Below, in pieces: positions 1-64,000 of a stretch of 64,000 nucleotides of DNA. The notes beneath the pieces are model-generated. The model saw only the letters and a list, made by a program, of their open reading frames with translations, made no database searches and had not been told where the DNA came from. Within the stretch, counting starts at the first letter, position 1, and each line of letters opens with the position of its first letter. The stretch is from Gautieria morchelliformis. Taxonomy: Eukaryota > Basidiomycota > Agaricomycetes > Gomphales > Gomphaceae. A program made the translations under genes and the position numbers. The DNA lies in contig WHVA01000394.1 in assembly GCA_015179125.1 (NCBI GenBank), forward strand, positions 1 to 64,000, written 5' to 3'.

Positions 1-414
1 ACAAGGGGAAATCCAAAGTCTGTATAAATGAACAGAGCATACAAGAGAGGGGATTCTCACCTGACAAGGGGAAATCCAAAGAGAAAGGTCTAAGGACCCC
101 CAATGTCAGCGAGCCCGTATTATACTACGCTGCGCAGCCAGGGACAACACTTGGCACCCGCCATCAACCCTGCACCTCCCTGACCCTTGATCGACCCTTG
201 ATGTCACCTATTACGCGAGTCGCTTGATTTCCGACACTGTTCCGAGGGTGGAACTCGGAAATTGGAGTGGAACTGGGAAGGCGAACAGAACTGGTGGAAG
301 TTCTCCCAGAAGCGGAATCATTTCCGAGAGCGGAGGCGGAGATGGAATCGGAATCGGAAGCGGAGTCGGAAATGGAGTCGGAACTGGAAATGGAAAACAG
401 GGTGTCCCCTGACA
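1..414. repeat. Low-complexity left edge with a GGA-rich degenerate hexamer tract
   Basis: An 18-base string (acaaggggaaatccaaag) occurs at 1-18 and again at 64-81. From about 240 to 400 the sequence is a degenerate six-base repeat of the GGAATC/GGAAGC/GGAGTC type, which opens long but meaningless frames on both strands (Ser-Asp, Gly-Ser and Pro-Ile runs). At 415 it changes abruptly into the gypsy element to the right. No gene is seen. Confidence 0.6.
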
Positions 415-3400
415 ATGCAGGCTAGCTGCAGCGCGATTGGTTGCTCCAGGGAGAATGTCTTCATCCCTGTAGCTCACGTGCATTCGGGGGACAGCAGTAC
501 CCCTTCGCTGCCGCTATCTAGCAGGCAGTGGGCTTTTACGCCGTTTATTTCCCAGGACCCCGATAGGGTACGGTTCTCACTGCGCAGACGCGTTGGCCGC
601 GTCCTGTGTTTGCTTCGGTGGTGATACACCGGCTCGGCCGCCTGGTATGGCGTGACCGACGTGCGTGCCGCCATAACCTTCGTGGTGGTTTCGTCTTCCA
701 GTGCGAATCTGATCGCGCTGGAGCTGTAGGTGGTGTCTTCCACCTCCTCGTCCCATTCCTAGTATTGGGACGGCTCTGGCTCCCATTCTTCAGTGGGCGC
801 CTCTCCGTTGTCTGGAGTGTTGTTGGGTTGGGGATCACCCTCCCCCTCTTCGTCAATTTGTTGAAGAGAATTTTGACTGAAATCCGTCTCCGGATCTTCG
901 GCTTCCCCGTCATGCCTCATGGCCGCTGTCCTTATACCGGACCTAAGCCAGGGGCACTCTGCCTTCTTGTGGCCAGGTTGGCCGCATTCAAAGCATGTGG
1001 TGTTGCTTTGGCTGCCGCTGGGCCTATCGTTAGGCTGGCCCGACGTTTTCGTCGGTGGGGCAGGTCATGGGGGCAACCCTGACGGTTGAGGCTGTTTAGC
1101 CTCGGGCGGGCGTCCAGCTTGTGCTGGGCGTGAGGGCGGTAGCCGTTGTCCTGTTCCGCTTCTTGCGAACAGGCTGGGCCTGGTCAGCCCCATTGGTGTC
1201 AATGGCTTGCTCCCTGTGAGCCGGGCAGAGCTTGCCGTTGCTGCTGTGCTTTCTGCACGGTGCATCCCCATGTTGTATCATGATGCCTCCTCGATCATCT
1301 GGGCCGTCTCGAAGAGTTGCTCTATTGAGCTGCTCTCGGCATTATAGCCTTTTTTGAGGACCTCATTGCGCAGCGTTTCGCGCAGCACCGATATGAACCG
1401 TCTCCGGAACGTGTACTCGTCTGGCGGCTGTATCATATGTGCCGCGTATTTCGTGAGTTCGTTCAGCATCTCCTGAACGGTTTTCATGCCTTGCATGACC
1501 GCATCGAATTTATTCGATGTGTGATGGTACGTCAGTGTGCAGGAACCTTTTTTGAAGGCCTTGCATCACGGTTTCCAGCGTCCAGCTGCGGACCTGGCGA
1601 TCGAAGCGTTCAATGTTTCGAAGGAACCACTCCTGGGCTTCGCCGGTGAGGCGAGTGCCCACATAGCCGACCTGCATGTCAATGCTGGTTGGCCCTAGGA
1701 GGCAATTCATTTTTAGCCATCGTAGGATGGTTGCCACGAAGATTTCAAACTCTTCGAGGTCAGATCCCCCGGCGTATGGCTCGGGGTGGGCCAATTTTAC
1801 GCCAGCTTTCACTAGCACAGACTTCTCTGGGTCTGTGTCTGCAGCGTCTGCTAATGCCACGCGGATCATCCGTGTGATCCCATCGTACGGCTCCATTGGT
1901 ACGACGTCGGCCTGGTCAGGGATTCCCTGGTCCTTCCGTTGGGGCCATGGATCGCTCGCGCGGATGTGACGCCACGCGGGGCAGGCTGTTATATGCCCTG
2001 ATGGGCCCTGGGCCTGGATCAGGCTTGGGATCAGGAGCATTTTGTGCTCTCTGTTCCGGGGGCATTTTGTGCCTGGTGTCCCCGGTCAGTCCCGTGTTGC
2101 GGATCCGCAGCCTGCTGTTGTAGGCTGTGCGCGCCTGCCGTGCGTCCTGTACGGCTTGCGTGAGCTGCTCGTCGGGCAGCTGAGCGGTGTGGCTGTGGGC
2201 CACTGTCTCTTCAGCGTTCTTCGCTTGTAGCTCGAGTGCCCGTGTGTGGCCGCGCGCGGCTGTGGCTTCTTTATGCTGCCAGTGTGCGACTTCGAGCTCT
2301 AAGCTCTCGGTCGTCGTTTCAGAGTCAGGCTCTGAGGCAACCTGATCCCTAACGATCTGTTGGATCGTTTTATGGCTGTCCGTTGGGGCAACCGGTTGTT
2401 CTTGAGGTTTGTTCCCGAACCTTACGTCCTGTTTGACCGGGACGGCTGGCGGCGGCATTCGCTGCTTGTCTCGCTCCTTTCGGCACGGGTCTTCCACGTC
2501 GCGACTGTGTTCGTTGGCTGCGGACTGTCGCGAGCTCGGACGAGTTGCGTCGCGTTCCCCGCGTGGGCGGAGTGCTTTCTGGACATCCTCCAGCGTGGCT
2601 GCGTCTTGCAGCCTGACCTCCTCCGCCTGGTGGAGTTCCTTGCCGATTGCCATTAGGGCGGCGGCGGCATTGTCAAGCTGCGATGCCAGCTGATCATGCT
2701 TGTGGCGCATCAGCGTACTTCGGTGCAGTGCAGCCTGCACCTGTTTGTTCAGGGCCTCTGCCGTCTCATGGTCAATGGCGTGAGCCCTCGAGCTCTTGCG
2801 ACTAGAGCTCGAGTATTCCGAGTCCTGACTATCGTCTGGGGTCCGTCTTTTTTGCAGTCATCCTCCTTCAGGGACGATCGTCGTCGCTCTACTTCGTAAG
2901 CGTCGGTTTGAGTCGTGGCTTTGTGCCCGCCTTGATGTTGTTGCTCTACTGCCTGACGACGGCAAGATTTCTCTGCCCTTTCCTTTGTCCTTGGGCAGAG
3001 AGACATGGGGGGTGGCGCCGGCTCATTGCCTGGCATCGTCTCTTCCTTGGCCACACTCGATGAGACGTGGTCGGGGTTGTCCTCGTCCTCTACTGAGGGG
3101 ACGAGGGCGGTGAGATCTATGATCTCTCCGTCTTCTATCGTCCTGTTCTCTTGGTCCAGGATAGCGTCAGCTGTCGTGTCGCTGGGCTGCACCTGGGGCA
3201 TGGACCTCGAGCTTGTCACTCGTGTCCATCTTCGACTGCGTGGAATCATCATGCTCACAGCCAACAGTAGAAGGTCTACTGGAGGGTCTCAACGATGTTT
3301 AGTCGTCGATGCAGCCATCTTTTTCAAGATTGCTTCAAATCCACTATCAGTTGGTCACGTGGCGATCAACCGCAGGATAGTTCAAAAAGGTGTAAAGGAT

Positions 3401-3605
3401 GTCGATCTTAAGACCTTGTATCACAAGGGCACTACAGAACTTGACCAATGAGTGGTATTCTGAATGCTACGTAGTGACAGGTAAGAGTAAGATGCGATGG
3501 GGGCCCCTAGCCGGTTCCCACACATAAACTATACAGTGGGTCCCTAAGGGGCCCACTGGGATTATGTAATAACTATTGTACATGTAGATACACGGGTTAT
3601 TTACA
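415..3605 (-). mobile_element. Ty3/gypsy-type element A, 3'-truncated fossil
   Basis: Reading leftwards from 3605, the element starts with a terminal block of about 157 bp (3449-3605, TG...CA) shared with copies B and C. A gag region follows with the same protein segments as B and C, then the start of an aspartic protease region. The match to copy B stops at 415, where unrelated GGA-rich DNA begins, so reverse transcriptase, integrase and a 3' LTR are missing. It is clearly broken, with about half a dozen interruptions. With B it forms a large inverted repeat. Likely old. Family assignment rests on the shared pol region of copy C. Confidence 0.85.
3449..3605 (-). repeat. Terminal repeat (LTR-like) of gypsy copy A
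   Basis: A block of about 157 bp begins TGTAAATAACCC at 3605 (minus strand) and ends CA at 3449. Near-identical blocks begin gypsy copies B (5902-6057) and C (13713-13869). No matching 3' LTR is present in the window, so calling it an LTR is inferred from its position, its TG...CA ends and its repetition. Confidence 0.65.
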
Positions 3606-3913
3606 AAAAAGCCCTCGCCAAGAAAAACCAGCTCTAGCATCGTGACAACTCCAAGCTCCACTACAGACATGGACATGGAGTCTGACATCACCAAAACCCA
3701 AAACACCCCCCTGCTTCTACAGAAGAAGCGGTGACCCGCCGTCCAGACATCAGCCTTGGATTGGCAAGACATACCAATGTTACAGCTCCCCAAGAACAAA
3801 GGCAAAGGCCATGCAAAAACTGCACCAGCAATGTTGGATGAATACATCCCACAAAAAGTCACCGAAACTATCGAATATGCCCCAATGGGATTTATGAACA
3901 TATGGGGAAGATA
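3606..3913 (+). pseudogene. Coding-like segment of unknown gene, possibly 5' part of the RTC4-like gene
   Basis: One plus-strand frame reads as plausible protein over about 100 codons, with a basic Ser/Thr-rich start, then a segment containing DWQDIPMLQLPKNKGKG, ending FMNIWGR. It carries one in-frame TGA at about 3731-3733. It begins directly at the end of gypsy copy A and ends before a minus-strand fossil. I do not recognise the product. It lies on the same strand upstream of the RTC4-like gene and may be an N-terminal exon of it, but that is inference. Confidence 0.35.
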
Positions 3914-3929
3914 ATGATGGCTGACATGT

Positions 3930-4800
3930 ATACAATGATTATTATTGTTTGTTCTGCAACTCTATTATACTTTTGACCCTACTTTTGTTTTTTTCGGGAG
4001 GATTCTTTGTCACAGGTTAGCCTTGAGGAAGACCTCTATTGGCCACTCGTCTGCTTCTTTTGGGAGCAATTCATTTTGTCGCCTGTCTAGTGGTGCAATG
4101 TGTGGTCAGAGGGGGCACTTATGTTCTATATGTCCAACTCCATGGCAGCCAGCGCAGTGAGTTCCTGGCCATAACAACCATTCGTCTCTCCCAACCCTCC
4201 ACTGCCTATCTGATTTTCCCAAGGTGTCAATGATGACATATTTGCCACTGTGATCTCTTGTGACCTTCTGTTTGAAGGTTAGTCTGATGTTCCAGACTAT
4301 CTGGCCACCTTTATCGGTGGTCTTTTGGACAATCGGGTCTCCTCATGTTTGAGATCTGGCATAGGCCTCTATCGCTTAGTGGACATCAGCTTCATGAGTT
4401 GTCGCTGTGGTCCTTCCTATTCTGAACCACTGCTCTTCTTGCATCTCCTATGGGAAGGGGACCAGTATGATCGCCTCCTTGGGATACTCTCCCCGTACAC
4501 AGAAGAATCTGTTTTCAAAAAAGTTCTCAGCTCTTTGTACATTCTATTTCTGGAGAAGTGGGCTGGCATGTTAAGTTCTTCTACTGAGACCAGATCATCC
4601 TCTTGGATGACCATGTTCGGGCATTCCTCAGCTAGAAGCTCTGTAATGGCCCACTGTATTTTTCCTGTAACCCCATTTCTGTGAGCAAGGGGTTGCTCTT
4701 CGAGTCCTTCTACGGCCAGGAAATCAAACTATCCACATCTAAATTGAACCGCAATCTCTGGAACGATAAACTCCCTGAGGAACTCAAGCGTCGTTTCATT
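3930..4800 (-). mobile_element. Decayed minus-strand ORF with a CCHC zinc knuckle (gag or LINE ORF1-like fossil)
   Basis: The minus strand carries a protein-like reading in more than one frame. It includes the segments TLEFLREFIVPEIAVQF and GKIQWAITELLAEECPN and ends with a zinc knuckle, CAGCHGVGHIEHKC, of the CX2CX4HX4C form typical of retroelement nucleocapsid or ORF1 proteins. It is heavily decayed, with several interruptions, and partly overlaps the plus-strand frame of the RTC4-like gene. I cannot name the family. It may be an insertion into the host-like gene. Confidence 0.4.
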
Positions 4801-4860
4801 GCGTATGGGGAAACATGTTGTGGGCTTTGGCCCAAGCTACTATATGCGTATCACAATGAT

Positions 4861-5901
4861 GGTAACGAACTCATGGACCATCCCGACCAAGTTTCTACCT
4901 CTTCTGACAACGGCGGCGATACTTCCAGTACCGGGAGTTGTCCAAGCGACAATGAGCGTGGTATTTCCAAGGCATTGGATAAACGCACATCCCCTGATCT
5001 TCCAGAAGCTTCTGACCTTTTGAAGTCATCCTCCCTCTCAAAGGCCTCCTCTCACTCCGATGCCGCTGCTAGTCCAGACGGCCTTTGCTGCTTTTGTTTT
5101 TTGCCCCTCCCTCCTGTTTTATCACCTACCCTCCAATCCAAACTTGCTGAACTCCTTCTTCCTGCCAACAGTCTCCCAGATCCAACAGAAGACTTCCCTG
5201 GGGGACGGCGCCATCGTGCTGGCAGGGGCTGGACCTTGCATTTGGAGTACTGTGGTGGCCACTTCAGGCAGAGCGAGGTATCTGCAAAAGCGATAGGTCA
5301 AAACTGGCCAAAACCGGCAGACATCGATTATTCTACACTCCCTTGCCGTATAGGATTCCTCCATTACAAGCTTGCCAAAGTTGTTATCAACCCTTCACTC
5401 AACATTCTCTTCGGCCGTGTCACGGAAGATTTCCGCAATGAAGGTGTGCAGAGGTTCCTGAGCATCGAGGGAATACGCAGACGTATGGCGAGTGAGCATG
5501 CTGGATAGTAAGTTCTCACGTCTACATTTCATTTGCTCATACTAAATGATTATGTTAGCTACGGTGATCAAGGTGTCATTATCATCAATAGGAGTCTGCT
5601 CTCCATATTTCCAGAGAAGTATCCAGTAGTGGCTGCAGCAAACAAGCTGCGACAGCCATTTCCAGCATCCTCTGCAGCGATTCACATCTATCCCTCATAT
5701 ATCGAACCTCTCACGTATAAGGAATTCCTCTCATCCATCTTGATCCCATTCACAGCGATCCTTCTTATCCAGTCCGACACTGACTGCTCTCTTGACGTGG
5801 CTATGAGACCTGGGAAGCGAGTGGAGAGTGGGGTGCTCTTCACTCGCCAGATGATGTCGATGATGAATTTGGTTTTGATGAGCTCGTTATCAAGTACGAA
5901 T
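4861..5901 (+). pseudogene. RTC4-like domain gene, truncated at its 3' end
   Basis: RTC4-like (restriction of telomere capping 4) domains occur in fungal nuclear proteins; molecular role unclear. The upstream part is Ser/Asp-rich and disordered-looking. The domain starts near 5080 with a CCFC motif followed by Pro-rich sequence, then the conserved run WPKPADIDYSTLPCRI. Exon 1 ends at 5507. An intron at 5508-5558 (51 nt, GTAAGT...TAG) restores the conserved GYYGDQG motif across the junction, followed by the PLTYKEFL...P...LLIQSD block. In the last 100 bases the better acidic reading (SPDDVDDEFGF) lies in another frame, so a one-base shift near 5818 is likely. Gypsy copy B abuts at 5902. The start codon is uncertain and the upstream end is approximate. 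Family recognised from motifs only. Confidence 0.65.
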
Positions 5902-8900
5902 TGTAAATAACCCATGTATCTACGTGTACAATAGTTATACATAATCCCAGTGGGCCCCTTAGGGACCCACTGTATAGTTTATGCGTGGGAACCGGCTAGC
6001 GGTCCCCATCGCATCTTACTCTTACCTGTCACTACGTAGCATTCAGAATACCACTCATTGGTCAGGTTCTGTAGTGCCCTTGTGATACAAGGTCTTAAGA
6101 TCGACATGCTTTACACCTTTTTGAACTATCCTGTGGTTGATCGCCACGCGACCAACCGATAGTGGATTTGAAGCAATCTTGAAAAAGATCGCTGCGTCGA
6201 CGACTAAACATCGTTGAGACCCTCCAGTAGACCTTCTACTGTCGGCTGCAAGCGTGATGATTCCACACAGTCGAAGATGGACACGAGCGACGAGCTCGAG
6301 GTCCACGCCCCAGGGGCAACCCAGTGACACGACGGCTGATGCTACCCTGGACCAAGAGTCCAGGACGATAGAAGACGGAGAGATCGTAGACCTCACCGCC
6401 CTCGTCCCCTCAGTAGAGGATGAGGAAAACCCCGACCATGTCTTGTCAAGCGTGGCCGAGGAAGAGACGACGCCGGGCAACGAGCCGGCGCCGCCCGCCC
6501 ATCTCTCTCTGCCCAAGGAGAAAGGAAAGGGCAGAGAAGTCTCGCCATTGTCAGACGGTAGAGCAACAACGTCGAGGCGGGCACAAAGCCACAACTCAAA
6601 CTGACGCTCACGAAGTAGAGCGACGACGATCGTCCCTGAAGGAGGACGACGGCAAAAAAGGACGAGCCCCAGACGATGGTCAGGACTCGGAATACTCGAG
6701 CTCTAGTTGCAAGAGCTCAAGGGCTCACGCCATCGACCACGAGACGGCAGAGGCCCTGAACAAACAGGTGCAGGCTGCGCTGCACTGAAGTACGCTGACG
6801 CACCACAAGCACGATCAGCTGGCTTCGCAGCTTGACAATGCTGCCGCCGCCCTAATGGCAATCGGCAAGGAACTCCACCAGGCGGAGGAGGTCAGGCTGC
6901 AAGACGCAGCCACGCTGGAAAACGTCCAGAAAGCCCTCCGCCCACGTGGGGAACACGACGCAACTCGTCCGAGCTCACGACAGTCCGCAGCCAACGAACA
7001 CAGTCGCGACGTGGAAGACCCGTGCCGAAAGGAGCGAGACAAGCAGTGAATGCTGCCACCAGCCGTCCCAGTCGAACAGGACGTAAGGTTCGGGAACGAA
7101 CCTCAAGAACAACCGGCTGCCCCAACGGACAGCCGTAAAACGATCCAACAGATCGTTAGGGATCAGGTTGCCTCAGAGCCTGACTCTGAATCGACGACCG
7201 AGAGCTTAGAGCTCGAGGTCGCACACTGGCAGCGTAAAGAAGCCGCAGCCGCGCGCTGCCACACACGGGCACCCGAGCTAGTAGCGAAGAACGCCGAAGA
7301 GACAGTGGCCCACAGCCACACTGCGCAGCTGCCCGACGAGCAGCTCACGCAATCCATACAGGACGCATGGCAGGCGCGCGCAGCCTACAACAGCAGGCTG
7401 CGGATCTGCAACGCGGGATTGACCGGGGACATCAGGCACAAAATGTCCCTGGAAACGAGAGCACAAAATGCTCCCGATCCCGAGCCCGGGGCCCGTCAGG
7501 GCATATAACAGCCTGCCCCACGCGGCGTCACAACCGCGCGAGCGATCCATGGCCTCAACGGAAGGCCAGGGAATCCCTGACCAGGCCAACGTCATACCAA
7601 TGGAGCCGTACGACGGGATCACACGGATGATCCACGTGGTGTTAGCAGATGCCGCGGACACAGACCCGGAGAAGTCTGTGCTAGTGAAAGCCGGCGTAAA
7701 ATTGGCCCACCCCGAGCCATATGCCGGGGGATCTGACCTCGAAGAGTTTGAAATCTTTGTGGCAGCCATCCTACGATGGCTGAAAATGAATTGCCTCCTA
7801 GGGCCAACCAGCATCGACATGCAGGTCGGCTATGTGGGCACTCACCTCACTGGCGAAGCCCAGGAGTGGTTCCTTCGAAATGTTGAACACTTCAATTGCC
7901 AGGTCCGCAGCTGGACGCTGGAAACAGTGATGCAAGGCCTTCAAAAAAGGTTCCTGCACACACTGACGTACCATCACGCATCGAATAAATTCGACGCAGT
8001 CATGCAAGGCATGAAAACCATTCAGGAGATGCTGAACGAGCTCACGAAATACGCGGCACGTATGATACAGCTGCCAGACGAGTACACATTCCGGAGACGG
8101 TTCGTATCGGCGCTGCGCAAAACGCTGCGCAACGAAGTCCTCAAAAAGGACTATAATGCTGAGAGCAGCTCAATAGAGCAGCTCTTCGAGATGGCCCGGA
8201 TGATCGAGGAGGCATCCCGATACAACATGGGGATGCACCGTGCAGAAAGCGCAGCAGCAATGGCAAGCGCTGCCCCGCTCATGGGGAGCAAGCCATTGAC
8301 ACAAACGGGCCTGACCAGGCCCAGCCTGTTCACAAGAAGCGGAACAGGACAACGGCTACTGCCCTTATGCCCAGCACAAGCTGGACACCCGCCTGAAGCT
8401 AAACAGCCTCAAGCATCAGGGTCGTCCCCACGACCTGCCCCACCAACGAAAACGTCGGGCTGGCCTAACGATAGGCCCAGCAGCAGCCAAAGCAACACCA
8501 CATGCTTTGAATGCGGCCAACCTGGCCACAAGAAGGCAGAGTGCCCCCGGCTTAGGTCCGGTATAAGGACAGCGGCCGTGAGGCATGACGGTGGAGCTGA
8601 TGATCCGGAGATGGATCTCGGTCAAAATTCTCTTCAACAAATTGACGAAGAGTGGGAGGGTGATCCCCAACCCAACCACACTCCGGACAACGGAGATGCG
8701 CCCACTGAAGAATGGGACCCGGAGCCGTCCCAATACTATGAATGGGACGAGGAGGTGGAAGACACCACCTACAGGTCCAGCGCGATCAGATTCGCACTGG
8801 AGGACAAAACCGCCACAAAGGTTATGGCGGCATGCACGTCGGTCACGCCAGACAAGGCGGCCGAGCCGGTGTATCACCACCGAAGCAAACACAGGACGCA

Positions 8901-9780
8901 GCCAACGCGTCCGCACAGTGAGAACCGTACCCTATCGGGGTACTGGGAAATAAACGGCGTAAAAGCCCACTGCCTGCTAGATAGTGGCAGCGAAGGGGTA
9001 CTGCTGTCCCCCGAATTCACGCGAGCTACAGGGATGAAGACATTCTCCCTGGAGCAACCAATCGCGCTGCAGCTAGCCTGCATAGGCAGCTGTTCCACGA
9101 TCAATTATGGAATGAACATGACCATCAAGTTTGGTCGTGGGACATACGACGAATATTTTGACGTAGCAAACGTCGAATATTACGACGCGATCTTAGGGAC
9201 ACCGTTCCTAAGGAGATTCGGCATAACCCTGGACTTCTCGAGCCCAGGGACGATTCGCAAGGGAAACGAAGTGATCCCCATGGGAAAGGTCTCATTCGAC
9301 GATGATGAATCGACGAACGAGGACAAAGGGCCACGGGTGAGCAGGATCACCCAGGCACCAAAGCCGAACCTGGCTCATTGAAGCCAGGAGGACGATTCGC
9401 GGGACGACTGGTCTTCGAGCTCACCCTACAGCCATAGGGAGAGACGCTCTCACCTAATGGTGAAAGCGATGGGAAAGAGGAAAGCGGGCCCGCGTGCCGT
9501 GGGACCTAATAGACGCCAACAGCGCCTAATGGCTTATAAGCCAACCGCTACCATCATCCTCACAGATGATGACATTCCTCACCTCCGCGAGGAATGGATG
9601 GAATGAATCACTGACCTAGTCAGTGGAATTCCATTAGAACTCCCGCCACTACGGGAGATCAACCATGAGATCAACCTCATCGATCCCAACAAGCACATGC
9701 GGTATCGACTACCAAAATGCCCTGAACACTTCGGAGAGGAACTGTCGGCTAAGATAGAACGATACACCACTGCAAAGTGG
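5902..9780 (+). mobile_element. Ty3/gypsy-type element B, 3'-truncated fossil
   Basis: It begins with the 5' terminal block (5902-6057), then a gag region from about 6254. A long continuous frame follows at 7468-9381: retrotransposon gag domain, CCHC knuckle near 8500 (CFECGQPGHKKAEC), and an aspartic protease with LDSGSEG near 8980. Downstream sequence matches the 5' part of the RT region of copy C, then stops at 9780, where a KDZ-type gene begins on the opposite strand. RNase H, integrase and 3' LTR are missing. It is broken in a few places besides the 3' loss. Gag-protease is better preserved than in A, so it may be somewhat younger. Confidence 0.87.
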
Positions 9781-11085
9781 TTTCTAGTGGGATCTTGCAG
9801 TCATGGACGCCACAACATAGGTGTCTGAGACTAATGCCATCGGAGACGACAGATCGGTACGCTCCCACAATGTTTCCTTTGTCATCCTTGATGTGCTTTG
9901 TACAGAGGTTGCATGCGTGATTCCAGGCCGGTTGACCCATCCCTGCCATAGCGATGTTATGCCCCGTAATGGCAATATGCCATCGAGCAGCTTGGGTCGG
10001 CACCTTATGGGGAACCTGTAAGATCGACTCACGGTAATGGTGCCATTCAAGAAGGGAGTAAATGATGAAGGCCTCCCCTACAAGCTCGTAATCGAGCTGT
10101 AGGCTCACGGGCCAATCCTGTGGTAGCGCCGTGGACCATGGAAGCCGCAGGATTTCCTCATTGTATCCGCGAGCACAGTTGAGCGCGGAGTTCCTGACCA
10201 CAGCGATGGGTGAGCAAGAAAAACATATCACTTAGAATGAAACTTACCAGCCCATGTGCATTTGTGTGGCAAATCGTTCACAAAGGTCGGTCTCCAGAAA
10301 GAAATGCGGCGTGACTTGGATGGCATTGGGGAAAGATCTAATATCCGGTGCATAATACACACGGACATTATCCTTGACATATGAATGGTAGTGGTAGCGA
10401 GTACAGCAGCCTAGGGTAGATGAATTAGCAGGAAGATCGATAGGAGGTCGACAGACACTTACCATGGCAGTATGTTGACGACGTGGTGATGGGAATAGGA
10501 CTGTATGAGCGAGTAAACAACGTGGCTCTATACGTCCTAATCTTGTGAAGTTCGGGTCCTTCGCCTGATTTCCATCGCTGCGGGTTGTTCGGACACTCTG
10601 GCTGGATGCAGATGTGGACTGGAGGCAGAAAGTCATACATGCCTAGAATAGATGCACTTCATGAGTAAAAAAATTATAAGATGCTCAGAGGATGCAGATT
10701 ACTCACGAACACACACTTGGGCTCCATGCTGAAGAAATAATGGGAGAAGAACACGCAGATCGATGATTAGCTGGTGAGCATCGTCCCACGCAATGTGGCG
10801 CAATGCGGTCAAGCAGAGACGTGCTATTCCATCTTCCACATCGAGAGCTAGTTGCAGGAACTCGTGAATGGGAAGGGGCAATCTGTCGGGGGCCATTGTA
10901 GCAGTTGACAGCTGAGTGAATTGTATCTTGGGCTTAAAGTGTCGCAGAAGTGTGATATAAAGTATTATTTTGTCATGGGGAACGTCTAACAGCTCTGGGA
11001 ATACACGACACGCGTTGTAGACGTGTGCTAGAGACATTCGACGATGGACGTTATGTTTAGGAGGGTTACCTAATGTAGACCACAA
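9781..11085 (-). pseudogene. KDZ transposon-associated CxC5/CxC6 cysteine-cluster gene, 3' truncated
   Basis: Four exons can be read on the minus strand: about 11085-10707, 10642-10463, 10410-10248 and 10193-9781, all with GT-AG introns of 52-64 nt and matching phases. Exon 2-3 carries the first cysteine cluster (CIQPEC, then YCHGCCTRYHYHSY). Exon 4 carries the second (HACNLCTKHIKDD, then SDGISLRHLCCGVHDC). This order resembles the CxC5 and CxC6 domains attached to KDZ (Kyakuja-Dileera-Zisupton) transposases of mushrooms, which probably bind nucleic acid. The KDZ catalytic core expected downstream is absent because the reading ends at the junction with gypsy copy B. There is no ATG at the 5' end of exon 1; an upstream exon is likely. 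Confidence 0.7.
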
Positions 11086-11546
11086 GGACCCCTAATGGCC
11101 ATGGCCGTTTTCCCTGTAGCTGGGTATTCCTCGAGTTGTCGGACATTGTGTAACAGCAGTTTCCGCAGCGTTGGATGGCTCCCATGGTCCTGCCACCACC
11201 GCCGCCGCCCAATAAACTCCCAGTACAGACTACAGCAGCATCATTATAAACCTGCTCATGACAGGCTTGTAAAGCTCCTCGGCATTCGCTCAAACCCTTA
11301 ACTCCATGTTTCCATAGAGGGGGGGTGTTAGATTTCGATGTCATCCCCCACCTACATGGACCCACTCCGGCGTCACCATATAGTTTAGATTCCGCCGCTC
11401 TGCTCTTTTTCCTCAGTCAGTGGTGTACAGGAATGTCTGAGGTAAGAACATCCACTATGCTCGTCTTTCCTTTTCTTGTTACTTACTTGCACTGTAGCTT
11501 ATCGCAGTGCAGACTACATACATTAAATACAAATGGAAATACATAT
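11086..11546 (-). other. Gap between KDZ gene and Helitron, with one possible upstream coding segment
   Basis: On the minus strand from about 11237 to 11077 a protein-like reading (SLYWEFIGRRRWWQDHG, then LLLHNVRQLEEYPATGKTA) runs into a possible splice donor just before KDZ exon 1. It could be an upstream KDZ exon or the tail of the neighbouring element; I cannot decide. No Helitron 3' hairpin and CTRR end was confidently found between 11250 and 11546. Confidence 0.25.
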
Positions 11547-13712
11547 TTAATCAGGCTTCAGCAACACTTCTTTGTATACAATATTAGAAGTTTGGTTCCC
11601 CTCCCCTAAAAGAACATGGACTCTGTTCCAATTAGTGCCTCTTGACACTGCAACATACAACTGTCCATGTGAAAATACCACGTATTGCAAGTCTATGCCT
11701 ACTGTGCCAAGAAACTTCCCTTGAGACTTGTTGATAGTCATGGCAAAGGCCAGCTTGACAGGAAACTGGCGACGCTGGAGCTCAAATGGCAATTGGTCTG
11801 AGGTGGGTGTCACTGTAATGCTAGGGATAAATGCAGTCTCTCCTGCAGATGGTCCCAAAATGATCCTCACAAAGAGTACCCTGTTGGTCATATTGATGAG
11901 ACACAACCTTGTACCATTGCAGAGTCCACGACCAAGGTCAATATTCTGAAGAAGCATGAGTACCACTCCAGGTTTAAGCCTGAGTTGAGATGGAGGAAGC
12001 CCACCCATGTTGAGTGAGTTGAGATACTCCATAGGATACACGTTGCCATCTTCATTTCCTTTGACCGAGTCTGCACTGGGATAGAGACACTCATCCCCAG
12101 GGAATACATTGAGCACCTCAGCATTAATCTCATCCATTTCCATATTGTGAGGGCAAAGGGTGGCATGTTCCACAAAGTATTTGTCTTGGAGTGCCTCCCC
12201 AGTACCAATGTTAGGATAAATAGCTGCAATGAGATCTGAGACCTGTGGTCCACAGATCATGTGCTGAGGAAGTGTCAATGAATTGTCCAAAGGGAGATCC
12301 TTTCCTGGACCAATATCAGAGAGCCACTGAGCAAATTGTTCACTCTGGGGATCATAAGGGTCGACCCGCATATTTTGAGTAAGATGGAGGACCTTGACAT
12401 GATGCCATAAAGGAGATCTTTGGATAGAAGCCACCACAATCTCCTCCTTGTTACCTTGAGGAACAACAGGCAGAGTTTGCTGGAAATCTCCACCCCAAGC
12501 CACAGTAATACCACCGAATGGACGATCTGGATGCTCTAGGACATCCCTGCAGGTTCTGTTGACAGCTTCAACTACATGATGATGCTGCATAGGCACCTCA
12601 TCCCATATGATCAAATGGACCTGCTTGAGAAGTTCTGCCAGTGGTGAGCCTCTTTTGATATCACATAGAGAACCCTCATGAATCAGAATTGGAATCTTGA
12701 GCATAGCATGTGAGGTTCTGCCCCCAATCAGAAGCAATGCTGCAATTCCTGAAGATGCAATGCATAGGACGATAAGACCCCTTCCTCTGATAGAATGAGC
12801 CAGGGTGTTCCAGGTAAAATTTTTGCCTGTACCACCAGGGCCATTGACAAAGAACAGAAGACCCTCTCCATTTATGGCTGAATGGAGGATCTCATCATGG
12901 ACATGCCTCTGTTCCACATTAAGCTTGTCAATATTGGTGGCGGCTTTTTCCAGCTCTGTAGCTGGGTCATAGTCCCGCTGCTCAGCTATCCAACAGTTCC
13001 CTACCAATCCCTCCCAGTGCCCCATTATCTGTGCCATATCTGGGAACTCATCCAGAGACTTCCCCCCTGATGTATGATCTTGTCAATGAGAAAGAGACCA
13101 AAGTCATAGATTTGATCATTGGTAGGATGGTGAATGCCAGGCCTATTTTGAAGCTGATACTCCAGGACATCACAAATATGCTCCCGAAACACCTCCCATA
13201 TTTGAGCAGGCTAAGCAGGGTTACACCGAAGGAGAATAATGACAAATAACCTCCTGAGCTGGAAACCTGTTTGTATATGTGCAGCCTCCTGAAGACACTG
13301 TGTCCACTCTAAATCATATTCTAACAGGCCCCTTGCCAGGCATGCAGCCTTGTAAGTAGGACAAAGGACACCATCAAATGATCTAAGCTCCTCAAATGAT
13401 GTTGCTCCTCTGACAACTGTAAGGAGGGTTTGCAAGTCAAAGCACTCTCCAGAGGCTGGACTCGCAAAATGAAGGCGACTGAGACTGAAAACCCGCTGGC
13501 AAGGTTTCCACCGCTTGGCTGGCTTCTCCCAGACATAGTGCATGGGAAATTCCACATAGAGTCATTCATGTGCCTCAGGATCTCTGTGATTGGCTTCAAA
13601 ATAGGCCATGAGCATGGCCTTAGCACCCTCTGCCCTCTGCAAAGCCAGGCCTGGATCCATATGAGGATCAAATATCACATTGTGCTGGCCTGGCAAATGG
13701 ACTGGAAGTGCC
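11547..13712 (-). mobile_element. Helitron fragment: PIF1-type helicase of the RepHel protein
   Basis: Helitrons are rolling-circle DNA transposons whose protein joins a Rep nuclease to a PIF1-family helicase. The continuous frame 13037-11547 contains Walker A GPGGTGKN (the usual Thr/Ser after Lys is Asn here), Walker B LIIWDEVPM, WGGDFQQTLPVV, and the C-terminal INKSQGKFL and SHGQLYVAVSRG motifs. Upstream on the same strand to 13712 is the linker region typical of these proteins (LLTVVRGATSFEELRSFDGV). Host-style decay is visible: in-frame stops at 13562-13564 and 13211-13213 and a frameshift near 13050. The Rep domain is missing because gypsy copy C starts at 13713. The Walker A change and the stops make it inactive. 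Confidence 0.88.
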
Positions 13713-16700
13713 TGTAAATAACCCGTGTATCTACATGTACAATAGTTATTACATAATCCCAGTGGGCCCCTTAGGGACCCACTGTATAGTTTATGCGTGG
13801 GAACCGGCTAGCGGTCCCCATCGCATCTTACCCTTACACTGTCACTATGTAGCATCAGAATACCACACATTGGTCAAGTTCTGTCGTGCTCTTGTGACTT
13901 AAGGCTTAAGATAGACATCTTTACACCTTTTTGAACTATCCTGCGGTTGATCGCCACGCGACCAACCGATAGTGGATTCGAAGCAATCTTGAAAAAGATC
14001 GCTGCGTCGACGACTAAACATCGTTGAGACCCTCCAGTAGACCTTCTACTGTCAGCTGCGAGCATGATGATCCCACGCAGTCGAAGACGGACACGAGTGA
14101 CGAGCTCGAGGTCCACACCCCAGGCGCAGCCCAGCGACACGACGGCTGATGTTATCCTGGACCAAGAGAACAGGACGATAGAAGACGGAGAGATTGTAGA
14201 TCTCACCGCCCTCGTCCCCTCAGTAGAGGACGAGGAAAACCCTGACCACGTCTCGTTGAGCGTGGCTGAGGAAGAGACGACGCCGGGCGATGAGCCGGCG
14301 CCCCCCCCCATCTCTCTCTGCCCAAGGACAAAGGAAAGGGCAGAGAAGTCTCACCGTCGTCAGACGGTAGAGCAACAACGTTGAGGCAGGCACAAAGCCA
14401 CGACTCAAACCAACGCTCACGAAGTAGAGCGACGATGATCGTCCCTGAAGGAGGACGACGGCAAAAAAGACGAGCCCCAGGCGATGGTCAGGACTCGGAA
14501 TACTCGAGCTCTAGTCGCAAGAGCTCAAGGACTCACGCCATCGACCACGAGATGGCAGAGGCCCTGAACAAACAGGTGCAGGCTGTGCTGCACCGAAGTA
14601 CGCTGACGCGCCACAAGCACGATCAGCTGGCATCGCAGCTTGACAACGCCGCCGCCGCCCTAATGGCAATCGGCAAGGAACTCCACCAGGCGGAGGAGGT
14701 CAGGCTGCAAGACGCAGCCACGCTGGAGGATGTCTAGAAAGCACTCCGCCCACGCGGGGAACGCGACGCAACTCGTCCGAGCTCGCGACAGTCCGCAGCC
14801 AACGAACACAGTCGCGACGTGGAAGACCCGTGCCGAAAGGAGCGAGACAAGCAGCGAATGCCGCCGCCAGCCGTCCCGGTCGAACAGGACGTAAGGTTCG
14901 GGAACGAACCTCAAGAACAACCGGCTGCCCCAACGGACAGCCATAAAACGATCCAACAGATCGTTAGGGATCAGGTTGCCTCAGAGCCTGACTCTGAAAC
15001 GACGACCGAGAGCTTAGAGCTCAAAGTCGCACACTGGCAGCGTAAATAAGGCGCAGCCGCGTGCCGCCACACATGGGCACTCGAGCTACTAGCGAAAAAC
15101 ACTGAAGAAACAGTGGCCCACAGCCACACTGCTCAGCTGCCCGACGAGCAGCTCACGCAAGCCGTACAAGGCGCACGGCAGGCACACGCAGCCTACAACA
15201 GCAGGCTATGGATCCGCAACGTGGGACTGACCGGGGACACCAGGCATAAAACACCCCCGGAACCGAGAGCACAGAATGCTCCTGATCCCGAGCCCGATCG
15301 GGGCCAGGGGCCTGTCAGGGCATATAACAGCCTGCCCTGCGCGGCATCACAACCACGCGAGCGATCCATGGCCCTAATGGAAGGCCAGGGAATCCCTGAC
15401 CAGGCCGACGTCGTACCAATGGAGCCGTACGATGGGATCACACGGATGATCCGCGTGGCATTAGCAGACGCTGCAGACACAGACCCAGAGAAGTCTGTGC
15501 TAGTGAAAGCTGGCGTAAAATTGGCCCACCCCGAGCCATACGCCGGGGGATCTGACCTTGAAGAGTTTGAAATCTTTGTGGCAACCATCCTACGATGGCT
15601 AAAAATGAATTGCCTCCTAGGGCCAACCAGCATTGACATGCAGGTCGGCTATGTGGGCACTCGCCTCACCGGCGAAGCCCAGGAGTGGTTCCTTCGAAAC
15701 ATTGAACGCTTCGATCGCCAGGTCCGCAGCTGGACGCTGGAAACCATGATGCAAGGCCTTCAAAAAAGGTTCCTGCACACACTGACGTACCATCACGCAT
15801 CGAATAAATTCGACACGGTCATGCAAGGCATGAAAACCATTCAGGAGATGCTGAATGAGCTCACGAAATACGTGGCACATATGATACAGCGGCCAGACGA
15901 GTACACGTTCCGGAGACGGTTTGTATCAGCGCTGCGCGAAACGCTGCACAACGAGGTCCTCAAAAAGGGCTATAATGCCGAGAGCAGCTCAATAGAGCAA
16001 CTCTTCGAGACGGCCCGGATGATCGAGGAGGTATCCCAATACAACATGGGGATGCGCTGCGCAGAAACCGCAGCAGCAACGGCAAGCGCTGCCCGGCTCA
16101 CAGGGAGCAAGCCGTTGACACAAACAGGCCTGACCAGGCCCAGCCTGTTCGCAAGAAGCGGAACAGGACAATGGCTACCGCCATTACGCCCAGCACAAGC
16201 TGGACGCCTGCCTGAAGCTAAACAGCCTCAAGCGTCAGGGTCGTCCCCACGACCTGCCCCACCGACGAAAACGTCGGGCCGGCCTAACGATAGGCCCAGC
16301 AGCAGCCAAAGCATCACCACATGCTTTGAATGTGGCCAACCTGGCCACAAGAAGGCAGAGTGCCCCTGGCTTAGGTCCGGTATAAGGACAGCGGCCACGC
16401 GGCACGACGAGGAAGCCGAGGATCTGGAAACGGATCCCAGTCAAAATTCTCTTCAACAAATTGACGAAGAGGGGGAGGGTGATCCCCAACCCAACCACAC
16501 TCCGGACAACGGAGATGCGCCCACTGAAGAATGGGACCCGGAGCCGTCCCAATACTATGAATGGGACGAGGAGGTGGAAGACACCACCTACAGGTCCAGC
16601 GCGATCAGATTCGCACTGGAGGACAAAACCGCCACGAAGGTTATGGCGGCATGCACGTCGGTCACGCCAGACAAGGTGGCCAAGCCGGTGTATCACCACC

Positions 16701-19700
16701 GAAGCAAACATGGGATGCGGCCAATGCGTCCACGCAGTGAGAACCGTACCCTATCGGGGTACTGGGAAATAAACGGCATAAAAGCCCACTGCCTGCTAGA
16801 TAGTGGCAGCGAAGGGGTACTGCTGTCCCCCGAATTCACGTGAGCTACAGGGATGAAGACATTCTCCCTGGAGCAACCAATCACGCTGCAGCTAGCCTGC
16901 GTAGGCAGCCGTTCCACGATCAATTATGGAATGAACATGACCATCAAGTTTGGTTGTGGGACATACGACAAATATTTCGACGTAGCAAACGTCGAATATT
17001 ACGACGCGATCTTAGGGACACCGTTCCTAAGGAGATTCGGCATAACCCTGGACTTCTCGAGCCCAGGGACGATTCGCAAGGGAAACGAAGTGATCCTCAC
17101 AGGCAAGGTCTCATTCAACGACGACGAATCGACAAATGGGGACAAAGGGCCACGGTGAGCAGGATCACCCAGGCACCAAAGCCGAACCTGGCTCATTGAA
17201 GCCAGGAGGACGAGTCGTGGGATGACTTGTCCTCGAACTCACCCTACAGCCGTAGGGAGAGATGCTCTCACCTAACGGTGAAAGCGATGGGAAAGAGGAA
17301 AGCGGGCCCACGCGCCGTGGGACCTAATAGACGCCAACAGCGCCTAATGGCATCTAAGCCAACCACCACCATCATCCTCATGGATGATGACCTTCCTCGC
17401 CTCCACGAGGAATGGATGGAACGAATCACTGACCTAGTCAGTGGAATTCCATTAGAACTCCCGCCACTATGGGAGATCAACCATGAGATCAACCTCATCG
17501 ATCCCAACAAGCACATGCGGTATCGACTACCAAAATGCCCTGAACACTTCCGAGAGGAACTGTCGGCTAAGATAGAACGATACACCACTGCAAAGTGGTG
17601 GATTCCGGCAGTAGCGCAGCAGGCAGTGCCCATGCTATGTGTGCCGAAGAAGAATGGTACATTGAGAACCGTCTTCGATCTGCGCCAGCAGAATGAGAAC
17701 ACAGTGAAGGACGTCACGCCCTTCCCGGATCAAGATATCATACGCAGCGACATGGCTCACTGCCGATATCGAACAAAACTCGATATGTCAGAAGCATACG
17801 AGCAGATCTGGATCCATCCGGATCACATAGCAATGACTGCCTTTGCCACGATCCTTGGCACCTTCAGGAGCCAGGTGATACAGATGGGGGACTGTAACGC
17901 CCCATCAACATTCCAACGGCTGATGACAGCCATTTTCCACGACTGCATAGGTCGCTTCGTCCATGTATACATGGACAACATCTTCATATTCTCGCTCTCA
18001 ATACAAGAGCATGAAGAGCACCTCTACATCGTCTTTGACAGACTAAGGAAGAATCACCTCTTTCTGAGCAAGAAAAAGGTGGACCTCTATTCCATCTGAA
18101 TGGAGTTTCTCGGCCATATTATTGATGGCCGAGGGGTACATGCCGACGAGGACAAGATGCAACGCATCCGCGAGTGGCGCAGGCCATGCACGTTCAACGA
18201 CGTCCAGCGTTTCCTTGGGCTGATACAGTATCTGGCACACTACATGCCGGATGTTAGCGCATATACCACCCGCTATCTGGCTGTGCGCGTAATAACCATC
18301 CATTTGAATGGACACCACTACTCGACAAATGCTGGCAAAGCATTAAGGCGTTGGCCTGTAAGGCCCCGATCCTGCGTCCAGTAGACGCAAGGTGCCCAGA
18401 GCCGATCTGGGTGATCACCGACGGATCAAAAGCCGGCATCGGTGCGGTCTACGGCCAAGGTCCTGACTGGAAAACCTGTCGACCAGCCGGCTTCTTGTCA
18501 AAGAAGTTCAGCGTTGCTCAGCAACACTACCGGACTCACGAGCACGAGACGATCGCGGTGCTCGAGGCTCTCATGAAATGGGAGGACAAACTGCTGGGGC
18601 GAAGGTTCACCCTCATCACAGACCACAAAGGGCTCGAGTACTTCGAGACCCAGAAGAGCCTATCTGACCGACAGGTCAGATGGTGGGAGTTTCTCTCCCG
18701 GTTCAATTTCAACACCGTTCATGTTGACGGTATACAGAACAAGGTAGCAGACTGCCTGTCGCACTACTACGAGAGCGACATGAGTGATTATAATCACCCG
18801 GACCATGTCTTCGTGAACGTGGATGCACGTTTAGACCTGGACGGCGAGATGTTGCCCACCGACCGGTATGTCGAGTTGTGAACAGCGGCGACAAGACGCT
18901 CTAAACGCCTCGCTGACCAGACAGAGGCGAGAGTAACGGAAGCCGCCGCATTAAACGAGGGCTCACCAGAGCCCACGAACGTCGCCGCGTCCCGCGACGA
19001 TGACGATGATGACGTCAGAGCCATCACCGCAGGAAATGATGGCATGCCCCTGTGCCGGGTCGTTGAGCAAGGCGTAGACCTGTCTAAGGTCCTACGAGAC
19101 GCGTACCACAGGGACACCATGTTCACGAAGATCATGGCGCACCTGGACGCGCACCCGAGATTCGGGATCCGGGATGGGCTGATCTGGACTAAGAATCAGC
19201 TCAAAAGAGACGTCATTGCTGTCCCCCGCTCTGTTCTTCAAAGGGGAAGGAAGCTGATCGAAATTATCATCGATCGGGCACATCAGATAGTCGGCCACTA
19301 CGGCCATCTGAAGACTTCGAACTACGTTCGAAGAGCATATTGGTGGCCGGGCATGAGCCCAGACATAGAAGTGTTCTGCACATCGTGCGCAAGGTGTCAG
19401 ATGACGAAAACCGGGCCACAATGGCCCAAAGGCCTACTACACAGCTTACCCATTCCAGATAGGCCGTGGCAGTCGATTGGCATCGACTTCATGGGGCCCC
19501 TGCCCAAATCCAATGACTATGACTACCTGATGGTAGTCATTGACCGACTAACGTCGCTCGTACACCTCGTACCAACCACGACGAGCGTGTCAGCCAAGGG
19601 AGTAACCTGGCTGTTTCTGAAGGAGGTCATCTGACCCACGGAGTTCCCGACTCCATCGTTTCGGACAGAGACTTGAAGTTCACGTCGATCTTCTGGCGTG

Positions 19701-20235
19701 AACTACAGCGACTCATGGGGACTAAGCTCCTCATTTCAACTGCCTTCCATCCCCAAACGGATGGAGCCACCGAGCGGGCAAACCGCTCGATCAGCCAGAT
19801 ATTGCGCGCGGTCATCAGAGACGATCAGAAGGCTTGGGCATTGAAATGCCCAATGGTTGAGGTCGCCCTCAACAGCAACGTCAGCGCGACCACAGGGTTC
19901 GCACCTTTCAAGCTGAACCATGGCTATATGCCGTGGATAGACCTCCCCATAGCCATGGACACCCCGTTCAAGTGGGTAGCCTGGTTCGCACATCAGGCAA
20001 AATGGAACCTGATGGCGGCACACGATGCAATCATAGAGCATCGAGTGACGCAAATGTTTCATGCAAATAAGAAACGTATGGCGAGCGACAGGTACGCCGC
20101 CAACGACCGCGTCTACCTTTCGACACAAAACCTAACTCTCCTGAAAGGAAGAGCCAGAAAGCTAGTCCCGTGGTACATTGGACCGTACCGCATCGTCGAG
20201 GCTCACAACGACACCTCGACGGTGACCCACCAGAT
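13713..20235 (+). mobile_element. Ty3/gypsy-type element C, most complete copy of the family
   Basis: It carries the 5' terminal block (13713-13869), gag from about 14064 with the CCHC knuckle near 16320, protease (LDSGSEG near 16800), reverse transcriptase at 17227-18099, RNase H near 18390-18650 (VITDGSKAGIGAV), the integrase zinc-binding segment near 19270-19410 (HQIVGHYG...CARCQ), and the integrase core with FHPQTDGATERANR near 19750. Gene order gag-PR-RT-RH-IN places it in Ty3/gypsy. It ends near 20235 against a copia fossil, so the 3' LTR is missing. It is broken, with roughly half a dozen interruptions. It was inserted in the Helitron at 13712/13713. Likely old. Confidence 0.9.
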
Positions 20236-21070
20236 CGTCATCCTCAGGGACGGGATGAATGGCGTTGTCAATGTCATCGAAGATGACATTGCGGGAGGTC
20301 TGGATGTGGCGCGTGTGGACATTGTAGAAACGCCAAGCCTTAGCATTAGGTGCGATGCCGGTAAAAATGTGTTGCTCGTATTTGGGCTCTAATTTAGTAC
20401 GATGCTGGTCCGGAACTTGGACCCAGCACTTTTTACCGAATTCTTCCAACCTCCCGATGTCAGGTTTCTTGCCAAAAAAGGCCTCGAATGGTGTCATGTC
20501 TGCGCCAAGGGCTCGAGTGGGCATCCTGTTCTTGATATAACAGGCGTAGGCGACGGCTTCGGGCCATAAGATCTTGGGCGCTTATTTCGCAAAGATCATT
20601 GTGCAAGCATGTTCGAGCAAGGTGCGATTCAGGCGTTCGGCAATGCCATTCTGGGCTGGTGAGTAAGGGGTGGTAGATTCCATTATGATCCCTTTCTGGG
20701 CGCAGAAATCTCTGAATGGACCGTTAATATATTCACCGCCTCCATCGCTGCGCAGGCACTTAAGCAGGAGCCCAGTCTGTGTTTCAACAAGGGCGGCGTA
20801 TTCCTTGAAATGATCAAGGACGCCGTCCTTGGTGTGGCTGAAATAGATGGTGGAGTACCTGCTTTTGGCATCGGTAAATGAATATAAATACCGTTCCTGC
20901 GCCGGGCCCTCTGTATTCGCCGGTCCCCAAACGTCGGAGACGGTCAGATCGCCTACCAATGTAGCAGCATCTTCCGACCGTTTGGGGAACGGTTCCATGT
21001 GATGCTTGCCCTGAATGCAAGCAACACATTGTGTCACCGGCGCGGCCGTGTCTACATCCATCCGGTGACA
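20236..21070 (-). mobile_element. Ty1/copia fossil D: integrase region only
   Basis: Reading leftwards: CVACIQGKHH and LTVSDVWGPA (pre-integrase/integrase start), RSDGGGEYINGPF, YSPAQNGIAERLNRTLLEHA, then the post-integrase KPDIGRLEEFGKKCW segment. These match copia I at 59335-63930 closely in style. gag, RT and LTRs are missing. It is fused on its 5' side to a DDE-type transposase and on its 3' side to gypsy copy C. At least one break. Confidence 0.85.
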
Positions 21071-22027
21071 AGATCGTGCAAATATCTTAGGATTTGATGT
21101 TTGGACAGGCTTCTGATTATTTAACTTCTTAAATGTCATTCCTAACTCTCCAAATAAGCTTTCTATCTTTGATCTGAAACTACCAAATCTTTCATTGTAG
21201 CGCTTCTCCATATCTGATAGTTCAGCATTCTTCTGCTTCCGAATTGAATGGCAGAAATTCATTTCTTTCAATCTACCTTGCTTTACTACTTGTTTCACAA
21301 ATAGTGTATAGTCTCCATCAAGAGCCATACGATCTGCCTTATCCATCTTATCTCTTAAGTTCATTTCTGTGAACATTGCTCCATCAGAGTGGCTACATGG
21401 CAATGAATCAGAAACAAATAAAGACATCCCATGAAAATCCATAATTACTTGAGTTCTCATTCCAGAATTTCTGTGTTTATGTGACCATTGTACTTTAGAT
21501 GATCTTCCTATTTCTGTTCCTCTTGTGTCATGACCATCAAGGAATAAAGTTATTGTGTTGAGTAGTTCTTCCTGATTATTATCCTTTGCAGATAATATTC
21601 TAATCCTTACGTTGGAAAACATATGAGCCAACAAATCAATGATTTTGTCATTTAAGTCATTATTAAGGTCCTTTTCATGTCCAAAAAAACTCTGATGGAT
21701 CGCATGAAAAGTACTCCCAGGTATAAATCTGTTCATATCATCAAATGTACAACCTTCAAGCAGATGATAGAGTAGTAATAGTCCCTTCTCTACATTTCGA
21801 TATGGACCTGGATGGTGCTTTAATGGAAACAACACTACTAGGAGGAAAAACATTGGTATTGGTCCAAGCTTCTCTAATACTCTTTTCTTGACGAGATCTA
21901 TTTCAGAAACAGGTTTTAGTCCTGATCTATGAAATTTAGTTGGCTTCAACAAAGGCCATTTTTCATCAAGAAACCCCCAATGTTCATTCATCAACATTTG
22001 ATATTCTTCAAGGAGTGACTCATTCAT
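21071..22027 (-). pseudogene. DDE_Tnp_4-like transposase, C-terminus replaced by copia sequence
   Basis: The ATG at 22025-22027 opens a frame of about 319 codons before the junction near 21070. Motifs fit a DDE_Tnp_4-like (IS5/Harbinger-type) nuclease: FLDGHD for the first Asp, SDSLPCSHSDGAMF, then ADRMALDGDY for the second Asp, and RFGSFRSKIESLFGEL for the Glu helix. The upstream part is an alpha-helical region of unknown role. Base composition is AT-rich, unlike the copia DNA it joins. The frame continues unbroken into copia integrase. The transposase part appears intact through the Glu region, but its normal C-terminus is lost. It lies divergently to the three-repeat gene at 22409. Confidence 0.6.
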
Positions 22028-22408
22028 TATAAAGGAAAGTTCTCAGCGAGGGTTGTATAGTTGAGTTCGTTGATAAGATGACGACTTTATATATTTTGAT
22101 TTTATATTGCATTCACTATTCAACTCTCTAAATAAAACCATAAACAACATAAAGGGAATATAGAATTTTACTGGAAGTATATTCTCAACTACTGGTCTAG
22201 ATTACCTCCACAATAAGTGATGACATATACACTAACAGATGGAGATAAATCAATCAAACCAAACTTTGTAGTTAGCAAGCATGATTATAATAGCAGTCTT
22301 TGTGATGCTATGTAATTTAAACAACAGTGCTAGCAATGTATAAAACCAGATTAGATGAGTCAGTATTGAAAATTGATTCTGTGAAATTGTAAATTGGGTC
22401 TAGTAGCC
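22028..22408. promoter_or_regulatory. AT-rich divergent intergenic region
   Basis: A stretch of 381 bp separates the divergent starts of the DDE-type transposase (minus) and the three-repeat protein (plus). It is strongly AT-rich and would have to hold both promoters. No specific motif is asserted. Confidence 0.35.
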
Positions 22409-23338
22409 ATGGAAGCCCAGATTGTCAAGCTCTCTAAAAGGATTGACAGAATCACAGAATGGATAGAAGAAAAAGATGAGATAATATCAAATCTCAAACA
22501 GATATCTAAGGAACAACGTAGAGAGATTATAGAATTAAGAGAGCATATTAAAAATAATAAGCATGTAGGATTGCGAATTAGAAAGATGGCTGGATGTTTT
22601 ATATTTTATGATTCACAAGATAATTGCTATAATCTAGAGGATATGCATGTCTTTATAGATGAAAAACCTTGCAAGTTGTCTACAGTGTACCATAAAAAGA
22701 AAGACCTGGTATCATATGATATCATAGATAATCGAATCAATTTTATGACAAAACAACACCACAAACCAGAACCAATGGTTCATGCTCAAAAGGAATCTCA
22801 GCTTACTCAAGAAGAAATAAGCGGTAGAAACATTAAATTTGATATCAATAGTATCACAGAAAATTGTAGGGTATATAATTCAGAACATAATTACTTTGAG
22901 TTAGCAGACATGGATGTATTTATAGATGGAGAAGAAATATCCCCTTTAACGGCACATGATGAAGAGGATAATCTAGTATCGTATGAGGTCAATCATAATA
23001 ATCAAATAAATTTGCTAACAGCAAAACCAGATAAATTGGATCATGCTAGATATATCAAAGGAATCACACCAAGTTGTAGAATACACGATTCAGAAGGGAA
23101 TTACTATGAGTTAGCAGACATGGATGCATATATGGATGGAAAAAAAGTATCCATTTTGACAGCATATTATGCACGTAATTATCTGGTATCATGTGAGGTC
23201 AATGATAATAATCAAATAAACCTCCTAACAGAACAACAAGATAAGAATAGTACGAAGGATAGTTTGGTAAATAATTCTCCTCAAATGAGTAAAACTAGAT
23301 CAAGACCAGATAAGCAATCAAAACTAGCTGAGATCTGA
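22409..23338 (+). CDS. Unrecognised protein: coiled coil plus three copies of a ~57-residue repeat
   Basis: The start is the ATG at 22409 in the context gccATGg, giving 309 residues. Residues 1-50 form a likely coiled coil (heptad-like Leu/Ile, many Lys/Glu). Three repeats follow, near residues 61-118, 148-207 and 212-272. Each has the pattern C-(F/R)-(I/V)-(F/Y/H)-(D/N)-S, then YxLxDMxxxxD, then LT/STxY or H, then LVSYxVxxNxINLLT. Repeats 2 and 3 are closest to each other, suggesting a later duplication. The repeat looks like a small beta-rich unit, but I know no family for it. No signal peptide or membrane segment. It is AT-rich and divergent to a DDE-type transposase, so it may be an accessory protein of that element; this is inference. 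Confidence 0.6.
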   Translation: MEAQIVKLSKRIDRITEWIEEKDEIISNLKQISKEQRREIIELREHIKNNKHVGLRIRKMAGCFIFYDSQDNCYNLEDMHVFIDEKPCKLSTVYHKKKDLVSYDIIDNRINFMTKQHHKPEPMVHAQKESQLTQEEISGRNIKFDINSITENCRVYNSEHNYFELADMDVFIDGEEISPLTAHDEEDNLVSYEVNHNNQINLLTAKPDKLDHARYIKGITPSCRIHDSEGNYYELADMDAYMDGKKVSILTAYYARNYLVSCEVNDNNQINLLTEQQDKNSTKDSLVNNSPQMSKTRSRPDKQSKLAEI

Positions 23339-23548
23339 ACATTTGATACTCTTGATGAGAAAGGAAATATCGATACTCGATCAATATTTGAGATTGATGA
23401 TGAGGTACGCAAGCAGCATAGATTAGATTCCAAAGTGATAAGATGGTCATGGAATCTGAATCCACTCTCCTCTTTAACCAGGAAGTTGAATTTAAATCCT
23501 ATTAGATTGATGAATTATGTATCATACATGTTTGTTTCTAAATATTAA
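23339..23548 (+). other. In-frame open extension after the stop of the three-repeat gene
   Basis: The frame of the upstream gene continues for 69 codons after its TGA (23336-23338), until TAA at 23546-23548. The reading (TFDTLDEKGNIDTRSIFEID, then VRKQHRLDSKVIRW) looks protein-like, not random. It could be a lost C-terminal domain behind a premature stop (CGA to TGA), a read-through product or an exon. Confidence 0.4.
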
Positions 23549-23842
23549 TTCAAGTACTGGAATTATCATCATATTCCATGGTAACTGATATATGAATGTA
23601 TTTCTACCAAAATCAGATCTTATGATGTTAGAGATAGAATAAAGTATAATTACTACTCATGAAAGTGAATGTATTGGTTATACAAGTCATTCTATATGAA
23701 GAGTCAAAATCATAATATTTAGCAATGTTACTATTAAGATTCTTGATGATAAATATCAAAATGTAGAAACAAAGCTTTTAAACAAAGCTTGTACACTAGC
23801 CTATGACTCATATATTACCTCACCAAGTTGTAAAACGTAATA
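23549..23842. other. AT-rich, no gene seen
   Basis: No open frame or RNA signal is convincing. It includes short direct repetitions and A/T runs. Confidence 0.4.
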
Positions 23843-23913
23843 GACCAAATAGCTTAGTTGCTAAAGCACCCTATATACTAACGGGGTCCCAGGCTCGAAC
23901 CCTGGTCTGGTTA
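23843..23913 (+). tRNA. tRNA-like sequence, probably degenerate tRNA or SINE head
   Basis: The 71-nt block has a D arm (GCTT/AAGC), a good T arm (CCAGG, loop CTCGAAC, CCTGG) and an acceptor pairing (GACCAAA with TCTGGTT) with one mismatch and one G-U pair. The internal A-box-like and B-box-like motifs are present. The anticodon stem pairs only at three positions and no anticodon can be assigned, so a working tRNA is unlikely. Confidence 0.4.
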
Positions 23914-23924
23914 ATCAAGAGTTA

Positions 23925-24510
23925 GAGAAGGTTTGTACTACTTCTGAGTATATGCTTAAGCATATATTTGACAATGTCACAGACCTCCTTTGAATCTTCT
24001 ATGATTTTTAATGGTCCATATAAAATAATAGGAGTTCGATGTCTCCTTTCATTATTTGTTTTGTAGACCTTCATCCTTCCATATTGTAGTACAAGTATGG
24101 CATAGATGGTAATTGTCTCTTGTGGTTAAGAGTTAGAATATAAGGCAATCATCATGCCTTTTATCAGACTATCATATATACAGCATTCATTACATTTATC
24201 ATATCCTACAACTAAAGGATACTTTGTTTTACCATCCAATATAACCTTTGCAACAATTATACAATGGGAATCAGGACTTAACACCCATTCCAAAACCCTA
24301 AAACCTGAGATGCTGCCTATTATTAAATTATACAGCTCATCAGAACCGTAGTGATTTGGAAGGGTAAGCCATTGTGCACTAGAAACTGACCATTGTTCAA
24401 AGAAAACCTTTTTGTCATTACAGAAGGAGACTTCTATATTTATTATCAGATCTCCTATTTTAACAACAGACCTGTCTCCAGTTGTCTTGGTACTACCAAA
24501 AAGGTAGATA
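23925..24510 (-). pseudogene. Unrecognised minus-strand gene remnant with one internal stop
   Basis: A single minus-strand frame gives about 190 protein-like codons. It includes TTGDRSVVKIGDLIINIEV, FEQWSVSSAQWLTLPNHYG, CIIVAKVILDGKTKYPLVVG, and after a TAA near 24131-24133, YGRMKVYKTNNERRHRTPII and VKYMLKHILRSSTNLL. Codon use and hydrophobic patterning suggest it was coding. The stop is explained by a single C-to-T change (CAA to TAA). No family recognised. It sits between the three-repeat gene and the small ORFs of the AT-rich island, on the opposite strand. Confidence 0.45.
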
Positions 24511-25137
24511 TCTTATGAACAATGCTTTTGATAACCATGGTTCATCTATATGAATTGACAACTTTGTGAAATCAGTTTTTATGTAGTATGTCATGGTATT
24601 ATATCATCAAACTGATAGAAATGCATTTATCTACATGCCCATAGTTGCTTAGTGTATAATATTATGTCATTATGTGATAATAGGCACTGAACAATATTAT
24701 CTACAGCGCTAAGATACTCTTTACTATCAAACAAGGCCATGCAAAAAGGTATGTTAATGAACTATAGATAAGAAAGAAACCCTTACACATATCAGCAGAC
24801 ACCAACACATATACAGTAACTGAACATGACAGCGTCTTACTGTTTGATATTATTGCCGTTGGGTCACGTGTTCCTCCACCTCATGAAAAGAGGACTACCA
24901 CGATTTATAAGAAATGTCAGTCTGAAACTTTAGGTCCTTCATGCTGACTGATCTCACAATTAGCTACTTACAAGCTGAAGTATATAGCAAAAGGCATACA
25001 AAAAAGAGTCAAGTCTATTCTGCGACTGTAGATAATAATCATATGATTCTATGACTAATAGAGGGTAGGAGCTGAATCCTGTCAAAACAAAAATGAATAC
25101 AAAATGAGTTTAATATAATATACAAGCTGGATTGACA
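24511..25137. other. AT-rich spacer, no gene seen
   Basis: No convincing coding frame, RNA or repeat could be supported here. Confidence 0.4.
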
Positions 25138-25350
25138 ATGACATATATCCCTACAGCAGGGGATAAAGTGATATTTATACATCCAGTGACTGGGGAGGAG
25201 ATGAAGGGTGTTGTTACAGTAGTAGATATTCCAGGGAGGACAGCAACTATTCTTTATGATAGAAAGGGGCGGAGAGCGGGACCTTATCAGTTAATGCATC
25301 GAATACCAATAAACCAAAATTTTGAAGCAATAAAACAAATAATTGACTAG
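25138..25350 (+). CDS. Small unknown protein with possible SH3-like barrel
   Basis: The ATG at 25138 gives 70 residues. The pattern GDKVIFIHPVTGEEMKG, then VVDIPGRTATILYD and RAGPYQLM resembles five short beta strands with turn glycines, as in small KOW/SH3-like barrels that bind nucleic acid or peptides. That is a fold guess, not a family match. It ends with an amphipathic helix. It lies about 150 bp upstream of the PD-(D/E)XK-like gene on the same strand in the AT-rich island. Confidence 0.4.
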   Translation: MTYIPTAGDKVIFIHPVTGEEMKGVVTVVDIPGRTATILYDRKGRRAGPYQLMHRIPINQNFEAIKQIID

Positions 25351-25504
25351 ACTAACCCTGTTTATATACTAGAAAAGAATAAAATTTTCAGGTTGGTGAG
25401 CTTTGAAAAACCTCTTTATACAACTATATAAAATGTTATCACAATATGTATCATTTTTCAAATATATTGAATGATAAGAGTAGAGTGTTTTGTAGAAGAT
25501 AGAG

Positions 25505-26004
25505 ATGGATATAAAGGCTCTTTTGAGAACCTCTATTAAAGTTGCTATAGACCAGTATACTAATTCCAATAACTTGGAGTGTTACTGGTATGCTCCTTGG
25601 ACCATAATTCTCATGGGTTGCTTTGCCAATACTATGATAATAACTCCTCAACATGCATTTGTTTATGCTGTTGAAAACAGAGATGGAGAGGATAATGTAA
25701 GACATTTAATCCCTGATTTTACTGTTACTAAATATACTAAGAATAATAACACTATAAATAGTACTACATTTTTAATAGTGGAAATAAAAGAAGTGTTAAA
25801 ACTACAGAAGAACTTGAAAAGATCTTCAAGGATACTCAGGAGCAACTGATAAATCAGGTGACAGTACTATTCCTAGATACCAATTATGAGAGTGTATATG
25901 GTATAGCTGCTATAGGGGAATATTGGAGACTTATTAAATATAAAAATTTAAATCATAAGCAGAAACCCCAAAAACCTAGAAGTTCTTGGGATAGTGAGAG
26001 TTAG
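25505..26004 (+). pseudogene. PD-(D/E)XK nuclease-like gene with a frameshift
   Basis: The ATG at 25505 opens a reading with LIPDFTV near residue 76, followed about 20 residues later by FLIVEIKEV. This is the PD...ExK catalytic arrangement of restriction-endonuclease-like folds, which occurs in many orphan mushroom proteins. Near 25800 the coding sense moves to the next frame (TTEELEKIFKDTQEQLINQV, then YGIAAIGEYWRLIKY) and ends with TAG at 26002-26004, so one frameshift is likely. Full length would be about 166 residues. A second, partial copy lies at 40664-40746 and 43294-43340. Substrate unknown. Confidence 0.5.
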
Positions 26005-26031
26005 GGTAAAAAAGAATGTACTAGGTTAGGA

Positions 26032-26274
26032 ATGAAAAATGTTGAAAATGATTCCAATTATCTCAGTAAGCTAGTTGGAGTCATAAAAGGTCTTGACTGT
26101 CCTATAGTAAGATTCTCTTTAGAAAGACAAGACGACAGAAAAGAAAAAGGTAGAGATATCCCTTTTATATTGACAATATACGAAGGTCCCAAAAGAGAAG
26201 GAGAAATAGATGTGAATAAGATACTAAGTGAATTTCCTGAAATATTTGAAAGAATAAAAGAGATCTTGGAATAA
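26032..26274 (+). CDS. Small unknown acidic protein
   Basis: The ATG at 26032 gives 80 residues, rich in Lys/Glu/Asp, with a central strand-like segment (IPFILTIYEGPKREGEIDV) and a C-terminal helix (FPEIFERIKEIL). No family recognised. It lies 27 bp after the stop of the nuclease-like gene on the same strand, which could mean it is a further exon of that gene or an overlapping small gene. Confidence 0.35.
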   Translation: MKNVENDSNYLSKLVGVIKGLDCPIVRFSLERQDDRKEKGRDIPFILTIYEGPKREGEIDVNKILSEFPEIFERIKEILE

Positions 26275-26552
26275 AAGGAGAACCTCAATTCTTTTTAGGA
26301 GAGCCTTAGAATATATCATTGATAGTTTTTAAAATGTTTTCCTAGGAGGGTGTTTATAAATGTCATATATATGTATATATAGCTTAGCTCATCTATATTT
26401 CATAAAATATATCAAAATTGAGGCAGTTGCCAGCACCTGTAAGGCAGGCATGCTTAATCCTAGCCCCAAAGTTCTTTCTCACAGTCTGCTGCTCCCCCAG
26501 GAAAGGGTGTATACCCCATTGTCTAAACATCAATAGTTACATATCTTTGTAC
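26275..26552. other. AT-rich, no gene seen
   Basis: No supported feature. A short GC-richer patch at about 26420-26510 resembles no RNA I can fold. Confidence 0.35.
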
Positions 26553-26870
26553 TATACATGCATATTATTTTAAACATACCTTCTAATCAGATCTCTCAAC
26601 CATATATAATAATATAGTACAGGTATTGTCCATACTTGCTTCTATATTCTGTGATTGTACATCTAACATGTTTCATATATACTTTTAATATATAGTCATC
26701 CACATCCTCTCTGAAATTGCTCTGTTATATCAATACACACCATGCTTTAGCACATACTACAAGTTGCTCAAATGATGGATTATGAATTTGGTTAGGGTTG
26801 ATATTTTAAAAGATATCTAATATATCCTAGAAGAATATACATTGTTGTCAATGTGAACATCCTCCTTAGC
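26553..26870 (+). repeat. Dispersed AT-rich repeat, first copy
   Basis: The reverse complement of this block matches 43800-44221, including the stretches around ggatgactatat, gtatatatgaa, tatattattatatatgg and gttagggttgatat. The 43.8-kb copy has an extra internal tandem duplication. Coding sequence of a LINE begins shortly after 26880, so this block marks the right edge of the AT-rich island. Confidence 0.65.
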
Positions 26871-26884
26871 AATATCCCACAAGA

Positions 26885-29598
26885 TTGAAAAGGTGGACCC
26901 AGAGCGTACATACAAATACTACCCAGATGGGAATCTATGGACGTGGGAGCAGTAGGGCTATGAAAATGAGACAGCGGACACGGGCAAGCTCCTCAGGCAA
27001 GCCGAAGAGCGTGAGAATACAAGACGTCAGCAGCACGAACGATGAGTCGGCAGATGGGATGTGGGAAACCGATGGCAAGATGAATACAGATGCGGCAACC
27101 CACCAAGGGGCCGCAGAGACAGCGGGTGGACCAGCCAGGGAACTGGCAGAGAATGCTCAACGAGTATGATTTGAGAGGTGGAACAGCTGACCAGCACAGA
27201 GAAGATGACAACCACAACAAATACCAGGGATGAACAGCGCACCCCACAATCCCACACAGCTGCGAGTCAGACAACAAAATGCCAACATGATCACAATAAA
27301 GACACAAGCCGGTGAGGTCGTTCTATTCAACCTATATGTAGATTGCACACACACTGACAGCATCCACAAACTCCGAGCCTGCATACAAGGAGAAATACAG
27401 GTGAACACAGCACAAAGCAGATGCATAGCAGGAATGATATGGCTTGGAGACTTCAATAGGCACCACCTGTACTGGGATGAAGAGTGCAACAATCACCTCT
27501 TCACCAAAACCAACCTCGACACTGCCCAGCTCCTACTGGACACTATAGCTGAACGTGATATGCAGATGGAGCTCCCCAAAGGGATACCCACACTTAAGGC
27601 AATGTCTACTGGAAATCTAACCCGAACTGACGATGTCTTTATATCGACAGGACTCTTAGAAAATTTAGTCAGCTGCACAACAACACCGGAGGATCAGCTG
27701 GCCAAAGCGATCACTACCCAGTGGACACGACACTCAAAATCACTGCCAAGGCCACAGTCGATGTCCCAAAGTACAACTATAGACAAGCAGACTGGGGGCC
27801 TTTCAACCAAGGGCTCGCGGCAAGACTAAGAGGAAGTATTGACAGACCCGAGCCGGCCAGTGAGGAAGAGTTCCTACAGCAGCTTAGAGCCATAGCAGAT
27901 GCGATCATGGAGACAGCGGAGGAGATCGTGCCAAAGACTAAGCCATCCCCATATGTGAAAAGATGGTGGACACGACAGCTGACTCAACTAAGAATAGACA
28001 CAAGGAGGGCAGGCAGAAGATCATATTCGAACAGAGCAGACACAATGCACGAATCCCATGATGCCTACAAGATTGTTTGGAATCGATACGCGACAGCAAT
28101 AAAACACTCAAAGCAGGAGCACTGGGAAGATTTTCTGGAAGGAATCAACCACAAAATGTTGTGCACGGCACACAAGTACACATCAGCGGACGCTTCAGAT
28201 GGAGGGCACACAAGGGTGCCTACCCTTATAGCTAAGCATGAGGACGGGACAACGAAGACAGCTGACACCAATGAAAAGAAAGCAGACATGTTCTTCGAAA
28301 CATTCTTCCCCAAGACAAGAGAAGGAGGAGAAAACATACCGTCAGACCCCAGATACCCGGTAAACGTGTTTGAGTACGAACCGATAACCGACGATCCAAT
28401 CAGAAGAGCTGTGAACAAGCTAAACTTGTTCAAGGCTCCTGGGCCCAACGGTATCCCAAATGTCATCATAAAGCATTGCATTGATATCCTTCTCCTGTAC
28501 ATAGGTCTGTTGTTCCAAGCGACGTTCAGCCTAATGACATACCCTGATGAATGGAGGGACTCCATAACACGAGTAATCCGAAAACCAGGCAAGTCAGACT
28601 ACACAGTCCCGGGTGCATATAGACCCATCGTGCTACTCGACACAGTAGGGAAAGTGCTGTCTGCGTGTGTCGCAGAGGATTTGGTTAAGATGACGGAAAA
28701 ATATCATCTCTTACCAGACAACCATTATGGGTGCAGGCCTGGACGCACAACAATGGATGCTATTCACTATACGGTCGTGGCAGCCAAGGATGCCTGGAGA
28801 AAAGGAAAAGTGCTAGGAGTCCTCTTCCTGGACATTAAAGGTGCATTCCTGAGCATAATTCTAGACAGACTGGTGCACAACATGCGCCGCAGAGGTATAC
28901 CCCAAGAGTACACTGACTGGATACAGAGGAAGGTACAGGGGCGCAGCACAGCAATCAGCTTCGATGACTATAGCACACAAATGTGGGAAATAGGAAGGGG
29001 CGTGGACTAGGGCTTCCCACTATCAGCCATCACAGATCAATACTACAACGCCGATCTAGTGGAAGTAGCGAAACACAAGAATGGTGAGGGATGCATAGGC
29101 TTTGTCGATGATACCACGCTAATGGCAGAAGGGACCAACTTCCAAGAGGCATTCAACAAGCTGACTGATATGATGACCAGAAGAGGCGCTCTTAAATGGG
29201 CAAAGACCCATGAGTGCCACTTTGCTGTAGAAAAGTTCGGACTAATTGGTTTCACTAGGAGGCAAGAGAAAGATCCAATGCACTCTAGAAAAACCAGACC
29301 GGTTACGTGGCCCTCAATAAGGATAGGCCGCCATACAATTAATCCCTCCACCTCGCACAAATTTCTGGGAATCATCATAGATCAAGACTTACGCTTTAGA
29401 GAGCATGTCAATTAGGCCTTGGGAAAGGGTGAAAAATTCGTTGGACAATACAAAAGACTCACCAGACCCACAAAAGGGGCTGTGGCCAAACACATGCATC
29501 AATTTTACCATGCAGTCGCCGTGCCAAAAATGCTATATGCAGCGGACATATTCCTCATCCCAAAAACGGCGGCCTCCCTACGTCGCAAAGCCTCTGCT
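26885..29598 (+). mobile_element. LINE-type retrotransposon with endonuclease and reverse transcriptase, broken
   Basis: Parts in order: a poorly preserved upstream ORF (26885-27230), an APE-type endonuclease (about 27250-27720: LRVRQQNAN, WLGDFNRHHLYWDEE, NLTRTDDVF), then reverse transcriptase (27721-29607: LFKAPGPNGIPN, AYRPIVLLDTVGKVL, YGCRPGRTTMDA, VLFLDIKGAF, then FVDDTTLMAEG as catalytic box and GIIIDQDLRF). Stops interrupt RT at 29008-29010 and 29413-29415, and a frame change separates EN from RT near 27720-27830. The 3' part is lost where it meets Helitron DNA near 29598; no poly-A or target duplication is seen. Similar EN-RT LINEs are common in Agaricomycetes. Confidence 0.87.
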
Positions 29599-30700
29599 GG
29601 ATCATAAAAGTAGAGCTGCGCATAGCTGGGTTCCCTACCCTGACCCTCAGCAGGAAGAAGAGTGCCATGAATATGATAGAGGCCTCCCTGAATTTTGAAG
29701 ACATATGGCCCAGGTCTATTCATGACCTTGTGATCTATGTTCACTCCCACAGAGATGAATGCCAGTGCAGCATTATAGTTCCGAATCTTTTCCCTAAACT
29801 GTTTGCCACACCTGTTTGGCTGGCCAAAAGAGTCTTGAGTGGTTCTGGAGGCTCCATCAACAATTCAAGGTGTATCTGGCCCTTTGAGCAACATATACCA
29901 AATTTGGGCTCAGCAATGGTAGAGTCGGCCAGACGCTCTGCCTTCTAATGCCATGCTTTACATTTTGGACATTTGTCATCCATAGCACCAAGGTCATGAG
30001 GTGCAATCTGTTGTTCAATCAAAGGGCGACGTGCTAGTGGAAGGTTTCTTAAAGGCATTGGTGGAGGCGGTGGAAGTGGAGGGGGCTGAGGAGGAGCAGG
30101 TGGATGCAGAGGGTGTGGAGGCACAGGAGGCACAGGGGCAACAGGAGGCACAGGTTGTTGTGGAGCAGGCTGATGAGGCAGTGGAAGTGGAGGGGCCCAA
30201 GGATGAGCAGGTGGATGTGGAGGCTGTGGAAGCACATGTTGTTGTGGTGCAGGCTGCTGCTGGAGTGGCATTTGATCTGGGAGAGGTTCAGGGTTTGGAT
30301 TCAATGCCTGTGCACGTCGTCATGGCCATCCTCGTTGTGGCAGAGGCATAGGATTGATATTAGCAGCCTGGGCCACAACAGAGCTACAGCTGCAGAGCCT
30401 ATAGGGACAGGAGGAGGAGGTGCTGCCTGGGCCTGTCTTTGACGCACAGGTGCAAGAGGCATATCAGCTAACTGTTCCTGTATGGTGCGTACAGAATCCC
30501 AAGGACTTAGATCAGGTGGAATGGCATTTGAAGGTCCAGCCACAGGAGGCCAAGGAATTGCATTGTCTTGAGGGAGTTGTGCTAGGAGAAATGGCTGAGG
30601 AGGTGGTGGGTCAGGATTGTCAAAACACTCTTGAGCTGCAGTGAGAGCCCTATCCTGACTAGGAGCTTCAATGTAGTTGTGTCAGCCATGGTGCGGCTGG
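29599..30700 (-). mobile_element. Helitron N-terminal fragment (Helitron_like_N and proline-rich lead)
   Basis: Minus strand, right to left: a Pro-rich region with PSQDRALTAAQECFDNP and SPWDSVRTIQEQLADMPL, a long Pro/Gln/His tract (30304-30030), then HDLGAMDDKCPKCKAWH and KFGICCSKGQIHLELL, the Cys-rich lead-in of fungal Helitron proteins. The Helitron_like_N segment GPYVFKIQGGLYHIHGTLLP and YAQLYFYDPAEAL ends at the junction with the LINE near 29598. Several stops and frame changes interrupt it, for example just after AWH near 29946. It cannot be the missing 5' half of the 11.5-kb fragment as a simple neighbour, but may be the same family. Confidence 0.75.
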
Positions 30701-30739
30701 CTTGCTGTGAGACAGTGGTACGTTTTGCATGCGGCGATT

Positions 30740-31697
30740 AGGTTAGGTTTACATCATTACCAGAGTCTTGGTTGGTGTTTATTACAGCAGTAAACACCAG
30801 TGGAGCCTGAACAATGGCTTATATATTAATAGCATGAGTCCTAGATGAGGACCAAGCCTGGAAAGCTGGATTGACACAGCAGCTTAAGGCACAACAACAT
30901 CATAGGCCCAGGAAAGATGATTCAGGGTATTATGATAAAGCTTCAAAACATGTTCAAATCTCAAGAAACATTACATTCGACGAAAGGGACAATAGACTCT
31001 ACACTATCCCGGCTAATGATGACAATGACACTAATGATACGGCACCGCTTGAGGGAGAGCAGTCACCAGGTGAGCATGTGCTGGACCTACCCCACAGACA
31101 TCATCACCCAGACAACACCCATCCCTAATCCACCTGAACAAGCGCCAGCCCCGCAGATTCGACAGAGAACATGTATTACCCAAAGACCAGATTACTGGAA
31201 ATTGAACGACTCAGGCCATACCGAGCAGGCTTACATAACACGAGAAATCATCACCGAGCGCAAGAACTACAGAACAGCAGTATCACATGATGATGCGCCA
31301 ATTTGGGAGAAAGCAATGGAAATTGAAATGGATCAACATGAAACACTGGGGACATGGGAACTGACAGAATTACCACCCAGTCGAACAGCCATTGGCTGAC
31401 GATGGGTATATGCTGTTAAAACACAGCCGTATGGGCAATTTGACAAAGCGAAAGCAAGGGTTGTAGCTCAAGGATTCACACAGAGACCAGGGATAGATTG
31501 CTATGAAATATCATCACCTGTGGTCAAATGTGACTCTCTACGTGTTTTACTAACACACTCCATTGGGAGATCGAGATGATGGACGTCAAAGGCACTTATC
31601 TCAATTCAACGATAGAAGAAGAAATATACATGCACCAGCCTGACAGTTTTGATGAGGGATCTGGATGCATTCTAAGAATACACAGAGTGCTTTACAC
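30740..31697 (+). mobile_element. Ty1/copia fossil E: gag tail joined to RT start
   Basis: It begins with a gag-like tail (compare copia I near 63090), jumps to the post-integrase HVQISRNITFDE segment, then the WEKAMEIEMDQHETLGTWEL region and the first RT block (KARVVAQGFTQRPGI, MMDVKGTYLNSTIEEEIYM). Central domains are missing. Several breaks; old. The RT reading stops exactly at the foldback element at 31698. Confidence 0.8.
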
Positions 31698-33258
31698 TAG
31701 GTGCAAGTCATTGTTTGTTTACGGTAACCCACAGCAAGAAATGGTGAAAAGAGAGGAAATCCTGTAATAATTTGAACCTATGGGAAATTGTGAAAACTTG
31801 TTCCTTTTTTGCAATCTAAGACAAAAAGAAACTTTGAATAAAAACAGATAAGTATTCATAAAAAGTAGCCACAATAAACTGTGAAAAAATAAAGAATATT
31901 CCCTTCATAAGATGCAAGGGGAAATAATGAAATAAATTGGGATGTTTTTAGAGTAACTGTCTGAGGTAAATAAAGAAATTTAGATTGATATCATTAACAT
32001 AAAGTGTGGGAAGAAAACTTGAAGACAGGGAACATAATTTCAGAGAAACCTAGTTCAAGTCAGCAAATTAAAATCAGGTAAATAATACAATAACAATCCA
32101 CAACAAACAGAAGAAAAATCAAAATTTCATTGGGCATGAAAGGGTGACAAGATAACAAATAATTTCATGATAACAAACTTTGACACACAATGACAATGTT
32201 AAGATTATACATATTGTTTCCTTGAATGATCAATAATGAGGGTATTAGATATTTCTGGAACAGGTTTATGATAGAAACTATCAAAATATGACTGAGTATG
32301 AAATATAAAGTTATTTTAAAATAATGTAAGTGAGGAAATTATGGAATAATGATCAACTTTTAGATATATACCTTCTGAGGATTTATATATAAAAAGCTTG
32401 AACTAATAGAAAGATGTCCTTCCTTGGGATATTCATACATAATCTCTAATCTCCACTCAGCTTTCCTCAGTTTCCCTTAGCACCACATGGGAGATTAGAG
32501 CTCTGATCATTATGTATGAATATCCCAAGGAAGGAAATCTTTCTATTAGTTCACAATTTTGATATATAAATCCTCAGAAGATATATATCTAAAAGTTGAT
32601 CATTATTCCATAATTTCCTCACTTACATTATTTTAAAATAACTTTATATTTCATACTCAGTCATATTTTGATAGTTTCTATCATAAACCTGTTCCAGAAA
32701 TATCTAATACCCTCATTATTTATCATCCAAGGAAACAATATGTATAATCTTAACATTGTCATTGTGTGTCAAAGTTTGTTATCATGAAATTATTTGTTAT
32801 CTTGTCACCCTTTCATGCCCAATGAAATTTTGATTTTTTTTTCTGTTTGTTATGGATTGTTATTGTATTATTTACCTGATTTTACTTTGCTGACTTGAAC
32901 TAGGTTTCTCTGAAATTATGTTCCCTGTCTTCAAGTTTTCTTCCCATACTTTATGTTAATGATATCAATCTAAATTTCTTTATTTACCTCAGACAGTTAC
33001 TCTAAAAACATCCCAATTTATTTCATTATTTCCCCTTGCATCTTATGAAGGGAATATTCTTTATTTTTTCACAATTTATTGTGGCTACTTTTTATGAATA
33101 CTTATCTGCTTTTATTCAAAGTTTCTTGTTGTCTTAGATTGTAAACAAAAAGGAGCAAGTTTTCACAATTTCCCATAGGTTCAAATTATTACAGGGTTTC
33201 CTCTCTTTTCACTATTTCTTGCAGTGGGTTACCGTAAACAAACAATGACTTGCACCTA
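31698..33258. mobile_element. 1.56-kb near-perfect palindrome (foldback/MITE-like) with TA flanks
   Basis: The arms run from 31700 inwards to about 32455 and from 33256 inwards to about 32489, each about 760 bp and nearly identical in inverted orientation. Both outer ends read GGTGCAAGTCATTGTTTG (reverse complement on the right). A TA dinucleotide lies directly outside each end (31698-31699, 33257-33258), as expected of a Tc1/mariner-type target duplication. The spacer is only about 30 bp. It contains no gene. It sits in the RT region of copia fossil E on the left; the right flank is not copia. Confidence 0.85.
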
Positions 33259-34085
33259 GTGGGTGTGTGTTTTCTTCCATTAATTTTCCCTTTTTAATCC
33301 TCTTTTTGCCTTCTTTTCCACCCAGGTTCCTGCTCTCAGTGCCTGCTACCTTGCCGGTCTGCCATTGCAGGTGAGTTTTATGCTACTGTATCTGCCTTTC
33401 TTTATTTTTGTTATGTTTTTATTTCTTATATTTTCGCTTTTTTTTAGGCTCTTTGCAGTTGACTTTGGTCCTGTAACTACTGCCCATCCTACCTGGCTAT
33501 TGCTCCCCCATTCTGGTAAGTGTTATGCTACTGTATTTGCTATTTTAAGTATTTATATTAGGACCAGTGTCTCTGCAATCCCTCTGGTAAATATAGTTGT
33601 TTCCTTCTGGTATTTTCTGTTGTTTTATGTCGCTTTTTCAGCCACAATTTGACTTCTTTATGCCAGATCTGTTCTTCAGTCTGTCATTCCTTAGGTATGG
33701 TCTTATTCTCATGGAACTTTGCCTTTTTGGGGCCTATTTGGGCTTGGTCCCTGACTGATTTGCTATTTCTTTCAGTCAAGCCTGCAGCTATTTGATAAGG
33801 TTTTGCAATGCATATGTTGGATTTTCAAGCTAATGTTTTAGATTCTCTCCTTGGTTTTTGGCGTGCTCTGTGCTGTGCTAATCTCTGACCTTCCTAGAGC
33901 AGTTGGGGTGGTATTGTGGACTGGAATACTCTACTGCATTGCAGTTTGATTCTGGCCAGAGTTACAACTCCAGTGTGGTCTGTGGACTAGGATTGGTTTG
34001 GTGGTGCACATTGGATTTAAGCGGTTTAAGTGGACATTGACCACCTTGCTGGTATCATGTCAGCAACATGTTTGAGAACTCAGTG
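33259..34085. other. T-rich non-coding stretch with a short internal repetition
   Basis: No coding frame is believable; the longest frame is a T-rich hydrophobic run. A segment around gttatgctactgtat occurs near 33379 and again near 33523, suggesting a partial tandem duplication with a period of about 145 bp. Confidence 0.4.
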
Positions 34086-34089
34086 TTGC

Positions 34090-34506
34090 TGATGTAATGT
34101 CCTCACACATTCAGTTCTTGTTGGATGCCACAGAGCTTGCATACATGCTCCTCCATGTTTGTGCCATCTTTGGCAAGTGTCTGGAAGAAATCTGATTAAT
34201 GTAGACTAGCTGTTCATCAGCAACCCTAAGGCAAATTTCCTTCCTGGTCTTTTTATCCTTCTTTCTCCACTCATCAATTCCCTACTGCTGGGCTGCAGTG
34301 ATATTGCCGGCATCTGCCGGTCTCAGTTCTGTTTCCCTGCCGATGGCCATGTCCCACAGATCCAAATCATCGAGTATCCACTCGAGCCGCCAGCACCATG
34401 CCGCGTAGTTGTCCCTGCTCAGAGGGTCGATCTTGTATGTGTTATTGCTGTTGGGATCTAGAGCTCCGGCACTTTGGTGCAATGACATGTTGATGACGCG
34501 TCGCAC
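34090..34506 (-). mobile_element. Ty1/copia fossil F: gag N-terminal fragment
   Basis: Minus-strand gag start (NNTYKIDPLSRDNYAAW, RLEWILDDLDLWDMA, KKDKKTRKEICLRVADEQL) is parallel to the gag of copia I at 63582-63133. It then breaks off. A few breaks. Its 5' leader faces the leader of fossil G, so the two are head to head. Confidence 0.8.
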
Positions 34507-34589
34507 TCACGCAGACAAAGGACTGGACAAGTAGAAGAACGACAAAGGGATATAGGAAATACAAGGGACAAAAGGAGACAATAAGATTA

Positions 34590-35935
34590 TAATTAGTACA
34601 AGCTTTCTTGTATATCAGGCAGCGACCAGAGGTTGCTGCTGGACATTGAATCGACGGTCAAATCCCCGTACTCTAATTCTACTTTGACCTATAGGTTATG
34701 GGCCCCGGCCGTAACTAAATTATCTCAAAAAAAAAAAACTCTATATCTCTTCCATACTCATAACAATCAACCTACAATGTCAACTGCCAGCACGAACAAT
34801 ACATACAAAATCAATCCGTTGAATGGCGACAATTGTGCCGCCTGGCGCCGATGACTTGAATGGATCCTTGATGATCAAGATCTATGGGAGATCGCAAATG
34901 GTACTGAAATAGAACCCAAGCCAACGGACCCAAGGAACATGACAGCGGCAGAGAGACAGCCGATGACAGATTGGCAGAAAAAGGACAAGAAGGCAAGGAA
35001 AGAAATCTGCTTGCATATTTCTGATGAACATCTGGTCTATGTTGATCAATCCATGACAAGTAAATCTATTTGGACTAGGCAACAGGGATTTTCGAGTCAC
35101 AAGGTGCAGTTGGGATTGTCAACCTGCGCCGAGATTTCTTTCGAACATTTGCCGAGGATGGCACCAACATGGAGCACATTCATACTGATTTTTCAAATAC
35201 ACTACTTACCTCATTGCCAGAATCTTGGTCCTCATTTATTACCGCGGTTAATGCCAGCGGTGTTTCAATTTCATTGGATGTCCTGATAGCCAGGATCCTG
35301 GACGAAGATCAGGCCTGACAGGCAGAATCGGGCTGACAGACGGTTGTTCGGACTCAGTCACGTGATGACCCAGGAGCCACGGGGAAGTGCCATAACTGTG
35401 GAAAACTAGGGCACTACATAACAAATTGTTGGGCAAAGGGCGGAGGCAAAGAAGGCCAGGCACCCATGTGGTATAAGTCAATGGAAAATGACACAGCCAA
35501 GCAGCCCAACGGAAATAATTGCTGGCTAGCAGACTCGGCAGCGAGCACGCATATAACCTGCAACCGAGATCCTTTTTCGACTTATACAGCAAATAATTCT
35601 ATTATTGATAGAATCACATCTGGTGCCTCACTGCAAACCCATGGACAAGGGACGGTACCTCTAGAATTCAAGGTTGGGGCCGATGTATTTACGGTCAAAC
35701 TCAATGACGTGAAACATGCACCTGAGGCACCCAATAACCTCATCAGTATAGGCTGTCTCATGGACATTGGTCACTTGGCTACTTTACATCATCAAGTGTT
35801 AAATTGGAATCGAAATCTGGAACTGTATTTCAAACAGGCAACAAAGGTGGTGTGTATGTATCAATTGACATGCCAAGGGACAGGGAGAAACGAGATGGCT
35901 GTGCTCAAGGGGGAGGAATATATGACACACGAGCA
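34590..35935 (+). mobile_element. Ty1/copia fossil G: LTR end, PBS, gag and protease
   Basis: 34590-34693 resembles the inner end of the copia I LTR (gcagcgacc block, then ttgacctata). The PBS GGTTATGGGCCC follows at 34694-34705, gag starts near 34778, a zinc knuckle lies near 35390 (CHNCGKLGHYITNC), and the protease/pre-integrase region is at 35466-35930 (WLADSAASTHITC, GQGTVPLEFKVGADVF). Integrase, RT and the 3' LTR are missing. Several breaks; old. Confidence 0.82.
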
Positions 35936-36385
35936 ACAGCACATCAACGAGAACACAAAAGCAGTCCCGTGACTCATACCCCCCAATCTCCTGGTCAGGA
36001 ACCCAAGGAAGCTGACAAACAGGATGTAATTATCACTATACAGACAAAGACAGGATCCCTACCAGAAGTTTTCTGTGGATCGCGGAGTTCAAGGCCACAT
36101 TCACGATCAAGTGATTGTCTCCACAATCTTCTGAGCCAGACGATCCCCTCACTGGTCATCGTGGTGTCGATATCAGTACATCATTCACCCGTGCGTGAAA
36201 CGAGCGAACAGTTCAAACCTGAGTCTATTCATAAAGAAGTAGCTGGAAGTGTTGCACCTAAGGCTGGTGATGGACGCGCCTTCTAACTAGAACTACCCAG
36301 CCAGCAGCAGGGAGATAGCCATCACTTCACTGCAATCAAACAACCATCAAAGGGGTGGGAATGTGTTCTACTCTGGGATCCAGCA
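35936..36385. other. Unassigned segment between copia G and MPP10 fragments
   Basis: A plus-strand frame continues to 36286 but its sequence is Ser/Pro-rich and matches nothing I recognise. It may be decayed copia linker DNA. Confidence 0.25.
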
Positions 36386-37057
36386 ATGCAGCAACTTACT
36401 ATTGAGAAGCTCAAATCAACACTGAATCTCAACTATGACCGGGGCGGAAAGGGGCACTTATCAGCATGGGCTTTCTCATCTGCGGTGGTGGGAGCTAGTC
36501 GCACTAAACGACAGGCTCTTAACTCTGCTGCTCAGGTGACAGACCAAGAGGATGGAGAAGACGATGGAACATCCAATGAGAGTGAGGGTGGTCGTGAAAC
36601 CATTGAGAGACTAAAGGATGATCTCTTTTCCGAAGACGAGGAGACACCCTCAGAGGATCTTTCTACTCACAAGGCCCAACAAGCTCAAATTGCAGCTCAA
36701 ATAGCCGAATTGGAATCAAAGAATGTCGGTCCCAAAGACTGGATGTTAATGGGCGAGACAACATTATGCTCAAGGCCAATAAACTCTCTCCTGGAAGAGG
36801 ATCTGGAGTTTGACCGGACCATGAAGGCTGTACCTGTTGTTACCGAGGAGAGTGTTCAGACCCTGGAAGGTGTCATCAAGAAGTGGATTCTAGACAATCA
36901 GTTCAATGATGTTGTACGCAAGCGACCAGTGGAAGACAAGCTGTCTCTTCCATCACGGCTGTTCAAACTCGACGACCAGAAGTCAGCGCAATTGCTTGCC
37001 CAGATCAATGAAAATGAATACACAGCAAATGAAAACGGCACCGGGATTGATGATTGA
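36386..37057 (+). pseudogene. Fragment of MPP10 (U3 snoRNP processome protein), C-proximal part
   Basis: MPP10 is a nucleolar component of the SSU processome needed for 18S rRNA maturation. The frame gives 223 residues: an unrelated-looking start, an acidic segment, then ERLKDDLFSEDEE, THKAQQAQIAAQIAELESKN, WMLMGE, RPINSLLEEDLEFDRTMKAV, VVTEESVQTLE and FNDVVRKRP. These are hallmark MPP10 sequences (SLLEE.L.F, P.ITEE, DDVVRK). It stops at 37058 before the conserved C-terminal end. No introns or complete start are seen, so it is a captured or rearranged fragment and not a gene. Confidence 0.75.
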
Positions 37058-37058
37058 G

Positions 37059-37600
37059 ACGGTTCTGAAGATGGCTCAGGAGAAGGCATCACTGAGCTGC
37101 ATGACCCTTCCGATGATGATTCAGAAGATTCAGAGAAGCACTGGATAGACCTTGACCAACCTATGTGCCCTAATCAAATAGGTAAAGAGGCTATACATGG
37201 GAAGAAGTGAGGTGACCATCCCATCTTGGACGACAACTTCCTCTCTCTGGCAGAATTCAACGTGGAGACTGAGAAAGCCGAGGCTAAGGGCGTGTCGAAA
37301 GGCCGGATGGGTCAGGATGGCAATGATGATGATGATGACAATGCAGCTGATGATGTTGACCTTTACACATCTGTGGATGATGTGGGTGGAACTACAGTTG
37401 AAGAGGATGATCTTGAAGATAGTGGGGAACCCTACTATCGGGGTTCTTTGCCACACCATCCTGCACAAAAACAACTGCTGCCAAAGCACCTAAAAAGCCA
37501 CCGTCAGAGTCGCGGGACAAGACAAGTAAAGTATGGTTCCATGACCAGGTGCACATGAAAAATATCAAAAGCTGTGGAAAGGGCAACACGGTCGTGCTCA
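37059..37600 (+). pseudogene. Second MPP10 fragment (central acidic part), in permuted order
   Basis: Readings include EGITELHDPSDDDSED, LDDNFLSLAEFNVETEKAEAKG, a poly-Asp stretch (DDDDDNAADDVDLY), SGEPYYRGSL and HMKNIKSCGKGNTV. In MPP10 this acidic LDD.F..L..F region comes before the SLLEE region; here it comes after it. The reading changes frame at least twice (for example near 37208 and 37545). Confidence 0.6.
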
Positions 37601-37899
37601 TGGAGAGCAGACTGGTGTGGGTGGAAAATGACGACGACGAGGATGAGGACGAGGAGTTCGGAGAACAATTCGAAGATTTTGAAGAGGAGGAAGAAGAAGG
37701 CGACATGGACGATGAGGAAGACCACTGTCTCGTGTACAGGAGCTTGCTGGAGTTATTCAAGGAAGACTTTGCACCAATACACATTCTTGGACAATTCAAC
37801 CACAGGTTCATCATCGCCCATCGGGTCGCGCTGAACAAAGTTGAGAGAAACCTTGGTGCGAACCATCTGTTCCACCATGTTACAAGCACCCAAAATTAG
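37600..37899 (+). pseudogene. Acidic run joined to a possible MutL-family (PMS1-like) fragment
   Basis: The plus frame 37549-37899 goes from the MPP10 tail through a Glu/Asp run (possibly still MPP10) into FKEDFAPIHILGQFNHRFII. This resembles the DF..M.V.GQFN.GFII segment near the C-terminal domain of MutL mismatch-repair proteins. The following DQHA motif is not seen and the frame ends soon after. The identification rests on one short motif and is tentative. Confidence 0.3.
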
Positions 37900-38411
37900 A
37901 TTCTCGGGCCAGGCTGGGCTCAGAAAGCCCAGGCTTGGGCTCCGCTTTAGCAGGCTCAGGCTCAATGAAACCTCCAGCCCAACCCATTAGTCAGGCTCAG
38001 GCTGGGTCGGGCTCGGCCCCAGGCTCGAGCCCAGGCTTCACCTATGAAAAAACAGACACGAAAAAAAATAATATGATTAAGCCATAGTATCAATATCAAA
38101 TGTTTTCTTATTCATCATCACTCTTCTCAATGTCCTAATGGTTGTCTAGTGACTCAATATATTGACACAGGGTCTTTGTGTCACTGATGAGTCTTAATCT
38201 GGACAGATGACAGCATGTGATTTCACAACACTGACATCAATCTGATGCACATACCCACAAATTTTACAACACGACATTTCCGAACTTTTCCATCCTTCCC
38301 AGTCGCAGCCGCTGGTTCTTCAAAAAATTCGCCAAGGTCACAATTTGTATGCTTTCGAATCGCCTTTGTTGATTGTGCAGCAGAGAGATTGCACCTTGTC
38401 AGCATCAGCAT
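37900..38411 (-). mobile_element. Possible hAT-type transposon scrap
   Basis: 37900-38045 is a run of CAGGCT/GGGCTC units like the GC-rich ends of some hAT elements. On the minus strand 38411-38223 a short frame has KHTNCDLGEFFEEP and KVRKCRVV, similar to the BED-finger start of hAT transposases in mushrooms, but the second Cys of the expected CxxC is absent. No terminal inverted repeat pair was found. Confidence 0.3.
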
Positions 38412-39149
38412 GAATGAGATCTACAGCTGACGTGTGGCACTTCATAGCTGGGAAACAATGCAAGGTAAGCCTACTACATCATCTGAACTGAGAAAATTCT
38501 GCTTACCATTGTTATGATATATGCAATTATATTATTTAAGTCATCCACATATATAGAAACTAATAAAAGAAACAAGAACAAGAAGAAGAATCTACCAAGG
38601 AATGGGAACAACACTCACGACAGATATCGACACGCACAGACAGCACATGACACTCACTATCAAGTAGCTATCTTATCTGTAGATCAGATAAGATACAGGA
38701 ACAAAGGCATCGGCCATGTGTGGCCGATCAGAGACAGCGCGCTTATTGACAGATGGTATCGGCCATGACGTCGACAGGCGCCAGGCCACAGGCACCGAGG
38801 AGGTGCGGGCTGTTAGAATAAATGGATAGCTATATCAAACATTATTCTAAGGTCTAAACAACGTCTAATTGAGCTAATTATCTGGGAGAAATAATCCATG
38901 CACCAGTAGCAGTGCCTGCCCTGGAAAGCAGGCACCTGGGCCCTGGTCAGAAGAAATATTGCTATGGGGCTAATAGTCCCATACAGGGACATCGGACACG
39001 ATGGAAATTACAGTATACAGTCCTATCTATGGAAGTACTGAATAGATACCTCAGGAGAGAGGTACAGAGATGGCAAATGCCTTGCCAAGGCTGCTGTAGG
39101 CACACAGCACAGGACACACAAGGTTTCTTTTCTATTCTATTCCCCTGAC
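38412..39149. other. No gene seen
   Basis: Short frames here are not convincing. The stretch atcggccatg occurs near 38709 and again near 38758 in a patch of GGCC palindromes. Confidence 0.35.
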
Positions 39150-39615
39150 CAGCTCCACTGATTACGAAGTGTATTACATGTTGAAAGGGGCTTTGTATAC
39201 TACTCCAAGGTCCCAACTTAGATACTTGTCAGTAAGACAAGTATCCCCATCATTGTTCCTGCCCCACAGCTGTATGCAACCTGTGGAGCACTTTCCATAT
39301 TATCCTGACCCATTCACTCACTATCTTGAACACTGGTAGTCACTACTATTTTAGTATAAGTAGCTAACATAAACTTACGAACAAAACATCCAGAATATCA
39401 TCCAGAAATTGTCCAGAATTACTGTTTCACCCCCTGAAGTAACTGTAGACCTGTTTAATAGCTACAGAACTTATTTCTTGATAGTTTTCTCTAATTCTTT
39501 GTTGAGAGTCTATTATAACTGGTTACACTATACTGCTCCAAAAGCGAAAGCTTCGGACCTCTTGTTCCTCTGTTCTCACTTGTCGACTTGGTCACGTGAC
39601 CTACATCAATCAGTG
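39150..39615 (+). repeat. Diverged direct repeat, copy 1 (LTR-like, with TATA and CACGTG palindrome)
   Basis: It matches 39950-40400 over most of its length. Both copies contain agtataagtagct or agtataaatagct, a TATA-like core, then ctgtttcaccccctgaagt and a 12-bp palindrome GGTCACGTGACC (39590-39601). Regulatory-looking content suggests promoter-bearing repeats such as old LTRs, but no internal retroelement coding lies between them. Confidence 0.55.
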
Positions 39616-39949
39616 ACGCACTCGCTCCACAGAGCTTAGTCAGCTCACACATATACCATGCACAGGGGTGCACGAAGGATTCCCATTCCCTGAGTCATCA
39701 AACATATCTATTCTGATATATCTGATATATTATTCCTAAAACGGGCACCAAACGCCGCAGAGGAGTATAGACTGCGCAGGAACATCGGACATCACGGAAT
39801 GACGACAGAATGTCATTCCAAGCACGTATGCTTGATCAGCTGCCCCATAGAAGAGGCACAGAGACAGTGGCCCCATCACCAATAGTAGCATTTATGCTAC
39901 ACAAGAGAAACTTAATTTCCATTTTCTATTGAGCTCCATGACACAACCA

Positions 39950-40400
39950 GCTGATTACTATCTTAACATCATGTAGACAGGAGCTTTGTATAGTAGGTAC
40001 AAGACTCTATTCCAAAGCCTAACACCCCTGTCATTATCCCCATCATTTTGATGGCTTTATGACTACAAGTAGTCACCCCTTTAGTTACACATAGTTTTTC
40101 GACCCATTCACCCATTATCCTGAACACTGGGAGTTATCACTATTATAGTATAAATAGCTACCACAAATGTACGAACCGATCATCCAGAATTTACTGTTTC
40201 ACCCCCTGAAGTCACTGTAGTCTTGTTTGATAGCTACAGAACTTAAATCTCAATAGTTTTCTCCAAATCTTCGTTGAAAGTCTACTATTACTGTTTACTC
40301 TAAACTATATCAAAAGCGAAGCCTTTTGAGACAGCTGTCCTCTGGATCGAGACAATTTCCTCATTGATGTGGTCACGTGACCACCATCCATCAGTGACGG
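39950..40400 (+). repeat. Diverged direct repeat, copy 2
   Basis: Second copy of the 39150-39615 block, with the TATA-like core near 40147 and the palindrome GGTCACGTGACC at 40371-40382. Divergence is moderate with several small indels, so the duplication is not recent. Confidence 0.55.
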
Positions 40401-40663
40401 ACGTGTTTATTTTGATGCGCTCAGCGTCGAGTGCGTTGTTGCAGTTTTTTACCATACATTCTAGGTCCTTGACCTCTTTTTGAGGTCATGGATGTCCCGT
40501 AAGGGCTCTACTCACACGTTGTGCATGATTGCTTGGGAACCACCCCCAGGCCACATCGATGGTGTCGCTGACATCCTCATCCTTTAGCTTCACCTTTCAG
40601 GTGCTGCTCACAGCCCTTAAGTGCACGGTGTATGCCACACAGGTGTTGCAGTCGTCCAATCAT

Positions 40664-40746
40664 AACCCCTCAACATGTGTTTGTTTATGCTGTTGAAAAT
40701 AGAGATGGAGAAGATAATGTAAGAAATTTAATTCCTGCCCAATATA
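40664..40746 (+). pseudogene. Partial copy of the PD-(D/E)XK-like gene, left of a transposon insertion
   Basis: It matches 25638-25712 closely (ITPQHVFVYAVENRDGEDNV reading). The match resumes at 43294-43340 (gaataataacaccataaatag against 25739-25760). The two pieces are split by the 40747-43293 transposon at a TA, and the intact paralogue at 25.6 kb shows the empty-site sequence. Confidence 0.7.
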
Positions 40747-43293
40747 CAGTTTTCCACCGTCATCTGAGACAGCACTGCCACCTGAGACAACCTCAATTTC
40801 CCCAGCTGTGGTCCAGTGGGATCTGAATACTCCCCTAATAGAAAATCTCCAGATAAATGTGAAAAGCATGCCCCCTTAAAGGAGCTAAAGAAACAGACCA
40901 AAATTGGTAGAAGAGAAATTTTACATAGGACACGTGAGAGAAACAATGATTTGCTGCAGAACTGGTGGGGGTTCAGTGCATTGGCCGTTCCTCCCCTTTC
41001 ACTGCACCTTGTCGAAGCCTACACACACTTCTGCTGCTGGTCCCTGCAGGTCCCAACGTCCATGCCAGGACGGGAAAAGTCAAATGAGGTCAAATCTTGT
41101 GAGAAAAGCAGGAACTGAGAGGAACTCGTTGTTGCAGCCGTTGCGATTTACAGAGTGCATCAGGCTCAAAGTGACACGTCAAATGCATCTCATTATGAGG
41201 CTCGAAAGCGATTTGGCTACTGACAGGCTGCTGAACTTGCTGAGCAACAACATTTCCTTAAAACCGGGAAGCACATTCATGTTGATCATAACACAGTGCG
41301 ACGGCGCAAGCAAGAGTTGACGCGAGCATCAAAGGATGCCAGTTTCGAGACAAGCGCACACCTCACATGTGAGCAGGAAGACATGGTTGTTGCTTATGCC
41401 ATTGAAGTTGCCAATAGAGGCTTCCCACTGAACCTTCAGAGGATTCGAGAGATTGCGGACAAGACCCTACAAGCAGCAAACCCAGACAACCCTGGCGTCA
41501 GGGTGAATTGGGCACATCATTTCATTCATGAGAGGCATGCCAATTGCCGTTCTGCCTATTGGTCATGACCGCTTGAGTCAGTTCATGGCCAGGCAGCTAA
41601 TCCCTTCGATATCAAGATGTTTGTTTTATGATGACCTGTTGCAGGAGAATGATACTTGTGGTGGGTTTGAACCACAAAACATATATGGAGGAGATGAGAG
41701 TGGTTTGATGTCGGGAGTTGCACAGAAGGAGAGAGTAATAGGTGGAAAGGGGAAGAAGATCCAGCATCAGAAGCGAGAGACTAATCGTGAAAATACAACG
41801 GTCATTGCGACAATTTGCACAGATGGCAGCGTGTTGAGACCAATCATGAGATTCAAAGGGAAGCACTATCAAGTGAAGTTGTTACAGGAGAACCCTACTG
41901 AGGCTTTGTGAGTCACATATTGTTTTAGTTGAATGTATGCCGACAAGATCTCACTCATTTGCTATCCTGCACACATAACGCACATCTTGCAGGGCCTCGA
42001 TGTTGCTTGCTTTGGAGTGTTCAAGACTATTGGGCACAAGAGACCCTTCATTTTGAACAGAGGACAGGAGAGAAGGTCACGAAATCTAATTTTCTCAGCC
42101 CTCTCACAGCTGCGTGGAAGCGGACATTCATTCCAAGCACAGTCAAGAGTGCATTTTCGAAAGACAGGCATTTATCCATTCAATCCTGATGCCATCTCAC
42201 CTGAACAGCTGGACCCTAGTAAGGAGACATCAGCAAGCCTCCACTCCCACTTCCTACCATCCCATCCCCTGTTCGAGCGATGGTGGAAGGACCTTCCATT
42301 CGAGCGGTCCTGGCTTTGGAGTCCTCACAATCAGTCCCTAAGGTGCCGGTTTTGAGGCACACAAAACATCTTTCTTGACCAGCTCATCCCCAATCCACTC
42401 CTCTTTGGAGGTTCCAATGGCACTGTTCTCAGCCATTGAAGCACCAACAGATGCGTCAGAGATGCTTACCTGGGAACCCGACACAGAACAGTCAGCAGTA
42501 TTGCAGATGAAGCTCGCTGACACTCAGTATGAACTCAAGGTGATGAAGGAGCGCCTTCTCACCGAACGCACCCAACTTGTGTTGGCCGGGATACATGTAA
42601 ATAGGCTTAGGGACCACCTGTACAAAAAAGAAGAGAAAAGCAAAAGTAAGAAAAAAGAGAAGCTGATGGGGGATGGCTTACCACGGCTCCTCACCGATCC
42701 TAGATTTCGCAGCGCCGAGAAGGACCACAAAGAAGCTAAAGAGGAGGGGAAGATTGATAAAGAAGTGAGAAAAGTGGCGCAGAAGGAGCAGGTCAAGGCA
42801 AAGAAGAACTGGGAGGAGGAAGCAGCCAAAATTGCAGAGGAGAATCACGTCAGACTAGCAGGTTATGCGGGTGAGTTGCTGGCCTGGCAAAGAGAGAGCG
42901 AGCTGGCGAAAAGTGAGCGGCAGCAACCCAGATGGCTTAAACCAAAGCAACCCACCAAGATCCCGGCCCCTCCAAAGCTTTATGTGAAGAAGTGCTCCCC
43001 CAAAACGACCGCCATTGATCCAGAGGACAAGAGTAGTGGCTCAGAGAGTGACAAGAGTGAGGACGAGTGATTTCCCATGGGTGTTTCAGATGCCCATTTT
43101 GAGCTCCGAGTCCCCTCATGACTGGGGCTCACATTTATGACATTCCTCAGTTATAATTTGATAGATAAGACCTATAGGCAGCAGTAAGATATGGTGCTAT
43201 AATATACTCCAATTTTTTGAAGAAGTTAGGAGAGCACAGGGGACGATGAGTGATAAATCCATTTTTGCTGTTTCAAATGACAGTGGAAAACTG
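40747..43293 (+). mobile_element. pogo/Tc1-mariner-type DNA transposon with 27-bp TIRs
   Basis: The ends are CAGTTTTCCACCGTC at 40747 and its inverted partner ending 43293; the 27-bp TIRs differ at three positions. TA flanks both sides (40745-40746, 43294-43295). Inside are a HTH/CENP-B-like N-terminal region (about 41140-41568: RRRKQELTRAS, EVANRGFPLNLQRIREIAD), the DDE_1 core start (41569-41911: IYGGDESGLMSG, NTTVIATICTDGSVL) and the DDE_1 end (41933-42355: SLICYPAHITHILQGLDVACFGVFK). A frameshift lies near 41565. The stretch with the second catalytic Asp (usual DGHxSH) is missing around 41911-41933, so the element cannot encode an active enzyme. Confidence 0.9.
42375..43070 (+). CDS. C-terminal coiled-coil region of the pogo-type transposase
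   Basis: A 231-residue frame follows the DDE_1 core by one frame break. It has QLVLAGIHVNRLRDHLYKKE, a Lys-rich stretch, LMGDGLPRLLTDPRF, a long Lys/Glu coiled coil, and an acidic Ser-rich tail (SSGSESDKSEDE). This tail is commonly fused behind DDE_1 transposases in mushroom genomes. It is probably not a separate gene. Start is nominal. Confidence 0.65.
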   Translation: MTSSSPIHSSLEVPMALFSAIEAPTDASEMLTWEPDTEQSAVLQMKLADTQYELKVMKERLLTERTQLVLAGIHVNRLRDHLYKKEEKSKSKKKEKLMGDGLPRLLTDPRFRSAEKDHKEAKEEGKIDKEVRKVAQKEQVKAKKNWEEEAAKIAEENHVRLAGYAGELLAWQRESELAKSERQQPRWLKPKQPTKIPAPPKLYVKKCSPKTTAIDPEDKSSGSESDKSEDE

Positions 43294-43295
43294 TA

Positions 43296-43799
43296 CTGAG
43301 AATAATAACACCATAAATAGTATGATATTTTCAATAGGAGGATAATCAAAAAGGTCATGTGATACAGCATATATGAGTATATAATATATATTATAAGAGT
43401 ATTAATAACAACACATAGGAATATATAATAGTATTTATAAGGAGAATAATAGATGTTATTAGAAGATTCTGTATATATTTAAACATCTCAGAGATATATA
43501 TACATATGAGAGAGTATTAGAGTACAGTATGAAGTAATAGTACTTGGCTAGATATTTGTAATATATATGAAAAGGAGTATTAATATGAATAGTTATAATG
43601 ATATAGTGTATATTAAAAGTTGGTAGAAAAAATAAGAAGATGCATAAAAATAAAAAGAGATATTCTTGTTGGTGGAGCCGCCGCTCGGGGAGGGACAAAA
43701 GTAGATTTATTTATATCCCAACAATAAAACTACCATATACTTTCACCTTCTTCTTTTCTATAATCTGAGAATAAAATGGGTGAAGCTACTTATAATAAA
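43296..43799. other. AT-rich sequence, no gene seen
   Basis: It contains TA-rich simple-sequence runs (43380-43460 and 43540-43620). The first about 45 bp continue the split nuclease-like copy. No other feature is supported. Confidence 0.4.
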
Positions 43800-44221
43800 A
43801 AGTTGCGAGTATCCACCTAGGAGGATGTTCAGATTGACAATAATATACATTCTTCTAGGATAAGTTAGACATATCAACCCTAACTGAATTCATAGTCCAT
43901 CATTTTGAGCAATTTGTATATTGTGGATATCCTAAAAAATTTTGAATGTTCTCAGATTTTAAAAATATGTTTGTATATGCTGAAACATGGTGTATTGAGA
44001 TAACATAGCAATTTCAGATAGGATTTGGATGACTATATGTTAAAAGTATATATGAAGCTTGTTAGATGTATGATGATAGAGTGTAGAGGCAAGTATGGAC
44101 CATATGGGTATACGTTAGAAGTATATATGAAGCTTGTTAGATGTATGATGTCAGAATGTAGATGCAAGGTGGACAATAACTCTACTATATTATTATATAT
44201 GGTTAATAGATTTGATTAGAA
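43800..44221 (-). repeat. Dispersed AT-rich repeat, second (inverted) copy
   Basis: This is the reverse complement of 26553-26870. It is longer because a segment around gaagcttgttagatgtatgatg is duplicated in tandem (near 44052-44073 and 44130-44151). It ends at 44222, where different sequence starts. Confidence 0.65.
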
Positions 44222-44545
44222 GGTGTTCACTGAGGGGCTACTAACTGCTCGTCCACTAGATATAAGGTCTTGGTCATGATCGACCGAGACTGGTCATCAA
44301 CTGTCACCATATTTCCGGTGTCTCCCTTACCATCCCAAGCTGACCCTGTGTTCACAGCTTATACCCCTGTACGCATGCTTACACCCCTACACATGCTTAC
44401 ATCAACATACTTCAGAGGGAAATTGGGTTTGAATAAAATGGCACTTCGGTGTGCTGACATAAGCCGATGACGCGTACCAAGGGGAGTAGTGAAATCAATA
44501 GAGAGGTAAGGCGCGCAGTAAAGAACAAGGAGATCCTTATTCTTT
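44222..44545. other. No gene seen; between AT-rich repeat and solo LTR
   Basis: GC content rises sharply at 44222. Two near-repeats around cacccctac/acccctgtacgcatgctt lie near 44360-44400. No coding frame is believable. Confidence 0.3.
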
Positions 44546-44729
44546 ACAAGACAAAGGTCATAATTATCATTAGATTAGCAACTCATGTATTTAAGCCAGC
44601 GACTTGCGTCGCTGCAAATCATCGAACTGAACGATACTTCATATCTTATTTGTAAGCGTCTTCAACATATACTCAGTGAACTACCTATTCACTGAGTCTC
44701 CGTGTGTCTAGTTACAACTGCAACATATT
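44546..44729 (-). repeat. Solo copia-type LTR (partial), family J
   Basis: It matches the LTR segments at 59209-59329 plus 63936-64000, which are split by copia I. The minus-strand sense starts TGTTGCAGTTG and contains the gcagcgac block found in the copia I LTR, so the families are related. No coding region is attached. Exact outer edge on the left is uncertain. Confidence 0.65.
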
Positions 44730-45866
44730 TGAGAGGCGGAGAAAGTGAAGCAGCTTTCCTCGAGAATGGTTGTTGATGGGTCCATGTGGACACAGTGAGT
44801 GGCTTCTCTCTCTTAGTCATTGACCCACTAGTAGTCCGGAGGCCGTGATACCGGGCAGCGGCAGATGTGACGCATGGCTCTGTTGGAACAATCGTCAAAG
44901 AAAGATATTAGCTCTTTCCTGTCAGATAATTGACTAGACAGACTCCTGGTCTCGCCCGCAAGTGACACTGGGGAAAACGTCCGCTATAGGGATCTGGTCC
45001 GGAGTGTTGAGCTGAAGATAAAATCGTCCACGCACAGCCGGATTAACGTCTCAGTAGGTGATACGATATGCAATGGCGCGTGCGCATACTTCAGGGCTAA
45101 TCCACTGTGGACCTGAGTAGGGGAAACAAAAAAGTGCCGCAAATTGGACCTCTACGTCTACGTAAGAGCTGAAAGTGCGTAATTGACGACTTCTTTGTGA
45201 CCTCAGCTCTAGCTCAATATCCGGGGTCCGCACTGCATACCGCATTCCTGCAGCGCCTGCATTCTCTGTTCTACTGAGCTGCTTGACCACGAACCACCTG
45301 GGCGGTCCTAGTTGTCCCTGGCAAAGATGGAGGACAAAGAAGGACCCCCGCGGCATCGAATCGACGCAACATGCAAGCATCCTTTGTCCCAGTGCGGTCT
45401 TGAAAGCAAAGCATCCGTCATATCCTCCCCCGATGTTCCGAAGACGCTGGAAAAGGTGAGGAAGTTGACAGCGACCTCGACGACGCATACAAAGTACGAC
45501 ACCTCCTTTCATGATCTTTTCTTGACTCTTGTTCCAGAGGTCGTGCTCACTGGGTACGATGGCCGCATCGAAGCGGATAGGTCGACATCCGTTTCCGAGT
45601 TGGAAGCGTGCAAATGTCCGACGTAGACACGTCCTCCTCGTCAGTCGGCATTCATACTATTACCACGCGACGTACGCTCTTTCATGCTTACGGATACGAC
45701 CGGTACAAGACCAAGTTCTTTAGGAGTACTTTGTCTGGGATCTACAAAATAAAATGGCTGCGACGGATAGCAGATGCGGGGACAGTGCCTGTTTATCGGC
45801 TGATACGAGTCGTGGGCTGCCTCATTCACCCTTACGCGAGTGACCACAGGGTTCATCGTTTGTTGT
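44730..45866. other. Host-like DNA with unassigned open frames
   Basis: A minus-strand frame at 45512-45051 (153 codons) includes LSRTENAGAAGMRYAVRTPD. A plus-strand frame starts at ATG 45328 (MEDKEGPPRHRIDATCKHPL) and may splice near 45456-45537 (GTGAGG...TTCCAG). I recognise neither, and they overlap on opposite strands, so at most one is real. Confidence 0.2.
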
Positions 45867-45998
45867 TTAGTGTAAGGGCTGCTGCCCATCCCCGTAGTGT
45901 GGGTGCATTGGTGGGAGCGTTAACTCCCAATCTCAGGCTGGCGGCAATTGGTGCCGGTCGAGCAGCCCAAGGCTGCCGAGCGTCGGGAGGTGGTACGT
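45867..45998 (-). pseudogene. Duplicated last exon of the modular gene, with an internal stop
   Basis: Preceded by the same acceptor (ccttgcag) as exon 4 of the gene at 47266-47892, it reads YHLPTLGSLGLLDRHQLPP, then an in-frame TGA where exon 4 has Trp, then DWELTLPPMHP and QQPLH with TAA. The intron sequence before it (atttcgcggagctgacaac) is also copied. The duplicated unit is therefore part of intron 3 plus exon 4. It lies beyond the tandem array at 46617-47220. Confidence 0.65.
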
Positions 45999-46616
45999 CT
46001 GCAAGGGCAGTTGTCAGCTCCGCGAAATAAAAAGGACAATGTCATGGTGGATGGAGATGGTTTGTTTTCCTTACGCGAAGGAAGTCAGTTACCTACCTCT
46101 GAATATCTTAATACAAGTGATTGATAACGTGATATGTCCTCGACACGTCTGAATTTGTCTCGTGTATACGTTCGACCCCGATACAAACGTATTCGTCCCC
46201 GGTAGCCAATCGATGAATTACAGCTGTTCAACCGCACCGGAGTGCCCGACAAATGATGACATTGCAGAACCCCCGATGGCACAGGACAAGAAGTACACTA
46301 CAGACCTCCGATAGCACAGGACAAGAAAGCGACATTACACAAGACCAAAGCAAACGCCAGACACAGCAAACATGAAACAAATGAAATCAAGAACAAAACA
46401 AAGCAAAAACAAAAGCAAAATTTTAAAACACCCTGCAGGGTGACGTCCACGATCGACTTCTATTCGACAGTAGTTTTCTGGATTTCTCAAACGAAAAGAA
46501 ATCCGTACATCCACCCGCAGTCGCAACCCGGACGTTGCCTGACTATAGGCGGGTGAATGCGTCTCTAACCATCGCTTGTGTACTGCCGATTGCAGTTACT
46601 AATACGCGCAGAGTGG

Positions 46617-47220
46617 GGGAAAGCATGACCTACCTGGTCAGTCCGACCAGGCTCTGCCGCAGCAGCCCCAGCCGCCGCCGCATCTCCACCTGGGCCTGTC
46701 GTTCCGCGGACTAGATAATAAAGCACGTAAGTAACGACACAGAACGGCGCAGACACAGAGGAGCCCATGTCCTCTTGCGAGTCACGACTCCATCCCTGGC
46801 CCGTATGCGCATTGGGGGAAAGCATGACCTACCTGGTCATCCCGACCAGCCTCTGCCGCCGCAGCATCTCCACCTGGGCCTGTGGTTCCGCGGACTAGAT
46901 AATAAAGCACGTAAGTAACGATACAGAACGGCGCAGACAGAGAGGAGCCGATGGCCTCTCTCGAGGCACGACTCCATCCCTAGCCCGTATGCGCATTGGG
47001 GGAAAGCATGACCTACCTGGTCATCCCGACCAGCCTCTGCCGCAGCAGCCCCAGCCGCCGCAGCATCTCCACCTGGTCCCTGTGGTTCCGCGGACTAGAT
47101 AATAAAGCACGGAAGTAACGACACAGAACGGCGCAGACACAGAGGAGCCGATGTCCTCTCGCGAGTCACGACTCCATCCCTGGCCCGTATGCGGACAGCG
47201 GGGAAAAGCATGACCTACCT
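46617..47220. repeat. Tandem array, three units of about 183-202 bp
   Basis: Units start at about 46617, 46814 and 46997 with ggggaaagcatgacctacct and a truncated fourth begins at about 47199. Each holds a CAGCAGCCCCAGCCGCC-type Pro/Gln-like core, ccgcggactagataataaag, and ends gactccatccc...gtatgcg. Differences between units are small indels in the CAG/CCG core. Flanking copies of gactata(a/g)gcgggtgaatgcgt lie at about 46541 and 47221. Confidence 0.8.
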
Positions 47221-47265
47221 TGACTATAAGCGGGTGAATGCGTCCCCAGCCATCCCCGATTAGAC

Positions 47266-47892
47266 TTAGTGCAAGGGCTGTTGCCCATGCACCATCGCGG
47301 GCCCATCCCCGTTAGGTGGGTGGATGGGTGGGAGTGTTAACTCCCAATCCCATGGCGGCGGCAGTTGGGGGCGATCCAGCAGCCCGAGGCTGCGGATCGT
47401 GGGAAGTTGAAACGTCTGCAAGGGCCGTTGTCAGCTCCGCGAAATAAAAAAGTCATGGTGGATGGCGGAGAACATGAACATGCATCATGTACTCACATTT
47501 GGCATCGGTGGGCCAGGCAAATCCCACTGTTGTGGGTTGAGAATCGGAGGGAGCGTTAGCTCCCTCGGCTGTAGTGGCCGCGGTGGCGGCTGCTCGTACA
47601 GCCCGAGGCTGCCGAGGGTAGGGAGGTTTTGAGTCTGGCACCGCTCTCAGTTCAAGCAGGGAGAGCGCGTGATATTTGTGTACTCACGTTAAGCGCCCGA
47701 GGACGCTGCCAGTCCCCATGTTGGTGTTGCTGCATGGGAGGGAGGGTGAGGTTCCCAACCGACGCTGGCCGCGAGGGCTGATGTTCACGCAGCCCGAGGC
47801 TGCTGAGACTAGGCAGAATCTGCACGTACTGTGAGTTCCAGCAGTGGTAGCATGAGAACGGTACTCACGTTGGAAGGGCCGGGACGGGACAT
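47266..47892 (-). CDS. Unrecognised modular protein encoded by four phase-0 exons
   Basis: Exons on the minus strand: 47892-47869, 47819-47688, 47634-47497 and 47415-47266, separated by GT-AG introns of 49, 53 and 81 nt. The total is 147 residues. Exon 1 is only eight codons (MSRPGPSN). Exons 2-4 each encode one 44-49 residue module with LPSLSSLGL, LPTLGSLGL or LPTIRSLGL near the start and LTLPPM or LTLPPI near the middle, plus a Trp (DWQ, WDL, WDW). All exon borders are phase 0, so modules can be gained or lost without changing frame. Pro-rich and probably disordered, apart from the two motifs, which look like short linear binding motifs. The same module starts the divergent zinc-finger gene at 49016. 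No family recognised. ATG chosen because it alone keeps phase. Confidence 0.7.
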
Positions 47893-48967
47893 TTGTGGTG
47901 GATGTGAGTTGGGTCGTTGGGTGGCAGGACGGAACAAAGGAATTTATATTCGAGCAAGTACGCCATTGTTCCGCTGATGAGCGCTAGGTTCAAAGTCCGC
48001 CTTCGGCCGAAACAGCTCCCTAACATAACAAGTATAAGCGACGTCAATGGAATCGAAAAAAGATAACGGCTGGCTTGTCTATTCAGCGGTCACCCGGGCC
48101 CAGCCCTAAGTACAGCTCGTCACTGAGCTACCCAGCAGACAAAGGCATATCAGCGCACCTGAGCTATGGATGCGCTCTGCCGCCACACCCTGCCAACCTC
48201 TGAGGTAGAACAGGCTTTTCACCTAAGGTCAGGATCATTTGATGGAAAAACTTCACCAGCGCCAATTAGCATTCTCTTAGGCGGGAGTGCTTGCAAGAAA
48301 TCATAATACTAATAATCGCAAGCACAGCCTCAATGGTCCGGGGTCGAGACGACTTCACCGTATGTAACTAGTAGAGCAATCGCTATGGGGTGGGAAGAAC
48401 TGAGCTGGCAGATTCTGGTCTGGAGGCCGAAGCTTTGTGTACCGGGGACAACCCACCAGCTGTACCCTTTTTTGAGCATCGATCATCGAGGCAGGGACAA
48501 TTCTCAGAGAAGCGAGGCAGAAAGCGGAACGATACAAACAGACTGCGATAATGCTTACTGTGAAGTTGAGTGTAATTTTCACGCGGAACCACCATCAGCG
48601 GCCCGGGATTCGTCCGCGGCGCTCTGGAACCGTCTTTCGCAGTTGATTTGGGTGACCAAACGTGTCTGTCCATGAGGCTTTCGAATAAGTGCGATCTCGT
48701 CCGGGGATGGCCGAGTCGCCTGCCCTTCTTTATCCTGCCACCCACATCCAACCTCGTCCATCCTGTCCCTAAGATGAAGCATCTTGCCCAAGTCCCAAGA
48801 TACACCACGCGCGTTGCGGGAGGCACACGTGCGCTGTTCCCCACCCGACTCTCAGCTCGCCCCGCTGTAAGTACCCGCCGCGATCACTTACGCCAGTTTT
48901 ACCATTCTCACCTTGATCAACACGCCTCTTCCTCGCAGTCAGGCGCGATCACCACACATCCAAAATA
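47893..48967. other. Intergenic region between the divergent modular genes
   Basis: About 1.1 kb separates the two divergent starts and should hold both promoters. Open frames here (for example 48383-48844 minus, 48648-48977 plus) overlap on opposite strands and show no recognisable domain. No motif is asserted. Confidence 0.3.
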
Positions 48968-49004
48968 TGAAGTGTGAAGTTGGGGGCCGCAGCTTCACAC
49001 TTCA
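48968..49004 (+). promoter_or_regulatory. Perfect 12-bp stem-loop just upstream of a start codon
   Basis: TGAAGTGTGAAG (48968-48979) and CTTCACACTTCA (48993-49004) are perfect reverse complements around a 13-nt G/C-rich loop. The stem ends 11 bases before the ATG at 49016. In RNA it would be a 5'-UTR hairpin able to hinder scanning; in DNA it could be a dimeric protein site. Confidence 0.6.
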
Positions 49005-49015
49005 CCACGACTACA

Positions 49016-49780
49016 ATGTCTCATAGCGACTTTGCCGTCAACTTCAATGTAAGTACCATCATCATGCTCTCCCTGCCAGAACTAACGGCAGGTGCAGGTG
49101 AAACTGCCCACTATCAGCAAGCTCGGGCTGCTTAAACAGCAGCCCTCGCAGCCGGCAGTGTCGGCTCGGGATCTCACCCTCCCTCCCATCCAGCACCCAC
49201 ACCAGTGGGACTGGTTGTGTCCCGGACGGACACAGTCGGATGGTAGCCCCAGACGCCATCCAGCACGCCAACGAGAGTGCTCTCGACGGCACCACGCTAT
49301 CGCACTCGGCCTGAACTCCTGACTCCCATCGACTTGATTGTCAGGGATAGGATGTGTAACTATGTTTCTCTGCAAGGAGAAGTCTGCGGCGAGACTTCGA
49401 GCTGTCAACGAAATGGTGACATAGCCAAGCATTGGCTCACGCGCCATGCGATGTGGGAGTTGAGAAGGATAGAGGAAGGGCAGATAGCGCTGTCCCAGGC
49501 AACCACCATCAACACGGAGGCGAGGATGCATGTTGCCAACAGATTCAGGTCACGCTGCCCACACCCCTGGTGCCGAAACCCAACCTGCTACTATGTGAGG
49601 CCGGAGGCCCTCACTGAACACCTAACAACCTGCAGAGCCGGGCCATACTTGCCTCCTCGAAGCCGTGAAGCAGCAAAGCAGTTGGCTCGTGAGCTGCTGG
49701 CGGAGATTGTCCAATATGATCGGGAGTTGTTTAGGAACAGGTATGAGGCAGCGGTGTGGAGGATTCTCCATGCAAGGTGA
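49016..49780 (+). CDS. Zinc-finger-like protein with one N-terminal LPTI..LGL module
   Basis: Exon 1 (49016-49048) encodes 11 codons (MSHSDFAVNFN) and ends phase 0 at GTAAGT. The next exon starts at 49092 or 49098 and gives VKLPTISKLGLLKQQPSQPA, then LTLPPIQ and WDW, the same module as the divergent gene. The main domain lies at 49277-49780. It has MCNYV...VCGE...CQRNGDIAKHWLTRH (C...C...H...H) and a second cluster CPHPWCRNPTCYYVRPEALTEH followed by C, suggesting two zinc-binding fingers of a fungal C2H2-like type. Joining the two parts needs a 35-nt intron (49243-49277) or a frameshift, so that junction is uncertain. A DNA-binding role is inferred. Confidence 0.5.
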
Positions 49781-50063
49781 TGTAGATGACAGGTGGCTGG
49801 CTTGCGACCATCGATACGACGATGGGACTTTGTGGATCGTAGGGACAACATGTAGACCATGACGTGTAAATTTGTCCGGTCTTGGCCGAGATCAGTAAGC
49901 TGCTGTAGCGTCCATTCGGAATTGCCCGCTGTCATGACCGAGGCCTTGCTCGCTATGAAGAGATGAGCTCGGGTGATCATTGCGTCATTAGTTAAATACC
50001 TGAGTCCGGTAAAGTAACTCAAAAGGTATTGGCTCTGTATACAGCTTGACACGCGTTGCTATT

Positions 50064-50525
50064 AAGTTATTTAACAGGGGCGCGGGTTAGCACAGGTGGA
50101 ACTGACCCAAACCAAGCGCCCGTTTGGGATCACGCGAAGGGAGAGCCTCCAGGTTCGAATCCCCCCCTCCCCATTTGTAGCAGTAATTACTACAATGGTT
50201 CACCCCTCTGATAGGTGTCAATAAGTGTTAGGATTACGAGGCTCCTGGACTTCCACCTGGCATATAAGACCTACTGAAACTGACCGGTACTGATATGTAT
50301 CTAAGGTGATTAGGCATTGTAAACAAACAGGAAGTATCCTATGTTGGTGCCAGCATATCTCTGGCTTACTTCGGTAACTACGATACCCTAGCATGTAAAA
50401 CACTTTGATTACTCTATTCCGCGTTCCGGGTAGAGACTGCCTATATAGGGCCCGACCCCAAGGTGGCAGTATAATAAACGGAATTCAAAAAAAAAAAAAA
50501 AAAAAAAAAAAAAGTTATTTAACAG
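50064..50525 (+). mobile_element. tRNA-derived SINE with poly-A tail and 14-bp target duplication
   Basis: The 14-bp direct repeat AAGTTATTTAACAG flanks the element at 50064-50077 and 50512-50525. The head has an A-box-like ttagcacaggtgg (about 50089) and a perfect B box GGTTCGAATCC (about 50153), as in pol III promoters. A body of about 320 bp follows and ends in a run of about 25 A (50487-50511). Target duplication, pol III boxes and poly-A tail together indicate LINE-mediated insertion. The intact duplication and long A tail point to a young event. Confidence 0.82.
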
Positions 50526-50659
50526 GTCATTCTATGATAGTAGTATCGGTCAACTGAGACTCCTCAGCAACGTTAAAGTAAGTGCCTCCACGTCAACTCC
50601 GCTCCATGCTGCACTCAATCGCCTTTGTCTGTGGTTGTAGTGTCGCCTTGATTGTTTAG

Positions 50660-51167
50660 ATATACCTCTCAATCAACCGCGTCGACCTCGCTAAAAAGGA
50701 ATTTGACCGTGCCCGAAGCGGAAAACGATCTCCTTCTGCAACAAATCGAAGCTTCCGTCGGCCGGTCTTCTCACCGGTAAGGACTCATACTCAAATCCAC
50801 GTGGAGTAGTTGCACAATCCGTCACTGTCCTCGGCGCATATGTTGGTCTCGCGCGGTGTCACACATCTACTTCGGGGCGAATTCCCTGAGGCGCAGTCAG
50901 ACTTCTTGGAAGCGCAGGAGTTCGCGGCGTGACAGCCGACGCGCTTGCTGGAAGTATCGCCTCGGAATTAGGATCCAAAACAAACGTGGATGCGCTCTGG
51001 AGGTATGTAAACCGTGACCTATGCAGTTGATACTATTCCTGACCATCCGCCTACAAAGCGAGTATCCGAAACATCCCTTGGTAGTATCTGCTTGACAAAA
51101 AGATACCGAGTTCGATGAGTTGGCGGCGAAGTTCAGTGTCCCTCCCCTCGCCGCTCCTGCAGCATAG
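50660..51167 (+). pseudogene. Decayed coatomer epsilon subunit gene, C-terminal half
   Basis: Coatomer epsilon (COPE, yeast Sec28) is a helical-repeat subunit of the COPI coat. Segments in order: INRVDLAKKEFDRARS, AENDLLLQQIEASVG, GKDSYSNP, NPSLSSAHMLVSRGVTHLLR, GEFPEAQSDFLEAQ, ADALAGSIASELG, ALW, then intron 51003-51058 (56 nt), then SEYPKHPLVVSA and FDELAAKFSVPPLAAPAA with TAG at 51165-51167. The frame changes at least three times and a TGA interrupts after VVSA. The N-terminal half is missing. The SINE lies just upstream. Confidence 0.7.
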
Positions 51168-51467
51168 ATATAAATTCAGTATCCTCTTTCCATCTTATCG
51201 TGTGGTGGTCTAAGATCCTATGCCTCTCTGAGGTGAAAATTATGTAGTGGTCTTTAATGCTTAAATTTGCGGTGGTCAAGGTGCCTACAACTTGGCTAAG
51301 GTTCTCCAAATAGCAGGTGCAACATCAGTATCAGGCAATCTAGAATCCGCTCACCAATTCCAGTCTTCCGTTCGAACCAGCATTATACCAGATGTCAGCC
51401 ACTTCAGTCATTTTACTTGCTATGTCTTGGGCATTGATGTAAGTGTCAGCCGCACCCCTCGCGGCCT
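51168..51467. promoter_or_regulatory. Region upstream of the BTB gene
   Basis: A 300-bp stretch between the COPE remnant and the BTB start. tagatataaatt near 51167-51178 is TATA-like. A splice-donor-like gatGTAAGTG at 51436-51443 may mark a 5'-UTR intron. Nothing else is supported. Confidence 0.3.
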
Positions 51468-52607
51468 ATGACCGCTATGTCTTCCATGGACGAGCTCGAG
51501 GTCTGCGCGGTAAGGTGCCATGAAGATCTCTGTTTCAAGGACGGCAACGTCATCCTTGTCGCCGAGGGCATCTGCTTCCGCCTTCACAGAGGGCAACTCA
51601 CGAGGCACTTGGATGTGTTCAGAGGGATGATGAGCATTCCTCAGCCAGTCAACGCGCTTTCGATGGATGGCTGTCCCATCATTGTGTTGCACGACAGGGC
51701 CCAGGAGCTGGCATACGTGCTGAAGGCTGTTTATGATGATGGCTTGTAGGTTCATGCTACACACAAACATTATTTGTATTATTCACTCACCGCTACTGCG
51801 AGACACAGATACTTCGCAGACAGAGTGGTGGTCGATTTTACCGCCATATCTCCTGTCTTGCGTCTGTCAACCAAATACTTCTTCGGACGTCTGCGACGAC
51901 GCGCCTTGGCCCGGCTCCGGCTAGACTGGCCCTCCACGCTCACCAAATGGGAAAACAGAGAAAGAGTAACGCCATATGCATGGCTTGTACGCCGACCCTA
52001 TCCTAGTCATCGATCTGGCTCGCGAATTGTCCCTTCCTTCCTTGCTGCGTGCAGCTTTCTACGATTGTCGCGTTGCACTCCAGCTCGTATCCTACAGGGC
52101 TCCACAGTGACCCCAGATGGACAGAGGGCGTTTCTCAGTAGAACCGACCTCATGCTTGTCTTCCAAGGAAAAGAGGCTTGTCAAAATTTCGTATCCATGG
52201 TGATCCCCAGCGAGCTCGAGGGAAGACGCCCGACTCCTTGGTGTCTTAAGGTCAACGACAACGACAGTGAAGTCTGCCGAGAGACATTCGCCCTAGTCAC
52301 GTACGAGTCAATGCGTGCAGTGAGCGGCTTGACTTCGAGTCGGGGGGATGACCCGCTATTTATGCTACAGTGTGTTATCGAACTGCAAAGTCGGGAAACG
52401 GGCACATCTGTTGCTGAAAAACCAGCAGCTAGAGGGTGCGAGATGTGTAGAGATGACTTGCGGGCGACGATTCAGAGAGCCAGAGAGACTATTTGGGATA
52501 GAATTCCAGGATGGTTTGCATGGCATCAATGTGATGATGTTGGAAGACTTTTGAGGGCCTGCAGGGACTTTATCTGGTATTCTAGTTTTTATATATTTAG
52601 GTATTAG
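51468..52607 (+). CDS. BTB/POZ-domain protein of the mushroom-expanded type
   Basis: Two exons: 51468-51745 and 51809-52607, with a 63-nt GT-AG intron that joins ...YDDGL to YFADR in frame. The N-terminal BTB fold shows FKDGNVILVAEGICFRLHRG and VFRGMMSIPQP, then CPIIVLHD and LKAVYDDG. Exon 2 continues with LRLSTKYFFGRLRRRALARL and LDWPSTLTKWENRE, a hallmark of a large Agaricomycete family, and a Cys-containing tail (CEMCRDDL). BTB domains mediate dimerisation and often cullin-3 binding; the role of this family is unknown. About 358 residues; looks intact. Two further ATGs lie within 12 bases of the first. Confidence 0.82.
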
Positions 52608-52662
52608 GTATCCTGGTCTTTAGTTTGAGGTATACTATCGAGCTGGCAGTTTCCGCAGCGTC

Positions 52663-53474
52663 ATGTCAAAGACTGCGTGGTCACGGTCTTCCAGCGTACC
52701 CTCAGATCGTATACCCCCTTCTCGCACCCCCACTCCAAAACGCAACAAAGGAAAGGGAAAGGACAATCATCCACCGAAAAGCAAGGAGGTGCTAAGACTT
52801 GAAAGTCAGTTGGAGAGTCTGAAATCTTGGACAACGGGGAAGGATCCCAAGGGCGGATGCTTTTGCCAAGGTCAGCCATGGATGTCTCCATCCTACCATA
52901 CGTTTATTTTCCCTCGGCCAGGGTACATACACTGTCAAAGTATACCCCCATCTGCTTGCAATGTGGACTCGTGTTATGCTCGCTGCACGAGCCTTTCTAT
53001 CCCTGTCCACACTGTTCTTCGTCTGTCACATCACCAGCCTCCCGCGAGGCCCTCGTTCAAACGCTCAGCACCGAATTAAGCAATGTTATAATGCGAGAAG
53101 CTGAACAGCGAGAGCAAGAACAGCTTGAGCTGCAAAGAGCCGCAGGCGCCTTCCCCACGCTTGCCACGACGACGGGCAGCCCCCAGGTTGCTACACCCCC
53201 CTAGCCTCGCAAGGTTCTATCACTGAACGCTCAGACTCGGAAAGTTACTGTCGCTTTTTACATCGCGGCACCGGTACGAGCACGTGCTGTTGCGGAAGTA
53301 ACAGAAGAGGCGGAAATCACGCTCCTCCCCCTCCTAAAGAGGTCGAAACCGCAGGAGGTTCTCCGATGGCAAAATTTGAGGGATGGCGGTATGAAGTATG
53401 TGCCCCCGGTGGCCCAGAGTACCTCCGAGGGCTCACGGAGTAGACGAAGAAGAAGAAAGGGAGTACAGTCCTGA
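52663..53474 (+). pseudogene. TRIP4/ASC-1-type C2HC5 zinc-finger protein with an in-frame stop
   Basis: TRIP4 (activating signal cointegrator 1; yeast RQT4) acts in ribosome quality control and transcription co-activation. Exon 1 (52663-52870) starts MSKTAW and ends with GGCFCQ. An intron follows (52871-52921). Exon 2 gives HTLSKYTPICLQCGLVLCS and FYPCPHC, completing the C2HC5 finger. The frame then runs through AAGAFPTL, hits TAG at 53202-53204, and continues 89 codons (PRKVLSLNAQTRKVTVAFY, LRDGGMKYVPP, SRRRRKG), which are typical C-terminal TRIP4 motifs. The splice as drawn is one base out of frame. Recent loss of function or sequence errors are both possible. Confidence 0.7.
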
Positions 53475-53559
53475 GATTTATTGACGGAGCACGAAGGTAT
53501 TGAGCAAGAAATTCATTCAATTAAAGATTGTAAATGACTAAGGCCTGAATGTAAGAAAA

Positions 53560-54077
53560 TTAGTGATGGCCAAGGCCAATGTTCTGCGTCGCCGACGTCC
53601 ACAGTGTCCACTTTGTAATTTTCATGAAATTGGATATATATTTAAACTGATGGTGCGAGAAGGACTTTGCTTCGATATCCAGCAGCGTGAAAAGGCCATG
53701 TGCGTCGGTGCAACTGTCAAGGGATAGGACGACCTTCTCGACGGCCTCCCGCTCTCCCTCCCAGACCATGTCCACAACGAGGGCCCTGTACTTCTTGACG
53801 ATCTCTTCATTTGTCAGCGGCGTCTTCACGCCCCTCGCTTCACGACGATGACGCTCAGATGTTGCTCGCCCTCCAAATAGCGTATCGTCACCCTCGTGCA
53901 TAGCGCCTTTTCCCGCCCGAGCCCGTCAAATTCTGCCTGGTGGCGCCCGTCAACTTGGGAGATGAGCTCCCACAGCTCGGGCCAGTTGTGGTTCGCCTCG
54001 CCGAACGTTTTCATCGTGACCGCGCCGTCGGTGAGCTGAGCCGCGGCGACGTAGCCTGCTTCCACATAGATAACCAA
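53560..54077 (-). pseudogene. MmgE/PrpD family C-terminal fragment
   Basis: MmgE/PrpD proteins include 2-methylcitrate dehydratase and cis-aconitate decarboxylase. The minus-strand reading has AQLTDGAVTMKTFGEANHNW, RVTIRYLEGE, then after a one-base frame change near 53830-53850, KTPLTNEEIVKKYRALVVDM and EAVEKVVLSLDSC. These match the C-terminal domain. The N-terminal catalytic domain is not present; upstream sequence (54078-54368) is unassigned and then interrupted by copia H. The gene ends convergently with the TRIP4-type gene. Confidence 0.65.
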
Positions 54078-54368
54078 GGTGATGTCAGGCTATTGAAAAT
54101 GACACGAACAGGTCTCTGCATGTGATGACGAACCTTCGCATGATCGTTATGCTAGCAGCGCAGCTCAAATTTTCCTATCCCTCTTCTTGGCTTTCTTCTG
54201 CCGCTAATGCGCTCGCCAACTATGCTTCTCGTTACATGTACTCCCGCCCGTTTGAATCTGCCCCTTATCTAAACCGGCAGCACATCTCGCCCCACCATCA
54301 GACCACTGGTATCAGATGCACCCTCACACGCGCCGACCTCCCTTTACCGCCCTGCTCTAAGCCCTCTG

Positions 54369-54608
54369 TGTTAGCGTTAGTGTTAGTAAGCAGAGAACGC
54401 ACGGACCAGGACGCTATTATATAAGCTCGCTAGAATATCGTCGCACCTCAGTGAAACTGCCGTTCACTGAGGTGAGACTTACCTATCGTTGGACAGACAG
54501 TTTACTTACCATATCCCCATAGATAACCTGTCTTTAGGTACTTAACTATATAGATAGTGAAACTGCCATTCACTGAGATAACCTGTCTTTAGCGCAAAGA
54601 CATTTTCA
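54369..54608 (+). repeat. 5' LTR of copia H
   Basis: It begins TGTTAGCGTTAG and ends CATTTTCA. A TATA-like tattatataagc lies near 54414. Partner at 58945-59184. Confidence 0.92.
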
Positions 54609-57600
54609 GGTTATGGGCCCCGGTGATAGTACAGTACCTACCAGCGGCGCAAAGTCTTTCGCAATTCCCAAGCTCACCCGGGATGGGTCGAACTGGGTAA
54701 CGTGGAAGATACAGACAAGGGCTACCCTCGCGGCAAACAAGGGTGTGCTACGACACCTCGATGGCACAGCTCGGATACCAGCCCCGATCCCGACGTACCC
54801 TCCGAACCAGGTCCTGGATGAGGACGAGGAGGAGGCACTCGAGAAGGCAGAGAAGCGTTGGGATGAATATCACCAACGCGAGGCCTTAATTACTGCACAG
54901 ATCTTCACGACAATACCGGACTCACTCTTGATAGAGGTTTGGAAGCTCAGTTCAGTGAAGGAAATCTGGGAGGCGATATGTGCAAAGCACGAGAGTAGAG
55001 CTCTCACGGTCAAGGTCGATATACGGCGCAGGATGTACGAGATGAAGTGTGAGGACGAGTCGAATGTTCGCACCCACCTCGAAGCTCTCATGAAAATGCA
55101 AGAGCAGTTAGCTGGAATGGATGCAGGCCTTACCGACGACGACCTCGTCACCGTGATTCTAGGATCGTTGCCAAAAGGGTACCGACCACTCATCAACGCT
55201 ATCTCGTTGTCAGCTACGCACGCGCAAGTCACACTCACACCCGATACGGTCGTCCAGAGCCTACTCGACGAGTTCGAACGGCTCAAGATTGAGGAGCGGC
55301 AGCTTAAAGCTACCGAGAGCGCACTCACAGCCGCGAAGGGTCGTGGAAAAGGCAGACGCACCGACAGCTCTAACAATGCCGGGAAGCCTGATATTGAGTG
55401 CTGGAAATGCGGTAAAAAGGGGCATATAAAAGCTGATTGTAGATCAAAAGGGAAAAAAGGAGAAGGACGGCGATAAAAAGAAGGGGAGCGAGTCAGTAAA
55501 TGCTGTGACCGAGGACAGCGAGTGGGCCTTCACCACCACATTCGCCGGTCACATACTCTCTCGGGAGAGTAGCAAGCACAAAGGAACCGAAGTCGATGTC
55601 TATGACTCGGGAGCCTCGACTCACATGTCCCCAGATCGCCATCGGTTCACCACCTTCAAAGAGATCCCACCCCGAAGAATTGCCGCAGCCGAACAGACGA
55701 TCTTCACCGCGACCGGCGTTGGAGACATGCGTGTTGTCATCCCGAATGGGAAAACAACGACCTACATAATGCTGAAGGACGTACTCTATTGCCAGGACTT
55801 GGCATTCACATTGATATCGCTAGTGCGATGTGATAAAGCTGGATTCGCCGTATTGCTACGCGATCAGCATTGCACGATCCGAGACGCGAAAGGCACGACT
55901 GTGGGCAAGATACCGCTCAGAGATGGACTGTACAAGGTGGAACACGCACCACCTACAGAATCGGCCAACGCCGTGCAGAAAGTCCTCACCATCGACGAGC
56001 TCCATCGCCGGATGGGTCACATCTCCCCGCGCGCCATAAAAAGCCTCTTAATCAGAGGCGTCATCACCGGCATTGAGGTAGATAAGAAGAGCGTACCTAC
56101 GTTCTGTACCTCTTGCGCGCAAGGGAAAATGACGCGCAAACCTATTCCTAGGGAACGGATAGGGCCGCGAGCTACAAAGCTCGGTGAAAAAATACATAGC
56201 GACGTATGGGGACCTACCACACCCCAGAGCTACGATGGGAGAGAATACTTTGTCACCTTTACCGATGATTTCACTCGCTGGTCACGCGTCGAACCAATGA
56301 AAAGGAAAAGTGAAGTACTTACTTTCTACAAGCAGTACGAGGCTTGGATAGAAACACAGCATGGCGGGAAAGTCAAACGACTTCAAAGTGATCGAGGGGG
56401 AGAATATCTATCCGAGGAGTTTGATCAGCATCTGAAGTCGAAGGGAATAGTCCGAAGTCTTACCGTTCACGATACGCCCGAGCAGAACGGCGTAGCAGAA
56501 CGTCTAAACCGCACCTTGATCGAGCATGCACGCGCCATGCACTACGCAGCCGATTTACCCAAGTTTCTATGGCCAGAGTCCGTTCAGCATACGGTCTGGC
56601 TCAAGAATCGCACGTCCACTTACCTGTTGGACGGGAAAACCCCCTATGGCCCCGTACCTCCCGTACGCCGAGCTCATGTTCAACAAGAAACCGGATTTGG
56701 CAAACTTACCGGAATGGGGTGCCAAGGTCTGGGTGCTAAAGGAGGATCGCGGGAAGCTAGACGCAAAAGCTGATGAAGGGCGCTGGGTTGGATATAGCAG
56801 GCAAAGTCAAGCTCACCGAGTGTATTGGCCGGGGAAACAACGAGTGACAGACGAACGCAATATTGCGTTCGACAACAACGTCACCGTTGGTCCAAGCAAT
56901 GTATTGGCCGAGAATGAAGGGGAGAGCACACAGCGCAGTCAGCGCGTTGCTCCAAACCAAAATCACAACTTACCTCAAGAAAATACCAGCGAAGAACCAG
57001 CTCCGCATCCGCAAGCACCGCAAGTAGACCCGCTCGAAGGTTTCGAGCCGCCTGAACCTGCAACGGAACCCGAGCAAGGGCGCGGACATAGACTACGCAA
57101 ACCGTCAGCGTATGTCCGCGATATTGCTCAGGGCCAGGGCACGAGCTCCGGACGTGCAAACGCACCCGTATATCCGCGTGGCATGCCGATCCCACCCCAA
57201 AACTCAGGTGGGGACTCCAGGGAGACCGCTGCCATCGCAGCCCTCCAGGATTCCGAGTACCCCGTCGATTGGGACCACGACGACGTCGAACTCGAGGGGG
57301 AGTATATGGAGTACGCGATGCTAGCAGCACAAAGCGTGGGAAATGACCCCAAGAACGTCGAAGAAGCTAGAAAACTCGATGATTGGCTAGAATGGGACGC
57401 GTCAATAAAAAAGGAGTTGAAACAGCACGAAGAGGTTGGTACCTGGGAACTGGTAGAGCCACCTAAGGACGCGAACATCGTTGGAAGTCGGATCGTTCTC
57501 CACTATAAGCACGACGCGAGCGGCAACCTTGTCAGCCGCAAAAGCAGGGTCGTCGCCCAGGGGTTCACGCAAGTCGAAGGCATAGATTATAACGAGACCT

Positions 57601-58944
57601 TCGCGCCGACAGCGAAGCTCTCAGCGATCCGGATCATCGCGGCTCTGGCGGTCAGAAATGATTGGGAATTGGAGCAGACAGATGTGGAAGGAGCCTACCT
57701 CAATGCACGGCTGAGGGAGACCATCTACATGCGCCAGCCCAGAGGATACGAGGTTCGAGGCAAAGAGAACCACATATGCCTCCTAAAACGAGCGATCTAC
57801 GGACTGAGACAGTCCGGGCACGAGTGGTACGACCACCTGTGCGCGATCATGTTCAAACTCCGGTTTAGGAGATGCCGGGTTGAACACGCCGCCTTTTTTA
57901 AGCATGAAGACAATAACAGTCTATTTGTCGCTGCAGACGTTGACGACATGACCATCGCTGGAAGCTCAAGAGAGGTCATCCGCGAGTTTAAGTCAGAACT
58001 TAGCCAGGAGGTCAAAATCAAGGACCTAGGCGACCTACACTGGATGCTAGGCATCGAAGTCACAAGGGACAGGAAGGCTCGAACAATATCGTTCTCGCAG
58101 CACGCGTATATTACAAAGATACTGGAGAGATTCGGACTACAAGATGCAGAGGGCCTATCGACCCCACTCGACCCGCATCACAAGTTGAGCCTAGCCCAAT
58201 GCCCTGTAACGCCGCGCCACTACGAAGCGGTCCAGGGAGTCCCATACCGCAAGGCCATCGGATCCCTAATGTACGCAGCCCTCGGAACGAGGCCGGACAT
58301 CATGTTCGCCGTCACCTTCTTGTCGCAGTTCATGCAGAATCCGGGACGGCCTCATTGGGAAGAGGTGAAGCGAGTTTTTCGTTACCTGAAAGGAACGATC
58401 GACCAGAAGCTGGTGATCGGTGTCAGGAATCGGTGGACATGGGCGAAACCAGGAAAACAAGAACGCACCGGACTCAAAGGGTTTTCGGATGCCGATGGAG
58501 CCTCACAGCACCATCGATATTCGATATCCGGCTACGTGTTCACCATAGACGGAGGTGCCGTTTCCTGGAGCTTGAAAAAACAATCCATCGTCGCGTTATC
58601 CACAACCGAAGCGGAATATATAGCTGCCACTCACGCAGCGAAGGAAACCCTATGGATCCGCATGTTCATCGCCGAAATCGCTCGACCTCTCACACAGCCC
58701 GCCACCCTATACTGCGATAACCAATCAGCGATATCAGTCTCGAAGAAGGACCAATACAAGGCACGCACCAAGCATATTGACGTACGATACCACTTCATCC
58801 GCGATGTGGTCAAACGCGGCCTGATTTCCATCGACTACTGCCCTACAACTGACATGCCGGCGGACATGCTCACGAAGGCCCTGCCGGCTCCACAGCTCGC
58901 TCGCCTTCGAATGTCCGTTGGAGTGCGTTCAGCTTAAGGGAGAG

Positions 58945-59184
58945 TGTTAGCGTTAGTGTTAGTAAGCAGAGAACGCACGGACCATGATGCTATTATATAA
59001 GCTCGGTAGAACATCGTCTCACCTCAGTGAAACAGCAGTTCACTGAGGTGAGACTTACCTATCGTTGGACAGACAGTTTACTTACCATATCCCCATAGAT
59101 AACCTGTCTTTAGGTACTTAACTATATAGATAGTGAAACTGCCGTTCACTGAGATAACCTGTCTTTAGCGCAAAGACATTTTCA
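58945..59184 (+). repeat. 3' LTR of copia H
   Basis: Same length and ends as the 5' LTR, about 97 percent identical by eye. The flanking CTCTG at 59185-59189 repeats 54364-54368. Confidence 0.92.
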
Positions 59185-59334
59185 CTCTGTGCCGCTCAAG
59201 GAATTCGCAAGACAAAGGTCATAATTATAATTAGATTAGCAACTTATGTATTTAAGGCAGCGACTTGCGTCGCTGCAAATCATTGAACTGAACGATACTT
59301 CATATCTTATTTGTAAGCGTCTTCGATCTATAAT
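59185..59334 (-). repeat. Part of a copia-type LTR (family J), split by copia I
   Basis: 59209-59329 matches the solo LTR at 44546-44729. The match resumes at 63936-64000 after copia I. The window ends inside or just after this LTR, so any element to the right cannot be judged. Confidence 0.7.
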
Positions 59335-59592
59335 TATAGGTCGAAGTAAGATATAAGATGAAGTTGTGAATTTGATAGTGAGCAGCGACCCAGGTCGCTG
59401 CCTTAAATACACAAGAGCTCGTTCTAATTATACTAAAGATCTATTGTCTGCAAGGGCCACTGGCTTTGCATATTCTCCACTGTCCACCGTTCCTTACCCC
59501 CTGCATACTTTCCACCGTCCACCATCCTTTGTCTCGGCACCGAGACACGTTGTTATACCGAAGTGTCGGGTGCGACAATTCAATTCCCAACA
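59335..59592 (-). repeat. 3' LTR of copia I
   Basis: In element sense it runs TGTTGGGAATTG to CGACCTATA. Contains the gcagcgacc block shared with families J and G. Confidence 0.92.
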
Positions 59593-62500
59593 CTCCCCCT
59601 CACTTCGGTAAAATCGACACTCCCCCTAAACAAAACCCAACTTTCCACACAGATATCTGTGCTGATGTCCCTCAAGACCCTTAGTCATTAAATCCGCAGG
59701 ATTCTCCTTCGACCTGACGTATGTGAGTGAAGCTTCGTTGGAAGCCACTTTCTCGCGGATAAAATGGTAGGCAACATTTATGTGTTTAGTCCGAGCATGA
59801 TACGTGGTGTCGTGGGAAAGGGTGATGGCCCCAAGATTATTGGATCTGATCGACGTCGGTTTATCTTGATCAAAACCCAGTTCTTGGAGCACCCTCCTAA
59901 GCCAAACGAGTTCTTTAGCCCCCTCGGTAATGGCAATATATTCAGCCTCGGTCGTGGACAAAGAGGCGGTGCATTGGACCTTGGAGCTCCAGGCAATTGA
60001 CCCCCCGCCCAGTATCGCCACATATCCTCCAATTGATCTAGCGTCGGATCGGTTGGCGTAGTCTGCATCGGTGAACAGCTCAAGGTCGTTTTTAGTTTCC
60101 TTCCTGTAGAGGATACCCCCGTCTCGCGTCCCTTTGAGATAACGAAGGTCATGTTTGATCGCAGTCCAGTGCTCCGGCCCATAAGAATTGGTGAATTGGC
60201 TGAGGTGCTGGACTGCGAAAGCGATGTCGGGTTGAGTTCCAAGCGCTGCGTACATGAGTGACCCAATTGCCTGGGCGTAGGGCACGTCGATTTTAGGCTC
60301 TCCCCCTGATTCAAGAGGTATGTCGAGTTTGGTGGAGGTGCTGAACGGGGTTGCTACCGGGTACGCCTCCTGCATATTGAATCGTGCGAGCATGACGTCG
60401 ATGTACGGCCCTTGCAAGATCTTGAGGGTCCCCTCCTCCCTGTTCCTTTCCACCCTTATACCCAGAATTCTGTCCATTCTCCCTAAATCCGTCATCACAA
60501 ACTTCCCATTGAGCTCTTCCTTTACCCTGGTCATCCCACTGACTGTATTCGCCACTAATCCTAAATCGTCAACGTAAACGGCTATGGCCTTGATGTTGGG
60601 TCCGGACTTCCTAATGTAGATACATTCATCGGCGGAGCTTTGGATGTAACCGAGGTCGAGTAGTTCGTTTCGGAGCCGCTGGTGCCAAGCGCGCCCTGCC
60701 TGTTTAAGTCCATAGATAGCTCGGCGTAGCTTCAACACTCGTCCAGATCCATCGTTGAACCCTTCTGGCTGTCTCATGTAGATTTCCTCCACCAATTCTG
60801 AGTTCAGATAAGCTCCCTTCACATCCATCATCTCGATCTCCCAGTCCTCCGAGTTCGCAATGGCTAATAGGAGTCACAGTGAGTCAAACTTGACAACGGG
60901 TGAGGTTATATCATAATAATCCATTCCTGGCCTTTGCGTGAACCCCTGCGCCACCACTCGCGCCTTTCCCTTCTCGAACTCTCCATCCGGCCTGGTTTTT
61001 ACCACGTATACCCATCGGCACCCAATGGTATTGCGGTCTGGCGGCAGTTTTACCAGTTCCCACGTCCCAATCTCGCGGTGTTGCTCCATTTCTGTTTCCA
61101 TTGCCTTTTCCCAAATGGGTGCGTCTGGTCGGTTAATTGCCTCGGTATAGCTGTTTGGTTCGGTGATAATGTCTGTGCTGACTAGTGCTCGATCCGGATC
61201 ATTAAGTTTCCTGTAGTCTGGCCTGTTAGTTATTCGATTGCTGCGTCAGATCTCCGGTGTCTCAGTTAGCGTTGTCATGGTTATCACCGATGTGTGTGGG
61301 GTCACTTCCGCTCCTTCGTTCACTTCTGCCTCCCCTGCTTCTTCCGCGTCCACTCCCCCTGGCTGCTGCTCGCTCGCTCCTATCTCCTCCTCGAGCACAG
61401 CCGTTCTGGTCTCATCCTCGTCAGGTACAGGGTAAAGTTTAGTATCTTCTTCATTGAATGTGATGTTTCTGGAAATCTGAACATGTCTGGAATGTTTGTT
61501 ATAATACTTCCAGGCCTTCGCGTGTTCGGCGACGCCAACGAACAAGTGCTCTTCCACGTTTGGATCTAACTTGGCACGCCGTTGGTCCGGTACCATTACC
61601 CAGCAGCGTGTCCCAAACTCCTCAAGTCGTGATACATCGGGTTTCCTCCCAAAGAAAGCTTGGTAAGGCATAGTTCCAGTTCCAAGAGTTTGGGTTGGTG
61701 ACCTATTTTTAATATAGCATGCATACGCCACTGCCTCGGGCCACAAGGTCTTGGGTAAGTTCTTGGCAAAAATCATGGCACATGTGTGTTCGAGTAGGGT
61801 TCTATTGAGCCGTTGGGCGATACCGTTCTGGGCTGGTGAATAGGGTGTGGTCGTTTCCATAATGATACCGTGCTGGGTGCAATAGTCTTTGAAAGCTCTA
61901 TTAACGTATTCCGCCCCGTTATCAGAACGAAAGACTTTGACCCTGTTACCAGTTTGTGTTTCTACCAAGTTCTTGAAACCTTCAAAGTTTTTTAGCGCCT
62001 CATCTTTTGTGTTCCCGAAGTAGATCACCGAGTATCTTGTTTTGGCATCTGTGAAGGAGTAAAAGTAACGCTCACGGGCTGGTCCTTCAACTTGGGCCGG
62101 TCCCCATACGTCAGATACGATCAGATCGCCCGGTGTTTTGGCGATCTCTTCGGCAGACTTCGGGAATGGTGCCACATGTCGCTTCCCCTGGATGCAGGCA
62201 GTGCATTTGGTGGGCGCCTGTGACTCGTCGATGAGCAACCCTTGGACCAGGTGATTGTTTTGGATGGTTTTGATGGTCCACGGGTTGACATGGCCGAGCA
62301 CGCGGTGCCATTTGTCTAAGGTGCACGCTCCTGCTACTGCCACAAAATCCCTTGCCTCACTCCCCACTGTTCCTCTACACCTCATCCGGTACATCCTCCC
62401 CACCTTCTGCCCCATTCCGAACAATACTCCTGACTTCGATCTGAATTTGACGGCGGATGAAGTAAAGGTGGCTGTGTGCCCGAGATCTGTGAGGCGCCCT

Positions 62501-63672
62501 ACGCTCATGAGATTGTTGGGTGCATCAGGGGCATGTTTTACATCATTAAGTTTGATATTGAATGTAGATGTGCCGACTTTGAATTCTATGGGTACTGTTC
62601 CTCGCCCCAGTGTTGTGAGTGAGGCTCCAGGCGTGATACCGTCGATGACCGTGCTCTCTTTAGTGTAGGTCGAAAAGTTGTGTCGATCACGGGCTATGTG
62701 AGTAGTCGCCGCCGAGTCTGCGAGCCAGTCCGACGCCGAGATAGAGATGAAGATTCTGTCATCAGCCATAAAAGCAAAATCTTTTTCCTCGGCCTGTTGG
62801 GCCGTATCGTTATCTTTTGACTTGTACCACGCTGGTGCCTGCCCTTCCTTTCCTCCTCCCTTCGCCCAACAGTCCTTTATGTAGTGCCCCTTCTTGCCGC
62901 AATTCCGGCATTTCCCTTTCGTGGCACCCAAATCATCACGTGTCTGCTGTGCCCTCAGCGCCGTTTGTCGTGCCGCGCCTGCCTGCCGAGCCCGATCTTC
63001 ATCCAAGATCCTGGCTATTAAGATGTCCGATGTGAGTACCGCGCCACCTGCGTTTACTGCTGTCATGAATGGAGACCACGAATCGGGCAAGGATGTGAGG
63101 AGCGTATTCGTGAAGTCAATGTCAGTAATTAGTTATCCGCGGGCATTCAATTCCTGTTGGAGCCCGCGGAGTTTGCGCACGTGTTCCTCCATATTAGACC
63201 CATCCTCGGCAAAGGTTCTAAAAAAGTCTCGGCGTAGGTTGACAATTCCTACCGCCCCTTTAGACTCGAAGATGCCTTGTAACCTAGACCAGATAGCACT
63301 GCTAGTCATCATCTGATCAATATAGACTAGATGCTCATCGGTTATGCGTAGGCAAATTTCTTTTCTGGCTTTCTTGTCTTTCTTCTTCCAATCTGCGATC
63401 GCCTGTTGCTCGGCGGCTGTAACGTTCCTGGGGTCAGCCAGTTCCGGTATCGTTTCGGTTCCGGTGGTGATGTCCCACAGGTCTAGGTCGTCGAGGATCC
63501 ACTCGAGTCGGCGGCGCCATGCGGCATAATTGTTGCCATTGAGTGGGTTGACCTTGTTCGTGTTGTTGGAGCCGAATGACATTTTTGGTCGATTGTTACA
63601 GATTCTGGGTGTTTATAGAGATGTAGTTTTATGCTTTCTTCGATCTTTTAGTTATGGCCGGGGCCCATAACC

Positions 63673-63930
63673 TATAGGTCGAAGTAAGATATAAGATGAA
63701 GTTGTGAATTTGATAGTGAGCAGCGACCCAGGTCGCTGCCTTAAATACACAAGAGCTCGTTCTAATTATACTAAAGGTCTATTGTCTGCAAGGGCCACTG
63801 GCTTTGCATATTCTCCACTGTCCACCGTTCCTTACCCCCTGCATACTTTCCACCGTCCACCATCCTTTGTCTCGGCACCGAGACACGTTGTTATACCGAA
63901 GTGTCGGGTGCGACAATTCAATTCCCAACA
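63673..63930 (-). repeat. 5' LTR of copia I
   Basis: Same length as its partner with about one difference over 258 bp. The tRNA-derived primer site begins directly after it. Confidence 0.92.
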
Positions 63931-63935
63931 ATAAT

Positions 63936-64000
63936 AACATATACTCAGTGAACTACCCATTCACTGAGTCTCCGTGTGTCTAGTTACAACTGCAACATAG
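63936..64000 (-). repeat. Remainder of the family J LTR, right of copia I
   Basis: aacatatactcagtgaacta through caactgcaaca matches 44661-44729. It continues the LTR interrupted at 59330. Confidence 0.7.

Follow-up and report, generated by a model that had tools for sequence, protein, structure and literature searches.

The gene described here lies in a 64,000-nucleotide window (the whole stretch of DNA that was analysed) from the basidiomycete Gautieria morchelliformis, and is predicted on the minus strand from 47892 to 47266, with four exons and a product of 147 residues. By our reading of the sequence, exon 1 (47869..47892, 24 nt, phase 0) encodes MSRPGPSN, and it is followed by exon 2 (47688..47819, 132 nt), exon 3 (47497..47634, 138 nt) and exon 4 (47266..47415, 150 nt including the stop), each of which encodes one module: M2 (ILPSLSSLGL...LTLPPM...ALN), M3 (TQNLPTLGSLGL...LTLPPI...MPN) and M4 (TFQLPTIRSLGL...LTLPPI...PLH*), respectively. 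The predicted introns, all GT-AG and all on the same strand, measure 49 nt (47820..47868, or 40 nt with the alternative acceptor considered below), 53 nt (47635..47687) and 81 nt (47416..47496, with a CTGAC close to the acceptor). Because all exon lengths are multiples of three, all exon borders are in phase 0, and the four exons join in frame. A preliminary description of this DNA had seen a small gene built from three exon-sized modules, one in each of exons 2, 3 and 4 with both borders in phase 0, behind an eight-codon first exon; as a prediction from sequence, that observation is confirmed. The module consensus consists of LP(S/T)(L/I)..LGL and LTLPP(I/M), separated by a spacer whose sequence varies; it has three matches in the 147-residue protein, and at least one match in 0 of 100,000 residue shuffles. 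Proline makes up 22% of the protein and leucine 16%; cysteine and lysine are absent.

The start of exon 2 can be read in two ways. An acceptor lying further upstream would give an exon 2 of 47828-47688, which adds YVQ to the protein and leaves an intron 1 of 40 nt. We prefer the GTGCAG acceptor because intron 1 is 49 nt long in 14 of 14 aligned copies (gathered by a pattern that itself ended in GTGCAG), and because a branch-like motif (CTGAC, CTAAC or TTAAC) is kept at 18 of 19 genomic sites, found with a search pattern that contained ACTRAC and allowed up to 3 mismatches; the window copy alone, among these 19, has CTCAC. Given the 49-nt introns and the branch-like motif in the copies, the upstream acceptor was dropped as first choice, and the true start of exon 2 probably lies 9 nt downstream of that implied by the 40-nt intron.

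By DNA similarity, the module gene is a member of a small gene family in its genome. A search of that genome (122 Mb, 1113 contigs) returned 35 matches; a 25-nt signature from the end of intron 1 is found at 19 genomic places, and a 31-nt promoter signature containing GAATATAA (47939..47969 on the minus strand of the window) at 11 sites, ahead of module genes and of two chimeric genes, with up to 3 mismatches allowed and 0 sites for the reversed control of each. Six near-complete copies have three modules: that of the window, those at C442:85.5k, C688:9.1k and C271:450.8k, and an inverted pair in C139 (98.7k and 137.3k) whose members are identical across the stretch compared. C139 also holds units with M2 and M3 only, several of them frame-broken, in which rearranged sequence replaces M4. 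Damaged copies are present in C524, C167, C817 and C1087, and the window itself holds a lone, decayed exon that resembles M4 and is interrupted by an in-frame stop (45876..45998, minus strand). Exon 1 is 21, 24, 33 or 39 nt long among the copies read. Module number varies within the genome, in keeping with the gain and loss for which the preliminary description had seen room: it is three in the six copies above, M2 plus M3 in the C139 units and one in the chimeras.

Directly downstream of the module gene, a 184-bp unit is repeated 2.9 times in tandem (46663-47220), and stretches similar to this array match near family copies including L010, L011, L017, L018 and L021. L009 (6800-6860), L011 (5600-5700) and intron 3 of L017 contain inverted duplicates of either the start region or the beginning of exon 4, as if from replication template switching. 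An insertion at 50064-50526, flanked by two copies of AAGTTATTTAACAGG, has a poly-A end and a tRNA-like head with GGTTCGAATCC, which we take to be a box B; on these features it looks like a SINE. C568 has a single copy of AAGTTATTTAACAGG without the insert, and C688 is without the 50064-50526 segment. ARAGORN, run with the bacterial code, called no tRNA in the window. At 48774-48866 a short ORF start is followed by a GTAAGT donor, possibly the captured first exon of another gene, and 48828-48920 has a 98% match in C524.

Five distinct copies (window, C688, C442b, C271 and C139b) were aligned. Exon 1, exon 2 and the exon 4 core have indels of 3 nt, the introns also have some of 1, 7 and 31 nt, and one of 6 nt falls where intron 2 meets exon 3; the exon 4 tail of C139b differs from that of the other aligned copies. 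Over the 10 pairs of these five copies, damaged copies being excluded, dN/dS is 0.14-0.47. Between the window and C139b, 18, 21 and 38 changes fall at codon positions 1, 2 and 3 (p 0.0026), third positions taking 38 of the 77. Judged by these figures, constraint on the module gene is moderate rather than strong. Our comparisons, all within one genome, show a multi-copy predicted gene with coding-gene marks, whose three homologous modules each have a phase-0 exon of their own after a tiny exon 1.

Such a gene could also have no lasting function and simply be a passenger, carried along by repeats or segmental duplications as mobile or unstable DNA spread its copies. Its copies do lie within longer duplicated segments (window 43926-52658 matches C688 in pieces of 95-98%), retrotransposon-like ORFs are, by reading, abundant in the window, the tandem 184-bp units adjoin the gene, C139 has undergone palindromic rearrangements and several copies have decayed. 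However, exon indels of 3 nt, a dN/dS below 1 and the conservation of promoter and splice signals count against a passenger origin, and we regard this explanation as rather unlikely, if the best of the alternatives to the functional role that we propose below.

A second, divergent gene on the plus strand bears on that role. Its exon 1 (49016..49048, MSHSDFAVNFN) and an intron 1 of 49 nt (49049..49097) precede an exon 2 that begins with a module (49098..49232; VKLPTISKLGL...LTLPPIQ...PGR), beyond which a zinc-finger-like body (49277..49780), with two zinc-finger-like Cys/His groups, has its frame broken relative to the module. Three of the chimeras (C568, C271 and C467) keep an open frame, whereas those of the window and C688 have a broken one. 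These loci show that predicted zinc-finger-like genes can begin with a front end made of a similar exon 1, the same 49-nt intron 1 and a single module. The promoter signature stands before two of the five chimeras (C568 and C467), while those of C271, C688 and the window are absent from its 11 genomic sites; between the window chimera and C568, 28 of 58 sites in the upstream sequence differ. With the C568 chimera as sole query, a search able to detect only close relatives found none in viral_contigs or genome_contigs.

The intact chimeras C271 and C467 differ at 5 of 132 positions in the module and at 98 of 546 in the body; divergence rises about 15 to 55 nt beyond the module, then drops again toward the stop. 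In a body tree of 10 self-chosen rows, one of them 48% filled, with long branches and with the window and C688 bodies left out, the C467 body falls together with a different lineage of bodies (90/96), and a single clade of the three chimera bodies was rejected (p-AU 0.0096) in a test chosen after the divergence jump had been seen. From this placement and this rejection it follows that the same front end sits on two bodies. This is the clearest case of shuffling in the family, and its break lies inside an exon, not in an intron.

The modules of the three-module gene had been thought interchangeable, and here our results part from the preliminary description. In an 18-row module tree, made from the better-kept modules with damaged copies left out and with 7 of its 15 inner branches weak, M4 (100/100), M3 (97/95) and M2 (87/81) form separate groups, and module order is fixed among the copies. 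Since modules group by exon position, they were laid down before these copies spread; for the same reason interchangeability is no more than a possibility, and free module exchange was dropped as an established fact. Most likely, an exon was duplicated together with its phase-0 intron, which gave the module repeats, before the copies began to multiply.

The introns are little diverged. Between the window and C139b, 11 of 183 positions in the three introns differ, as against 18 of 62 fourfold sites (Fisher p 8e-6) and 21 of 100 upstream sites (p 3e-4). In the other three window pairs the raw counts are 2 to 4 of 183 in introns and 4 to 9 of 76 to 78 at fourfold sites, and intron divergence is below fourfold-site divergence in all four window pairs. 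Short introns are partly splice signal, yet the 2 differences in 81 positions of intron 3 seem to go beyond signal needs. Low intron divergence might reflect recombination through introns, another intron function, or chance in short stretches.

Whole-exon exchange of modules between genes, by recombination via near-identical introns, would leave uniform introns beside differing exons, much as the window/C139b pair has them. It might also explain C271, whose exon 3 carries 9 private changes (p 0.005 against its other exons, a case picked post hoc) and whose introns 2 and 3 are free of private substitutions; but a 31-nt insertion sits in intron 3 of this copy. Informative sites conflict for C688, which exons 1 and 4 join with C442b and four exon 3 sites join with C271; but these four sites span 9 bp, a stretch chosen after inspection, and they fit one short conversion tract. 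The C271 exon 3, as a possible exon-bounded block, and this 9-bp stretch are possible cases of exchange by their sequence patterns, set against the clustering of modules by position, the break points of the chimeras within an exon and the absence of any out-of-order exon among the copies read. We think whole-exon exchange unlikely, a little more so than a passenger origin. That the introns instead hold a functional RNA or regulatory element, with the exons less important, is very improbable and found no support: between the window and C139b, introns do change more slowly than any other part of the gene, but the exons keep their frame, 47000-49900 matches no Rfam family at the gathering score (the one match, E 0.86, is at chance level) and none of the three introns folds better than shuffles (z -0.18, -1.64 and -0.38).

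We tentatively propose, as the reading that we favour while holding it at somewhat short of an even chance, that the module protein, disordered and multivalent, is either a partner or a competitor of those zinc-finger proteins that bear the module. The protein would be intrinsically disordered, and each module would be a repeated docking site of two short hydrophobic motifs, LPT(I/L)xxLGL and LTLPP(I/M); we read them as docking motifs because the module is short, hydrophobic and proline-rich and is reused before a zinc-finger-like body. In the chimeras, the single module may tether a common partner to a nucleic-acid-binding body, while the three modules of the module-only protein could allow multivalent binding, so that it would serve either as a co-factor or as a competitor of the chimeras. 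The broken chimera frames of the window and C688, and the decay of many family copies, count against this model, and low intron divergence is not accounted for by it.

The zinc-finger-like family extends well beyond the chimeras. A body query of the genome gave 126 matches at E<=10, many of them weak, and of 40 family loci examined, 5 have a module in some frame and 35 are without one. Seven Cys/His positions, in the pattern C..C..H..H and C..C..H, are kept in 12 of 12 body rows (self-chosen loci), and at the eighth ligand position 10 of the 12 have Cys and 1 has His; judged by these residues, the chimera body would bind zinc. Paired Cys/His ligands are likewise conserved in C2H2-type zinc-finger proteins, although the ligand spacing of the chimera body differs from that of the classical C2H2 finger. 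Pfam zinc-finger models gave no match to the bodies at cut-off (the best, weak, was Sina_ZnF, E 0.019, in one member), and structure prediction of a zinc-finger ORF without an alignment was poor (mean pLDDT 51.8).

In several subsets of this family, dispersed copies that are otherwise near-identical have a hypervariable patch of about 15 nt, located at a single position of the coding frame. Patch-bearing loci are L029-L036, L046/L047/L049, L053, L055, L056 and L062-L076, and STSNYEVNNRDHDGG and STSNYDPNNRYHDGG are examples of the patch. Variability in the patch and elsewhere is 0.278 and 0.002 in set A (4 copies), 0.511 and 0.035 in set B (4 copies) and 0.338 and 0.067 in set D (18 copies, with 17 different patches), the patch value being reached in each set by 0 of 5000 column shuffles, which ignore relatedness among copies. 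The observed value is reached by 15 of 5000 shuffles in a five-copy version of set D and by 161 in set C (3 copies); set E (2 copies) is without a peak (3219 of 5000). With longer flanks the profile of set A peaked at the duplication edge, and it was repeated with shorter flanks. As far as titles and the opening lines of abstracts tell, a known hypervariable system comparable with the patch has single-gene loci with many alleles, whereas the zinc-finger family has dispersed copies and a 15-nt patch; this comparison concerns the patch, not the three-module gene. Those titles and opening lines held no matching report of a hypervariable zinc-finger family. The hypervariable patch may be more unusual biology than the three-module gene itself.

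No known family was recognised for the module protein, as the preliminary description had held: it matches 0 Pfam families and 0 PDB chains (E<=10 for both). The chimera has its best Pfam-A match in PF09414 (E 0.13, under cut-off) and matches one PDB chain weakly (E 0.59). With one module per exon and equal border phases, the three-module gene counts as a symmetric-exon gene, and resembles the symmetric-exon proteins of animals in these features and in its tandem repeats. Animal symmetric-exon proteins are usually of phase 1-1 and carry folded extracellular domains; the module gene, in contrast, is 0-0, with modules of about 45 residues that are proline-rich, free of cysteine and fixed in order among copies. 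To our knowledge, descriptions of symmetric exon modules from fungi are rare, and among titles and abstract starts we found nothing matching on symmetric exons or on introns more conserved than exons.

We consider it quite improbable, on present sequence patterns, that conserved phase-0 introns act as recombination platforms through which small module-only genes and the large, locally hypervariable zinc-finger family trade modules and front ends. If true, the traded front ends would comprise exon 1, the intron, the module and sometimes the promoter, and the trade would keep renewing a repertoire of recognition proteins that might serve in self/non-self recognition or symbiosis. The sharply bounded patch in near-identical copies makes local diversification testable, and the presence of copies of several ages in one genome makes exon duplication, exon loss and domain fusion directly readable in this family.
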